Positions 1-36,986 of a DNA stretch of 36,986 nucleotides are shown in pieces. The notes beneath the pieces were generated by a model. The model saw only the letters and a list, made by a program, of their open reading frames with translations. It ran no database searches and was not told the DNA's origin. A program made the position numbers and the translations under genes. The stretch's first letter is position 1. Every line of letters starts with the position of its first letter. This stretch comes from a virus. Location of the stretch: the IMG/VR virus record IMGVR_UViG_3300041809_000519, positions 1-36,986 of that record; one strand, written 5' to 3'.

Positions 1-78
1 TACATCAGAACCAATGAACCATCCACCAGTGCGCCCGACGAAAGCGAAACCGTGTTTCGCATCAGGATTGAAAGATGA
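1..78 (+). CDS. 3' end of an unidentified gene (partial)
   Basis: The first reading frame is open from the window edge for 25 codons and stops at 76-78. Its TGA overlaps the ATG of the next gene in an ATGA arrangement, which is the dominant junction type in this block and is the reason for calling it. The visible tail is polar and rich in Glu, Ser and Arg, ending in FRIRIER. Too little is present to name a family. It is presumably an upstream member of the same early operon. Confidence 0.6.
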   Translation, partial: YIRTNEPSTSAPDESETVFRIRIER

Positions 79-446
79 CCGAAGCCATAAACGATTCTCC
101 CAGCGCAATCGTTCGCCCCGCAGAGCAAGCAACATTCATTCCCCTGGCGCGCGCATATTTGTGCGAAGACTGCCGGAACATCGGAAATAAGGCTTCTGCG
201 TGCGCCCACTGCCAATCGCAAGCCATCGCATCGATCGACAGTATGTTGCAATCTCCAGGCTCTGTGCATCTCAAGGACGCCTACCTTTGTCAGAATTGCA
301 ACCACGTCGGCGGTTATATCGATCGCTGTACACACTGCAACTCGGAATCTCTGCTCTCCATCGCGCAATGCGTCGACGGCACGTTCGCTGCGGGGCAATG
401 CAGAGTAAACGCAATGATCGAACAACTTGACGCTGTACTCACCTAA
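75..446 (+). CDS. Double zinc-ribbon small protein
   Basis: This 123-residue protein has two tandem copies of a C-x2-C...C-x2-C zinc-ribbon unit, each followed by a short helix-like stretch (CEDC...CAHC at about residues 30-45, then CQNC...CTHC at about 72-87). The repeated unit suggests an internal duplication. Zinc ribbons of this kind in phages usually bind nucleic acid or stabilise a protein contact; no catalytic residues are visible. The ATG overlaps the stop of the preceding gene and has a purine-rich site (AGGATTGAAAG) in front. It directly precedes the RecT-like gene. Function is unknown; the zinc-binding reading rests on the regular cysteine spacing. Confidence 0.8.
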   Translation: MTEAINDSPSAIVRPAEQATFIPLARAYLCEDCRNIGNKASACAHCQSQAIASIDSMLQSPGSVHLKDAYLCQNCNHVGGYIDRCTHCNSESLLSIAQCVDGTFAAGQCRVNAMIEQLDAVLT

Positions 447-465
447 CGCTGGATGGAGAATCGAA

Positions 466-1530
466 ATGCCAGAAAACAGAATTGTTCTTGTTGGGCAAGC
501 CACGATTGGAAAAGAGCTCGAAAAGATGAAGGGGCAGATCGAGGCCGCGCTGCCCAGGCACATCACCCCCGAGCGCATGTCGCGGATCGCTCTGACCGCT
601 TTGCGCAAAACACCCAAACTCTACCAGACCACGCTCGAATCATTTTTCGGCGCGATCATCACCGCCTCGCAACTCGGACTCGAGCCCGGCGTGAATGGCC
701 AGTGCTACATCATTCCATACGGCCAGGAAGCAACCTTTGTCCCAGGCTGGCGCGGATGGATGGACCTGGTATCGCGCACGGGCCGCGCGAACGCCTGGAC
801 GGGCGCCGTCTATGAGCAGGATGAATTCGATTACGAGTACGGGACCAAACCGTTTATTCATCACAAGCCTGGCAAGTGGACAGGAAATCCGAAGGCGCTC
901 GAATTCGTTTACGCTGTCGGCAGCATCAACGGCATCGAGTCTCCGACAATCGAAGTGTGGCCCATCGAGCGCGTCTGGACACAGCGCGACAGAAACAATA
1001 AGTGCAAAAACAAGACCGATCACTATTCCTATGCGCATCCGGAAATGTACGCTCGCAAGCTGCCACTTCTTCAGGTGATCAAGTACCTGCCTTCCTCCGT
1101 TGAAATTCTCGCCGCATCCTCACTCGAAATTTCCGGATCGGAAGGCCGGCAGCACCTTACGATCGAGGGCTCGCTCGCGAAGAATTTCGACGGCGGACCG
1201 ACTGAAAAAGAGCTCGAGATCGAACGATTGATGAACCTGCTCAACTGGACGGAAGAAAAACGCGAGTCGGTGCGCGATAACTATCCAGGACGCACAGACG
1301 AGCTCCTGGAATATGTTCGAGAGCAAGCTGCTCCACTGAACGGCGGGAAGGCCGATGCCAGCAAGAAGGGTACTGACTCTGCGGCAAAGCGCCGCGGCGG
1401 ACGCAGTGATTCAAAAGCCGCACCCGAATCCGAAGCCGCCGAACAAGAGCACGATGCGAAACAAGAACAGCAGAGCAGCCAGCAACAGGACAGCGGCCGT
1501 CGACCGGCCCAGGGCTCTTTGGTTCTCTAA
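466..1530 (+). CDS. recT: RecT-like single-strand annealing protein
   Basis: The 354-residue product matches the RecT family, which anneals complementary single strands and promotes strand invasion in phage recombination. The core is recognisable at RISRIALTALRKTP-like, GQCYIIPYG and FVPGWRGWMDL segments, followed by the family's YAVGSINGIE and YARKLPLLQVIKYLP-like regions. The C-terminal part (about residue 290 on) is a low-complexity Lys/Ala/Gln/Glu tail. The ATG at 466 is chosen over the in-frame TTG at 427 because GGATGGAGA lies at the right distance and because the longer form would run into the previous gene. RecT normally works with a 5'-3' exonuclease, here most likely the PD-(D/E)XK nuclease encoded next. 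Confidence 0.9.
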   Translation: MPENRIVLVGQATIGKELEKMKGQIEAALPRHITPERMSRIALTALRKTPKLYQTTLESFFGAIITASQLGLEPGVNGQCYIIPYGQEATFVPGWRGWMDLVSRTGRANAWTGAVYEQDEFDYEYGTKPFIHHKPGKWTGNPKALEFVYAVGSINGIESPTIEVWPIERVWTQRDRNNKCKNKTDHYSYAHPEMYARKLPLLQVIKYLPSSVEILAASSLEISGSEGRQHLTIEGSLAKNFDGGPTEKELEIERLMNLLNWTEEKRESVRDNYPGRTDELLEYVREQAAPLNGGKADASKKGTDSAAKRRGGRSDSKAAPESEAAEQEHDAKQEQQSSQQQDSGRRPAQGSLVL

Positions 1531-1628
1531 CGGCATCATCGCGGGGTGGGCACCCTAACGCGATGACAAACTGTGCGGCTCGCATTCTACCGACCTCCAG
1601 GACGCGGGCCGCGCAGTGAAAGGATCAC
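1531..1628 (+). other. Short intergenic stretch between recT and the nuclease gene
   Basis: About 100 bases without a convincing gene. It ends in a TGAAAGGA ribosome-binding sequence in front of the ATG at 1629. I see no clear promoter hexamers and no terminator-like hairpin followed by a T-run. This is one of the longest gaps in an otherwise overlapping gene chain, so an internal promoter here is possible but not shown. Confidence 0.4.
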
Positions 1629-2936
1629 ATGGCAAAGAAGAAGTCTCCGCCGAGCGTCATCCCTCCATTGCATCAATCAACAGAAATGGTGATGGCGTGC
1701 CCCGTTTTTTACGTGGAAGCATTCATTAAAGGTAATCGCAAGCCAGGCAGCTTGGAGTCTGCGCGCGGCAGAGAGATTCACAAAGTCAGCGCAGCTTACC
1801 AATCATATTGCGCACAGAAACAGGTCAAGATGGACCTGGCCGCATTCGACGAGCTCGCGAAGGGCGCCGGGCCGGAAGCGGCGCGAATCCTATCTGGAAT
1901 CCGCGATAGCTACGAAGTGGATTACGCACACCTACTCGCGACCGAAGTTCCGATGAGCCTGGACGCCAAATTCCTGCCCACACTGATCTCCGACGAGCTC
2001 GACGGATCGGCGCTTGAAGAAGAGAGCACAAGGCCCAGCGAATACGAGGGTATCCCGGATGCAATCTATGCCTACGTCGACGAGAAGTGGATTTTGGTTC
2101 CAGACTGGAAATCGCATCCGCGGCCGTTTGATCCGGATGACACGCTTCAGGCTAAGATGTATTCGCTATTCATATTCCAGCACTTCCCATGGGCAGACAG
2201 AGTTATGTTCCGTCTGCACTTTGTCCGCTACCGGAAACTCTCGCGCGAAATCGAATTCCATCGCAAGCAAGTGCCGGCACTGATCGAAGCCGTGCGCGCC
2301 GCGCGTGAGCGTCAGAAGATGCTCCACGTGCTTTACGACAAGGGCGCGCAGATGGAAGCCATACCAGGAACGCATTGTCAGTATTGTCCGCTGCTCGCTA
2401 ACCGCACCTGTCCAATCGCGGAGTACAACGAGCAGATGCAATTGACGCCGGAAGAATGGGTCAAGTGGGCTCTCTGGCATTCGATGTTCAGCAGGATAAA
2501 CAACGCTCGCATGAAGGCGCGCGTCGAGGCCACTGGTCGGCCGATCCTGATCCGCGACTACAACGGTAAGGCATACAAGTACGGTCCGGAGGAGTCGGAG
2601 GGTACGAGTTACCCACTATTTCAAATGGATGCAGATGGAAGGAATCTCGGCAGAGACGATCAAGGCCGCATACTGATGCCGATCGTCGACCGGCTTCTCG
2701 ATTGGGTGCTCGACGAGGAAAACGGCGATCCGAAGGATGCTTTCTGGTATGGCAATCTGGAGATCGGCGCCACAGAACTGAATGGCAAGCTGAAGGCGAC
2801 CAAACGAGCCATCTTGCATCAGTCGATCGTCGATCTGGCAGTGCCGGTGCCGAAAGTTAAGTTCAAGGTATCGAAGCCGCTCGAAACCATAGAAGACGAG
2901 GAGCCGGAGGACGACGAGGAAAGCAATGGCCAATAA
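1629..2936 (+). CDS. PD-(D/E)XK nuclease, Cas4/RecB type with probable Fe-S cluster
   Basis: The 435-residue protein carries the RecB/Cas4 nuclease fold: a His in the GREIHKVSAAY helix (about residue 50), then GIPDAIYAYVDEKWILVPDWKSH supplying the catalytic Asp...Asp-x-Lys set, followed by a Gln-x3-Tyr helix (LQAKMYSL). Four cysteines are placed as in Cas4 and AddB: one near the N terminus (C24 in MACPVF) and three near GTHCQYCPLLANRTC, which in those families hold a 4Fe-4S cluster. The region after about residue 290 is an extension of unknown role with an acidic C terminus. It follows recT and probably supplies the resected ends for annealing. Start supported by TGAAAGGA upstream. Confidence 0.85.
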   Translation: MAKKKSPPSVIPPLHQSTEMVMACPVFYVEAFIKGNRKPGSLESARGREIHKVSAAYQSYCAQKQVKMDLAAFDELAKGAGPEAARILSGIRDSYEVDYAHLLATEVPMSLDAKFLPTLISDELDGSALEEESTRPSEYEGIPDAIYAYVDEKWILVPDWKSHPRPFDPDDTLQAKMYSLFIFQHFPWADRVMFRLHFVRYRKLSREIEFHRKQVPALIEAVRAARERQKMLHVLYDKGAQMEAIPGTHCQYCPLLANRTCPIAEYNEQMQLTPEEWVKWALWHSMFSRINNARMKARVEATGRPILIRDYNGKAYKYGPEESEGTSYPLFQMDADGRNLGRDDQGRILMPIVDRLLDWVLDEENGDPKDAFWYGNLEIGATELNGKLKATKRAILHQSIVDLAVPVPKVKFKVSKPLETIEDEEPEDDEESNGQ

Positions 2937-3219
2937 TCCTACGTGCGCTCATTTGCATCCTGTGCGCGATGGCGAATCGGGATATTCCTGCGCAGATTGT
3001 GGAGAGATTTTACAATTCAATTCTTCTGCGCCACGTTATCGCGAAGACGGTGACAATCACCTTTTCGACTCAGAGGAAGGCTGCTACTACGTGCGAGAGA
3101 AGCACGCTGTCCAAAAGGCAAACAACACCCTGGAAGACGTGGCGCGAATGGTAGAGATGAGCGCCGAAGCACGCTCGGCCTTGGCGGAACGCATTCGCCG
3201 AAAGAAGGAACGAGTCTGA
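2926..3219 (+). CDS. Small zinc-finger-like protein
   Basis: A 97-residue protein beginning with a Cys/His-rich segment (CAHLHP...CADCG) that could bind one zinc ion, followed by a charged C-terminal helix (ARSALAERIRRKKERV). It overlaps the nuclease gene by 11 bases and ends in a TGATG junction with the next gene, so it is almost certainly translated. The family was not recognised. A role as an accessory of the recombination genes is possible only from position. Confidence 0.7.
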   Translation: MANNPTCAHLHPVRDGESGYSCADCGEILQFNSSAPRYREDGDNHLFDSEEGCYYVREKHAVQKANNTLEDVARMVEMSAEARSALAERIRRKKERV

Positions 3220-3434
3220 TGCCGCTAATAGTGAAACGGCCGACAATGCGCACCGCTCCATGCGCAATCGAGTGCCGCTGCGATGGGAACCAGGTCTACG
3301 CAGCGATCGATATAAACAGGTGGCCGCACGAGGGCGGAATAGTTGGCTTCGGCGATACGCTCGCTGATGCTTTGCGCAACCTGGCCGACGAGATCGAGAA
3401 AGAAACTCAGGTCCAAGGAGAAGATGACGCATGA
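3219..3434 (+). CDS. Small protein with HicB-like C-terminal half
   Basis: A 71-residue protein. The second half (GFGDTLADALRNLADEIEKE) resembles the end of HicB-like/DUF1902-type small domains, in which a strand is followed by an alpha-helix starting 'T..DAL.NL'. No partner toxin (HicA) is adjacent, so this should not be called a toxin-antitoxin gene. Coupled by TGATG to the gene before and by ATGA to the gene after. Confidence 0.65.
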   Translation: MPLIVKRPTMRTAPCAIECRCDGNQVYAAIDINRWPHEGGIVGFGDTLADALRNLADEIEKETQVQGEDDA

Positions 3435-3748
3435 AGGTAATCGCAAAATGCAGCAGCCGAACCTTTTTAGTCGAAGCGACAGCCGAGGAGTTGGATGCTC
3501 TGGCCGGTCGCAAGATTGGAGACGACACTAATCGTTGGGACAACAACAGCCGCAATAACGCAGTTGGTCAAACCTTTAATATCTGCGAGGCGTGGAGGCG
3601 ACTGAATCGCGACACACGCCGCAAAAAAGAAGTCGCTCTCATCAAGCCGAATCTTCAACACATGATCAATGGCCTCGACATGTTGGAACCATTTGTCGAC
3701 GAGCCACCACTACCAGTTCAACCAGAAACCACCGGAGAAGGGACATGA
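3431..3748 (+). CDS. Hypothetical phage protein
   Basis: A 105-residue protein with no recognised family. The N-terminal part looks like a small beta-rich domain (MKVIAKCSSRTFLVEATAEEL, here split for reading as a strand pair plus helix), and the C terminus is Pro/Glu-rich and probably disordered. ATGA junctions on both sides place it in the translationally coupled chain. Confidence 0.65.
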   Translation: MKVIAKCSSRTFLVEATAEELDALAGRKIGDDTNRWDNNSRNNAVGQTFNICEAWRRLNRDTRRKKEVALIKPNLQHMINGLDMLEPFVDEPPLPVQPETTGEGT

Positions 3749-3954
3749 TCCGCAGCGTAAAACTTCTCTTTTGCGATAACGATCACGGCTGCGGCGACGT
3801 GACATTCCCGTGCATCGCCGATCTCGATTCTCAGGCATTCGTCGAGCCAAAGACCGTTGGGCAACTGCGCAAGGAAGCGCGGAAAGCTGGCTGGAGCCAC
3901 AAAAACGGAGCCGACTATTGCGAGATTTGCACGGAGGGAGAAAAACAGAAATGA
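3745..3954 (+). CDS. Small zinc-binding-like protein
   Basis: A 69-residue protein with cysteines at FCDNDHGCGDVTFPC and YCEIC, which would suit one treble-clef or ribbon-type zinc site. The segment KTVGQLRKEARKAGWSH is a motif I associate with short phage proteins that sit on the edge of replication modules, and the C-terminal CxxC is typical of them. Start ATG at 3745 overlaps the previous stop (ATGA). Confidence 0.7.
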   Translation: MIRSVKLLFCDNDHGCGDVTFPCIADLDSQAFVEPKTVGQLRKEARKAGWSHKNGADYCEICTEGEKQK

Positions 3955-4190
3955 GATTCACTCAGATTGCAGTTGCATCCGACACCGAAAACGGCGAGGC
4001 GCTTTACGCTCTCGGCGAAGATGGCCACGTTTACGAGCTCACATCGACTCATCATAGGGTCGGTTCGATATATCAAGGTAGAAAAGTCATCGCCTCTTTT
4101 TATTCGCCGTCATTTTGGCGCATGGTGGATCGACCATTTGAAGAGCCGGAAACCCCGGCCGAGTACTTGAAAGGACGCCTGGAGGAATGA
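3951..4190 (+). CDS. Hypothetical protein with beta-propeller-like short repeat
   Basis: A 79-residue protein. The N-terminal half (ALYALGEDGHVYEL) reads like a single beta-blade with a Gly-Asp turn, followed by a WRMVDRP segment. Proteins with the wording 'LYALGEDGxVY' are common small phage products of unknown role. It is linked by ATGA to the previous gene and to the intein-bearing ATPase that follows. Confidence 0.65.
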   Translation: MRFTQIAVASDTENGEALYALGEDGHVYELTSTHHRVGSIYQGRKVIASFYSPSFWRMVDRPFEEPETPAEYLKGRLEE

Positions 4191-7057
4191 GCAAACTCAA
4201 CATCGCTACGAATTTCAGTCTTCCCCAGGACACCGTTACCTCGACGCTTCTGATTTACGGCGGAAAAGGTATGGGGAAGCGTCTTGCTATCGACACGCCT
4301 CTTGCTACGCCATCCGGCTGGACAACGATGGGCGCCGTTCGCGTCGGCAATCTTCTGTTTGACGAGTGCGGACAGATATGCAAAGTCACAGCGATTTCGC
4401 CAATTGCTTTGGGAGAATCCTACGACGTGCATTTCTCTGACGGATCGGTGATTGTTGCTGATGGAGAACATCTTTGGACTACCGAAACGTATCGAGATCG
4501 GCGCCGCGGCAGGAACGGCGAAACGCGCACGACTCAAGAAATCGCCTCCACCTTGATCGTACTTCAGGGGCAACAGGTAGCAAACAATCACTCGATCAGG
4601 ACTACTCAACCACTGTTTCTACCGGAAAAGAAACTGCCGATCGATCCGTATGTGCTTGGCGTTTGGCTGGGCGACGGGTCAAGCGCGTGTTCGCAATTAA
4701 CTACCGCAGACGTGGAAATTGTCGCGAAACTGGAAGCTCTCGGATACCCAACGCGTTATCAACCCTCATCAGATACAGGAAAAGGCGCTGCAAGATCGTA
4801 CTCCATTCTCGGCATCAAGCCAATACTCCGTGAACTAGACATCCTGAATCAGAAACGAATTCCAATTGAATATCTGCGCGCCGCGATCGAGCAGAGGCTT
4901 TGTTTGCTGCAAGGTTTGATGGATACGGATGGTGGATGGTCAGAGACAGACGGCCACACGGCCGAATTCAGCAATACAAACAAGGAACTTTCGCGCGGGG
5001 TCTACGAACTGGTGTGTTCGCTGGGAATGAAAGCATCATGGAAACCACGTGCTGCAAAACTCAACGGTAAAGTTGTGGGCACAGACTACAGGGTACGATT
5101 CACGCCGACGCTTCCAGTTTTCTCCCTTTTAAGAAAAGCCAGGCATTGCGATTTCAACTGTGCGCAGCAGATGCGCCGCGTTCGCCGATACATTACAGCG
5201 GTAACTCCATGTGAATCCGTACTGATGCGTTGCATAAAGGTGGATTCGCCTAGCCAACTTTATCTAGCGGGAACGGCGATGATTCCCACTCACAATTCAA
5301 ATCTCGGTGCCGTCATCCTCGAAGAGATGTCGCGAGCCGGCAACCGCTGGGCTGCGCTCGATCCGATGGGTGTGCTCTACGGCATTCGCTACTCGGCAGA
5401 CGGCAAGGGCCGCGGCGTCGAGTGTCTGATCCTCGGCGGTCCGCACGGCGACATTCCTCTCGAGCCCACGGGCGGCGCCATTGTCGCAGACCTCGTTTCA
5501 GACAACGATGTGAACGTGATCATTGACATCTCGCGCAAGCCCAACGGTGAGATGTGGGGAGTCGGCGAGCGCATCAGGTTTGTGACCGATTACGGAAGAC
5601 GCCTGTTCGCGCGCCAAGGCAGTTTGGTGAACGGCAAGCGCCGCGAACCTCTCTTCCAATTGATCGACGAAGCCGCACGCTTTATGCCACAGATGGTGCG
5701 CTCCGGCGAAACGGACGTGGCGAAGTGTCTGAGCGTGTGGGCAACGATTGTCGAAGAGGGCAGGAACATCTGCCTGGGCGTTGGCATCCTCACTCAGCGA
5801 TCGGCACGCATCAGCAAAGACGTGGCTGAGCTCGCAGACATCATGCTGGCTTTCCGAACAGTCGGACCAAATTCGATCGCAGCGATCATGGACTGGCTGG
5901 GCGAGCACGCGCCAAAGCAAGAGATCAATCGTATGATCTCGACGGTGCGATCACTGCCGGTGGGCAGTGCTTTGGCTGTCTCTCCTGGCTGGCCGAAGTT
6001 TGAAGGCGTTGTATGCATCCGGCCGCGACAGACATTTGACTCGAGCGCTACTCCGAAGGCAGGAGAGCGCAAGCGCAAGCTGTCGGGTGCCGGTGCCAGG
6101 CCAGACCTCGACAAGTACGCCTCGCTGATGCGGGAGACAATCGAGCGCGCGAAGACCGAAGACCCGAAGGAGCTCCGGAAGAAGATCAGTGAACTTGAGA
6201 CCGAAGTGAAGCGGGCGAAGATGGCGAAGATGACCCAAGCGGCGGCGCCGACCATTTCGAAGCGCGATCTCAAGCCCGACCCTGAGACACTTGAGCGAAT
6301 CAGACAGCAACTCATCGACGAGATATCGACAGCGAGCCATCAGACGATCGGACTATTTTTCGCCAAGAAACTGCGGGAGTTGGGAATGCAGATTGAGAAT
6401 GCAGCCAACTCTCTAGAGGATCGCGAAAAGTGGCAAATTACCAAAATCGGGTCCAAAGTCAACAAATCGGTATCCGCTCTCCGGATGGTCGAAAATTCCG
6501 CCCCATCCCCGCGTCCTTTGCCAGCCCCTAGCCCGCGACGCGATGCGGAGCATCATTCCCCCGCCTCCAGAACGCCCGAGCGCTCTACGGCCATTTTTGA
6601 GGGTTCTACCGCGCTTCCAAAGGGAGAAAAGGCGGTCCTGGCAGTCCTAGCCCAGCACGGCCCCTCGAAGCGGCTTCAAATCTCCGTTTTTACCGGATTC
6701 GCCCGGAGCACCCGAGATACCTATCTTCAAAGGTTGACCGGCAAAGGATTCGTCGAGACGAGCGGCGATTCAGCTTCAATCACCGAATCTGGACTTCAGG
6801 CGCTTGGACCCTTTGAACCTTTGCCGGTTGGCACCGAACTTCGTGAATGGTGGTTGCGTCAACTGCCAAAAGGAGAGGCTGCAATTCTTGAATACTTTTG
6901 CCGATCCGGAGAACCAGTCACGGTGGATCGCGAGACGCTGACGGGGCAAACCGGCTTTGCCCGCAGTACTAGGGATACATACATTCAGCGGCTCACGCAG
7001 AAACTACTCGTGACATCGAACTCAACCGGCGTGATCGCCAGCGCAGATTTGTTTTAA
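4187..7057 (+). CDS. HerA/FtsK-type ATPase interrupted by an intein
   Basis: The precursor is 956 residues; removal of residues 32-370 leaves a 617-residue ATPase. The split Walker A is GGKGMGK followed, after the intein, by S371-N, giving an intact P-loop. Walker B is LFQLIDEA (D494, E495), followed by GVGILTQRSARIS, the arrangement seen in HerA/DUF87 ATPases that move along DNA or pump it. The domain lacks a long N-terminal barrel, unlike HerA itself. A helical linker (about 655-760) and a Pro-rich segment lead to two winged-helix-like repeats: FTGFARSTRDTYLQRL (about 835-850) and QTGFARSTRDTYIQRL (about 921-936). The ATPase probably acts on DNA as a ring, with the C-terminal repeats as DNA readers; its role in the phage cycle is not shown by the sequence. 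Confidence 0.85.
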   Translation: MSKLNIATNFSLPQDTVTSTLLIYGGKGMGKRLAIDTPLATPSGWTTMGAVRVGNLLFDECGQICKVTAISPIALGESYDVHFSDGSVIVADGEHLWTTETYRDRRRGRNGETRTTQEIASTLIVLQGQQVANNHSIRTTQPLFLPEKKLPIDPYVLGVWLGDGSSACSQLTTADVEIVAKLEALGYPTRYQPSSDTGKGAARSYSILGIKPILRELDILNQKRIPIEYLRAAIEQRLCLLQGLMDTDGGWSETDGHTAEFSNTNKELSRGVYELVCSLGMKASWKPRAAKLNGKVVGTDYRVRFTPTLPVFSLLRKARHCDFNCAQQMRRVRRYITAVTPCESVLMRCIKVDSPSQLYLAGTAMIPTHNSNLGAVILEEMSRAGNRWAALDPMGVLYGIRYSADGKGRGVECLILGGPHGDIPLEPTGGAIVADLVSDNDVNVIIDISRKPNGEMWGVGERIRFVTDYGRRLFARQGSLVNGKRREPLFQLIDEAARFMPQMVRSGETDVAKCLSVWATIVEEGRNICLGVGILTQRSARISKDVAELADIMLAFRTVGPNSIAAIMDWLGEHAPKQEINRMISTVRSLPVGSALAVSPGWPKFEGVVCIRPRQTFDSSATPKAGERKRKLSGAGARPDLDKYASLMRETIERAKTEDPKELRKKISELETEVKRAKMAKMTQAAAPTISKRDLKPDPETLERIRQQLIDEISTASHQTIGLFFAKKLRELGMQIENAANSLEDREKWQITKIGSKVNKSVSALRMVENSAPSPRPLPAPSPRRDAEHHSPASRTPERSTAIFEGSTALPKGEKAVLAVLAQHGPSKRLQISVFTGFARSTRDTYLQRLTGKGFVETSGDSASITESGLQALGPFEPLPVGTELREWWLRQLPKGEAAILEYFCRSGEPVTVDRETLTGQTGFARSTRDTYIQRLTQKLLVTSNSTGVIASADLF
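4280..5296 (+). mobile_element. Class 3 intein with LAGLIDADG homing endonuclease
   Basis: The 339-residue insertion runs from R32 to N370 of the precursor. Block A reads RLAIDTPLATPSGWTTMG, with Arg where most inteins have Cys or Ser. Block B has ADGEHLW (W97), block F has MRCIKVDSPSQLYLAG (C349), and block G has PTHN followed by Ser (T368, H369, N370, S371). The W, C and T are the signature of class 3 inteins, in which the block F cysteine, not residue 1, attacks the N-terminal splice junction. Two LAGLIDADG motifs, YVLGVWLGDGS (155-165) and LLQGLMDTDGGW (240-251), show a complete dodecapeptide homing endonuclease. The insertion point is between Lys and Ser of the Walker A motif, so an unspliced precursor should be inactive. 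Confidence 0.92.
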
Positions 7058-7068
7058 CAGCAACCGAG

Positions 7069-7254
7069 ATGAGCGACAAGCATCTTTTCGTGCCGCGAAC
7101 GCATTGCCCCCAGGGGCATGATCTGGCAGTTCACGGCTACAGACAAACCGGATGGCAATCGAGTTTACGTTGCCGCCTATGTGATGACGAGCAGCGGAGA
7201 AAAGCGTGGCCGCGCGCGATCGCATCCAGGTGGCCAAAAAGGAAAACCGCATGA
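7069..7254 (+). CDS. Small zinc-ribbon protein
   Basis: A 61-residue protein with CPQGHDL...LRCRLC, the spacing seen in the small zinc finger often attached to phage HNH proteins (C-P-x-G-H ... C-R-x-C), here standing alone. The C terminus is strongly basic. The stop overlaps the next start in ATGA (7251-7254), which supports this frame over the overlapping frame at 7118-7324. Probable nucleic-acid contact, unproven. Confidence 0.65.
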   Translation: MSDKHLFVPRTHCPQGHDLAVHGYRQTGWQSSLRCRLCDDEQRRKAWPRAIASRWPKRKTA

Positions 7255-7430
7255 AGGCATTCATCGTCACAGCCGTATTGCCGAACGAATGGGATCGCGA
7301 CATGCTTTTGAAGTGTCTCAATGAGGGCATCCAGCGATTCGCGCGCAACAATCGTCTTTCAGAGACCGGCGCCACGATCTGGAGCGTAACCATCAAAGAA
7401 GAATTCGATCTGAAGAGGCAGGACGTTTGA
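7251..7430 (+). CDS. Hypothetical small protein
   Basis: A 59-residue product starting MKAFIVTAVLPNEWDRDMLL. It has an alternating strand-helix-strand look (AFIVTAVL, then a helix, then TIWSVTIKEEF), like a tiny ferredoxin-type fold, but no family is recognised. AAGGAAAA precedes the ATG at 7251, and this start is favoured over the upstream in-frame ATG at 7206 because of the ATGA coupling. Confidence 0.65.
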   Translation: MKAFIVTAVLPNEWDRDMLLKCLNEGIQRFARNNRLSETGATIWSVTIKEEFDLKRQDV

Positions 7431-7432
7431 CG

Positions 7433-7597
7433 ATGCAGGTTACTCTCGAAATCACGGGCAAAGAATTGACGCTACTCTATCTCGCGACCGGCAACGAGGA
7501 CGCCGGCAGATTAGTCCTCGACGCAGCACGCGAGGCGGCGAAGCGCGAGCCAAAGAAAGTGCGGAAAACTCGCGCTCGCATCCGGAAGGAGGACTGA
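7433..7597 (+). CDS. Very short basic protein (54 residues)
   Basis: ATG at 7433 opens a 54-codon frame ending in TGA at 7595-7597, sharing its last base with the ATG of the methyltransferase-like gene (TGATG). The start MQVTLEITGKELTLLYLATG and the Lys/Arg-rich end (KREPKKVRKTRARIRKED) suggest a small beta-hairpin followed by a basic helix. Support comes from the exact fit between two genes and the coupling at the 3' end. Family not recognised. Confidence 0.6.
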   Translation: MQVTLEITGKELTLLYLATGNEDAGRLVLDAAREAAKREPKKVRKTRARIRKED

Positions 7598-8205
7598 TGC
7601 AGCCGATCGACTACATCACGAGAGCGCGCGTGCCGGCGACCCTAGAGCCGCAAAAGTTTGGCCCATGGACGATTATTCGCGCGGATATTCGAGAGTCAAT
7701 TCCCATTTTCGTCTCCTGGGTTGGATTCGAGACCATGACTATGCTTTGTCGATACACGACTGCGACGATGCACAAAGAGCACGGCGAGGTTGTCATGGAG
7801 GATTCTCTTCGCGAGCTCCGGAGGCATCTTCCAATATGGCTGCACGCGCGCGGCCGCATTCTGGTCACCGGGCTCGGACTCGGCTGCGTTGTGCGCGGTT
7901 TGCTGGCATCGCCAGACGTCGAACACATCACCGTGATCGAGATCGATGAGCGCATCATCCGCGTGGTCGGAAAGGAATTCGAGCGCAACGATCGGGTTCG
8001 AATGATTCACGGCGACGCTTTGACGGTCAAATTGGAAGACAAATTTGATTTTGCTTGGCACGACATCTGGACCGAAGGCAACGAGCACCTGCAGGTTCTG
8101 CACGTGAGGTTGATTAAACGCTTTCACCCGCGGTGCCAGATGCAGGGCGCATGGCTGTTGCCCAGGATGTTCAAGCGGAAAGCGCCCGAGTGGATGATCG
8201 GCTGA
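7597..8205 (+). CDS. SAM-dependent methyltransferase-like protein (spermidine synthase type fold)
   Basis: The 202-residue protein shows a class I Rossmann methyltransferase core: ILVTGLGLGCVVRGLL (motif I, about residues 88-103), VEHITVIEIDERII with the acidic residue that would hold the ribose of SAM, and VRMIHGDAL. The wording is closest to spermidine synthase-type proteins, which use the same fold but not always methylate. No DNA-methyltransferase motif such as DPPY or NPPY is present; the spot after the last core strand reads FAWHDIW. The target is unknown: a small molecule, protein or host factor is as likely as DNA. Confidence 0.75.
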   Translation: MQPIDYITRARVPATLEPQKFGPWTIIRADIRESIPIFVSWVGFETMTMLCRYTTATMHKEHGEVVMEDSLRELRRHLPIWLHARGRILVTGLGLGCVVRGLLASPDVEHITVIEIDERIIRVVGKEFERNDRVRMIHGDALTVKLEDKFDFAWHDIWTEGNEHLQVLHVRLIKRFHPRCQMQGAWLLPRMFKRKAPEWMIG

Positions 8206-8206
8206 C

Positions 8207-8917
8207 ATGGACACCATGGGGATGCATATAATTTCGAAGCCAACAGGGATTCGCTCGGAGCTCATCGCGTCGTATGACGTTCCAAGGCTGTTCTTTTCTG
8301 GCGTTCCAAAGCTATCGCCGGTCAAAAGAAGCAGCGAGCTCGGCGCATTGATGTGGTATTCGGCGCAGTGTCGCCGCATGGGGCATACGAAGAGGATTCT
8401 TATGGACACAGACGCTTTAGTGGAACGATGGGCTAAGGTCATTATCGGCCTAGCGACCGCTCACGACAAAGACGAAGCCGATCGCTACGAGGCAGCGATC
8501 GAACAGTGCTTGACGCCGATTCTGTCCGCTCCAATCAAACAGGTGCGCGACTTCTATCCGAAGCTGCTGACCAGGCTCAAGAATGACCCGAGCATTCCAT
8601 TCTTAGTCTGGCGCGGATACGAAATCTGGATTGAGCAGATTCTATCGAAGGCTCCAGATGAAGACATCAAACAATTGAAAACCGATCTGGCGCGGGAGAT
8701 CACAGAGCTCGTCGAGCAGGACGTTAAGGATCAAATCCCCGAGCAGTTGATGCGCGCTCTTCAGTGGCGCCGGCCTGAAGTGCTCGAGAAGGTTAAGACA
8801 GAAGTTGTCAGGGCTAAAGAGCGAAACGAGCCCGTGCGATTGGTTGGCCGCGAAAGTTGCCTATTTATGGAAGTGGGCGGAGAGGACGGCGATCCGGCCG
8901 TGTGCGTGCAGATATGA
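8207..8917 (+). CDS. Hypothetical protein, helical
   Basis: A 236-residue frame. The first 65 residues are of mixed character; from MDTDALVERWAKVI (ATG at 8403, preceded by AGAGGA) the protein is mostly alpha-helical and acidic, with a long heptad-like stretch EDIKQLKTDLAREITELVEQ. Two starts are possible: ATG at 8207, two bases after the previous stop, or ATG at 8403 giving about 171 residues. The full form fits the close packing of the block better. No domain recognised. It ends in ATGA with the next gene. Confidence 0.6.
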   Translation: MDTMGMHIISKPTGIRSELIASYDVPRLFFSGVPKLSPVKRSSELGALMWYSAQCRRMGHTKRILMDTDALVERWAKVIIGLATAHDKDEADRYEAAIEQCLTPILSAPIKQVRDFYPKLLTRLKNDPSIPFLVWRGYEIWIEQILSKAPDEDIKQLKTDLAREITELVEQDVKDQIPEQLMRALQWRRPEVLEKVKTEVVRAKERNEPVRLVGRESCLFMEVGGEDGDPAVCVQI

Positions 8918-9132
8918 GTGGATGGAGAGACAAAGCAACGAAGGCGCATAAACTGATCGCGCTGGTGATCAAGGAAGTCCCAAGGCAAAGCCCCTCCTGG
9001 CTGGAGTTGATGGTTGCCAAAGCCAAACTCGAAGAGGCGCGAGAGGAACTCACCGATTCGCTTTCCATATTGAACGCATTGCCATCAGTGCGGGAAGCTA
9101 GCAAGCACATCACAGTGAGGCCAGCGCGATGA
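8914..9132 (+). CDS. Hypothetical small helical protein
   Basis: A 72-residue protein, MSGWRDKATKAHKLIALVIK onward, almost entirely helical with many Glu, Ala and Lys (KAKLEEAREELTDSL). ATGA junctions at both ends. No family recognised. Confidence 0.65.
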   Translation: MSGWRDKATKAHKLIALVIKEVPRQSPSWLELMVAKAKLEEAREELTDSLSILNALPSVREASKHITVRPAR

Positions 9133-9425
9133 ATGATTTAGAAATTGTTTGTACGACAGCCGAACGCTTCGCCGCTGTGCGCGCTCTCTGGTACGCAGTG
9201 GTAGAAGAGCAGCGTAGATTTCTCGTGGTGTTTTGGGACAAAAACTATTACATGTTTTCTCCGATTATTCATGTCGGCTGTCCCAATTTCGAAAACATCT
9301 TGGATGGCATCACCATCGAATGGGGAAAATACTGGAGACGATTGACCGCACCATACTTCACAGCCGGAGCGCCGATCGCCGCGCCGCAAATTATAGGCAA
9401 CGGGCCGGAGGATAGAGAGAAATGA
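9129..9425 (+). CDS. Hypothetical small protein, aromatic-rich
   Basis: A 98-residue protein with an unusual number of Trp, Tyr and Phe (RFLVVFWDKNYYMFSPII, WGKYWRRL), suggesting a compact beta-rich domain. The end is Pro/Ala-rich. ATGA coupled on both sides. Function not recognised. Confidence 0.65.
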   Translation: MNDLEIVCTTAERFAAVRALWYAVVEEQRRFLVVFWDKNYYMFSPIIHVGCPNFENILDGITIEWGKYWRRLTAPYFTAGAPIAAPQIIGNGPEDREK

Positions 9426-9919
9426 GCGACGGAAAAGCACCGGAACCAACCGAAGCCGACATCCAGCGCGCGGCGATCGCAACGGCGAGAGAAGTATACT
9501 CAGCCTCCGATGGCCGTCTCACTGTGGCGTTTTACCGGCGCCTGTGCGCGCGTGGCACCATCGGCGCGATCGCAATGAACCTCATGCGAGCTCAGAAGAC
9601 ATCCTCGCGTGCGAAGGCATATCGCGGCCGTCAATACAGGAACGCCAGCTACGACACAAAAAACTATTCGCTGGTTCAATTGTGCTCGGCTCTCTCGGCC
9701 GATCCTTGCGGCCTGGTATGGGGCTGGGAAAACGATGACGCGACGCCTGGATTTCCATGGGTTCTTTACGTCGATCTCCCGACCGGCCAGGTGTCATTCC
9801 ATTCTTCCGATCGCGGCATGGGACCAATTTATCTGCGCCCGTGGGACGGCGTGCGCGGCGCCAGCGAAGATCGCATTCTTGCATTTTGTGACTCGATTCT
9901 TAAGGGTGACCAGCAATGA
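9422..9919 (+). CDS. Conserved phage hypothetical protein
   Basis: A 165-residue protein. The C-terminal part GFPWVLYVDLPTGQVSFHS...GPIYLRPWDGVRGASEDRIL is a wording I recognise from conserved proteins of unknown function in phages and prophages, usually with the same LYVDLPTGQVSFH core. The middle contains AKAYRGRQYRNASYDTKNYS, basic and probably exposed. No catalytic motif stands out. It lies upstream of the Rad50-like gene in the coupled chain (ATGA both sides). Confidence 0.7.
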   Translation: MSDGKAPEPTEADIQRAAIATAREVYSASDGRLTVAFYRRLCARGTIGAIAMNLMRAQKTSSRAKAYRGRQYRNASYDTKNYSLVQLCSALSADPCGLVWGWENDDATPGFPWVLYVDLPTGQVSFHSSDRGMGPIYLRPWDGVRGASEDRILAFCDSILKGDQQ

Positions 9920-10116
9920 TTCTCATGTTGACGCGCAAGGATTTGGTCAACCTGGTGCGCGGCTGCTCACCGCCAGTCGAAGTGTTCGATCATCCGCTTG
10001 TGAAGCCGCATTACGAATACTGCGACCACCCGCAGCGGCAATACTGGACCGGACTCGAGCAGATGACAGAGGCCGAGCTCTGGACCCTCTACCTGATTTG
10101 CGTACCTCGAACCTGA
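9916..10116 (+). CDS. Hypothetical small protein
   Basis: A 66-residue protein, MILMLTRKDLVNLVRGCSPP onward, with a helical C terminus (MTEAELWTLYLICVP). ATGA overlap with the preceding gene. Its TGA forms the first bases of the TGAAAGGA site that serves the Rad50-like gene, so the two are likely coupled. No family recognised. Confidence 0.65.
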   Translation: MILMLTRKDLVNLVRGCSPPVEVFDHPLVKPHYEYCDHPQRQYWTGLEQMTEAELWTLYLICVPRT

Positions 10117-10121
10117 AAGGA
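10114..10121 (+). promoter_or_regulatory. Stop-embedded ribosome-binding site TGAAAGGA
   Basis: The stop codon of the preceding gene is the first three bases of TGAAAGGA, leaving four bases before the ATG at 10126. The same octamer, placed four to five bases from an ATG, recurs at 1617-1624, 12019-12026 and 15365-15372. It fits a strong Shine-Dalgarno site (AAAGGA) suited to reinitiation. Confidence 0.7.
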
Positions 10122-10125
10122 CTTC

Positions 10126-12021
10126 ATGCATCTCGACAATCTCCGCATTCAGAACATCCGCAATATCTCTGACGCCACGCTGGGCATGAAAGGTGCCAAG
10201 CTGGTGGTCATCAAAGGCAAGAATCACGAAGGCAAAACCAGCGTTGCGCAGTCGATCAGCCTCTTGTTCTGCCCATCAACCGATGGCCTCGATCCGCTCG
10301 GCCGCGGATTTGCCATCAAGATCAAGCGCGATCAACCGAAGGGGATCATAACCGGAGACATCACCGGAACAACCCACACCGTTCGCCGCACGGTCACACT
10401 CAATCGGACGCAAACCGGCCGCGACCCGAAGATGGTATGCCTCGACGATGAGGACTGGATTCCACTACCATTCGGAAAGTTTTTGCAAGACAATCAGATG
10501 GCGATCATGGTCGCGCTCAATACGGACCATTTTCTTTTTGAACTCAATGAGGCTGATCAGAAGGCGCTGCTCTCGGCCCAGGTTCTACCGGCCACACACA
10601 CTTTTCCGCCCGACAAGATCACATTGGTTAATCGGTATCTTGGCGAAGGCGCCATTGACTTCAGCGGCGATCCACTGAGAGTTATCGAGAAAGCATACAA
10701 GAAACTTTTCGATGAACGAACGATCGCCAATCGACAGGTGCGTGACTATGTGATCCCTGATCCCGTGGAGAAACCAGCCAACGCCGGATCACTGGCCGAC
10801 CTTGAGAAGTCCCTGAGAGAAGTACGAGCTCAAGAGATGCAGCTTGAGGCCGACCAGCAAAAGCAGACACGCCGGTTATCCGAAGCCAATGCGAAGCGCG
10901 CGCGTCTCGACGAGAGAATCAAGACTGTCCGCGACGATCTACGTGGGCTTGATGAAAAGTTGAATGCTGCCGTGGCGTACATCCTTTCAGATGCCAAGCA
11001 TAAGGAGATGACGGCGCTCTCTGCGAAGAGCAAGACGCTCGCAACGCTTACTGAGAAGCATCGCAACCTCACCGCAGATATCGAGGCAAAGGGCAAAGCG
11101 ATAGCCAGGCTCAATGACGTACTGGAATTGGGCAAGGCGTGCCCTACCTGCGGACAGGCGATCGACGAAACTGCAATAGTTGGGATCATCAACCAGGAAT
11201 TCGAAGACAAAACGAAAATGAAACGGGACGACGACGCTGTCTGGCAAGAGATGAAGAGCCTCGGCGACATCGACGGCGCCACGACCGCTCTTTTCAAACA
11301 TGACCAGGCGCTGCAAGAGAAAGCGCGACTCGAGGGAATGATCGCCGAAAAGAATCGCTTGCTCACAAGCACAAGGGAGGAGCTTGGAAAACTTCCCACA
11401 GCGCCGAAGGGCGACGATGAATACGGGCCGGCAATCACCGAAGCAAGAAGAAAGATCGACGAACTTCAACTTCAGATACGCCCGATGATCGCGGCCGAGG
11501 AGCGGGTGAAAGAGATCGCCGAGAAAAAGAAGGCACTGGAAAAGCTGCAAACGAAGGCCAAAGACCTGGATGACCTGGTCAAATACTTTGACAAAGACGG
11601 GATCAAAGCGACCTTGATCGCGGAGCACATCGGCGCATTTACGAAGCAATTGAATATAGTGCTTGCGGAGTGGGGATATTCCTGCGCATTCAACATCGAT
11701 CCGTATGAATTTATTGTCACCGACACCATGGGCATAGCTTCGCCTGTCAAAGAGCTCTCCGGATCGGAGCGGCTGATGTTCACCATGGCGATGCAGTGCG
11801 CCGTAAGCGCCGCCTGTGGCTTCAAGATCATAGTTTGCGATCGCATCGACACGTTTCTTCCGGCAGAGAGAGCAAACGTCGGAAACTGTCTTTGGAAGAT
11901 GCTCGATCAAAAGATTCTCGACCAGGTGTTTTTGCTGATCTCAGATGAATCCACCAATGCATCGACCATGGCTGGCACCATGTACTTCGGCGTCGAGAAG
12001 GGCAACGTGAAGCAACTGTGA
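10126..12021 (+). CDS. Rad50/SbcC-like SMC-type ATPase
   Basis: The 631-residue product has the head-coil-hook-coil-head layout of Rad50/SbcC: Walker A GKNHEGKTS (31-39), a first coiled coil (about 222-335), a zinc hook CPTCGQ (C339, C342), a second coiled coil (about 355-485), the ABC signature LSGSE (544-548), and a Walker B KIIVCDRID (567-575). These proteins tether and process DNA ends, usually with an Mre11/SbcD nuclease; none is in the window, and the Cas4-like nuclease may be the partner. The coils are much shorter than in cellular Rad50, as is usual for phage versions. Odd point: the residue after the Walker B Asp, normally the catalytic Glu, is Arg (R573). Confidence 0.88.
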   Translation: MHLDNLRIQNIRNISDATLGMKGAKLVVIKGKNHEGKTSVAQSISLLFCPSTDGLDPLGRGFAIKIKRDQPKGIITGDITGTTHTVRRTVTLNRTQTGRDPKMVCLDDEDWIPLPFGKFLQDNQMAIMVALNTDHFLFELNEADQKALLSAQVLPATHTFPPDKITLVNRYLGEGAIDFSGDPLRVIEKAYKKLFDERTIANRQVRDYVIPDPVEKPANAGSLADLEKSLREVRAQEMQLEADQQKQTRRLSEANAKRARLDERIKTVRDDLRGLDEKLNAAVAYILSDAKHKEMTALSAKSKTLATLTEKHRNLTADIEAKGKAIARLNDVLELGKACPTCGQAIDETAIVGIINQEFEDKTKMKRDDDAVWQEMKSLGDIDGATTALFKHDQALQEKARLEGMIAEKNRLLTSTREELGKLPTAPKGDDEYGPAITEARRKIDELQLQIRPMIAAEERVKEIAEKKKALEKLQTKAKDLDDLVKYFDKDGIKATLIAEHIGAFTKQLNIVLAEWGYSCAFNIDPYEFIVTDTMGIASPVKELSGSERLMFTMAMQCAVSAACGFKIIVCDRIDTFLPAERANVGNCLWKMLDQKILDQVFLLISDESTNASTMAGTMYFGVEKGNVKQL

Positions 12022-12030
12022 AAGGAACCC

Positions 12031-12258
12031 ATGAAAAGTAAAAGTGATTTGCCTAATCCATCGCCGGTTTTGACGCACCTGTGGCGAGCGCACCTGAGCC
12101 TGGGCGGACGGAACAAGGAGTCATTCTTTTTCCGAGCACCTGATGACTGCTCAAATGCCAGCGTGATCGCCGGTATGATCGCCGACCAGAGCGCCTACAT
12201 CACGATGAGAGCGGCAAAGATCGTATCGATCGAGTGCATGGGAAGGCTCCTTAACTGA
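12031..12258 (+). CDS. Hypothetical small protein
   Basis: A 75-residue protein with TGAAAGGA ahead of its ATG. It reads MKSKSDLPNPSPVLTHLWRA and ends MRAAKIVSIECMGRLLN, with a central SFFFRAPDD. No recognised domain. Two bases separate its stop from the next ATG. Confidence 0.6.
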   Translation: MKSKSDLPNPSPVLTHLWRAHLSLGGRNKESFFFRAPDDCSNASVIAGMIADQSAYITMRAAKIVSIECMGRLLN

Positions 12259-12259
12259 C

Positions 12260-12451
12260 ATGGACGGTGAATCGAAACAATCTCGGATGCCGGTTCCAGA
12301 GCGGCGCGTGAGCCAACAGAATGCTCTCGCCGCGCTCTCGCACATTGGTCCAGATTTGCGAATGGAAGATGTGATGCGGCATATTTTTCCGGAGGAAGCG
12401 GAAAGGATTTACGACGCCGGCCGCTGGCCGTTTGGACCTCCCGTGGAATAA
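12260..12451 (+). CDS. Hypothetical small protein
   Basis: A 63-residue protein, MDGESKQSRMPVPERRVSQQ onward. The middle is helical (NALAALSHIGPDLRMEDVMR) and the C terminus is Pro-rich. No family recognised. Position and spacing support translation. Confidence 0.55.
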   Translation: MDGESKQSRMPVPERRVSQQNALAALSHIGPDLRMEDVMRHIFPEEAERIYDAGRWPFGPPVE

Positions 12452-12474
12452 GACACAATGGGGGAATGATCACA

Positions 12475-12675
12475 ATGAAGAAAGCATACCGCCTCGAAGT
12501 GCTCAAGGAATACGCCGACACTCTCAGTGATTTAATCACAGAGCTCGCCGGAGAAGCTGATTCCATTCTTGGCGACGAGGGCGCAAATAGCATGGGCGAT
12601 GACTTGATTTGGAATTCGCGCGCAGAGTCGGTCACAGATTGGCTGAAGAAAAACGGTATCAAAGTGAAGCGATGA
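12475..12675 (+). CDS. Hypothetical small protein
   Basis: A 66-residue protein starting MKKAYRLEVLKEYADTLSDL. The ATG at 12475 is preferred to the one at 12466 because GGGGGA at 12460-12465 is then eight to nine bases away; for the earlier ATG it would be adjacent. Mostly helical and acidic. Ends in ATGA with the next gene. Confidence 0.6.
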   Translation: MKKAYRLEVLKEYADTLSDLITELAGEADSILGDEGANSMGDDLIWNSRAESVTDWLKKNGIKVKR

Positions 12676-12866
12676 CAAGTCCAATCATCTATTACAAAGG
12701 CAGTGCAAACTCTTTCCTGGCGCGCTCCTGCGGTTTATGTGGCGCGTGGGTGGTTAATACGAATACGCACACCGCATGGCACCTGAAGAACGATCCCGCG
12801 GCTGCGAGGACGCAGGAGCCCATTCCAACTGCGCAGCCGCCAGACCATGTGATAGATAGGAAGTGA
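12672..12866 (+). CDS. Small zinc-knuckle-like protein
   Basis: A 64-residue protein with SCGLCGAW followed by THTAWH, a C-x2-C...H-x3-H pattern that could bind one zinc ion, then a Pro-rich end (PTAQPPDHVIDRK). ATGA overlap with the previous gene. No family named with certainty. Confidence 0.6.
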   Translation: MTSPIIYYKGSANSFLARSCGLCGAWVVNTNTHTAWHLKNDPAAARTQEPIPTAQPPDHVIDRK

Positions 12867-12867
12867 A

Positions 12868-13944
12868 ATGACCGAGCATCCGATCCTGTTTACGCCAGAT
12901 AACGTGCGCGCGATCCTCCAGGGGCGGAAGACGCAGACCAGGCGCGTCATGAAGCCACAGCCAGACCTCGTGTGCCGGATAACGGATGAACGTCTTGAGT
13001 GCTGCTATACTATTGGCCATGAAAACAAAATCCGGCGTACTGCTGAAACCAATCCCCGAATCGCCAAGCTCAGACTATATGGCGGGGCGAGATGGACAAA
13101 TTTACTCGCGAACAAAATACAAGGGATTTGGTCGGAAGGCTTTCGTGGACTGGTATCCATTGCGCGGCCGGAAGAGCAACAAGGGATATTTAACTGTGTC
13201 CTTGTGCCATCAAAACGTAAAGATTACAAAATCAGTCCACCGATTGATATGCAGCGCATTTCACGGCCCGCCTCCATCGAAGACATCCCAAGTTCGTCAT
13301 CTCGACGGAAGTCAATCGAACAATCGACCAAACAACTTGAAATGGGGCACGCAACTGGAGAACTGGATGGATCGCAAGCTTCACAACAAGCCCTATCACA
13401 ACGCGGTCTACAAGTTTACGAGAGAGGAGCGAGATCACATCCGGTGGGCGATCCGGCATGGTCTTTGCAGTCAAAGGCAAGCAGCGGCAATTCTGGGTTG
13501 TCGTCAGAGCTCCATTTCGCAAATGCTCCATACACCTTAGGTCATCATCTTTGGGTCCGCGAAACCTTTTGTCATCCGTGGTTAGGCGTCGATGATACTC
13601 TCTACCGCGCTAACATCACACCGCAAAACTTCGCTTGCAAAGAGCCTAAATGGACGCCAGCCATATTCATGCCGCGCGAGCTCAGCCGGATCATCCTCGA
13701 GATCACGAATGTTCGAGTCGAGCGGTTGCAGGAGACAAGCGCGGGCGATGCGCTCGCCGAAGGTGTCGAACCAGAATTTGTTCCAGGCTTCGACATCGAC
13801 ATTGATGGAAACCTATGGCCACCTGGAGAGATGAAAGCTAAAATGGCCTATCTCCATTTATGGGATTACATTAACCGCAAGACACACCCGTGGGCAAGCA
13901 ATCCGTGGGTGTGGGCGATCACGTTTAAGAGAATTCTCGAATAA
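12868..13944 (+). CDS. ASCH-type phage protein interrupted by an HNH gene insertion
   Basis: The 358-residue frame has two conserved ends of one family. Residues 1-33 (PILFTPDNVRAILQGRKTQTRRVMKPQPD) and residues 220-358 (LWVRETFCHPWLGVDDTLYRA, then PAIFMPRELSRIILEITNVR and WVWAITFKRI) match a widespread phage/prophage ASCH-like protein, sometimes labelled morphogenetic protein; ASCH domains resemble PUA folds and bind RNA or modified bases. Residues about 51-219 have no counterpart in the family, are Ser/Gln-rich and match the span of an HNH gene in another frame. The frame stays open through the insert, so either a long fusion protein is made or the gene is inactive. Confidence 0.7.
   Translation: MTEHPILFTPDNVRAILQGRKTQTRRVMKPQPDLVCRITDERLECCYTIGHENKIRRTAETNPRIAKLRLYGGARWTNLLANKIQGIWSEGFRGLVSIARPEEQQGIFNCVLVPSKRKDYKISPPIDMQRISRPASIEDIPSSSSRRKSIEQSTKQLEMGHATGELDGSQASQQALSQRGLQVYERGARSHPVGDPAWSLQSKASSGNSGLSSELHFANAPYTLGHHLWVRETFCHPWLGVDDTLYRANITPQNFACKEPKWTPAIFMPRELSRIILEITNVRVERLQETSAGDALAEGVEPEFVPGFDIDIDGNLWPPGEMKAKMAYLHLWDYINRKTHPWASNPWVWAITFKRILE
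13003..13011 (+). promoter_or_regulatory. Candidate extended -10 promoter for the HNH gene
   Basis: TGCTATACT matches the extended -10 pattern TGnTATAAT with one mismatch. Transcription starting about seven bases on would begin at or next to the ATG at 13019, giving a leaderless mRNA; this would explain why no ribosome-binding site precedes it. No -35 element is seen at 17 bases. A weak call resting on pattern alone. Confidence 0.35.
13019..13540 (+). CDS. HNH homing endonuclease nested in the ASCH gene
   Basis: The 173-residue product starts with a NUMOD4-like segment (PSSDYMAGRDGQIYSR), continues with an HNH core (SVHRLICSAFHG with H74, VRHLDGSQSNNRPNNLKWGT with H94 and N105-N106), and ends in a helix-turn-helix (LCSQRQAAAILGCRQSSISQ). 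That order is typical of phage homing endonucleases: DNA-binding modules flanking a nickase. It sits in another frame inside the ASCH gene and spans nearly the whole insertion, leaving no room for a group I intron core. No Shine-Dalgarno is visible upstream; an extended -10-like element ends eight bases before the ATG. Confidence 0.8.
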   Translation: MKTKSGVLLKPIPESPSSDYMAGRDGQIYSRTKYKGFGRKAFVDWYPLRGRKSNKGYLTVSLCHQNVKITKSVHRLICSAFHGPPPSKTSQVRHLDGSQSNNRPNNLKWGTQLENWMDRKLHNKPYHNAVYKFTREERDHIRWAIRHGLCSQRQAAAILGCRQSSISQMLHTP

Positions 13945-13945
13945 G

Positions 13946-14365
13946 ATGACGAAGACAACCGCCAAGTCGAAGCCCATCGTCCTGTGCCCGTATTGCGACG
14001 CCATGGCGGAGCTCGTCGACGACACCCAGGTATACCAGCGCAGCTACAGCGGCAAGGTGTGGCTGTGTCGGCCGTGCAAAGCGTGGGTCGGATGCCACAA
14101 GAACTCGAAAAATCACATTCCCCTCGGGCGCCTGGCCACGGCCGAGCTCAGGAGACTCAAGATCGAGGCTCACGACCTTTTTGATCCTCTCTGGCGCGCC
14201 GCAATCAGGCTTAGAGGATGGTCCCAGGCCCACGCTCGCGGCAAAGCATACTCCTGGCTGGCGCAGAAGATGGGAATCCCGCGTGAAGAATGCCACATAG
14301 GAATGTTCAACGAGGAGCGGGTCAAACTTGCGATCTCTGTGCTAAAAAAGAGGGAACCTGTATGA
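13946..14365 (+). CDS. DUF3268-type zinc-binding phage protein
   Basis: The 139-residue protein matches the DUF3268 family: CPYCDAMAELVDDTQVYQRS, WLCRPCKAWVGCH, LGRLATAELRRLK, then AYSWLAQKMGIPREECHIGMF. The four N-terminal cysteines (CPYC, CRPC) form a zinc ribbon, and the conserved helix is typical of these small phage proteins. Its function is not established. It follows the ASCH gene and is coupled by ATGA to the next. Confidence 0.85.
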   Translation: MTKTTAKSKPIVLCPYCDAMAELVDDTQVYQRSYSGKVWLCRPCKAWVGCHKNSKNHIPLGRLATAELRRLKIEAHDLFDPLWRAAIRLRGWSQAHARGKAYSWLAQKMGIPREECHIGMFNEERVKLAISVLKKREPV

Positions 14366-14571
14366 AAGAACTAGAAAGCCTCCGAAGCATCGCGCGGCGC
14401 CTGGTCGCGGATTATCGGCGCCGGCACGGGATCGTAAACGACGCCGCGGACGCGAGTCGATACGCCGTCGAAGCAATCTTTCATCCAGACCACGCACCGG
14501 CAGATCGTTTCTATATGCGCCTTACCGCGAAGGATCGTCTATTTCTCAAGGTAATGCGAATTCAACCATGA
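14362..14571 (+). CDS. Hypothetical small basic protein
   Basis: A 69-residue protein, MKELESLRSIARRLVADYRR onward, with an Arg-rich amphipathic N-terminal helix and a C-terminal RLTAKDRLFLKVMRIQP. ATGA overlap with the DUF3268 gene. No family recognised. Confidence 0.6.
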   Translation: MKELESLRSIARRLVADYRRRHGIVNDAADASRYAVEAIFHPDHAPADRFYMRLTAKDRLFLKVMRIQP

Positions 14572-14583
14572 TCGGAGATCACA

Positions 14584-14796
14584 ATGTCGAATTGTCCAGT
14601 ATCCCACGGAACAGGCCCGCGGCCTGGCGAGCACTTTGAAGTCTCATGCCTCGGCGGAGACCATACCGATCCAAACAAGCGAACCGTCGTAGGATGGACA
14701 TCCAAGGAAGACGGCGGACGCTTGGTCGCGATGGTAAACAAGCATCCCGTCTGGAACAGCCCCGAGGTTCGCGATCTGCGCAAGGAAAAAAAGTAG
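14584..14796 (+). CDS. Hypothetical small protein
   Basis: A 70-residue protein starting MSNCPVSHGTGPRPGEHFEV. Cys4, His8, Cys22 and His27 could form a metal site, but the spacing fits no motif I can name. The stop TAG directly touches the ATG of the HNH gene that follows. Confidence 0.55.
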   Translation: MSNCPVSHGTGPRPGEHFEVSCLGGDHTDPNKRTVVGWTSKEDGGRLVAMVNKHPVWNSPEVRDLRKEKK

Positions 14797-15354
14797 ATGC
14801 CCAGGACACACGTCGGTACCGGATCGCTCTTCTCGAAGGGAACGCATACGCGATTCCTCGCATGGACCCTTCAGCGTTACGGTAATCTATGCGATCGCAT
14901 GAAGAAGAAGGAGCTTCCCGATCTCCCATTCACGCTCGAACAATTCAGGGCCGACGTTCTCAGCGTTATGGGAGGCAAAGAAGATGGAGCCTTTATCTGC
15001 CGGTACTGTAACCGGCCGCTCGACCTCGACGAGATCGCCGTCGACCACGCTATGCCGCTGAGCCGCGGCGGTGGGATCGGACTCGACAATCTCGACTATC
15101 CATGCAAGGAAGACAATCAGCGCAAGGGCAGCATGGACCCGAACGAATATATGGGCTTATTGAAATACCTTGATACGATCCATCCCCTAGCCCGACAGGA
15201 TATACTTTCGAGGCTTCAAAAAGCAGTCACACTCGCAGCCGGAACCTGGCACAACGCTGCCGTCATCAACGAGCTCAAGAATACCGGCCAATGGCAAAAC
15301 GCTCTCAAAACACTGCGTCACCGGAAACAAGAAAAAGAACTCGGACCATTCTGA
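14797..15354 (+). CDS. HNH endonuclease
   Basis: The 185-residue protein has a CRYC zinc knuckle (about residues 68-71), then VDHAMPLSRGGGIGLDNLDY with the catalytic His of the HNH centre, and a second half-knuckle PCKEDNQRKGSM, the classic HNH layout (D-H-x-x-P...N-L...C-x2-C replaced here by a single Cys and Asn/Lys). The flanks are helical. Free-standing HNH proteins of this size act as nicking or homing enzymes, or as packaging partners next to terminases; no terminase is near. It starts immediately after the previous stop, with AAGGAAAA upstream. Confidence 0.85.
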   Translation: MPRTHVGTGSLFSKGTHTRFLAWTLQRYGNLCDRMKKKELPDLPFTLEQFRADVLSVMGGKEDGAFICRYCNRPLDLDEIAVDHAMPLSRGGGIGLDNLDYPCKEDNQRKGSMDPNEYMGLLKYLDTIHPLARQDILSRLQKAVTLAAGTWHNAAVINELKNTGQWQNALKTLRHRKQEKELGPF

Positions 15355-15377
15355 AAATCACACCTGAAAGGAATCAC

Positions 15378-15977
15378 ATGCCAAACGATCAGTTTTACGA
15401 AGTCAAAGGGAAGAAGCATCATCGCCAAATAACGATCGCCAGCGTAGCGTTGCTGGTGAGCAAGCCGCCGACAAAAGAAAAGCGATGCAGGATCAAAGTG
15501 CGCATGATCCTCAATAACAAATCCAACGCTGGTGCACCTGAATGGCTTGACTCGGCGTACATTTACGTCGCCAAGCATCACCAAGTCGTTACCCCACCCG
15601 AAGAATTCCGGGGCTACCAACTCGAATTCAGCGTCGACAACCTCTTTGGCCCGAAGGCCGCCAAGGCACCGAAGTGCCAGATGCGATCGTTTGAGGTTTC
15701 AGAATTTGGCGATCGCGAGAATCCAGACGTGGCTTGCACGTTCACGATCTATACTCCGTGGTCATCCAAACTCTGGAACTGGCTCGGGCAGTTGGGCGGC
15801 GAGGAAGTATGGTGCTCATTCACTCCCGGAACAGAAGAGGATGAGAAGGGCGACGCCGAAGACGATGAAGATGAAGACGAAGAGGAAGAAGGCCCGAAGG
15901 GAGCCGCGAAGCCGGCAGGGAAGAATGGACCCAAGCAACTCGAAGCCTTCCATCAGGAGCAGGGCGACAAGAAGTAG
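15378..15977 (+). CDS. Hypothetical beta-rich protein with a long acidic tail
   Basis: The 199-residue protein has a beta-rich N-terminal part (ITIASVALLVSKPP, RIKVRMILNN, WLDSAYIYVAKH) and, from about residue 150, a tail of nearly uninterrupted Asp and Glu followed by a basic, Gly/Pro-rich end. The start at 15378 has TGAAAGGA five bases upstream. A compact domain plus acidic tail is the layout of single-strand DNA-binding proteins, and the location between recombination genes and DnaB fits that role, but no OB-fold family signature was recognised. Call is unknown function. Confidence 0.7.
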   Translation: MPNDQFYEVKGKKHHRQITIASVALLVSKPPTKEKRCRIKVRMILNNKSNAGAPEWLDSAYIYVAKHHQVVTPPEEFRGYQLEFSVDNLFGPKAAKAPKCQMRSFEVSEFGDRENPDVACTFTIYTPWSSKLWNWLGQLGGEEVWCSFTPGTEEDEKGDAEDDEDEDEEEEGPKGAAKPAGKNGPKQLEAFHQEQGDKK

Positions 15978-16313
15978 ATGGCAAAGTCGACCTATCACCA
16001 GCCGATCGGAGAGCCGCGCCCCAAGCGCGGCGATCTGATTCATACCAATGTTGGTGACCGGCGCGAGCGCACCTGGCTTGTCCTGCGCACTCAGATTCTC
16101 AAGAATCGCATCTGTGAGCCAATGGGCGGGATCATGGCCCAGCGGACTAAGATTTGGCGAGAGCGATGGTGGGCTCTCGAGCCAGAGATGCGCGTTGCTC
16201 TTTATCGAAGCGCGGAGCGCGCTGGCGGTCAATTGATGCACGAATCAGTACCATTTCCAGTGAAACGCAAGCCTACATTTGAGCAGCACATGAGGAGAAA
16301 AACGTCCAGATGA
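15978..16313 (+). CDS. Hypothetical basic protein
   Basis: A 111-residue protein rich in Arg and Trp: RERTWLVLRTQILKNRIC, then IMAQRTKIWRERWWALEPEM and KRKPTFEQHMRRKTSR. Its ATG follows the previous stop without a gap, and its own stop overlaps the dnaB start (ATGA). A DNA contact or helicase accessory role is conceivable from charge and position, nothing more. Confidence 0.65.
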   Translation: MAKSTYHQPIGEPRPKRGDLIHTNVGDRRERTWLVLRTQILKNRICEPMGGIMAQRTKIWRERWWALEPEMRVALYRSAERAGGQLMHESVPFPVKRKPTFEQHMRRKTSR

Positions 16314-17707
16314 GTACGGTTCCCGATCTAACCCTGGATGCAGGGCTCCCAGCCAACATCGACGCAGAGAAAACGATCCTCGGGGCAATTCTCCTCGACA
16401 ATGAAGCTCACGTCAAAGCGGCCGAAATTCTCAAGCCTGACGATTTCTCGCTGGACTCTCATCGCCGTATTTTCCTGCGCATGTCGGAGCTCGCAGACGC
16501 TTACCGCGCGATCGATATCATCACACTCAAAGATCATTTGCAAATGCATAAGGAAGTCGAGGCAGTTGGCGGCGTGGCCTACTTGGCCTCTCTCACTGAG
16601 GGCTTGCCGCGCCGTCCTGTCATTGAAGATTACATCCGCATCGTAAAAGATAAATCCCTGGCTAGGCGTCTGATGGGAATTTGTTCGGCGACGATCGCGC
16701 GACTAGCCGACCAGGCGGAGCCGGCAATGAACCATGCCATTTCGCTTGGCATCGAAGTGGAAACGGCTCTTAGCTCCACGATCGAATCGGACTTTCAATC
16801 CCCGGAGCAGTTTTTTGCGGCCGAGTATCCAACCGCAGAATCGATGATTGAGAAGCGCTCCAGGTCGCACGGGATCGACACCGGCTATCGCGCATTCGAC
16901 GAGATGACCAGCGGCCTCCAGAGAGGCGAACTGATGATCATCGCAGCCAGGCCCAGCATGGGCAAGACAGCGCTCGCCATGAATATCGCAGAACATGTAT
17001 CCGTGAATTGCGAAGGCCGCGTTATCGTAAATTCGATGGAGATGAGCAGGGAATCTCTTCTCGGCCGCGCCATCTGCTCGCGCGCTCGAGTACCATTCAA
17101 AAAATATAAGAACGGGACACTCTCAGAGGATGCGAAGCAAATGCAAGAATTCACCGGAGCCTACCAGGACTTCCGGCGATCGCAACTTCTTATCGACGAT
17201 CAATGCAGGACGGCGATCAAGATGTCAGCGCACTGGCGCGCGCTAAAACAAAGATTCGATTTCGATCTTGGGATCGTCGATTACCTTACTCTATTTCAGC
17301 ACGAAGAGAATTCGCGCCGGTACCGCGATACCCGTCAACTTGTGGCGACAGATTGCCTCACTCTAAAGCTGCTGGCTAAGGAGCTCAACATTCCAGTGAT
17401 AGCCCTTTGCCAACTAGGACGAGAAGTGACAAAGAGGACCGACAAGCGACCCAACCTGGCCGATCTCAGAGAGTCAGGGAATATCGAAGAAATTGCCGAC
17501 GTGATCTCTTTCGTTCATCGCGAAGCCTACTACAATAACGACGCCGACATGAGCGCCGCGGAGCGCACCCGTACTGAATGGATTATCGGAAAGCAGCGGA
17601 ATGGCCCCGTGGGAACGGTGGACCTAAACTGGCTTGCCTACTGCCTCCGCTTCGAGGAGCCATTTGACGCAGCCGATCTTCAGCGGCAGGAATACATCAA
17701 TTGGTGA
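16310..17707 (+). CDS. dnaB: Replicative DNA helicase DnaB
   Basis: The 465-residue protein is a full-length DnaB-family hexameric helicase. The N-terminal domain (AEKTILGAILLDN...DDFSLDSHRRIFLRM) is followed by the RecA-like motor: Walker A ARPSMGKTAL with K219 and T220, Walker B FDLGIVDYL with D324, the H4 motif ADLRESGNIEEIADV (about 384-398), and RNGPVGTVDLNW near the end. It unwinds DNA at the fork in the 5'-3' direction. No helicase loader or primase is in the window, so these may come from the host. The insertion sites used by inteins in other DnaB proteins (Walker A) are uninterrupted here. Last gene of the early block. Confidence 0.95.
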   Translation: MSTVPDLTLDAGLPANIDAEKTILGAILLDNEAHVKAAEILKPDDFSLDSHRRIFLRMSELADAYRAIDIITLKDHLQMHKEVEAVGGVAYLASLTEGLPRRPVIEDYIRIVKDKSLARRLMGICSATIARLADQAEPAMNHAISLGIEVETALSSTIESDFQSPEQFFAAEYPTAESMIEKRSRSHGIDTGYRAFDEMTSGLQRGELMIIAARPSMGKTALAMNIAEHVSVNCEGRVIVNSMEMSRESLLGRAICSRARVPFKKYKNGTLSEDAKQMQEFTGAYQDFRRSQLLIDDQCRTAIKMSAHWRALKQRFDFDLGIVDYLTLFQHEENSRRYRDTRQLVATDCLTLKLLAKELNIPVIALCQLGREVTKRTDKRPNLADLRESGNIEEIADVISFVHREAYYNNDADMSAAERTRTEWIIGKQRNGPVGTVDLNWLAYCLRFEEPFDAADLQRQEYINW

Positions 17708-17720
17708 GCAGAGACGGCAA

Positions 17721-17744
17721 TAGCCGGGCCTTTCGGCCCGGCTA
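17721..17744. terminator. Hairpin between the converging blocks
   Basis: A perfect 10-base-pair, GC-rich inverted repeat with a four-base loop (stem TAGCCGGGCC, loop TTTC). It lies 14 bases after the dnaB stop and 70 bases before the end of the - strand lipoprotein gene. Neither side has a clear T-run, so it is not a textbook Rho-independent terminator, but its position and near-palindromic form fit a two-way terminator for both operons. Confidence 0.65.
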
Positions 17745-17813
17745 CGCTTGCTCTGGCTTAAATTGTCTGCTCCACGACCTCCTTTCGGACCAGGATTTGG
17801 CAGCGACGATGGA

Positions 17814-18383
17814 TTACTTGATCTCAGCCTCCGACAGTTGCAATGAATCAGCAAGGGCATTCCACTGCGCTTTTAATACGCCCTCATAGGTCGGATGCAG
17901 CTTATCCGGTTTAGCACACGGCACCCGGCCAAGATGCAGGTTGTTCACGTTGGCTCGTGGCCTTGTAAATGTCACCAGACGATTACTCGTGCCCTGGTTT
18001 TGAAAGTACGTGATGATCGATTCAATTGCGCTGACCAGGAGATCGATGAGTGGAGAGTAAACCTTGGTCAGCGGAATCACGGCCGCGATCGCCTCGATGG
18101 TGTTCAGCGCGTCAATTATTAGCGCTGCAGGCCCGCCAGATTTCCATGTAGCAATCTGCTGCTGTAGCGTCGCCAAGGCTTGGCTGAGCTCGGACGCCCA
18201 GGGTACATTACCTGCGATTCTGAGAATACCCTGCACGGCGCCAATGATTACGTTGAGCACGGCCGTGACCGAGAAACCACAGGCGGTCATCACGAACGCC
18301 ACTGGTGCGATCGCCAGCATCCCGGCGAACCTGCCGGCAGTTCCGATCGCTGCCAGCCCTTTCAAAAACATTCTTCGATTCAT
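17814..18383 (-). CDS. Predicted twin-arginine (Tat) lipoprotein
   Basis: The 189-residue protein begins MNRRMFLKGLAAIGTAG, a close match to the Tat motif (RRxFLK), followed by a hydrophobic stretch and a lipobox-like FVMTAC with C35 as the candidate lipid site. The rest is Ala/Ile-rich and amphipathic (IDALNTIEAIAAVIPLTKVYSPLI). GAGAGGGAAC precedes the ATG. I recall similar small lipoproteins in Acidobacteriota prophages. Possible roles are superinfection exclusion or the outer-membrane step of lysis; neither is shown. It is the last gene of the late block. Confidence 0.7.
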   Translation of the reverse strand: MNRRMFLKGLAAIGTAGRFAGMLAIAPVAFVMTACGFSVTAVLNVIIGAVQGILRIAGNVPWASELSQALATLQQQIATWKSGGPAALIIDALNTIEAIAAVIPLTKVYSPLIDLLVSAIESIITYFQNQGTSNRLVTFTRPRANVNNLHLGRVPCAKPDKLHPTYEGVLKAQWNALADSLQLSEAEIK

Positions 18384-18392
18384 AGTTCCCTC

Positions 18393-19166
18393 TCAGTTGA
18401 TGGCCGCAAGATCGGCCTGAAGTTGCGCGAGGTTGAAGTGATTAGGTGAAAGCCCGTTGGCAGAAATGAAGTCCTGCGACAAGAGAATGTGGACCTCCTG
18501 GACGTTTGCATACCAGTATTTCCGAGTCATCTTGTAAATTTGACCCCAGGAAATGAAATAGATGAACTCGGGATCATACTTGAGCACAAAGACGCAGTGC
18601 CCACCGGCAATCGACGTGTCCCCCGTCGTATCCCAGGGAATCTCCGGGTTTCCGGAATTGTTCATCACCTGGTTAGTGACGGTAAGACCGATGTAGGCAC
18701 CGCCAAACAGACTGATCCCGCGCTTGACAGAAATCAGGTTGTGCGGGTTCGCATCGACATAGGCCAGGAGCTCGTGACCGGCGAACGTCTGCTTCCGCCA
18801 GTCGTTTAGAACATCCAACTCCACACCGCCATTGTCCGTGTTTGGATTACCAAGAACATATCCGTCCCAGGACTCGTAATACTTCAACACGGTCGAATCC
18901 GGAACCGTGATCTCGCTACTGGCGTTTGCGGTCAAGACTTGGATCGCGTGGGCAACTCCGGCGATCGTGCAGTCTCCAAGGCCATCCGGACTTCCCGGAG
19001 GATTATTAGAGTCTGGTCCGTTCAACATCATCCCGAATTCTGTTATGCCTTTTGACCAGTCACATGACGCTGGTGGTGCGGGCAGCTTTGGACTGAGGTA
19101 GCGCTCCAACTTCAGCGATCGGCTGTCCGTCTTGAATGCCTTCACTCCGAGTTTGAACCTGTGCAT
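18393..19166 (-). CDS. Papain-like cysteine peptidase-fold protein
   Basis: The 257-residue protein has a papain-like arrangement: GLGDCTIAGVAHAIQVL (candidate nucleophile Cys at about residue 65), SIAGGHCVFVLKYD (candidate His), and YFISWGQ, where papain has Asn-Ser-Trp-Gly. The Asn is replaced by Ile. No signal peptide is seen. The ATG at 19166 has GAGGGAGAAATC directly ahead of it and is preferred to a longer frame that would run into the previous gene. The protein resembles phage/Acidobacteriota C1-like sequences of unknown substrate. It follows the lysis genes, so a role in attacking the envelope or a host protein is possible. Confidence 0.7.
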   Translation of the reverse strand: MHRFKLGVKAFKTDSRSLKLERYLSPKLPAPPASCDWSKGITEFGMMLNGPDSNNPPGSPDGLGDCTIAGVAHAIQVLTANASSEITVPDSTVLKYYESWDGYVLGNPNTDNGGVELDVLNDWRKQTFAGHELLAYVDANPHNLISVKRGISLFGGAYIGLTVTNQVMNNSGNPEIPWDTTGDTSIAGGHCVFVLKYDPEFIYFISWGQIYKMTRKYWYANVQEVHILLSQDFISANGLSPNHFNLAQLQADLAAIN

Positions 19167-19177
19167 GATTTCTCCCT

Positions 19178-19426
19178 CTATGGCTTTGGCGGTTTGGAAT
19201 TTTGCATCGGCTTCCAGGTCTTGTAGAAGCCCCACAAGCTGATCGCGAGCGCGATCATTCCGCTCAACCATCTTGGCATACCATCATAGACGGTGAGTAC
19301 GAATTGATGAAATGGCTGATTGAAAGTAAATGCGGCCAGGAAGAAAGCCCAAATTCCGGCTACAACGTGAGCCCATCCACCCTTGGACATTGCCCAGGCG
19401 ACGATCCATTGCCATATTGTTTTCAT
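19178..19426 (-). CDS. Small membrane protein, holin candidate
   Basis: An 82-residue protein with at least two hydrophobic segments (WAHVVAGIWAFFLAAFTF at about 18-35, and MIALAISLWGFYKTW at about 57-71) and a basic C terminus ending KPPKP. Its ATG overlaps the stop of the cell-wall hydrolase gene (ATGA). Size, topology and position next to the hydrolase fit a holin, the protein that lets the hydrolase reach the wall; the sequence itself gives no family match. Confidence 0.65.
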   Translation of the reverse strand: MKTIWQWIVAWAMSKGGWAHVVAGIWAFFLAAFTFNQPFHQFVLTVYDGMPRWLSGMIALAISLWGFYKTWKPMQNSKPPKP

Positions 19427-19836
19427 GTTTTCACCTTGAAAAAGATTTGTCCGGCGATGATCGCGGTTTGCGTTAGCTCCGCAAAATTCCAGTCAGGCCG
19501 CGACGCATCGGCTGCGTAGTAGAGCGTGGCGCCCCCGGTGATATCGGTCAAATCGCAAGCCAGAGCCTGATTGACCATCTGCTCGGCGACGGCATATTGC
19601 GGATCGCCCTCAACCGGCCAGATGTCGGCCTCAGATTCCTTTGCCTTCATCTCGGGCGGCGGGCTGATTGACGTGAACTGTTCTTTCTTTGTGGCCTCAG
19701 CGTATAGCGATGTGTTGTTTTTGATCGCGCGGTTTTGAAGCACATTGACGACCGAACGCATCCCTGCCTGGCCACCGCCGCGATTTTCCCGCCAAGCGCA
19801 TAGCGCCGGAATCGAAATTAAGAGACAGTTGCCCAT
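19423..19836 (-). CDS. SleB-type cell-wall hydrolase (endolysin)
   Basis: The 137-residue protein matches the SleB/Hydrolase_2 family: ALCAWRENRGGGQAGMRSVV with the probable catalytic Glu (E17), VVNVLQNRAI, and a later ITGGATLYYAADA and IIAGQIFF. These enzymes cleave the glycan strand of peptidoglycan as lytic transglycosylases. The ATG at 19836 with AAGG ten bases upstream is preferred to the upstream frame start at 19902, which would overlap the previous gene. It should act on the murein at the end of infection once the membrane is opened. Confidence 0.85.
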   Translation of the reverse strand: MGNCLLISIPALCAWRENRGGGQAGMRSVVNVLQNRAIKNNTSLYAEATKKEQFTSISPPPEMKAKESEADIWPVEGDPQYAVAEQMVNQALACDLTDITGGATLYYAADASRPDWNFAELTQTAIIAGQIFFKVKT

Positions 19837-19852
19837 TTGTAAACCTTGCCCT

Positions 19853-20239
19853 TCAATGTCTCCCCGAAATAGAATTCGATCCAGATTCCTCGACGCCATC
19901 ACGGATAGTAGACCATTTGTTTTGATGTAGGAAGTAGGCTGTGCCGCTGGCTACTAGAAGATGACCGCTACGATAGGCCCAGGTATACAAAAACCGCCAT
20001 CCGGAAAGACTGGTGTCCGGCTCCGGCATTCCTCCAACGATCCCGCTCGCAATAATAAAGAGTACATAGTCAAACCAGATGTCGTGTACGGGAAGTCCGG
20101 CGACGGCAGCACCAATAAAAACAGCAGCCCCAACCGTCAAACCCTTTGCGATAGCCGGAATCTTTGCGATTAACACGGCCGTGGATTTGAAAAATCCCGT
20201 GCTATACATGGTCCCGATCACATGTCTCGATCCGCTCAC
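19853..20239 (-). CDS. Membrane protein of the lysis region
   Basis: A 128-residue product with hydrophobic segments at about 30-48 (AKGLTVGAAVFIGAAVAGL), 55-70 (FDYVLFIIASGIVGGM) and 82-105, and a polar C terminus. The GTG at 20239 has AGGGGTGAAAGATA upstream; an ATG at 20209 is the alternative but has no clear site. I associate the MPEPD...WAYRSGHLLVASGTAYFL wording with conserved small phage membrane proteins. A holin or antiholin role is possible, so it competes with the 19178-19426 product for that job. Confidence 0.65.
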   Translation of the reverse strand: MSGSRHVIGTMYSTGFFKSTAVLIAKIPAIAKGLTVGAAVFIGAAVAGLPVHDIWFDYVLFIIASGIVGGMPEPDTSLSGWRFLYTWAYRSGHLLVASGTAYFLHQNKWSTIRDGVEESGSNSISGRH

Positions 20240-20251
20240 TATCTTTCACCC

Positions 20252-20980
20252 CTAAGTTTTATTTGACCCTGTTCTTGTTGACATTTGTCGCCTAGACCTT
20301 TCATCGATCCAGTAATGCTCAGGAGGCTCCTGCAAATCTGATCGTATGAATTCTGGAAATCCAGAAGGTGGGGTCACCCAGCTAATAGTGACCGTGCCAT
20401 CTCCTCCACCCGAGCCGTCCCCTCCTCGGCCTCCTTGGTTGTTACCTGCGTCGCCGCCCGTACCGAGAGTTATGCTCCACGTGGCTCCTGGTGTGCTGGA
20501 GATTGTGCCGGTCCCGGAATCGCCGTTGTTACCTGTGCTGCCCGTTGCTGCACCAAACCATCCACTACCACCAATGCCGCCACTGGAGCCACCATACGTC
20601 GTAAAAGTGAGCCCGGTTCCTATGTTAGTCCCGTACTGACTTCCATTAGAGTCTACCGAGCCACAACTGGTCCCGAGTGACGCGCCGCCACCGCCGCCAC
20701 CGCGAACCTCCAGGCTAAGACCTGTGCTTGTTATCGTAGTAGTAAATCCGTTGCTTCCATCATTGGCGTCTATTGCAGCCTGGCAATCGCCGCCGCCGCC
20801 GCCGCCGCCGCCCGCTCCATTTATGGTGACCGTTACGGATGTCACTCCAGATGGCACGACCCAAGTCCAACTGTACGTGGTTCCACCAGACACGAAAACA
20901 CACGGGCTAACCGTGCACAGAGCAGACGCCTTCGTCGCGAAGCATAGAGCGATTGCTAGCAGGACAATTGCTTTGCGCAT
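20252..20980 (-). CDS. Glycine-rich protein with signal peptide, fibre-region adhesin candidate
   Basis: The 242-residue product starts MRKAIVLLAIALCFATKASA, a clear Sec signal peptide, then CTVSPCVFVSGGTTYSWTWV, a short beta domain, and a long region of glycine runs separated by polar turns (GAGGGGGGGGDC, RGGGGGGAS, GGSSGGIGGSG, GGRGGDGSGGGDG). Glycine-rich loops of this type form the receptor-binding ends of some phage adhesins. The start at 20980 shares a base with the stop of the fibre gene (TGATG). Mature-part cysteines come as two pairs, which would suit disulfide bonds outside the cytoplasm. Confidence 0.75.
   Translation of the reverse strand: MRKAIVLLAIALCFATKASALCTVSPCVFVSGGTTYSWTWVVPSGVTSVTVTINGAGGGGGGGGDCQAAIDANDGSNGFTTTITSTGLSLEVRGGGGGGASLGTSCGSVDSNGSQYGTNIGTGLTFTTYGGSSGGIGGSGWFGAATGSTGNNGDSGTGTISSTPGATWSITLGTGGDAGNNQGGRGGDGSGGGDGTVTISWVTPPSGFPEFIRSDLQEPPEHYWIDERSRRQMSTRTGSNKT
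20789..20812. repeat. (GCC)8 trinucleotide tract
   Basis: Eight perfect GCC units on the + strand, read as eight Gly codons on the - strand inside the glycine-rich protein. Such a tract can gain or lose units by slippage without breaking the frame, changing the length of a glycine loop. Confidence 0.85.
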
Positions 20981-23900
20981 CAGTTGGCCTCCGCCGTCCA
21001 CGGCTTGTGCGGCCAGGTGATGGTGATCATTTGAAGGTTGGACGTTCCGTTACCCGCATCGCCCTGAGCGTTAATTTGAAAATTCATGATGGCGCCAGCT
21101 ACGCATCCGGACATCGTCGTAGAGTTAAGCTGCAACGTCTGCGTGTACGGCGTGTTGGCGGTGCCACCCGTAGTCGTCGTTGAAAAGGTCTGCGCTGTCT
21201 CCCAGCTTGCGTCATCCGTGGTAGACGAGCAAGCGCCTTGAATGGAATAAATGATGGGCTGCCCGGAAGTAGAAGTTGCTTGGGTGAAGTTCACACGCAC
21301 GTAGGGGTTCTGCGCTGTATCCCAGTCACCAGGTATCTCGTCTTGAAACTGCGCCGCGCCGACAAGGGCACCGTTAAACTGCAAGTATCCGGTGTACACA
21401 TTGGTTCCAGCGCGGCACACCACGGTTGGATTTGTATACCCGGCCAGCAGGCTTAGACCATTTCCAGCCGTTCCGTTATTGCAGTTTGCTGGCACGATCT
21501 TTTCGGGGAGCCATGCGTCTGGCGGCGTGCCACTCAATTGCGAGTAGGCAACCTGGGCGCAGGTTGGAGCACTGCCATTTGTTAAGGCGTCTACATACTT
21601 GCCGCTAGAGCACGTGCCGGCATTTGGCCAAGACGAAGACGTCGGAATGGTGGGGGTTCCACTCAACTGTGAGTATGGAATTACCATGCCGGTCGGCAGG
21701 GTAGTGCTTTCTGATGGCAAACCGCTGCCGCTGGTGATCAGCACAGCGTTGGCCACTTGAGATAAAAACGTCGTCGTGCCCACACTGCTCTGGTAAGGGA
21801 TGCCATAGGTCGCCCCACCCGCCAGGTTGGTTGCTGTAGTGGACGTGGTCGCGTTTCCGCTGAGCGCGGCCGTGATCAAGTTGGCCGAGAAGTTTCCACT
21901 CGAATCGCGCGCCACGATCGTCGACGCCGTATTCGAATTTGTAGCGTCGCTCGTGATCGTCACATTGGCTGTGCCATTGTAGGACGATCCTCCGGACCCA
22001 AGATGCGTGCCGAAAGTCAGCGTATCCAAGTTGGAACCGAGCGCGATGCCAGAGATGGTGTTGTTAGCCAGGGCCGCATTCGGGACGCTGGAGCTCGTGA
22101 AGTTCGCGCCGCTGATGCTCGGAGCGTTTGTATTACCAAGCGTGCCGGCGTTGTCATAGAGCACGTAGTTTGGAGTCCCGCTCGATACCGTCGTCGTGCC
22201 GATCGTGACCGTCGTCGCTACTCCGCCTGAGATGCTATTGCAGCCAAAGGATTCAGTGCTGCTGTTCCATGTCAGAGCATTTGTCGATCCACTACAGCTT
22301 GAGTTGTAGAGACTGAAAGCACCAGCGTTTAGCTCGGGGATGCCGCTCGAGGAGTTCCACGCCTGGCCGGTACCGCCGTATCCGGTGCCGATCGCCGTGC
22401 CATTCCACACGCCCGTCGCAATCGTTCCTACCGCTGTAATGCCGGTGTACGATCCGGAAATGCGGCCGCTCGCAACGGTGCCGCTCGAGAGGTTGCTGGC
22501 ATTGCTTGCATAGGCTTGAGCATTGCTCTGCGCGGTGGCCGCGGCACCGCTGAGATCAAACGATGAAGCCTTGTATCCACTATCGGTGATCGCGGTGCAG
22601 GCCGTGTTTCCGCACGCTGAGAAGTCTCCCACGACGGCGCTACTACCGCCAGGACCTGTTACCGGATTCGTGAGAGCGTTCTGCTTCCCATTCCAGTTGC
22701 TCTGATCCGTCGTTGTCGGCATGTAGTAGCCAGACGCCGCCGCCGCAGTGATCGAGGTTGTACCTGATCCAGAGAGAATGCCGCCCAGCGTGATCGTTTG
22801 ATTTGCGGTCAGGTAGGTGCTTGTGTCCAGCGAGAATGTTCCCGCCGCCGTCATTTTTACGAATGGAGTTCCCGAGGACCAGGCTGGATAATTCAGAGCA
22901 GCCCAGGTGCCCAGCGTGGGCGTCCCGGTAAGCTGCGAATAGGGCAATGACAGCGAAGGCAGCGAGGTCAAGGTGCTATTGCTCGTAGCGCTGATATTGC
23001 CGACCGTGAGGCTCGATGCAGCTACATTGCCGAGCGTTCCTGAATTGTCATTCAGTAAATATGTATTTGTTCCACTGGCGACCGATGTGGTTCCAACTGT
23101 GATCGTTCCGGCCGAGGCCGAGATCGTGCAGTTAGGACCTCCGAGGATGCAAGTAACACCATTCACGCTCACGTAGTCATTGACCAGAGCCGCATTCGGA
23201 ACTGCTTCATACGTCACCGTGTTGGTCGCCGTGACTACCGGCACGGTATTTACTCCGGGGCTGGAGCCATAGCTCACGCCATTTAGCTGCGTCGCATTGA
23301 CGGTTCCGCTGATCGCGGAGAACGGAATTGTCGTCGAATAGGTGAATGGGCTAGTCCCGTTGCCATAGGCATAGCCTGTGCCGTCGCCGCCCGTGCCGCC
23401 CTGCGCAGCGCTCAATGGCGTCGTCAATCCAGATAGCGATGTGATATCGCTGTTCGCTCCACTGTGCGCTGGCGTGTAGCCAAGATAAACATTCGACCCG
23501 CCCGATGCCCCGAGCTTGGCGCATCCAGATTGAGAGCTCGTCGCCGGGGTGCAGCTTGCCACGCCGCTCGACAAAGTAATCGTCGATCCGTCTCCCTCGA
23601 TCACGCCAGGTGAGCTCCCCGTCGCATAGGGAGCTTCGACGATCATGTTCGCGCCGCTGATCTTTGGGGTCAGAGCGAGAAAGTTGGAGTCCGCTGAAGG
23701 CATCGTTGCGTTGATATTCACATTTCCAAGTGCCGATCCGCCGTTGACGGTCACGGAAGTTCCGCCGCTCGAGACCGAGCAGGTCGGGCACGAGAAATTT
23801 ATTGCGTTGCCCGATGGCGCGCCAACGATAGGAGAGGTTGCCGTATAGTTTACGATTCCAGCAGTCGGCGTAATCGGCGATCCGTTGTAGTCGATTCCCT

Positions 23901-24342
23901 GGATTCCCCCACTGCTGCCGCCCGACACCCATCCGGAAGAAGTGCACGTGTAGGCCGCATTGTTTGTCTTGTCAGTGTACGGCCGGCCGAGAGGATAAAA
24001 ACTGAGCGTGACGCCACTCGCCGTAGCTGTCGCGTTGTTGCTCAACGTCACCTGAAGGGTGGCAACGCTAACAGATTTCGCGATCGTGTTCGACGGAATC
24101 CCTGCGCCAGTCACCGTCATATTTGCCAGCAGATTGGCTACGCTCGACACGGATATCGTAGCGCTTCCAGAGGACGTGGAAGCTGTGGCTGTATAAGGAC
24201 AGGTCGACGACGATGGCGCGCCGGAGCCGACAGTTTGGTTCCAATTGATTTGCGTGATCGGATTGATTTGCGTCTGCGCGCCGCAAAGCGCCGCACAGAT
24301 GACGAGCAGCGCGATCGCAATCCTACTTGAAATAGACGACAT
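20980..24342 (-). CDS. Long tail-fibre-like protein with signal peptide
   Basis: The 1120-residue protein begins with an apparent Sec signal peptide (MSSISSRIAIALLVICAALC, then GAQTQ) followed by INPITQINWNQTVGSGAP, a start I associate with Acidobacteriota prophage proteins. Typical fibre wording follows: LSAAQGGTG near residue 310, repeated YSQLTGTP/YSQLSGTP units at three places, and two copies of a VTVGTTSVASGTNTYLLNDN-type unit. The end (from about 950) is a compact beta-sandwich-like domain (QFQDEIPGDWD...QGDAGNGTSN). Many cysteines are present, often in close pairs. Position between baseplate and lysis genes fits a fibre; the signal peptide does not, since virion proteins assemble in the cytoplasm. 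Confidence 0.8.
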   Translation of the reverse strand: MSSISSRIAIALLVICAALCGAQTQINPITQINWNQTVGSGAPSSSTCPYTATASTSSGSATISVSSVANLLANMTVTGAGIPSNTIAKSVSVATLQVTLSNNATATASGVTLSFYPLGRPYTDKTNNAAYTCTSSGWVSGGSSGGIQGIDYNGSPITPTAGIVNYTATSPIVGAPSGNAINFSCPTCSVSSGGTSVTVNGGSALGNVNINATMPSADSNFLALTPKISGANMIVEAPYATGSSPGVIEGDGSTITLSSGVASCTPATSSQSGCAKLGASGGSNVYLGYTPAHSGANSDITSLSGLTTPLSAAQGGTGGDGTGYAYGNGTSPFTYSTTIPFSAISGTVNATQLNGVSYGSSPGVNTVPVVTATNTVTYEAVPNAALVNDYVSVNGVTCILGGPNCTISASAGTITVGTTSVASGTNTYLLNDNSGTLGNVAASSLTVGNISATSNSTLTSLPSLSLPYSQLTGTPTLGTWAALNYPAWSSGTPFVKMTAAGTFSLDTSTYLTANQTITLGGILSGSGTTSITAAAASGYYMPTTTDQSNWNGKQNALTNPVTGPGGSSAVVGDFSACGNTACTAITDSGYKASSFDLSGAAATAQSNAQAYASNASNLSSGTVASGRISGSYTGITAVGTIATGVWNGTAIGTGYGGTGQAWNSSSGIPELNAGAFSLYNSSCSGSTNALTWNSSTESFGCNSISGGVATTVTIGTTTVSSGTPNYVLYDNAGTLGNTNAPSISGANFTSSSVPNAALANNTISGIALGSNLDTLTFGTHLGSGGSSYNGTANVTITSDATNSNTASTIVARDSSGNFSANLITAALSGNATTSTTATNLAGGATYGIPYQSSVGTTTFLSQVANAVLITSGSGLPSESTTLPTGMVIPYSQLSGTPTIPTSSSWPNAGTCSSGKYVDALTNGSAPTCAQVAYSQLSGTPPDAWLPEKIVPANCNNGTAGNGLSLLAGYTNPTVVCRAGTNVYTGYLQFNGALVGAAQFQDEIPGDWDTAQNPYVRVNFTQATSTSGQPIIYSIQGACSSTTDDASWETAQTFSTTTTGGTANTPYTQTLQLNSTTMSGCVAGAIMNFQINAQGDAGNGTSNLQMITITWPHKPWTAEAN

Positions 24343-24724
24343 AGAGTTTGTCCTCGAGCAGCGTTGAAAAATTCAAAGTGATTTGGTTTCCGGAAACGGT
24401 GTAATCCAAAACCGGCCTCAAGAATGCGCCGTTGTAATAGAGCCCCATGATCAGCACAGGTATCTGGCTGGTCGTATAAACCGTGCCCGGTATCGCTCCG
24501 GATGGAACCTCCTGCACACAGGCAGAAACGAGCAAGGCCCCAAGATTCTCAATCGTGAATTCCGATACATTGAGCGTGGTGACGCTCAACGCTGGAACTG
24601 TTATTTCACCGCCGAAAATCTGGTCGAGGAGATTCAGATCGAAGTTTATCGGGACATTCCAGTTCGCCTGGTTATATCCCGGAACCTGCAATCCGATGTT
24701 TGGAGTCAACGTAGGAGTCGCCAT
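24323..24724 (-). CDS. Small fibre-associated protein
   Basis: The 133-residue protein begins MATPTLTPNIGLQVPGYNQA, a start used by phage fibre-related proteins, and ends in a beta-rich module (about residues 72-133: PSGAIPGTVYTTSQIP...GLYYNGAFLRPVLDYTVSGN). The same module occurs inside the connector protein at 35863-36450. Overlaps the fibre gene by 20 bases. Probably part of the fibre attachment or a small fibre of its own. Confidence 0.7.
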   Translation of the reverse strand: MATPTLTPNIGLQVPGYNQANWNVPINFDLNLLDQIFGGEITVPALSVTTLNVSEFTIENLGALLVSACVQEVPSGAIPGTVYTTSQIPVLIMGLYYNGAFLRPVLDYTVSGNQITLNFSTLLEDKLYVVYFK

Positions 24725-24725
24725 C

Positions 24726-25295
24726 TTAGCTCACCGTCATTGGACCTTTCGGATGCAGATTATTGTCGGCTAGAACGATGAAGGATTGCGTGTAAGTCGC
24801 ATTCGGCGTACCGCCAACCGCTCCAGGTGACTCCACATTCGACGGCCACGGCACACTGAAGCCCCCCGTTCCATTTTGCGTGAATGCGATCGTGATCTCC
24901 TGAAAAGCAGTGGCGTTTGCGATCGTCAAGCTGGTCAGGTTTCCGGATAGAGTCATCTGAAAATTGTTGTATTTCGAGCAGTCGAATACCGGCGCCGTAC
25001 TAAAAGGAACGTAGTATCCGAGTCCTTTGACATCGGCTGTCGTGAGGATATTGGTCAAGACCGAAACAAGCGTTGCATAGCTCGTGTCGAGAACCGTGAA
25101 TCCCTTGTTGGCCAGAGCCTGAGCCAACGCCGCTATAAATGTGCTCCACTGATAGAAGCCTTTATTCGCGGTCGCAGAAGGAAAAATGTCATCGGTCTGA
25201 GCTCCACCTGAGCGAAGGGAGTCGGCAGTATACTGCGCATCCGTCTCCTGGTTGCTCTGACCTGGATTCCATTGTTGAAAATTACTGCTTCCCAT
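24726..25295 (-). CDS. Tail-fibre/baseplate-associated protein
   Basis: The 189-residue protein starts MGSSNFQQWNPGQSNQETDA and contains NKGFYQWSTFIAALAQALANKGF, a helix seen in phage tail proteins that link baseplate and fibre. The C-terminal half is beta-rich (MTLSGNLTSLTIANATAFQE, ITIAFTQNGTGGFSV), typical of fibre tips. It lies just after DUF2612 in transcription order, which is where fibre-anchoring proteins usually are. Confidence 0.7.
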   Translation of the reverse strand: MGSSNFQQWNPGQSNQETDAQYTADSLRSGGAQTDDIFPSATANKGFYQWSTFIAALAQALANKGFTVLDTSYATLVSVLTNILTTADVKGLGYYVPFSTAPVFDCSKYNNFQMTLSGNLTSLTIANATAFQEITIAFTQNGTGGFSVPWPSNVESPGAVGGTPNATYTQSFIVLADNNLHPKGPMTVS

Positions 25296-25316
25296 CGTCT
25301 CTCCTAAGCCGATTCA

Positions 25317-25961
25317 TCAAACGAAATGGCCAGTGTCGAAGCCAGCGACAAACGAATTGTCGAGGTCGAATCCGAAGTACGGCAGATCGCCAAAGAAGTA
25401 GTTATAGAGAACCCCCTCCGGCCTGGGCACGATCATGCCATGCGTAATCAAATCTTGAATGATAGACGTGAAGCTTCCTGTCAATAAGATGTTCGCGGTC
25501 ATGTTTTGCTGATCCTCAATCACGATCTGGCCGCTCGGAAACAGCGAATTCCAGATTATGTAAAGAGAATCGACTGTTCCATCCCACTGGTTTTTACCAA
25601 TAGTAGCCTTGATGAGAAGGCGGTACGTCGCATCGTCAAGAACCGGGCTTACGCTGTTGCTCGGCTGGAACGGTACAGTTCTCGAAACGTGTTGGATTTG
25701 ACCCAATAAATCCAGTTGGGCGCCCACAGCCACATCGAGATCGATGTCCAGGTCCAGACTGACGAGACACTGCGAAACGTCATCGAATTTCTTCAAGAGC
25801 ACATATAAAAGCGCATTCAGCTTTGGAGAATTCGGCAACCTGTATTGATGCGTCAGAAGATTGAGATAGTAGCCAATCGGCAAACATTCAATGGGCTCGT
25901 TTCCGTATCCTCCGAGCCCGTACCCGGATGCGCCATAGTGCGGATTTGGAAATGAGCTCAT
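25317..25961 (-). CDS. DUF2612 baseplate protein
   Basis: The 214-residue protein matches the DUF2612 family of contractile-tail phages: YLNLLTHQYRLPNSPKLNAL, LDLDVAVGAQLDLLGQI, DDATYRLLIKATIGKNQWDG and TVDSLYIIW. In tails of this type it forms the outer wedge beside baseplate J and connects to fibres. It overlaps the baseplate J gene by four bases. Confidence 0.85.
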   Translation of the reverse strand: MSSFPNPHYGASGYGLGGYGNEPIECLPIGYYLNLLTHQYRLPNSPKLNALLYVLLKKFDDVSQCLVSLDLDIDLDVAVGAQLDLLGQIQHVSRTVPFQPSNSVSPVLDDATYRLLIKATIGKNQWDGTVDSLYIIWNSLFPSGQIVIEDQQNMTANILLTGSFTSIIQDLITHGMIVPRPEGVLYNYFFGDLPYFGFDLDNSFVAGFDTGHFV

Positions 25962-27379
25962 GACGCGCTCACTTCGACATTCGCGGTGATGCCTTCGGCA
26001 GCGTAGTAGAAATTAGGCATGGCGATGTCTGAGGTTCCAACTGTGATGAATGTCACAGGAACACCGCTCGCTGTCGCCGTGCAGTTGTTCGTCAGAGTGA
26101 CACTGGTTCCGCTGGTGTAGCCAGTGACAAACGTATTTGGCGGAATGCCGGCGCCGATCACAAGTTGGCCATTGGCGATGCCGGTCGCCAAAGCAACTGT
26201 AATCGTCGGCGATGTATTTGTCGTGCTCGCCGTGGTCGAATCCGCAACCGTGGTTCCCACCTGAAGGCTCTGAATTCCGAAGGGCGGGTTTGAGATATTT
26301 GGATTTACATTCATTACTTCGAAATAGAGCGCGCCGATGGAAATTTGCTCACCAATCGCCAGGCTGTTTAGATAGTTGACTACGGCCGTTTGCACGGCCG
26401 CGATCTGTGCGGTTGTGGGCGTGTTTCCGTACCCTACGAGAACGATGTTCACGAATGCGGGCAGATTGGTGGGCCTGTAGAAGCTCACCGTCATCTGATA
26501 GCCGGTCTGTGGATCGGTAACGAGAACCGAAGTGGTGCCATGCGTAAGCGGCCCGATTCCGCGCGCACCATAAATCGCCTGAGCCACGGCCGCGTCGGTT
26601 CCACCATCAGCGACGATGCTAACCGAATGCGCAGGATTACCCCACGAATCAATGGAGCCTGTCGGGTTCTCGATCGACGTTCCCGGTCCCCCCGAGGTTG
26701 GATAGCCAGGAGCTACCCGCACGACACCGGGGACGGCCAGGACGGCGGCGATGGTGCTGTCAAGAGTGGTCAGCGACGGGAGAGCAACAGATATCGATTG
26801 GCGAGCCCGTAGCTGGGAATCTGTTTCCACTGGATCGCCAGGCGTCGCAGCCGATGCGTTCGTGACCGCCGTCCAGCCATTCACAAGAGATGACACAATT
26901 GAAATCTGGCCTGGCTCGGCTACCACGGCACCCGGCGTCGTGCATGTAGCGACGACGGTAACACTGCCGCCAACGATCGTGGTCGGAGACGGGATCGCCC
27001 ACAGATTTCCATTGACATCCTGCGCGAATCCATTCGTCACGATAGTGCCGGCAGTTCCGGTCAACGTCACCGGACACGTCGAATACGTGAAGGGATTCCT
27101 AGCCAGCCCGTTCATTTTTACATCGCGATCGAGACCGGCTCCGACTGCGGTCTGCGGCGAGCTCTGGTTGTAAGCAAGCTGCAAAGCCTGGCACACGTCG
27201 GACATCTTGATCGAAAGAATGGAAAGAAGCTGGTAGATCGCGGATGATGGATCGACCACCTGATTTTGGCCAAAAATATTTAGATACGCCTCCACATTGT
27301 CCTGGAGGATACTCTGATAGCTCGGAACGGTGAGCCCGTCCGGTCCTATGGTCGGAGCCGCGTAAGGTATGATCGACAT
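25958..27379 (-). CDS. Baseplate J-like wedge protein with inserted module
   Basis: The 473-residue protein is a baseplate J/gp47-type wedge: IYQLLSILSIKMSDVCQALQ, TAVGAGLDRDVKMNGLAR, DSQLRARQSISVAL, then PGVVRVAP. It joins the central hub to the outer baseplate and triggers contraction. Residues about 377-446 (nucleotides about 26042-26251) are an extra Ser/Thr-rich beta module (VIGAGIPPNTFV...LTNNCTATASG) inside the usual C-terminal domain, flanked by the repeated residues VGT; without it, LQVGT would run into TSDIAMPNFYY as expected. A similar module is near the start of the long fibre. Confidence 0.87.
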   Translation of the reverse strand: MSIIPYAAPTIGPDGLTVPSYQSILQDNVEAYLNIFGQNQVVDPSSAIYQLLSILSIKMSDVCQALQLAYNQSSPQTAVGAGLDRDVKMNGLARNPFTYSTCPVTLTGTAGTIVTNGFAQDVNGNLWAIPSPTTIVGGSVTVVATCTTPGAVVAEPGQISIVSSLVNGWTAVTNASAATPGDPVETDSQLRARQSISVALPSLTTLDSTIAAVLAVPGVVRVAPGYPTSGGPGTSIENPTGSIDSWGNPAHSVSIVADGGTDAAVAQAIYGARGIGPLTHGTTSVLVTDPQTGYQMTVSFYRPTNLPAFVNIVLVGYGNTPTTAQIAAVQTAVVNYLNSLAIGEQISIGALYFEVMNVNPNISNPPFGIQSLQVGTTVADSTTASTTNTSPTITVALATGIANGQLVIGAGIPPNTFVTGYTSGTSVTLTNNCTATASGVPVTFITVGTSDIAMPNFYYAAEGITANVEVSAS

Positions 27380-27385
27380 CGCTCT

Positions 27386-27775
27386 TTAGTCTCCCAGGCT
27401 CGACCCTAAAGCGGGCACGCTAGAAACTGTGACTTCACCAAATGCAGTTTGCACAACGCAGGTGAAAGAAAACTTGCCACTTTCGAATGAGAATTTGATA
27501 CTCGTCACCGAAGTGACATAGGGCGTTTGCTCGATTTGTTGCTGGATAGCCAGAGCCATTGCCTTTTGACTTTGCTGCGTTCCCAATTGCCCAAGGATCG
27601 ATTGGAATACGGGAAGACCTAAACTCAGATTCTCCCACCATTCTCCGTACCAAAGATTCAACCTGGTCAATATGTTCTGCGAGACGGCCGCGGCACCAGT
27701 CAAAGAGGCAGCGGGAATGAATACGGGATCATAGCTTTCATCGAGAAGAAGATAAGAAACCGAGGAAGAGGCCAT
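27386..27775 (-). CDS. gp25-like baseplate wedge protein
   Basis: The 129-residue protein has the size and pattern of the gp25/W wedge: QNILTRLNLWYGEWWENLSL, LPVFQSILG, IQQQIEQTPYVTSVTSIKF. In contractile tails this small protein links the sheath to the baseplate wedge. It sits between the spike and baseplate J genes, the usual order. Confidence 0.75.
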   Translation of the reverse strand: MASSSVSYLLLDESYDPVFIPAASLTGAAAVSQNILTRLNLWYGEWWENLSLGLPVFQSILGQLGTQQSQKAMALAIQQQIEQTPYVTSVTSIKFSFESGKFSFTCVVQTAFGEVTVSSVPALGSSLGD

Positions 27776-27778
27776 CGA

Positions 27779-28528
27779 CTATTGTCCTTTGAGCACGGTC
27801 GTTTCCGGTACCAATGGAATTCCAGGACCGGCGTATCCCTTCGACACAAGGAACGGATAAATGTTCGTTTTCCACCATTGGAACCACGTGTCATTCACAA
27901 GCGCCAGCGGTGTGCCGCCAGTCGACTTTGCATTCACTTCCGGTGCCGTGATATTGACACCGCTTTCAGACACATCGATGACAGTGGTTCCATCGTCCGA
28001 TCGAATCTGAAGCGAATCGGTAGAGTAGTCACTTAGGATGTTCGGCCGACTCGACAGGCCGGGATAAAATCCGCAGTCCCAAAACTCATGCCGGTGCATA
28101 CCGATCTGCTGCTGCGATCCACTTGGACCCTGTCCAGCTTGAAGGTTCTGCGCTGGAGGAGCGTTATTCGTTCCGTTGTTCCACCACAGATCAAAGCAGC
28201 AATCGCAAAAAATCAGCATCCCTTCAGTGCCTTTTTTCAGGGGAAGCGTGACACTAAATCCGCCGCCGCGATAGATCATCGGTGGAACCCGCGCGATCGG
28301 CGGAAGGTCTTGCCACTGCGGTCCCTTAGGAGTCCTTACTCTTTCTTGAATGGCAATTTGCACGGTCACGGTCTGCGTGGCCACATCCATATCTTGAACC
28401 ATGAACGCAGGAATCGATACGCGCGTATCAGCAAGAGCCTGGCGGATAAACTGCCTGAATTGAGCCGGCTCCGCGCAATTCACTTGGAAGGGGGTAAGCG
28501 GCGTCGGCTGGCTGCTCACTGAGCTCAT
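27779..28528 (-). CDS. Gp138-like central spike protein
   Basis: The 249-residue protein carries the Gp138 N-terminal (OB-fold) domain: VQDMDVATQTVTVQIAIQE, PPMIYRGGGFSVTLPLKKGT, GMLIFCDCCFDLWWNNG. After about residue 140 comes a beta-rich section (LQIRSDDGTTVIDVSESGVN) that would form the spike itself. The spike pierces the outer membrane. Cysteines in CDCCFD are unusual but could help bind the tip metal. Confidence 0.85.
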   Translation of the reverse strand: MSSVSSQPTPLTPFQVNCAEPAQFRQFIRQALADTRVSIPAFMVQDMDVATQTVTVQIAIQERVRTPKGPQWQDLPPIARVPPMIYRGGGFSVTLPLKKGTEGMLIFCDCCFDLWWNNGTNNAPPAQNLQAGQGPSGSQQQIGMHRHEFWDCGFYPGLSSRPNILSDYSTDSLQIRSDDGTTVIDVSESGVNITAPEVNAKSTGGTPLALVNDTWFQWWKTNIYPFLVSKGYAGPGIPLVPETTVLKGQ

Positions 28529-28534
28529 AATTCA

Positions 28535-29569
28535 CTATCCCCCTGAGTTGGCTGAGAAAATTCCGTTGAGAAGATTGTCAGCATACGTCGTGCTATATCC
28601 GGTCACTTCCGTCTGCCAATCGTTGCCGCGGCTGTCGCCACGATGCCTTACCTGAGAGACAAAGAACGTCAGATCGACGGTGAGCGGCGTCGCTACCGTT
28701 TGGCCAGGAAAGACCGACAATTGCTGAATCAGCGTTCTTTGTAGCTGCACGACCAGCGGTGGAAGCTGAACCTTCAATCTCGGATCGAGCAGCACTTCAA
28801 AGATGACACCGAACGGCGTTTGTCGTGGCGTCCCAATGATGCTCGCCGTCCATCCGGCCGGGATGTTTGAGTTTGGTGAAGAAGGCGAAAACTGAGGACA
28901 GTAAATCAAGTCCGGCGTCGCACTATTGTTCGACACTTGGGAGATGTAGGCTTTGTAGCCATCTCGCCAGTTCGCCATGAAATTGTCATCGGCGATCTGC
29001 GTTAGGTATTTACCAACTTTTCCGAAGACCCCACGGCCGCGGGGATACTGTTTCGCGGCCAGCGCATCGTTCGCTTGCTGGCTAAGCGTTCCATCGCCGA
29101 CGCTCATCGCGGGAAGGTTGATGGTCTGCGCCATCCTCTGCACAAGGTGCAACTGACTCGAATACGGCCCCATCCCGAAACTTACGATGTCATCCATGAC
29201 CAGGGGATTCGCCACACAATGCAGAGTGACGCGCTGATCTACTACAGCCTCGCGATCGTAAAGAACCTGGAGCACATGTCCATCCCAAATGATCGAATAG
29301 AGATTCGGACCATTCTGGAAACCGGCCTTCAGCGTGCACCAGGTCGCGTTGACAAGAATCTCTTGAATTTCCGCCAACTGAAGGTTGTAGATATCGATGT
29401 CCGCGTACCACCATGGGCTGGGCAAGGTGGATTGCAAGACTTCGAACGTAATTCTCAGAGCATCCGGTTCCCATGAATTCGACGTGATGGTGACTGGCGG
29501 CTTATCTGCATACCTCACGACCAGTTCATACGCCTGTCCCCAAAGGGGAATTTGAGAAACCGAGCTCAC
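28535..29569 (-). CDS. Baseplate hub protein
   Basis: The 344-residue protein lies between the plug and the spike gene, the position of the central hub (gp27-like) in simple contractile tails. It reads as beta-rich: QAYELVVRYADKPPVTITS, LYSIIWDGHVLQVLYDREA, VTLHCVANPLVMDD, and includes PRGRGVFGKVGKYLTQIAD. No enzymatic motif is visible. The assignment rests on order and on the general look of the family. Confidence 0.75.
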   Translation of the reverse strand: MSSVSQIPLWGQAYELVVRYADKPPVTITSNSWEPDALRITFEVLQSTLPSPWWYADIDIYNLQLAEIQEILVNATWCTLKAGFQNGPNLYSIIWDGHVLQVLYDREAVVDQRVTLHCVANPLVMDDIVSFGMGPYSSQLHLVQRMAQTINLPAMSVGDGTLSQQANDALAAKQYPRGRGVFGKVGKYLTQIADDNFMANWRDGYKAYISQVSNNSATPDLIYCPQFSPSSPNSNIPAGWTASIIGTPRQTPFGVIFEVLLDPRLKVQLPPLVVQLQRTLIQQLSVFPGQTVATPLTVDLTFFVSQVRHRGDSRGNDWQTEVTGYSTTYADNLLNGIFSANSGG

Positions 29570-29901
29570 GTGTTATCTCCCCACAGCAATGAGAACAGAC
29601 CGATGTTCGATGCATTCGGATAATCGGTGCTCGCATTGCCCGTGTTGAGCAGGTAAGCGCTGCCGATCTCGAGATATTGGTACTGCGCGAGCAGATTTGC
29701 GGCCGGATACCATCCAGTGATCAGCGGCACGGAGGCGATCAGTTCATTTCCATTGACGTCATCGATCGACAGTTGCCAATAGCCCGACATCGACTGATAG
29801 CTGAGCGTCAGATTGAGCGTCAGTGGTTCGCCGTTGACCGTAAGCTGTACAGCAAATTTCTGATTTGGCGCGGATGTAAGAGGAATGATCTGATCCGCCA
29901 T
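29566..29901 (-). CDS. Baseplate plug protein
   Basis: The 111-residue protein matches the phage baseplate plug family found in simple myoviruses: QKFAVQLTVNGEPLTLNLTL, SMSGYWQLSIDDVNGN, ASVPLITGWYPAANLL and QYLEIGSAYL. It closes the tail tube in the hub. Its stop overlaps the hub gene (four bases). Confidence 0.85.
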   Translation of the reverse strand: MADQIIPLTSAPNQKFAVQLTVNGEPLTLNLTLSYQSMSGYWQLSIDDVNGNELIASVPLITGWYPAANLLAQYQYLEIGSAYLLNTGNASTDYPNASNIGLFSLLWGDNT

Positions 29902-29908
29902 TGTCTCC

Positions 29909-30700
29909 TCACGATCCAGATAACTGCTGCAAACTGGCTACATTGACGCTCGAATAATTCCCAGCCCCAGGCACATTCGTTGGAACCAATTCAGGCGCTC
30001 CATAAGTTTGCGACCCTACTTTAACCGGAGTCCCTGGGACGTAATTATCGACGTTGAACTGCTGCTCTGTGATTGCACTGACCGGCTGCGGATTAACCGT
30101 TCCAAGTCCATTACTTTCGGTGTCATTTGGCCTGGCGCTATTCGGAACCTGCGCGATCGCTGCGGTGTAGATTTGCTCGAACTCAATGCGCATCTTGAGC
30201 CCGGTGATGGTCGCATTATCTTCGCGCGGCTGCACCGACGTGATGACCATGTTCTGATACGTGCGCAGCCTGGTCGTGATGGTCAGCGGCACGCGAGCAG
30301 CCTGAAGCGTCAACATTTGCTGGTACGCCGACACACTCTTCGATTGGCTTCCAGAGAAGGCCGAGATATACGGCGGCGCGGCGGGATCGAAGCCACTAGA
30401 ATAAGCGGCCATCGCATCCGACATCCCGATCATCATGACTACCCGAGCCGGCATCAAGTACGCGTGGCTCGAAATGTCGGCGCCGGTTTGAATTGGGTGT
30501 TTGGTTTTCTCGAGACGCTGCTCATGCTCAATGCTGAGCACGAGATCGAACACGTAGGTAGTCTGAGCAGTGACCGATTGAACGGCAAATACGCCTGGAA
30601 CGGAAGCTTGTTGCGGTATCTGCTGCTGCGGTGGAACGGTGATCGCAACCATTGCCGGCTGCGATGACCATTGCGGAGGAGTCCAGATTGATGACGACAT
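29909..30700 (-). CDS. Dit-like baseplate protein
   Basis: The 263-residue protein has a Dit-like domain: LVLSIEHEQRLEKTKHPIQT, GADISSHAYLMPARVVM, then LQAARVPLTITTRLRTYQNM and VQPREDNATITGLKMRIEF. In tails of this class it follows the tape measure and forms part of the hub around the tube. The C terminus is Pro/Val/Gln-rich and probably flexible. Confidence 0.8.
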   Translation of the reverse strand: MSSSIWTPPQWSSQPAMVAITVPPQQQIPQQASVPGVFAVQSVTAQTTYVFDLVLSIEHEQRLEKTKHPIQTGADISSHAYLMPARVVMMIGMSDAMAAYSSGFDPAAPPYISAFSGSQSKSVSAYQQMLTLQAARVPLTITTRLRTYQNMVITSVQPREDNATITGLKMRIEFEQIYTAAIAQVPNSARPNDTESNGLGTVNPQPVSAITEQQFNVDNYVPGTPVKVGSQTYGAPELVPTNVPGAGNYSSVNVASLQQLSGS

Positions 30701-30712
30701 TTACTCCCCCCT

Positions 30713-32341
30713 CTAGTAGCTCCATGACAGGGATTGAAATTCCTGAAGATTGCGCTGCGTCTGCTTATTTTGCGCCTCGAGAATTCCATCGCTCACAGCG
30801 CGCTTAATTTCTTCTGGATGCGGATTGTCATGCTTGATGTTGATCACTACGCTCCCGACTTGAACGCTTCCAGTGCGGCCCGTTGCGCCCATGATCGAAG
30901 CGACATAAGCCTGAGTTTCGGCTGGCAGCGTTGCCTTTCCCGCGAGAACACGATTGACGCCTTCGGGATTCCAGTTATAAGCGGCCAATGCTTCAGCTAC
31001 ATTTCCGTGATACGTCGTAAGCAATTGCTTGAGCAACGCGGCGCCGCCCGCTACATTTTGGCCGGTGTCCGATGGATCGACGCCAAGAAGTTTCGCGGTT
31101 CCAGGCATCAACTGCATTACGCCGAGAGCGCCTTTGTTCGAGCGTATGATCTGGCCGAGATTATCGAACTGCTTCTGACCACTTTCCTGCTGAGCCAAAG
31201 CGTGAAGCAATCCGGGGTCAATACCATAATTCGCCGCTGCCTGATCGATAAGTGATCTTACGTTTTCGCTTCCGGAGCCGCCGAGTCCTTGCAGTAGAGA
31301 CGTTGTGCTTCCCTGGCTATGCAGGTATGCACGATAGAGATCGAAGATTCCACCGCCAGCGGCTCCGGCGCTACCGCCGATCATGGTGCCTATAGCCCCG
31401 CCGCCAGCGATCCCGGCTGCAATTCCTACCGGCCCCCCTTCGATACCAGCGATCCCGCCGATGATCGATCCGAGAACACCGCCAACGGTTCCACCAGCCA
31501 CGGCGCCCGTGAGCAGACCGATGAATTTAAGCAGGAAGTCCGTCGCGAGCGCGAGCCAGTGTACGACCTTTTCAACCGAACGCGCGAACTTATCGAACGT
31601 AACTTCCCCCTGTAGCGTTGCATCTCCGGACAGCAATCCAATGATGTCGTCGAAGATTGTGGCAAAATCTTTGGCCACTTCCCACACGTCAGTCATGATC
31701 CGCCACACATCTTTGAGGATCGGGACGACGTATGTCGATATTTTTTGCGCAATATCCGGCAGGTTCTTAATCAGCCAGTCGTTGAATTTGCGCAGCTTGT
31801 CGAGCACATTGTCGGCACCACCGAAAGCCTTGAAGATGTCGTTTACCAGGGCGAAACTTAGGTACTTGAATTCAACTTCGAGACGTGTGAACTCGAATCG
31901 AACGTCGCGTATCTTGCGCATGTTCTCATCGAAGTCCGGACCGAGGCCCCTGGCGAGCTCGCGCTGATCCTCGATCAATTGTCGAGTGCGCTCCCTGAGC
32001 TCCGGGTCCCAGGTAAGATTTTCAAGCGGCTGACCGAGCGCATCCATCGCGACCTTGAGCGATCGCGCTGCATCCTTGGTCATAAACATGTGCAAGGCGA
32101 ATAGGCGGTATTCCTGATCCGCCATCGCTACCTTGTCGACCATTCCAACAGCGGCGATGCCGATCGCCGCAAACGCTCCTACCAGCGAGGTCTCGATCCT
32201 CAAAGCCGACCTCGCCATGTTCAGCGCATTGGCGTCGACCATCGTCGACGCTTCCCGCAGCGCTTGCTCAAAGCGGCGGTATCCTACCTGATCCTGCGCG
32301 AACCCGAGTTTTACCAGATACTCATCGATAAAGTTTGACAT
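30713..32341 (-). CDS. Tape measure protein with lytic transglycosylase domain
   Basis: The 542-residue protein has helical N-terminal segments, a Gly/Ala-rich hydrophobic region (about 276-330: TGAVAGGTVGGVLGSIIGGI and onward) typical of tape measures, and an SLT lysozyme-like domain from about 360: HALAQQESG (E386 as the probable catalytic acid), GALGVMQLMPGTA (404-416) and ALAAYNWNPEGVNRVL (451-466). The protein sets tail length and the SLT domain opens the murein locally during DNA entry. It starts seven bases from the end of the frameshifted chaperone frame. Confidence 0.9.
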   Translation of the reverse strand: MSNFIDEYLVKLGFAQDQVGYRRFEQALREASTMVDANALNMARSALRIETSLVGAFAAIGIAAVGMVDKVAMADQEYRLFALHMFMTKDAARSLKVAMDALGQPLENLTWDPELRERTRQLIEDQRELARGLGPDFDENMRKIRDVRFEFTRLEVEFKYLSFALVNDIFKAFGGADNVLDKLRKFNDWLIKNLPDIAQKISTYVVPILKDVWRIMTDVWEVAKDFATIFDDIIGLLSGDATLQGEVTFDKFARSVEKVVHWLALATDFLLKFIGLLTGAVAGGTVGGVLGSIIGGIAGIEGGPVGIAAGIAGGGAIGTMIGGSAGAAGGGIFDLYRAYLHSQGSTTSLLQGLGGSGSENVRSLIDQAAANYGIDPGLLHALAQQESGQKQFDNLGQIIRSNKGALGVMQLMPGTAKLLGVDPSDTGQNVAGGAALLKQLLTTYHGNVAEALAAYNWNPEGVNRVLAGKATLPAETQAYVASIMGATGRTGSVQVGSVVINIKHDNPHPEEIKRAVSDGILEAQNKQTQRNLQEFQSLSWSY

Positions 32342-32347
32342 GAGCTC

Positions 32348-32590
32348 TCATTGATTCTGTCGCGCGGCTTCCCATTCGGCCCTGCGCCTGGTGTTCTCAT
32401 CTTTCACATCGAGAAATTCCAGCACATCGAACAGATCGGCGATCGAGTAGGTTCCATCGGACGCTTCATGCTGGCGCCATAGCCCGGCCGCGATCGGACG
32501 CCAGAGAAGAGGATTCAGCGTTGGAAACCCTATTGGTTCCCATCCTGTGTTTTCGTGGATGTGGAGAGACTGTCCATCCCTCCCTGCTCG
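32348..32590 (-). CDS. Chaperone C-terminal extension, read by -1 frameshift (lambda T analogue)
   Basis: From the slip point the -1 frame encodes 80 residues: RAGRDGQSLHIHENTGWEPI, then TLNPLLWRPIAAGLWRQHEA, then TYSIADLFDVLEFLDVKDEN and RRRAEWEAARQNQ. The wording of the LLDV-type helix is usual for T-like extensions. An upstream ATG at 32686 lies inside the G frame and has no clear binding site, so independent translation is unlikely; fusion with residues 1-148 of the G-like product is the expected form. Confidence 0.8.
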   Translation of the reverse strand, partial: RAGRDGQSLHIHENTGWEPIGFPTLNPLLWRPIAAGLWRQHEASDGTYSIADLFDVLEFLDVKDENTRRRAEWEAARQNQ

Positions 32591-33033
32591 AAAAAATCCG
32601 AGTAGTTGAAGACCAGAACCTCCATCGTCAGTTTCATCACGATATCGAGACTGGCTCCGATCTTGCTCGAGCTCACGGGCTCCCATCTTCCGTCATCCGT
32701 CATAATGGGAATAAATCCGAGCGTAGCGTCTTCTCGCGATACCAACAAGAGGCATTGGCGCTGGACGAAACGGAAAGCCTCGAAGTTGATCCCGCGCATG
32801 AACGCAGCCATCGCTAGCGTGCGCACGGTATCCGCTCCAGTGCTCTTTTTTATTTCTCCCGTTTGTTCTTTTTCCTGAGCAGGAACGTCCTTCATGTCCC
32901 CGACCATGTGCGCCGCGCCACTTGCCGCGGCACCCATTAGCTGCATAAGAATGAAGCTGCCCACGTCTGCGGGCAGCCTCCTGATCTGAAACCGCATATC
33001 CGCGATCTCAATCGTTTTTGTTGTTTCGTGCAT
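32530..33033 (-). CDS. Tail assembly chaperone (lambda G analogue)
   Basis: The 167-residue product is placed between tail tube and tape measure, the constant position of tail chaperones. It starts MHETTKTIEIADMRFQIRRL and has the family's 'LPA...G..IL' type region, then EVLVFNYSDFFEQGGMDSLS. The zero-frame product ends at 32530. Seven bases, TTTTTTC at 32590-32596, allow a -1 slip into the overlapping frame 32348-32590, giving a longer 228-residue product. These chaperones coat the tape measure during tail assembly. Confidence 0.85.
   Translation of the reverse strand: MHETTKTIEIADMRFQIRRLPADVGSFILMQLMGAAASGAAHMVGDMKDVPAQEKEQTGEIKKSTGADTVRTLAMAAFMRGINFEAFRFVQRQCLLLVSREDATLGFIPIMTDDGRWEPVSSSKIGASLDIVMKLTMEVLVFNYSDFFEQGGMDSLSTSTKTQDGNQ
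32590..32596 (-). promoter_or_regulatory. -1 ribosomal frameshift site TTTTTTC
   Basis: On the - strand the zero frame reads GAT TTT TTC (Asp, Phe, Phe), so T-TTT-TTC is a perfect X-XXY-YYZ slippery heptamer in the right phase. After a one-base slip the frame continues to 32348; without it the protein stops at 32530. The overlap is about 60 bases. Confidence 0.85.
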
Positions 33034-33054
33034 CGGTGATCCCTTTCAACCAAA

Positions 33055-33510
33055 TTAGGAATTCTGGATGTCGCAAGCCATGAGCGACCAGGTGACCTTT
33101 TGCCCTTGCGCCTGATAGGGCTTGTCGGGAATCTTCGAGAAACTGACTCCCTGAAGCAGATGGCTGGAGTTATCGAGCAGCGTGCGAAACGAAATTACGG
33201 TCGACGCCCATCCGCTCACGTCGTCCGCGTTAGCTGCGCTTTCAAGTTGATTGTAAAGCGCGAGCAGCGCGTGATGCAGGATCGAAGTTTGTTGCACTTC
33301 GATTGCTACGTGCCCATTGCGCCCGGCCACATAGGACGGCATCACGGTTCCATCCGCGCCGACATCCTGAGTCGTGCGCTCCGTGGCCATTACGATCGTG
33401 ATCGATCCGTTGCCGATGTTGCCGCCAGTAAGCGGAACGGACACACCGAAAACCGTGTTGATCAGTGCGCCAACCAGGTCCTTGAACGAGTAGGTTACGC
33501 CGATTCCCAT
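33055..33510 (-). CDS. Tail tube protein (DUF3277)
   Basis: The 151-residue protein matches DUF3277 tube proteins: TYSFKDLVGALINTVFG, GSITIVMATERTTQDVGADG, YVAGRNGHVAIEVQQTSILH and HALLALYNQLESAANAD, closing with KVTWSLMACDI. It polymerises as hexameric rings inside the sheath. Immediately follows the sheath gene in transcription order. Confidence 0.88.
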   Translation of the reverse strand: MGIGVTYSFKDLVGALINTVFGVSVPLTGGNIGNGSITIVMATERTTQDVGADGTVMPSYVAGRNGHVAIEVQQTSILHHALLALYNQLESAANADDVSGWASTVISFRTLLDNSSHLLQGVSFSKIPDKPYQAQGQKVTWSLMACDIQNS

Positions 33511-33522
33511 CGCATCCTCTCC

Positions 33523-34947
33523 TTACAGTTGCACGTAGACGCCAATGACAAGGCTTTGCACAGCGCCGGCAGTTGTGATCGCGCAATAAATCGGCATCGC
33601 CTGGCCAGCCGCTCGCGCGCTCGGTGATTGTTGTGCATAGGGGGCTGCGACATTTAGATACCCCAGCGAGAGAGCCTGGCCATTAGTCAAAGCCGGGTTA
33701 TTTGCGGATGGAATCGGAAGACTCTGTCCTTCCCACGTTCCGGCCGCAAGGAATCCGATCGACGCGAGCAGGGCGCAAGCCTGGTTACACGCCTGAATGA
33801 GAAGCTGCTCGCCAGCATTGGTTTGAGACACAGCGGGATTGCTCGACAGAACATCGATGCAGTTGTACTGCAAATTCGCAACAAGCATCGCGAGGAAGAG
33901 CCACAGATACGACGGAGCTCCATTCGACATGAACCCAGGTTCGAGAAGCGTATACGGCGACAGGTTCGCATACACGTTCCCATAAAATTCACCCGATCCA
34001 GTGCCAGTCACGTTGTTGTATTGCGTCTGCGAAAGAGGCTCCGGAGCTATTCCTGCGAGCTCCTTATGCGCAATCGTGAAGAAGCTGTTCGCGAGTCCTG
34101 TATTTAGCCCCATCTCGACGCCCATCATGGCAGCAGCGGCATAGATGTTTTCCGGATAGAGACCGCCCTGCGTGGTCGAATAGATCATCAGGACGCGCAA
34201 TCCAAGCGCCTGAAGCTGCAGGAACAGATTGTTCGCGGTACCGGCCGGGATCGCTGCATCATTCGACCATCCGTAGTAGCGAGTGTTCTGCCACAGCGGA
34301 TCAGCCCATTCCGCGATCGCCAGGTTATCGGCATCCACGGGACCGCAGACCATGAGCCCATACCAACTCGAATTTGCGAGCCGGCAGGCTTGAGATGCCT
34401 GAAGCAGCGTCTCCCCGATCGCCGTGATGTCAACCTCGAGCCCCGTGCCGCTGCCGCCAGTGGTCGAAAGGCCGGTCGCGTCGGCATAGCCAGTGCCCTG
34501 ATTGCCGACAGTCGTAGCAAGGCCAGTTACAGCGCCGCCCGCGCCGATCGTCGACACGGTGAGAACGCCATTGCTGGCACCGCTTTGAACGACGGTCACC
34601 TGGTCGCCAACCTCGTAGTTGTTTCCGGCCGATCCGCTGTGAGGTATTGCAGTCTGGATTGCGGTCAGGTCCTGGCGCCCAATCCAAACTGATAGCGGCG
34701 TCGGCGACTGCGAGAAATAAATCTGCGCGGCGATAAATTCCGGATCGTTGCTCGCGAAACCCGCGGCAAGCATCGCAGACGTGCTCGAGTATTGCCTGAT
34801 CCGCGGATTGCTTCCATACGACGGAATCACTGCGCTCGATCCAACGATCAGACCTTGATTGAACGAAGGAACGACCGGCGACGGAGGCGCTACCGTCACG
34901 GAAATGCTCACGAGCTCGGAGAGCGGAAGCGGAGGAATTGTTGTCAT
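33523..34947 (-). CDS. Contractile tail sheath protein (DUF3383)
   Basis: The 474-residue protein matches DUF3383, the sheath of simple myoviruses: LSELVSISVTVAPPSPVVPS, FNQGLIVGSSAVIPSYG, FASNDPEFIAAQIYFSQSPT, and LLEPGFMSNGAPSYLWLFLA. A Gly-rich beta insertion (about 100-180, NNYEVGDQVTVVQSGASNGV and following) looks like an added surface domain. Presence of this gene is the main evidence for a contractile tail. Confidence 0.9.
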   Translation of the reverse strand: MTTIPPLPLSELVSISVTVAPPSPVVPSFNQGLIVGSSAVIPSYGSNPRIRQYSSTSAMLAAGFASNDPEFIAAQIYFSQSPTPLSVWIGRQDLTAIQTAIPHSGSAGNNYEVGDQVTVVQSGASNGVLTVSTIGAGGAVTGLATTVGNQGTGYADATGLSTTGGSGTGLEVDITAIGETLLQASQACRLANSSWYGLMVCGPVDADNLAIAEWADPLWQNTRYYGWSNDAAIPAGTANNLFLQLQALGLRVLMIYSTTQGGLYPENIYAAAAMMGVEMGLNTGLANSFFTIAHKELAGIAPEPLSQTQYNNVTGTGSGEFYGNVYANLSPYTLLEPGFMSNGAPSYLWLFLAMLVANLQYNCIDVLSSNPAVSQTNAGEQLLIQACNQACALLASIGFLAAGTWEGQSLPIPSANNPALTNGQALSLGYLNVAAPYAQQSPSARAAGQAMPIYCAITTAGAVQSLVIGVYVQL

Positions 34948-34950
34948 TTC

Positions 34951-35571
34951 TTACTCCTGTGAAGTAGCGGTTACTTCGGCCAGTAGGCCGCTGTTGCCCT
35001 CGACGGATATCTCAACGCTCGTTGCAATTCCGTCATTGATGGTTTCTGTTACTGCTTCGTACATCTCGACTTCGAAATGAGCCTCTTCCCACCATTGCGC
35101 GTTGCTCTCGAATGGAACCCTGAGCGGTTCTTGCATATCCGGAACCGGAAAGAGACTGTATTGAGAAAGCTGATCAGTGAAATACTCCATAAACATCGCT
35201 GACCATACTTGACGAGCTCGATCCGTAGCATTCGGCCCGTTGAAGACCCAGGCGATTCGCCAGACTCGCGTGTATCCCCAATTTTCGCTGAGCACTACAT
35301 CGTCGCCCGATCCCGTTTGCGTCAACTGCACATCGCGAACTTGCGTATACGGATTCGGCTTTAAGGTGCACGCGATAAAACAAACGTCAGTGCCGACATT
35401 CTTGTAGGGCTGGCCCTGCGTCTGCCAATCCACACGCACTTGAGACGGGTCGGGAGGATTGATGCCAATCATTCCACAAGTGAGCGTCTGGATGATGTCG
35501 TTAATCTGAGAAACCGTGAGCGCATCGGAAATGAGTACCTGGCCATTTGGGTAAGGTGTGCTCGTCCCCAT
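34951..35571 (-). CDS. Neck/tail terminator protein (LIC_12616/Pam3 gp12-like)
   Basis: The 206-residue protein follows the pattern of phage neck terminators: TVSQINDIIQTLTCGMIGI, VRVDWQTQGQPYKNVGTDVC, FIACTLKPNPYTQVRDVQL, RVWRIAWVFNGPNATDRARQ and QWWEEAHFEVEMYEAVTET. It caps the tail tube/sheath and joins the head. Next gene in transcription is the sheath. Confidence 0.8.
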   Translation of the reverse strand: MGTSTPYPNGQVLISDALTVSQINDIIQTLTCGMIGINPPDPSQVRVDWQTQGQPYKNVGTDVCFIACTLKPNPYTQVRDVQLTQTGSGDDVVLSENWGYTRVWRIAWVFNGPNATDRARQVWSAMFMEYFTDQLSQYSLFPVPDMQEPLRVPFESNAQWWEEAHFEVEMYEAVTETINDGIATSVEISVEGNSGLLAEVTATSQE

Positions 35572-35575
35572 CGAA

Positions 35576-35863
35576 TCACTCCTCCCAATCAGGAATCTCT
35601 ACCGTTTGCCCAGCCAATTTGTGATGCGAGTCGCCAAGAAATTGAATGCGGCCATCGGTGATGTAGCTGTGACACCGCTTCTCCGGCCAATCCTTAAAAA
35701 TCAAAAGCGACGGTTGTATTGTCGGCGCATCCACTGAGCCATTCCATGTCCAACTCTGGTGAGTCGGATGGTGATCTGGATCAGTGTGGAACGGATGACC
35801 GTATCCGCATCCTGGGCAGTGAAACACCCAAACGCCGCTACCGTAGCTGTGAATTTTGGCCAT
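35576..35863 (-). CDS. DUF6527-like zinc-binding protein
   Basis: The 95-residue protein matches a small phage family (DUF6527): FHCPGCGYGHPFH, WTWNGSVDAPTIQPSLLIF, then CHSYITDGRIQFLGDSHHKL and AGQTVEIPDW. Cysteines and histidines suggest one zinc site. Some database entries call homologues ammonia monooxygenase, a label with no basis here. Its role is unknown; the place between connector and terminator is typical. It overlaps the connector gene by one base (TGATG). Confidence 0.8.
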   Translation of the reverse strand: MAKIHSYGSGVWVFHCPGCGYGHPFHTDPDHHPTHQSWTWNGSVDAPTIQPSLLIFKDWPEKRCHSYITDGRIQFLGDSHHKLAGQTVEIPDWEE

Positions 35864-36450
35864 CAGATGGCCGCCATTCGCGTGCCCAGCGCCTTATAGT
35901 AGCCGCTGCCCGGATAATGCCGTACTGACAAAACGCGATACTGCTCGCCCTTGTACACGCAGATGTCGGCCGCGGCTTGACCAACTGAGCTCTCGACCGG
36001 CCATGTCGCATACAGTTCGTCGCTCGACCCGGTTGCCGCCGTCATCGTGATCGTCGCCCCGCTGATGGTGTAATCGGCATTCAGTCTCAAAGCCAGGCGA
36101 TTCTTGTAAAGCGTGATACTGTCGGCCGGTGGAACCTGTGAAAGCGTGTAGACGGTCCCAGGGAAGGCTCCGCTCGGAGCCTCGGCGTGCGTCGATGGTA
36201 CCGGCGCCGCGCCCCGCGTGCTGTAGATAGGCTGCGTCCACCAGAAAGCCATGATGCCGCCCACGCGATCGCCTTCAGGCAGCATTTGTACTTCGCGATC
36301 CGTGGCCCTCTGTACAGGCCCATAAGCCGGTATAGATACCGTGGTCGATTCAAATCCACCGATTACAAATTCTCCGACAGAGCGAAGGATCGTAAACGGT
36401 TGAGGCGCCTGTAGATCAGCATCCGCTACAACATCGGAAAGATAGATCAT
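35863..36450 (-). CDS. Head-tail connector-like protein with inserted beta module
   Basis: The 195-residue protein starts MIYLSDVVADADLQAPQPFT and has FVIGGFESTTVSIPAYGPVQ, RATDREVQMLPEGDRVGGIM, and, near the end, CVYKGEQYRVLSVRHYPGSG. That pattern is a small joining protein of the neck region. Residues about 88-152 (nucleotides 35995-36189) are an extra module (PSGAFPGTVYTLSQVP...LRLNADYTISGATITMTAAT) that separates the two conserved parts and also ends the protein at 24323-24724. Confidence 0.75.
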   Translation of the reverse strand: MIYLSDVVADADLQAPQPFTILRSVGEFVIGGFESTTVSIPAYGPVQRATDREVQMLPEGDRVGGIMAFWWTQPIYSTRGAAPVPSTHAEAPSGAFPGTVYTLSQVPPADSITLYKNRLALRLNADYTISGATITMTAATGSSDELYATWPVESSVGQAAADICVYKGEQYRVLSVRHYPGSGYYKALGTRMAAI

Positions 36451-36453
36451 GGC

Positions 36454-36858
36454 CTAATTTCCGATCGCGATCCACATGGGAGTCGTGCTGCCGTTGACGC
36501 TTCCGGCGTTCGCTACGCCAAAATTGAATCCAGATTGTGTGATCGATCCCTCTTCAACCTCGACGAGTGAAGAGTTTTGCCCGGACTGCCACTGCGCGAC
36601 GGGGATGACGACGAAACATGCGTTCGGAAAGTTGACCGGAAATAAAATCGGCACATTGCGCGTTCCAGGCCCGGTGAGAGGGCCAGTTCCCCACTGCAAA
36701 ATGATGCTGCCGATCTTCACATATCCATTGGCGCTCGCAGAACTAGCGAGCAGAGCCTGAACGAATGCAGTGGTAGCGACGTTCTGACTATTGTCGCCAG
36801 CGCCTTGCGTCGTTGCCGTCGCGAGCTCTAAGAAAACGTCATGAATCTTCGTCGTCAT
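36454..36858 (-). CDS. Fibre-tip-like protein (gp53-type C-terminal domain) in the neck cluster
   Basis: The 134-residue protein reads like the end of a tail fibre: TTQGAGDNSQNVATTAFVQA, then GYVKIGSIILQWGTGPLTGP and VPILFPVNFPNACFVVIPVA, the beta domain of gp53-like fibre C termini. It is placed among neck genes, far from the fibre genes at 20-25 kb. It may be a neck appendage (whisker- or collar-type fibre) or a displaced fibre fragment. Its ATG overlaps the stop of the upstream gene (TGATG). Confidence 0.75.
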   Translation of the reverse strand: MTTKIHDVFLELATATTQGAGDNSQNVATTAFVQALLASSASANGYVKIGSIILQWGTGPLTGPGTRNVPILFPVNFPNACFVVIPVAQWQSGQNSSLVEVEEGSITQSGFNFGVANAGSVNGSTTPMWIAIGN

Positions 36859-36986
36859 CAGTCTTCTTTCTCCACATGCGTAATGGCCGATCGCATCGCG
36901 CCGGTATCGATCAGTGGCTTGTCACTTCCCTTACGTCGAATCGTTGACGGAGCATTCGGCGCCCAATTGTTGCGCGAATCAGTAAA
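36858..36986 (-). CDS. Tail-completion/virion-morphogenesis-like protein, 3' end (partial)
   Basis: The last 42 residues of a gene cut by the window edge: NNWAPNAPSTIRRKGSDKPL, IDTGAMRSAITHVEKED. The segment 'APSTIxRKGSDKPLIDTGAMRxSI' is characteristic of HK97 gp10-/Mu gpG-type tail-completion proteins. TGATG junction with the following gene. Confidence 0.75.
   Translation of the reverse strand, partial: FTDSRNNWAPNAPSTIRRKGSDKPLIDTGAMRSAITHVEKED

Follow-up and report, generated by a model that had tools for sequence, protein, structure and literature searches.

A class 3 intein with a LAGLIDADG endonuclease in the P-loop of a HerA-like helicase from a contractile-tailed phage

In class 3 inteins, a cysteine at block F position 4 (Cys F:4) attacks the N-terminal junction to give a block F branched thioester; then come transfer onto residue +1, cyclisation of Asn and an acyl shift (PMC3196547, PMC5222942). 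The Lys/Thr junction of the P-loop is a classic intein insertion site (PMC5050341). We analysed a virus record of 36,986 bases (the window), which derives from a contractile-tailed phage and almost certainly encodes a class 3 intein of full length, complete with a LAGLIDADG homing endonuclease and placed at the Walker A Lys/Ser of a HerA-like helicase. The mini-inteins Msm DnaBi1 and MchDnaB1 (6bs8, 6rix) share with it the set of Trp B:12, Cys F:4 and Thr G:5 (WCT), a P-loop junction of the form Lys/x...THN/Ser and the splicing-domain fold, but they lack an endonuclease, reside in DnaB and are only about 50% identical to it in the splicing blocks. Among phage class 3 inteins (30-42% identity to the window intein), those in DnaB of Brevibacterium phage Rousseau (42%), in the Bixzunavirus exonuclease and in mycobacteriophage TerL are homologous over the full length and carry both LAGLIDADG and WCT, whereas their hosts differ. 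PI-SceI, the VMA1 intein, has the same two-domain architecture of splicing and LAGLIDADG parts but is a class 1 intein with Cys1 in another host.

Intein boundaries, catalytic residues and fold

The precursor is a 956-residue protein read from a single open frame across the insert on the plus strand (4187-7057). Alignment with uninterrupted homologues delimits an N-extein (4187-4279) that covers residues 1-31 of the HerA-like ATPase, up to GGKGMGK with the invariant Lys of Walker A. The intein, 339 residues from R1 to N339 (4280-5296; precursor residues 32-370), is followed by the C-extein (5297-7057), which starts with S+1, the Walker A Ser, and holds the remainder of the ATPase and the stop codon. 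Walker A is split exactly at Lys/Ser (GKGMGK/R...THN/S), and removal of the intein is predicted to yield a 617-residue product in which Walker A, GGKGMGKS, is intact.

With the boundary set by the uninterrupted homologues, residue 1 of the intein is Arg and not the Cys, Ser or Thr of class 1, as befits class 3. The sequence-only reading had singled out Arg1 together with W97, C349 and T368 of the precursor, and all are present, the latter three being W66, C318 and T337 in intein numbering. Block B contains H64-L65-W66 (4469-4477; His B:10 and Trp B:12), C318 (5231-5233) occupies Cys F:4 and is the presumed initiating nucleophile under the published mechanism (PMC3196547, PMC5222942), and block G ends in T337-H338-N339 (5288-5296; Thr G:5, penultimate His and terminal Asn), followed by Ser at +1. 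When the window intein is aligned with 63 relatives, H64, W66, C318, T337, H338 and N339 show no variation, and every residue needed for class 3 splicing is present. By analogy with the characterised members, Cys318 would attack the Lys-Arg1 peptide bond, the N-extein would be transferred to Ser+1, and Asn339 would cyclise as the exteins join into the 617-residue ATPase, which would bind ATP only once spliced. Identity to the nearest intein is only about 46%, too low for activity to be deduced from a tested relative.

The best PDB matches in phmmer searches were the class 3 mycobacterial DnaB inteins 6bs8 (E 1.5e-24) and 6rix (E 5.9e-23), and tblastn found matches to the window intein in 723 phage records, full-length in hundreds, with class checked for part of them only. 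Together with the uninterrupted host homologues, these class 3 DnaB matches and full-length phage matches rule out chance. The Pfam Intein_splicing profile (PF14890) gave no match to the window intein, and since it fails to detect this intein, the absence of PF14890 carries no weight. An AlphaFold2 model of the intein built from 64 sequences (pLDDT 96.4, pTM 0.93) matched PI-SceI across its full length in Foldseek (E 1.9e-19); the splicing domain matched the class 3 structures 6bs8 (E 1e-9, target TM 0.82) and 6rix, and the endonuclease part matched I-DmoI.

The HerA-like host and its phage context

We assigned the host protein by profile search; a model folded from three homologues was useless (pLDDT 46). 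When compared with solved structures, a 17-row profile of the ATPase retrieved HerA helicases, with 9x1l as the best match (E 3.7e-15), followed by 8wiv, 4d2i and 8xau. Pfam detects DUF87 in seven of the 17 host-family members and HerA_C in two, and the NCBIfam model helicase_HerA matches the window precursor (E 5.5e-5). This profile kinship with solved HerA argues that the host belongs to the HerA/FtsK-superfamily ATPases, in keeping with the HerA-type host proposed earlier.

Relatives of the C-extein were found in viral contigs and in one phage record. The uninterrupted set comprises 18 HerA-like relatives, namely 17 viral contigs that an alignment-based scan retrieved (three of them also in the earlier search) and phage MW202482, and the K/S or K/T junction is uninterrupted in all 18, which bears out insertion into the P-loop. 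Among the 19 HerA-like members examined, only the window protein carries the intein. Over the ATPase domain, the nearest relative (L005) and the window protein in its spliced form share 74% identity. In two relatives (L184 and L185), the P-loops are uninterrupted and the frames are broken or short further on. In L184, the frame of the HerA-like homologue runs on from the P-loop region and enters an HNH_3 endonuclease domain (3001-3312), which suggests a second mobile element in the HerA-like gene.

Within the window, genes for a RecT-like annealing protein (427-1530), a PD-(D/E)XK exonuclease (1629-2936), the HerA-like protein and an SbcC-like protein (10126-12021) are clustered between 427 and 12021; a methyltransferase gene lies at 7597-8205 and dnaB at 16310-17707, and the minus strand carries tail sheath, baseplate and head genes. 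The cluster is likely a phage recombination block, resembling the pairings of HerA with nuclease and Rad50, and the HerA-like protein would act in phage recombination or repair, although a packaging role is still conceivable. An HNH/endonuclease VII-like gene (14797-15354) lies close to dnaB. The label of PHROG 2666, 'terminase large subunit', was not followed for the host family because HerA helicases match the profile, the gene lies in a block with RecT, exonuclease, SbcC and DnaB, and the PHROG match spans just some 90 residues. Even so, no terminase was found among the 20 other, larger window proteins compared with PHROGs, in a record that is a fragment, which leaves room for a packaging role.

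Endonuclease, homing and possible regulation

Both LAGLIDADG motifs are intact, as had been noted from the sequence: LGVWLGDG at residues 126-133 (4655-4678), with D132, and LLQGLMDTDG at residues 209-218 (4904-4933), with D217, the latter within the Pfam Hom_end match. In the 64-sequence alignment, D215 is invariant, D132 and D217 reach a conservation of at least 90%, and the conserved residues also include K192 and K286. The two helices with their acidic residues, the Pfam matches to Hom_end (E 2.1e-6) and LAGLIDADG_3 (E 8.5e-5) and the predicted fold, which resembles PI-SceI and I-DmoI, identify the insert as a LAGLIDADG element. From the intact motifs, we infer that the element can home: the endonuclease would cut the uninterrupted P-loop DNA of herA, and repair would copy the element in. 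The GC content of the intein (0.518; third positions 0.52) compared with that of the C-extein (0.581; third positions 0.66) is weakly suggestive of arrival from elsewhere, the argument being weak because GC of 1017-bp segments fluctuates along the window (intein rank 0.056).

Alternatively, the intein might splice but have an inactive endonuclease, in which case the element would pass only vertically within this lineage. No interrupted sister HerA gene, and thus no spread within the host family, was seen among the 18 relatives, and in relatives the target DNA shows differences at 8 to 13 of its 36 positions; however, the conservation of D132, D217, K192 and K286 speaks for a working enzyme, and the difference in third-position GC fits acquisition from elsewhere, so we regard an inactive endonuclease as unlikely.

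A class 3 intein in a P-loop could also splice conditionally, in response to redox, metal or DNA state, and serve as a switch on the helicase rather than only as a parasite. Its position should prevent ATP binding before excision, and DnaBi1, a class 3 intein of M. smegmatis, has been investigated as a stress-responsive element (PMC6195587), but the window sequence shows no evidence of regulation, and a needed switch is unlikely because the element is missing from all 18 relatives. We think such a switch improbable, and highly improbable the fuller proposal that conditional splicing of this class 3 intein turns on a HerA helicase used in phage recombination, in a host subfamily for which no class 3 intein had been described.

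Class 3 kinship and the breadth of the family

The reading that we prefer, a class 3 intein of full length that carries a homing endonuclease, is borne out by its relationships. The closest full-length inteins are class 3 (identity up to 46-47%, E 4e-98), and comparison of the splicing domain with ordinary class 1 inteins gave no significant match. A tree, proposed in the sequence-only reading as a check on the class, places the window intein among class 3: in a splicing-domain tree of 68 inteins that include seven with Cys1, it lies inside the class 3 part, adjoining L023, and a 97/97 branch sets it apart from six of the seven Cys1 inteins; in a 29-row tree, a 99/99 branch sets it apart from five. 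Forcing it beside class 1 lowers the log-likelihood by 11.95 with an AU p of 0.125, so that on this short alignment (148 columns of the splicing domain) a class 1 grouping is not formally rejected. That the element is instead a class 1 intein which lost Cys1 and is now dead, leaving the helicase non-functional, is scarcely credible: Arg at residue 1, the AU value and the existence of a dead class 3 relative, Arth_1007 (PMC3196547), would accommodate it, but the class 3 residues are all intact, the best full-length matches are class 3 inteins at 46% with no significant match to an ordinary class 1 splicing domain, and the trees split the window from class 1. Inteins with Arg1 are scattered over the large tree, and a single origin is not rejected (p 0.307).

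In Lactococcus phage AM4 (L187; NC_049856.1, 901-1959), an intein that combines Cys1 with Cys F:4 and Thr G:5 but lacks Trp B:12 nests within the class 3 clade (94/82 with L189) on a long branch; it is possibly a hybrid or a reversion, with a bearing on the relationship between class 1 and class 3. Its host is annotated as 'terminase', and Pfam gives an AAA_24 protein.

Class 3 inteins had been described from the window sequence as rare, which does not hold: stretches related to the window intein number at least 580 in viral contigs and 281 in genomic ones, with class checked for part only, and WCT is present in all 162 relatives extracted from both sources, a count that describes the family and is not an independent estimate, the relatives having been found by similarity to the query. 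In these 162 relatives, the +1 residue is Ser (95) or Thr (67), and Lys precedes the intein in 151, as Gly-Lys in 142. Residue 1 varies among A, L, P, G, R, M, Q, E, D and S; Ala accounts for 108 and Arg for five, making Arg1 unusual, not unique. In line with the earlier remark on terminase-type hosts, terminases prevail in the Pfam assignments of 108 C-exteins, alongside DnaB, AAA_25, dCTP deaminase, RecA and one portal protein; hosts of the HerA/FtsK superfamily also already exist. Two inteins share one terminase (L003, ORF 2471-6478): a class 1 intein with Cys1 and, on its 3' side, one of class 3.

Three plasmid hosts have WCT inteins in the P-loop: TraD of pKAZ5 (L201; VGTTGSGK/A...THN/T), an FtsK-like (FtsK/SpoIIIE) protein of Rhodococcus pRDE01 (L205; GRTGSGK/M...THN/S) and a VirB4-like AAA_10 protein of Bifidobacterium longum p1 (L203; GDTGSGK/A...THN/T). 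These inteins resemble that of the window in class, P-loop position and host ATPase superfamily, but their hosts serve plasmid conjugation or translocation and intein identity is 28-45%. Outside the P-loop, WCT inteins occur in a plasmid FtsK/SpoIIIE protein (L202) and, after IIDPK, in a plasmid VirB4-like AAA_10 protein (L200). On a plasmid of Streptomyces sp. NBC_01454 (L204), one ATPase (ORF 1158-4723) has WCT inteins in two different P-loops, after EAGSGK and STGTGK. Within the HerA/FtsK superfamily, IcmO falls into the type IV coupling-protein branch. Its class 3 intein in Burkholderia has been published and splices (PMC5222942); the Bvi IcmO intein shares its class with that of the window and has a coupling-protein ATPase as host, but it is a 142-residue mini-intein with Cys+1 at a junction (SLGF/.../CITFA) other than the P-loop K/S. 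Among the papers searched, no relevant one linked class 3 inteins to FtsK, VirB4 or HerA hosts. With TraD, FtsK/SpoIIIE, VirB4-like and IcmO examples at hand, a HerA/FtsK-type host is not new as had been suggested, and only a narrower novelty may remain, that of a phage HerA-like helicase as class 3 host.

The window intein is a sound example of a common kind and no surprise; class 3 inteins gain from it one host subfamily, the phage HerA-like helicase. The 162 relatives portray class 3 as a large group centred on the P-loop K/S or K/T junction with a variable residue 1, in keeping with the published understanding that this residue plays no catalytic role in class 3, and they offer many new sequences for splicing tools.

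Follow-up and report, generated by a model that had tools for sequence, protein, structure and literature searches.

The surest statement these sequences allow is that phages appear repeatedly to place an enzyme of predicted papain fold beside a helical protein predicted to be directed to the membrane, exchanging either partner, and the two genes probably act together as a functional two-part device of the cell envelope. The pair was studied in the window, which is the whole stretch of DNA analysed, one virus record 36,986 bases long. The sequence-only reading had placed a lipoprotein with a twin-arginine (Tat) signal next to a papain-like protein at the end of the late operon. Both ORFs are exactly where that reading had put them, and they close the late operon in the following arrangement.

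17722..17743, no strand: perfect inverted repeat between convergent operons, likely a two-way terminator (sequence; fold z -5.3)
17814..18383, minus strand: Tat-signal protein, 189 aa (ORF; conserved MNRRMFLK and Cys; structure model)
18393..19166, minus strand: papain-fold (xylellain-like) protein, 257 aa, Cys66-His190 dyad, Ile205 at the Asn place (phrog_19005; structure model)
19178..19426, minus strand: one-TM holin-like protein, 82 aa (hydropathy peak only)
19423..19902, minus strand: endolysin-like cell wall hydrolase, Hydrolase_2 (PF07486 below cut-off; PHROG endolysin, 2.9e-08)
19853..20239, minus strand: two-TM holin-like protein, 128 aa (hydropathy peaks)

The Tat-protein gene lies downstream of the papain-like gene, with a gap of 9 nt between the ORFs. 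A purine-rich ribosome-binding site is present at both starts, and that of the Tat-protein gene overlaps the stop codon of the papain-like gene. The minus-strand late run terminates with the pair and is followed by the strong hairpin at 17722-17743, which separates it from the convergent plus-strand replication operon. The last of the plus-strand early genes, encoding a DnaB-type helicase, ends at 17707. The holin-like, Hydrolase_2-like and two-TM genes just upstream of the pair are likely to be a lysis cassette. The PF07486 match of the endolysin-like protein scored 26.8 bits, just below the cut-off of 27, and the 82 aa and 128 aa holin-like proteins have no family match in Pfam or PHROG. Apart from the Tat-signal protein, the window has only one lipobox-like ORF of at least 40 aa; it is 42 aa long and lies within another gene, and hence no separate o-spanin is seen. 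No tyrosine integrase was found in the window, and the earlier suggestion that the pair could be made from a prophage is not supported for this record itself. An early-operon protein of 111 aa (15978-16313, plus strand) resembles, by eye, the product of the gene directly after the Tat-protein gene in two related records, L004 and L007. It has the motif PKRGDLxxTNxGxRRERTW in common with L004:8548-8850 and, again by eye, appears to be the same gene in another location.

The papain-like protein matches phrog_19005 over residues 4-256 of 257 (E 2.9e-32), an entry that PHROG leaves without an assigned function or partner. When a profile built from 48 relatives was searched against the PDB, it found xylellain at E 1.8e-5, and the AlphaFold model (pLDDT 87.5) is matched by xylellain (3ois; Z 20.6, rmsd 2.6, 207 residues) and then by cathepsins and zymogens. 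The xylellain-type short C1A peptidases, which according to a sequence survey have been acquired by Myoviridae and Siphoviridae (PMC10380794), resemble the window protein in their papain fold, in the Cys and His, and in a short N-terminal segment. The window protein is, however, only 17 % identical to xylellain, has a hydrophobic residue for the active-site Asn, does not match Pfam Peptidase_C1 (PF00112), and is paired with a Tat-signal protein.

Cys66, His190 and Trp207 are each kept in 48/48 relatives. The position of the papain Asn is occupied by I (22), V (13), L (8), A (2), S (1), N (1) or D (1), such that 43/48 relatives have I, V or L there. Judged by this alignment, a Cys-His dyad without the Asn is the conserved state of the family. 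The sequence-only reading, which had a papain-like protein with Cys and His in place and Ile for the usual Asn, is thus borne out (Cys66, His190 and Ile205), and a papain fold is predicted. As a hydrophobic residue at the Asn place is the family state, Ile205 is no sign of decay. The possibility of a decayed enzyme was rejected, because Ile is typical of the family and the Cys, His and Trp are kept.

A scan of IMG/VR using the papain-like protein as a single sequence found none, and the alignment-based scan with the family found 76 loci. In L007 (5713-7236), the papain-like gene holds a 261-residue intein that precisely separates the active-site His from the Cys following it (GGH and C), with a below-cut-off match to LAGLIDADG and a further match to the intein portion of a model from NCBI. 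The papain-like gene of its near relative L004 is without an intein. Inteins tend to occupy residues that are unable to vary, and an important active-site region fits the placement of this one exactly there. One papain-like protein (L090:4899-5807) has a Tat-like signal of its own (MPGFNRRNALKFLG...).

Homologues of the Tat-signal protein were found in 15 virus records other than the window. They are 18-45 % identical to the window protein and have MNRR-x-F-L-K and one Cys in common, MNRRMFLK being invariant in the first five (36-45 % overall identity). The RR motif is kept in 12/15 alignment rows. The Pfam TAT_signal match of the window protein is below the cut-off (14.1 vs 22.7 bits), but the RR is conserved and Tat export of this protein is likely; an unusual signal for a phage protein, it appears to be real. 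Since the L020 homologue has a Sec-like signal and the L021 and L022 homologues have no signal, not every version requires Tat export. TatC is present in 3/3 bacterial genomes that carry papain-like relatives.

The lipobox did not fare as well. In the window it reads MTAC, with Cys35 as the predicted lipidation site. The strict consensus, [LVI][ASTVI][GAS]C as quoted in PMC6139136, is found in 0/13 signal-bearing homologues, many of which read x-E-G-C, though the Cys is invariant among them and a small residue at -1 is conserved. With the strict consensus absent, the case for lipidation is weaker than first implied, and lipidation is probable rather than certain. An uncleaved anchor is a possible alternative.

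The predicted mature part of the Tat-signal protein is a four-helix bundle with a conserved C-terminal helix (model pLDDT 75.9), and hydropathy peaks are at residues 29 and 87 only. The structure matches are generic helical bundles only (best Z 8.9). The phage lipoprotein Ltp, which is helical, is absent among the structure matches listed, and a BFVD structure search found nothing at E 0.001 or better. There was no family above cut-off in PHROG, Pfam or NCBIfam, no relative in the genome collection, no match among plasmids or annotated phages, and nothing convincing in a profile search of the PDB.

The co-occurrence of the two genes is upheld in relatives in part. In 10/16 records of the Tat-protein set, a papain-fold gene adjoins the Tat-protein gene, and both gene orders are found. 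The adjacent gene is of the window type in 8/16, with the papain gene first in the window, L004, L007, L021 and L022 and the Tat-protein gene first in L012, L020 and L025. A canonical Peptidase_C1, with PF00112 above the Pfam cut-off and, by eye, the papain residues Gln, Cys, His and Asn all present, adjoins a window-type Tat protein in L010 (6322-7176) and L017 (6643-7485). The 6/16 records with no adjacent papain-fold gene count against an obligate pair. L016 and L036 have a window-type papain-like gene elsewhere in the record, and L005, L006, L008 and L015 have no papain-fold gene; records of the set may be fragments.

L020, L021, L022, L025 and L036 were found via the protease, and the fair count is therefore that of the ten records found via the Tat protein, some of which are closely related (L004/L007, L005/L006 and L015/L016). 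A papain-fold gene is adjacent in five of these ten. Only six of the ten contain such a gene at all, and among these the proportion is five of six (P 4e-7 under random gene placement at one gene per 950 nt).

The two partners are also exchanged. Starting at the protease gene, L023 and L025 match at 98.6 % identity over 2,561 nt. On the upstream side of this gene, L025 has a window-type Tat protein, whereas L023 and L024, which are identical in this region, have a different, Sec-type lipoprotein. This natural swap is the most telling of the observations. Comparison of L023:1-760 with L025:4300-5000 places the break just before the protease start, with the lipoprotein gene exchanged. The mirror-tree correlation of the two proteins is weak (r 0.43, P 0.037, 8 pairs).

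Chance adjacency as the main explanation was rejected on the basis of both gene orders, the partner swaps and the adjacency in 5/6 records. Alternatively, these could be two unrelated accessory genes that are often neighbours as phages accumulate such genes at the same spots. Their separate occurrence in 6/16 records is in keeping with this, as are the many papain-like records without a window-type Tat protein (one is found in 15/35 of the records and genomes searched, a set chosen to include known positives). We consider it unlikely, given the two gene orders, the swapping of both partners and the 5/6 adjacency in the set that is free of query bias.

That differing helical-looking proteins fill the same slot beside one enzyme family would also suit an enzyme and its keeper, where the helical protein inhibits or activates the peptidase and its location decides where the enzyme is on. 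Papain-type enzymes with a separate inhibitor gene would be a parallel, the signal-less L021 and L022 versions would meet the enzyme in the cytosol, and the papain-like model aligns to zymogen forms starting at residue 1. As the bundle resembles only generic helical bundles and no known inhibitor at a telling score, we regard this explanation as a minor contender.

A survey centred on the protease gene, which left out the window and L001-L003, found a lipoprotein-like ORF within 1.2 kb in 30/69 distinct loci, though a few of the calls are doubtful (L091 and L068). The rate of such ORFs per kb is 0.21 near the gene, 0.036 far from it and 0.010 on the other strand. The Poisson value overstates independence, because approximately 16 of the 30 loci are related prophages of the acetic-acid-bacterium type. 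Using a narrower Tat-lipoprotein criterion, the count is 17/71 loci. An earlier scan, later replaced, gave 8/110 adjacent vs 12/574 elsewhere (P 0.008).

In the acetic-acid-bacterium prophages, Tat lipoproteins of a second family, whose lipobox is better, are encoded 0.1-2.3 kb upstream of the protease gene. A single lipoprotein family across these and the window-type phages was considered and homology is not claimed, as the signal carries the match: full-length profiles give an hhalign value of 81.6 % (E 1.1e-5) and the mature parts alone 7.5 %. The Tat lipoproteins are identical in phiKX1 and phiKX2 and distant in phiKM1. All three exist as isolates, and PHAST classes phiKM1 as active, phiKX2 as questionable and phiKX1 as incomplete (PMC8566455). 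In at least two Komagataeibacter phages, the protease gene and a gene for a Sec lipoprotein overlap. In one of them, phiKM1, the overlapping genes are next to an integrase gene, and the stretch separating the Tat lipoprotein gene from the protease gene contains HicAB and a RelA/SpoT-type synthetase gene (L132; phiKM1 42798-51977). This region looks like an accessory or defence hotspot. A comparable arrangement in phiKX2 includes an antirepressor. Yet another type of Sec lipoprotein, the two examples of which look alike by eye (L038:3924-4565 and L044:312-998), is encoded upstream of papain-like genes.

The position of the pair in these prophages, beside an integrase gene and in one case with toxin-antitoxin-like genes, makes an accessory (moron-type) exclusion module one of the two leading readings. 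The helical membrane protein and the peptidase effector would then block the entry of competing phages or alter a receptor. Exclusion genes are usually expressed from a prophage or early, whereas the window pair is in a late operon with no tyrosine integrase found, and neither Pfam nor PHROGs revealed similarity to a known exclusion protein. Consistent with exclusion are the phiKM1 and phiKX2 arrangements, the swapping of lipoproteins beside a constant protease gene, the variation in the position of the pair between phages, and the existence of phage lipoprotein exclusion factors such as Ltp (PMC3952083). We rate exclusion as nearly as likely as the role in lysis considered below, with the enzyme and keeper third.

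Among bacterial genome loci with a papain-like relative, a Tat-lipoprotein-like ORF was found within 1.5 kb in 3/38. One of the three looks spurious and only the two Acetobacter loci are credible. L094-L104 are Acidobacteriaceae chromosomes in which a conserved papain-like relative is near cytochrome-like and radical-SAM-like genes (by eye). The Tat protein is absent from these loci, and the five examined are outside any prophage. As the bacterial homologues mostly lack a window-type partner, the protease family also works without one. The best chromosomal relatives of the window papain-like protein are acidobacterial (54 %), and this similarity suggests an acidobacterial host for the window.

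Our preferred reading, held tentatively, is that the pair is a late envelope module in which a Tat-exported helical anchor docks or controls a papain-fold peptidase that acts in lysis. Late in infection, both proteins would be made as one envelope-directed module. The helical protein, once exported by Tat, would stay at the periplasmic face of the membrane and serve as docking site or controller for the peptidase. The peptidase would enter the periplasm in complex with its folded Tat partner or else through the holin lesion, and cut envelope proteins as part of lysis. What is observed is that both genes are present, that features of each are conserved and that the two are associated across phages. 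From them we infer export, lipidation, physical contact, peptidase activity, a substrate and a benefit to the phage.

A lysis-stage module is favoured because the pair comes after holin-like and endolysin-like genes within one operon, because a peptidoglycan enzyme is near 6/10 pairs (some matches being below cut-off), and because the window showed no further credible lipoprotein ORF. The Pfam peptidoglycan-enzyme and holin families gave approximately seven matches in 100 near ORFs (of 174) and none in 100 far ORFs (of 150). PHROG endolysins occur among both near and far ORFs, and these domain tallies are no more than suggestive of a lysis context. The near ORFs also include glycosyltransferases, methylases and terminases. 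The adjacency counts, the partner swaps, the Tat-like signal of the L090 papain-like protein and the invariant Cys, His and Trp were counted as support for the module. The 6/16 records with no adjacent papain-fold gene, the signal-less and Sec-like versions, the lack of a strict lipobox, the weak mirror tree and the 3/38 bacterial loci were counted against it. Also against a role in lysis, the L010, L012 and L017 pairs are in nuclease/methylase regions and not in lysis cassettes. Sec-type partners are unable to carry a folded peptidase, which speaks against the module as well.

A more doubtful variant is a delivery device in which the Tat protein, itself helical, picks up the already folded peptidase in the cytosol and takes it through the membrane before the holin triggers. 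An effector in its folded form, able to lyse the cell or to cut a receptor, would thus be preloaded in the periplasm, and phages would replace one of the two components, carrier or enzyme, while retaining the other. Obligate Tat hitchhiking is not upheld as a rule, as Sec-type partners occur. Tat hitchhiker complexes such as PaoABC (PMC4273604) would account for a folded pair in which one protein alone has a Tat signal. Co-export of the window pair is a proposal, and as a general mechanism it is at odds with the Sec-type partners of related phages.

The spanins (o-spanin Rz1 and u-spanin gp11; PMC6139136) are similar to the window arrangement in that a lipoprotein is encoded in or near the lysis genes. 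The Tat-signal protein differs in having a Tat rather than a Sec signal and a predicted four-helix bundle, and the C-terminal TM segment of a u-spanin was not seen in its hydropathy profile. No spanin was found in 91/677 surveyed phages of Gram-negative hosts (PMC6139136), and an alternative to spanins is therefore not far-fetched. Ltp of phage TP-J34 (PMC3952083) is likewise a phage-encoded lipoprotein. However, it belongs to the lysogeny module of a Streptococcus phage, whereas the window gene is late and has a Tat signal and a protease neighbour.

Among the matches listed in the open-licence PMC literature, PMC9239132 included, there was no report of a Tat-exported partner of a phage peptidase, nor, among the listed matches, of a phage Tat-signal protein tied to spanins, exclusion or phage lipoproteins. 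Phage peptidases of the xylellain type are already known (PMC10380794), and the accessible portion of that survey does not give their role. A partner predicted to be exported by Tat beside them appears to be new, and the kinds of component are known. The conserved partner with an export signal points to the periplasm as where to look for that role and to a helical membrane protein as what to look for, and the Komagataeibacter phages phiKX1, phiKX2 and phiKM1 are isolates that offer such a pair.
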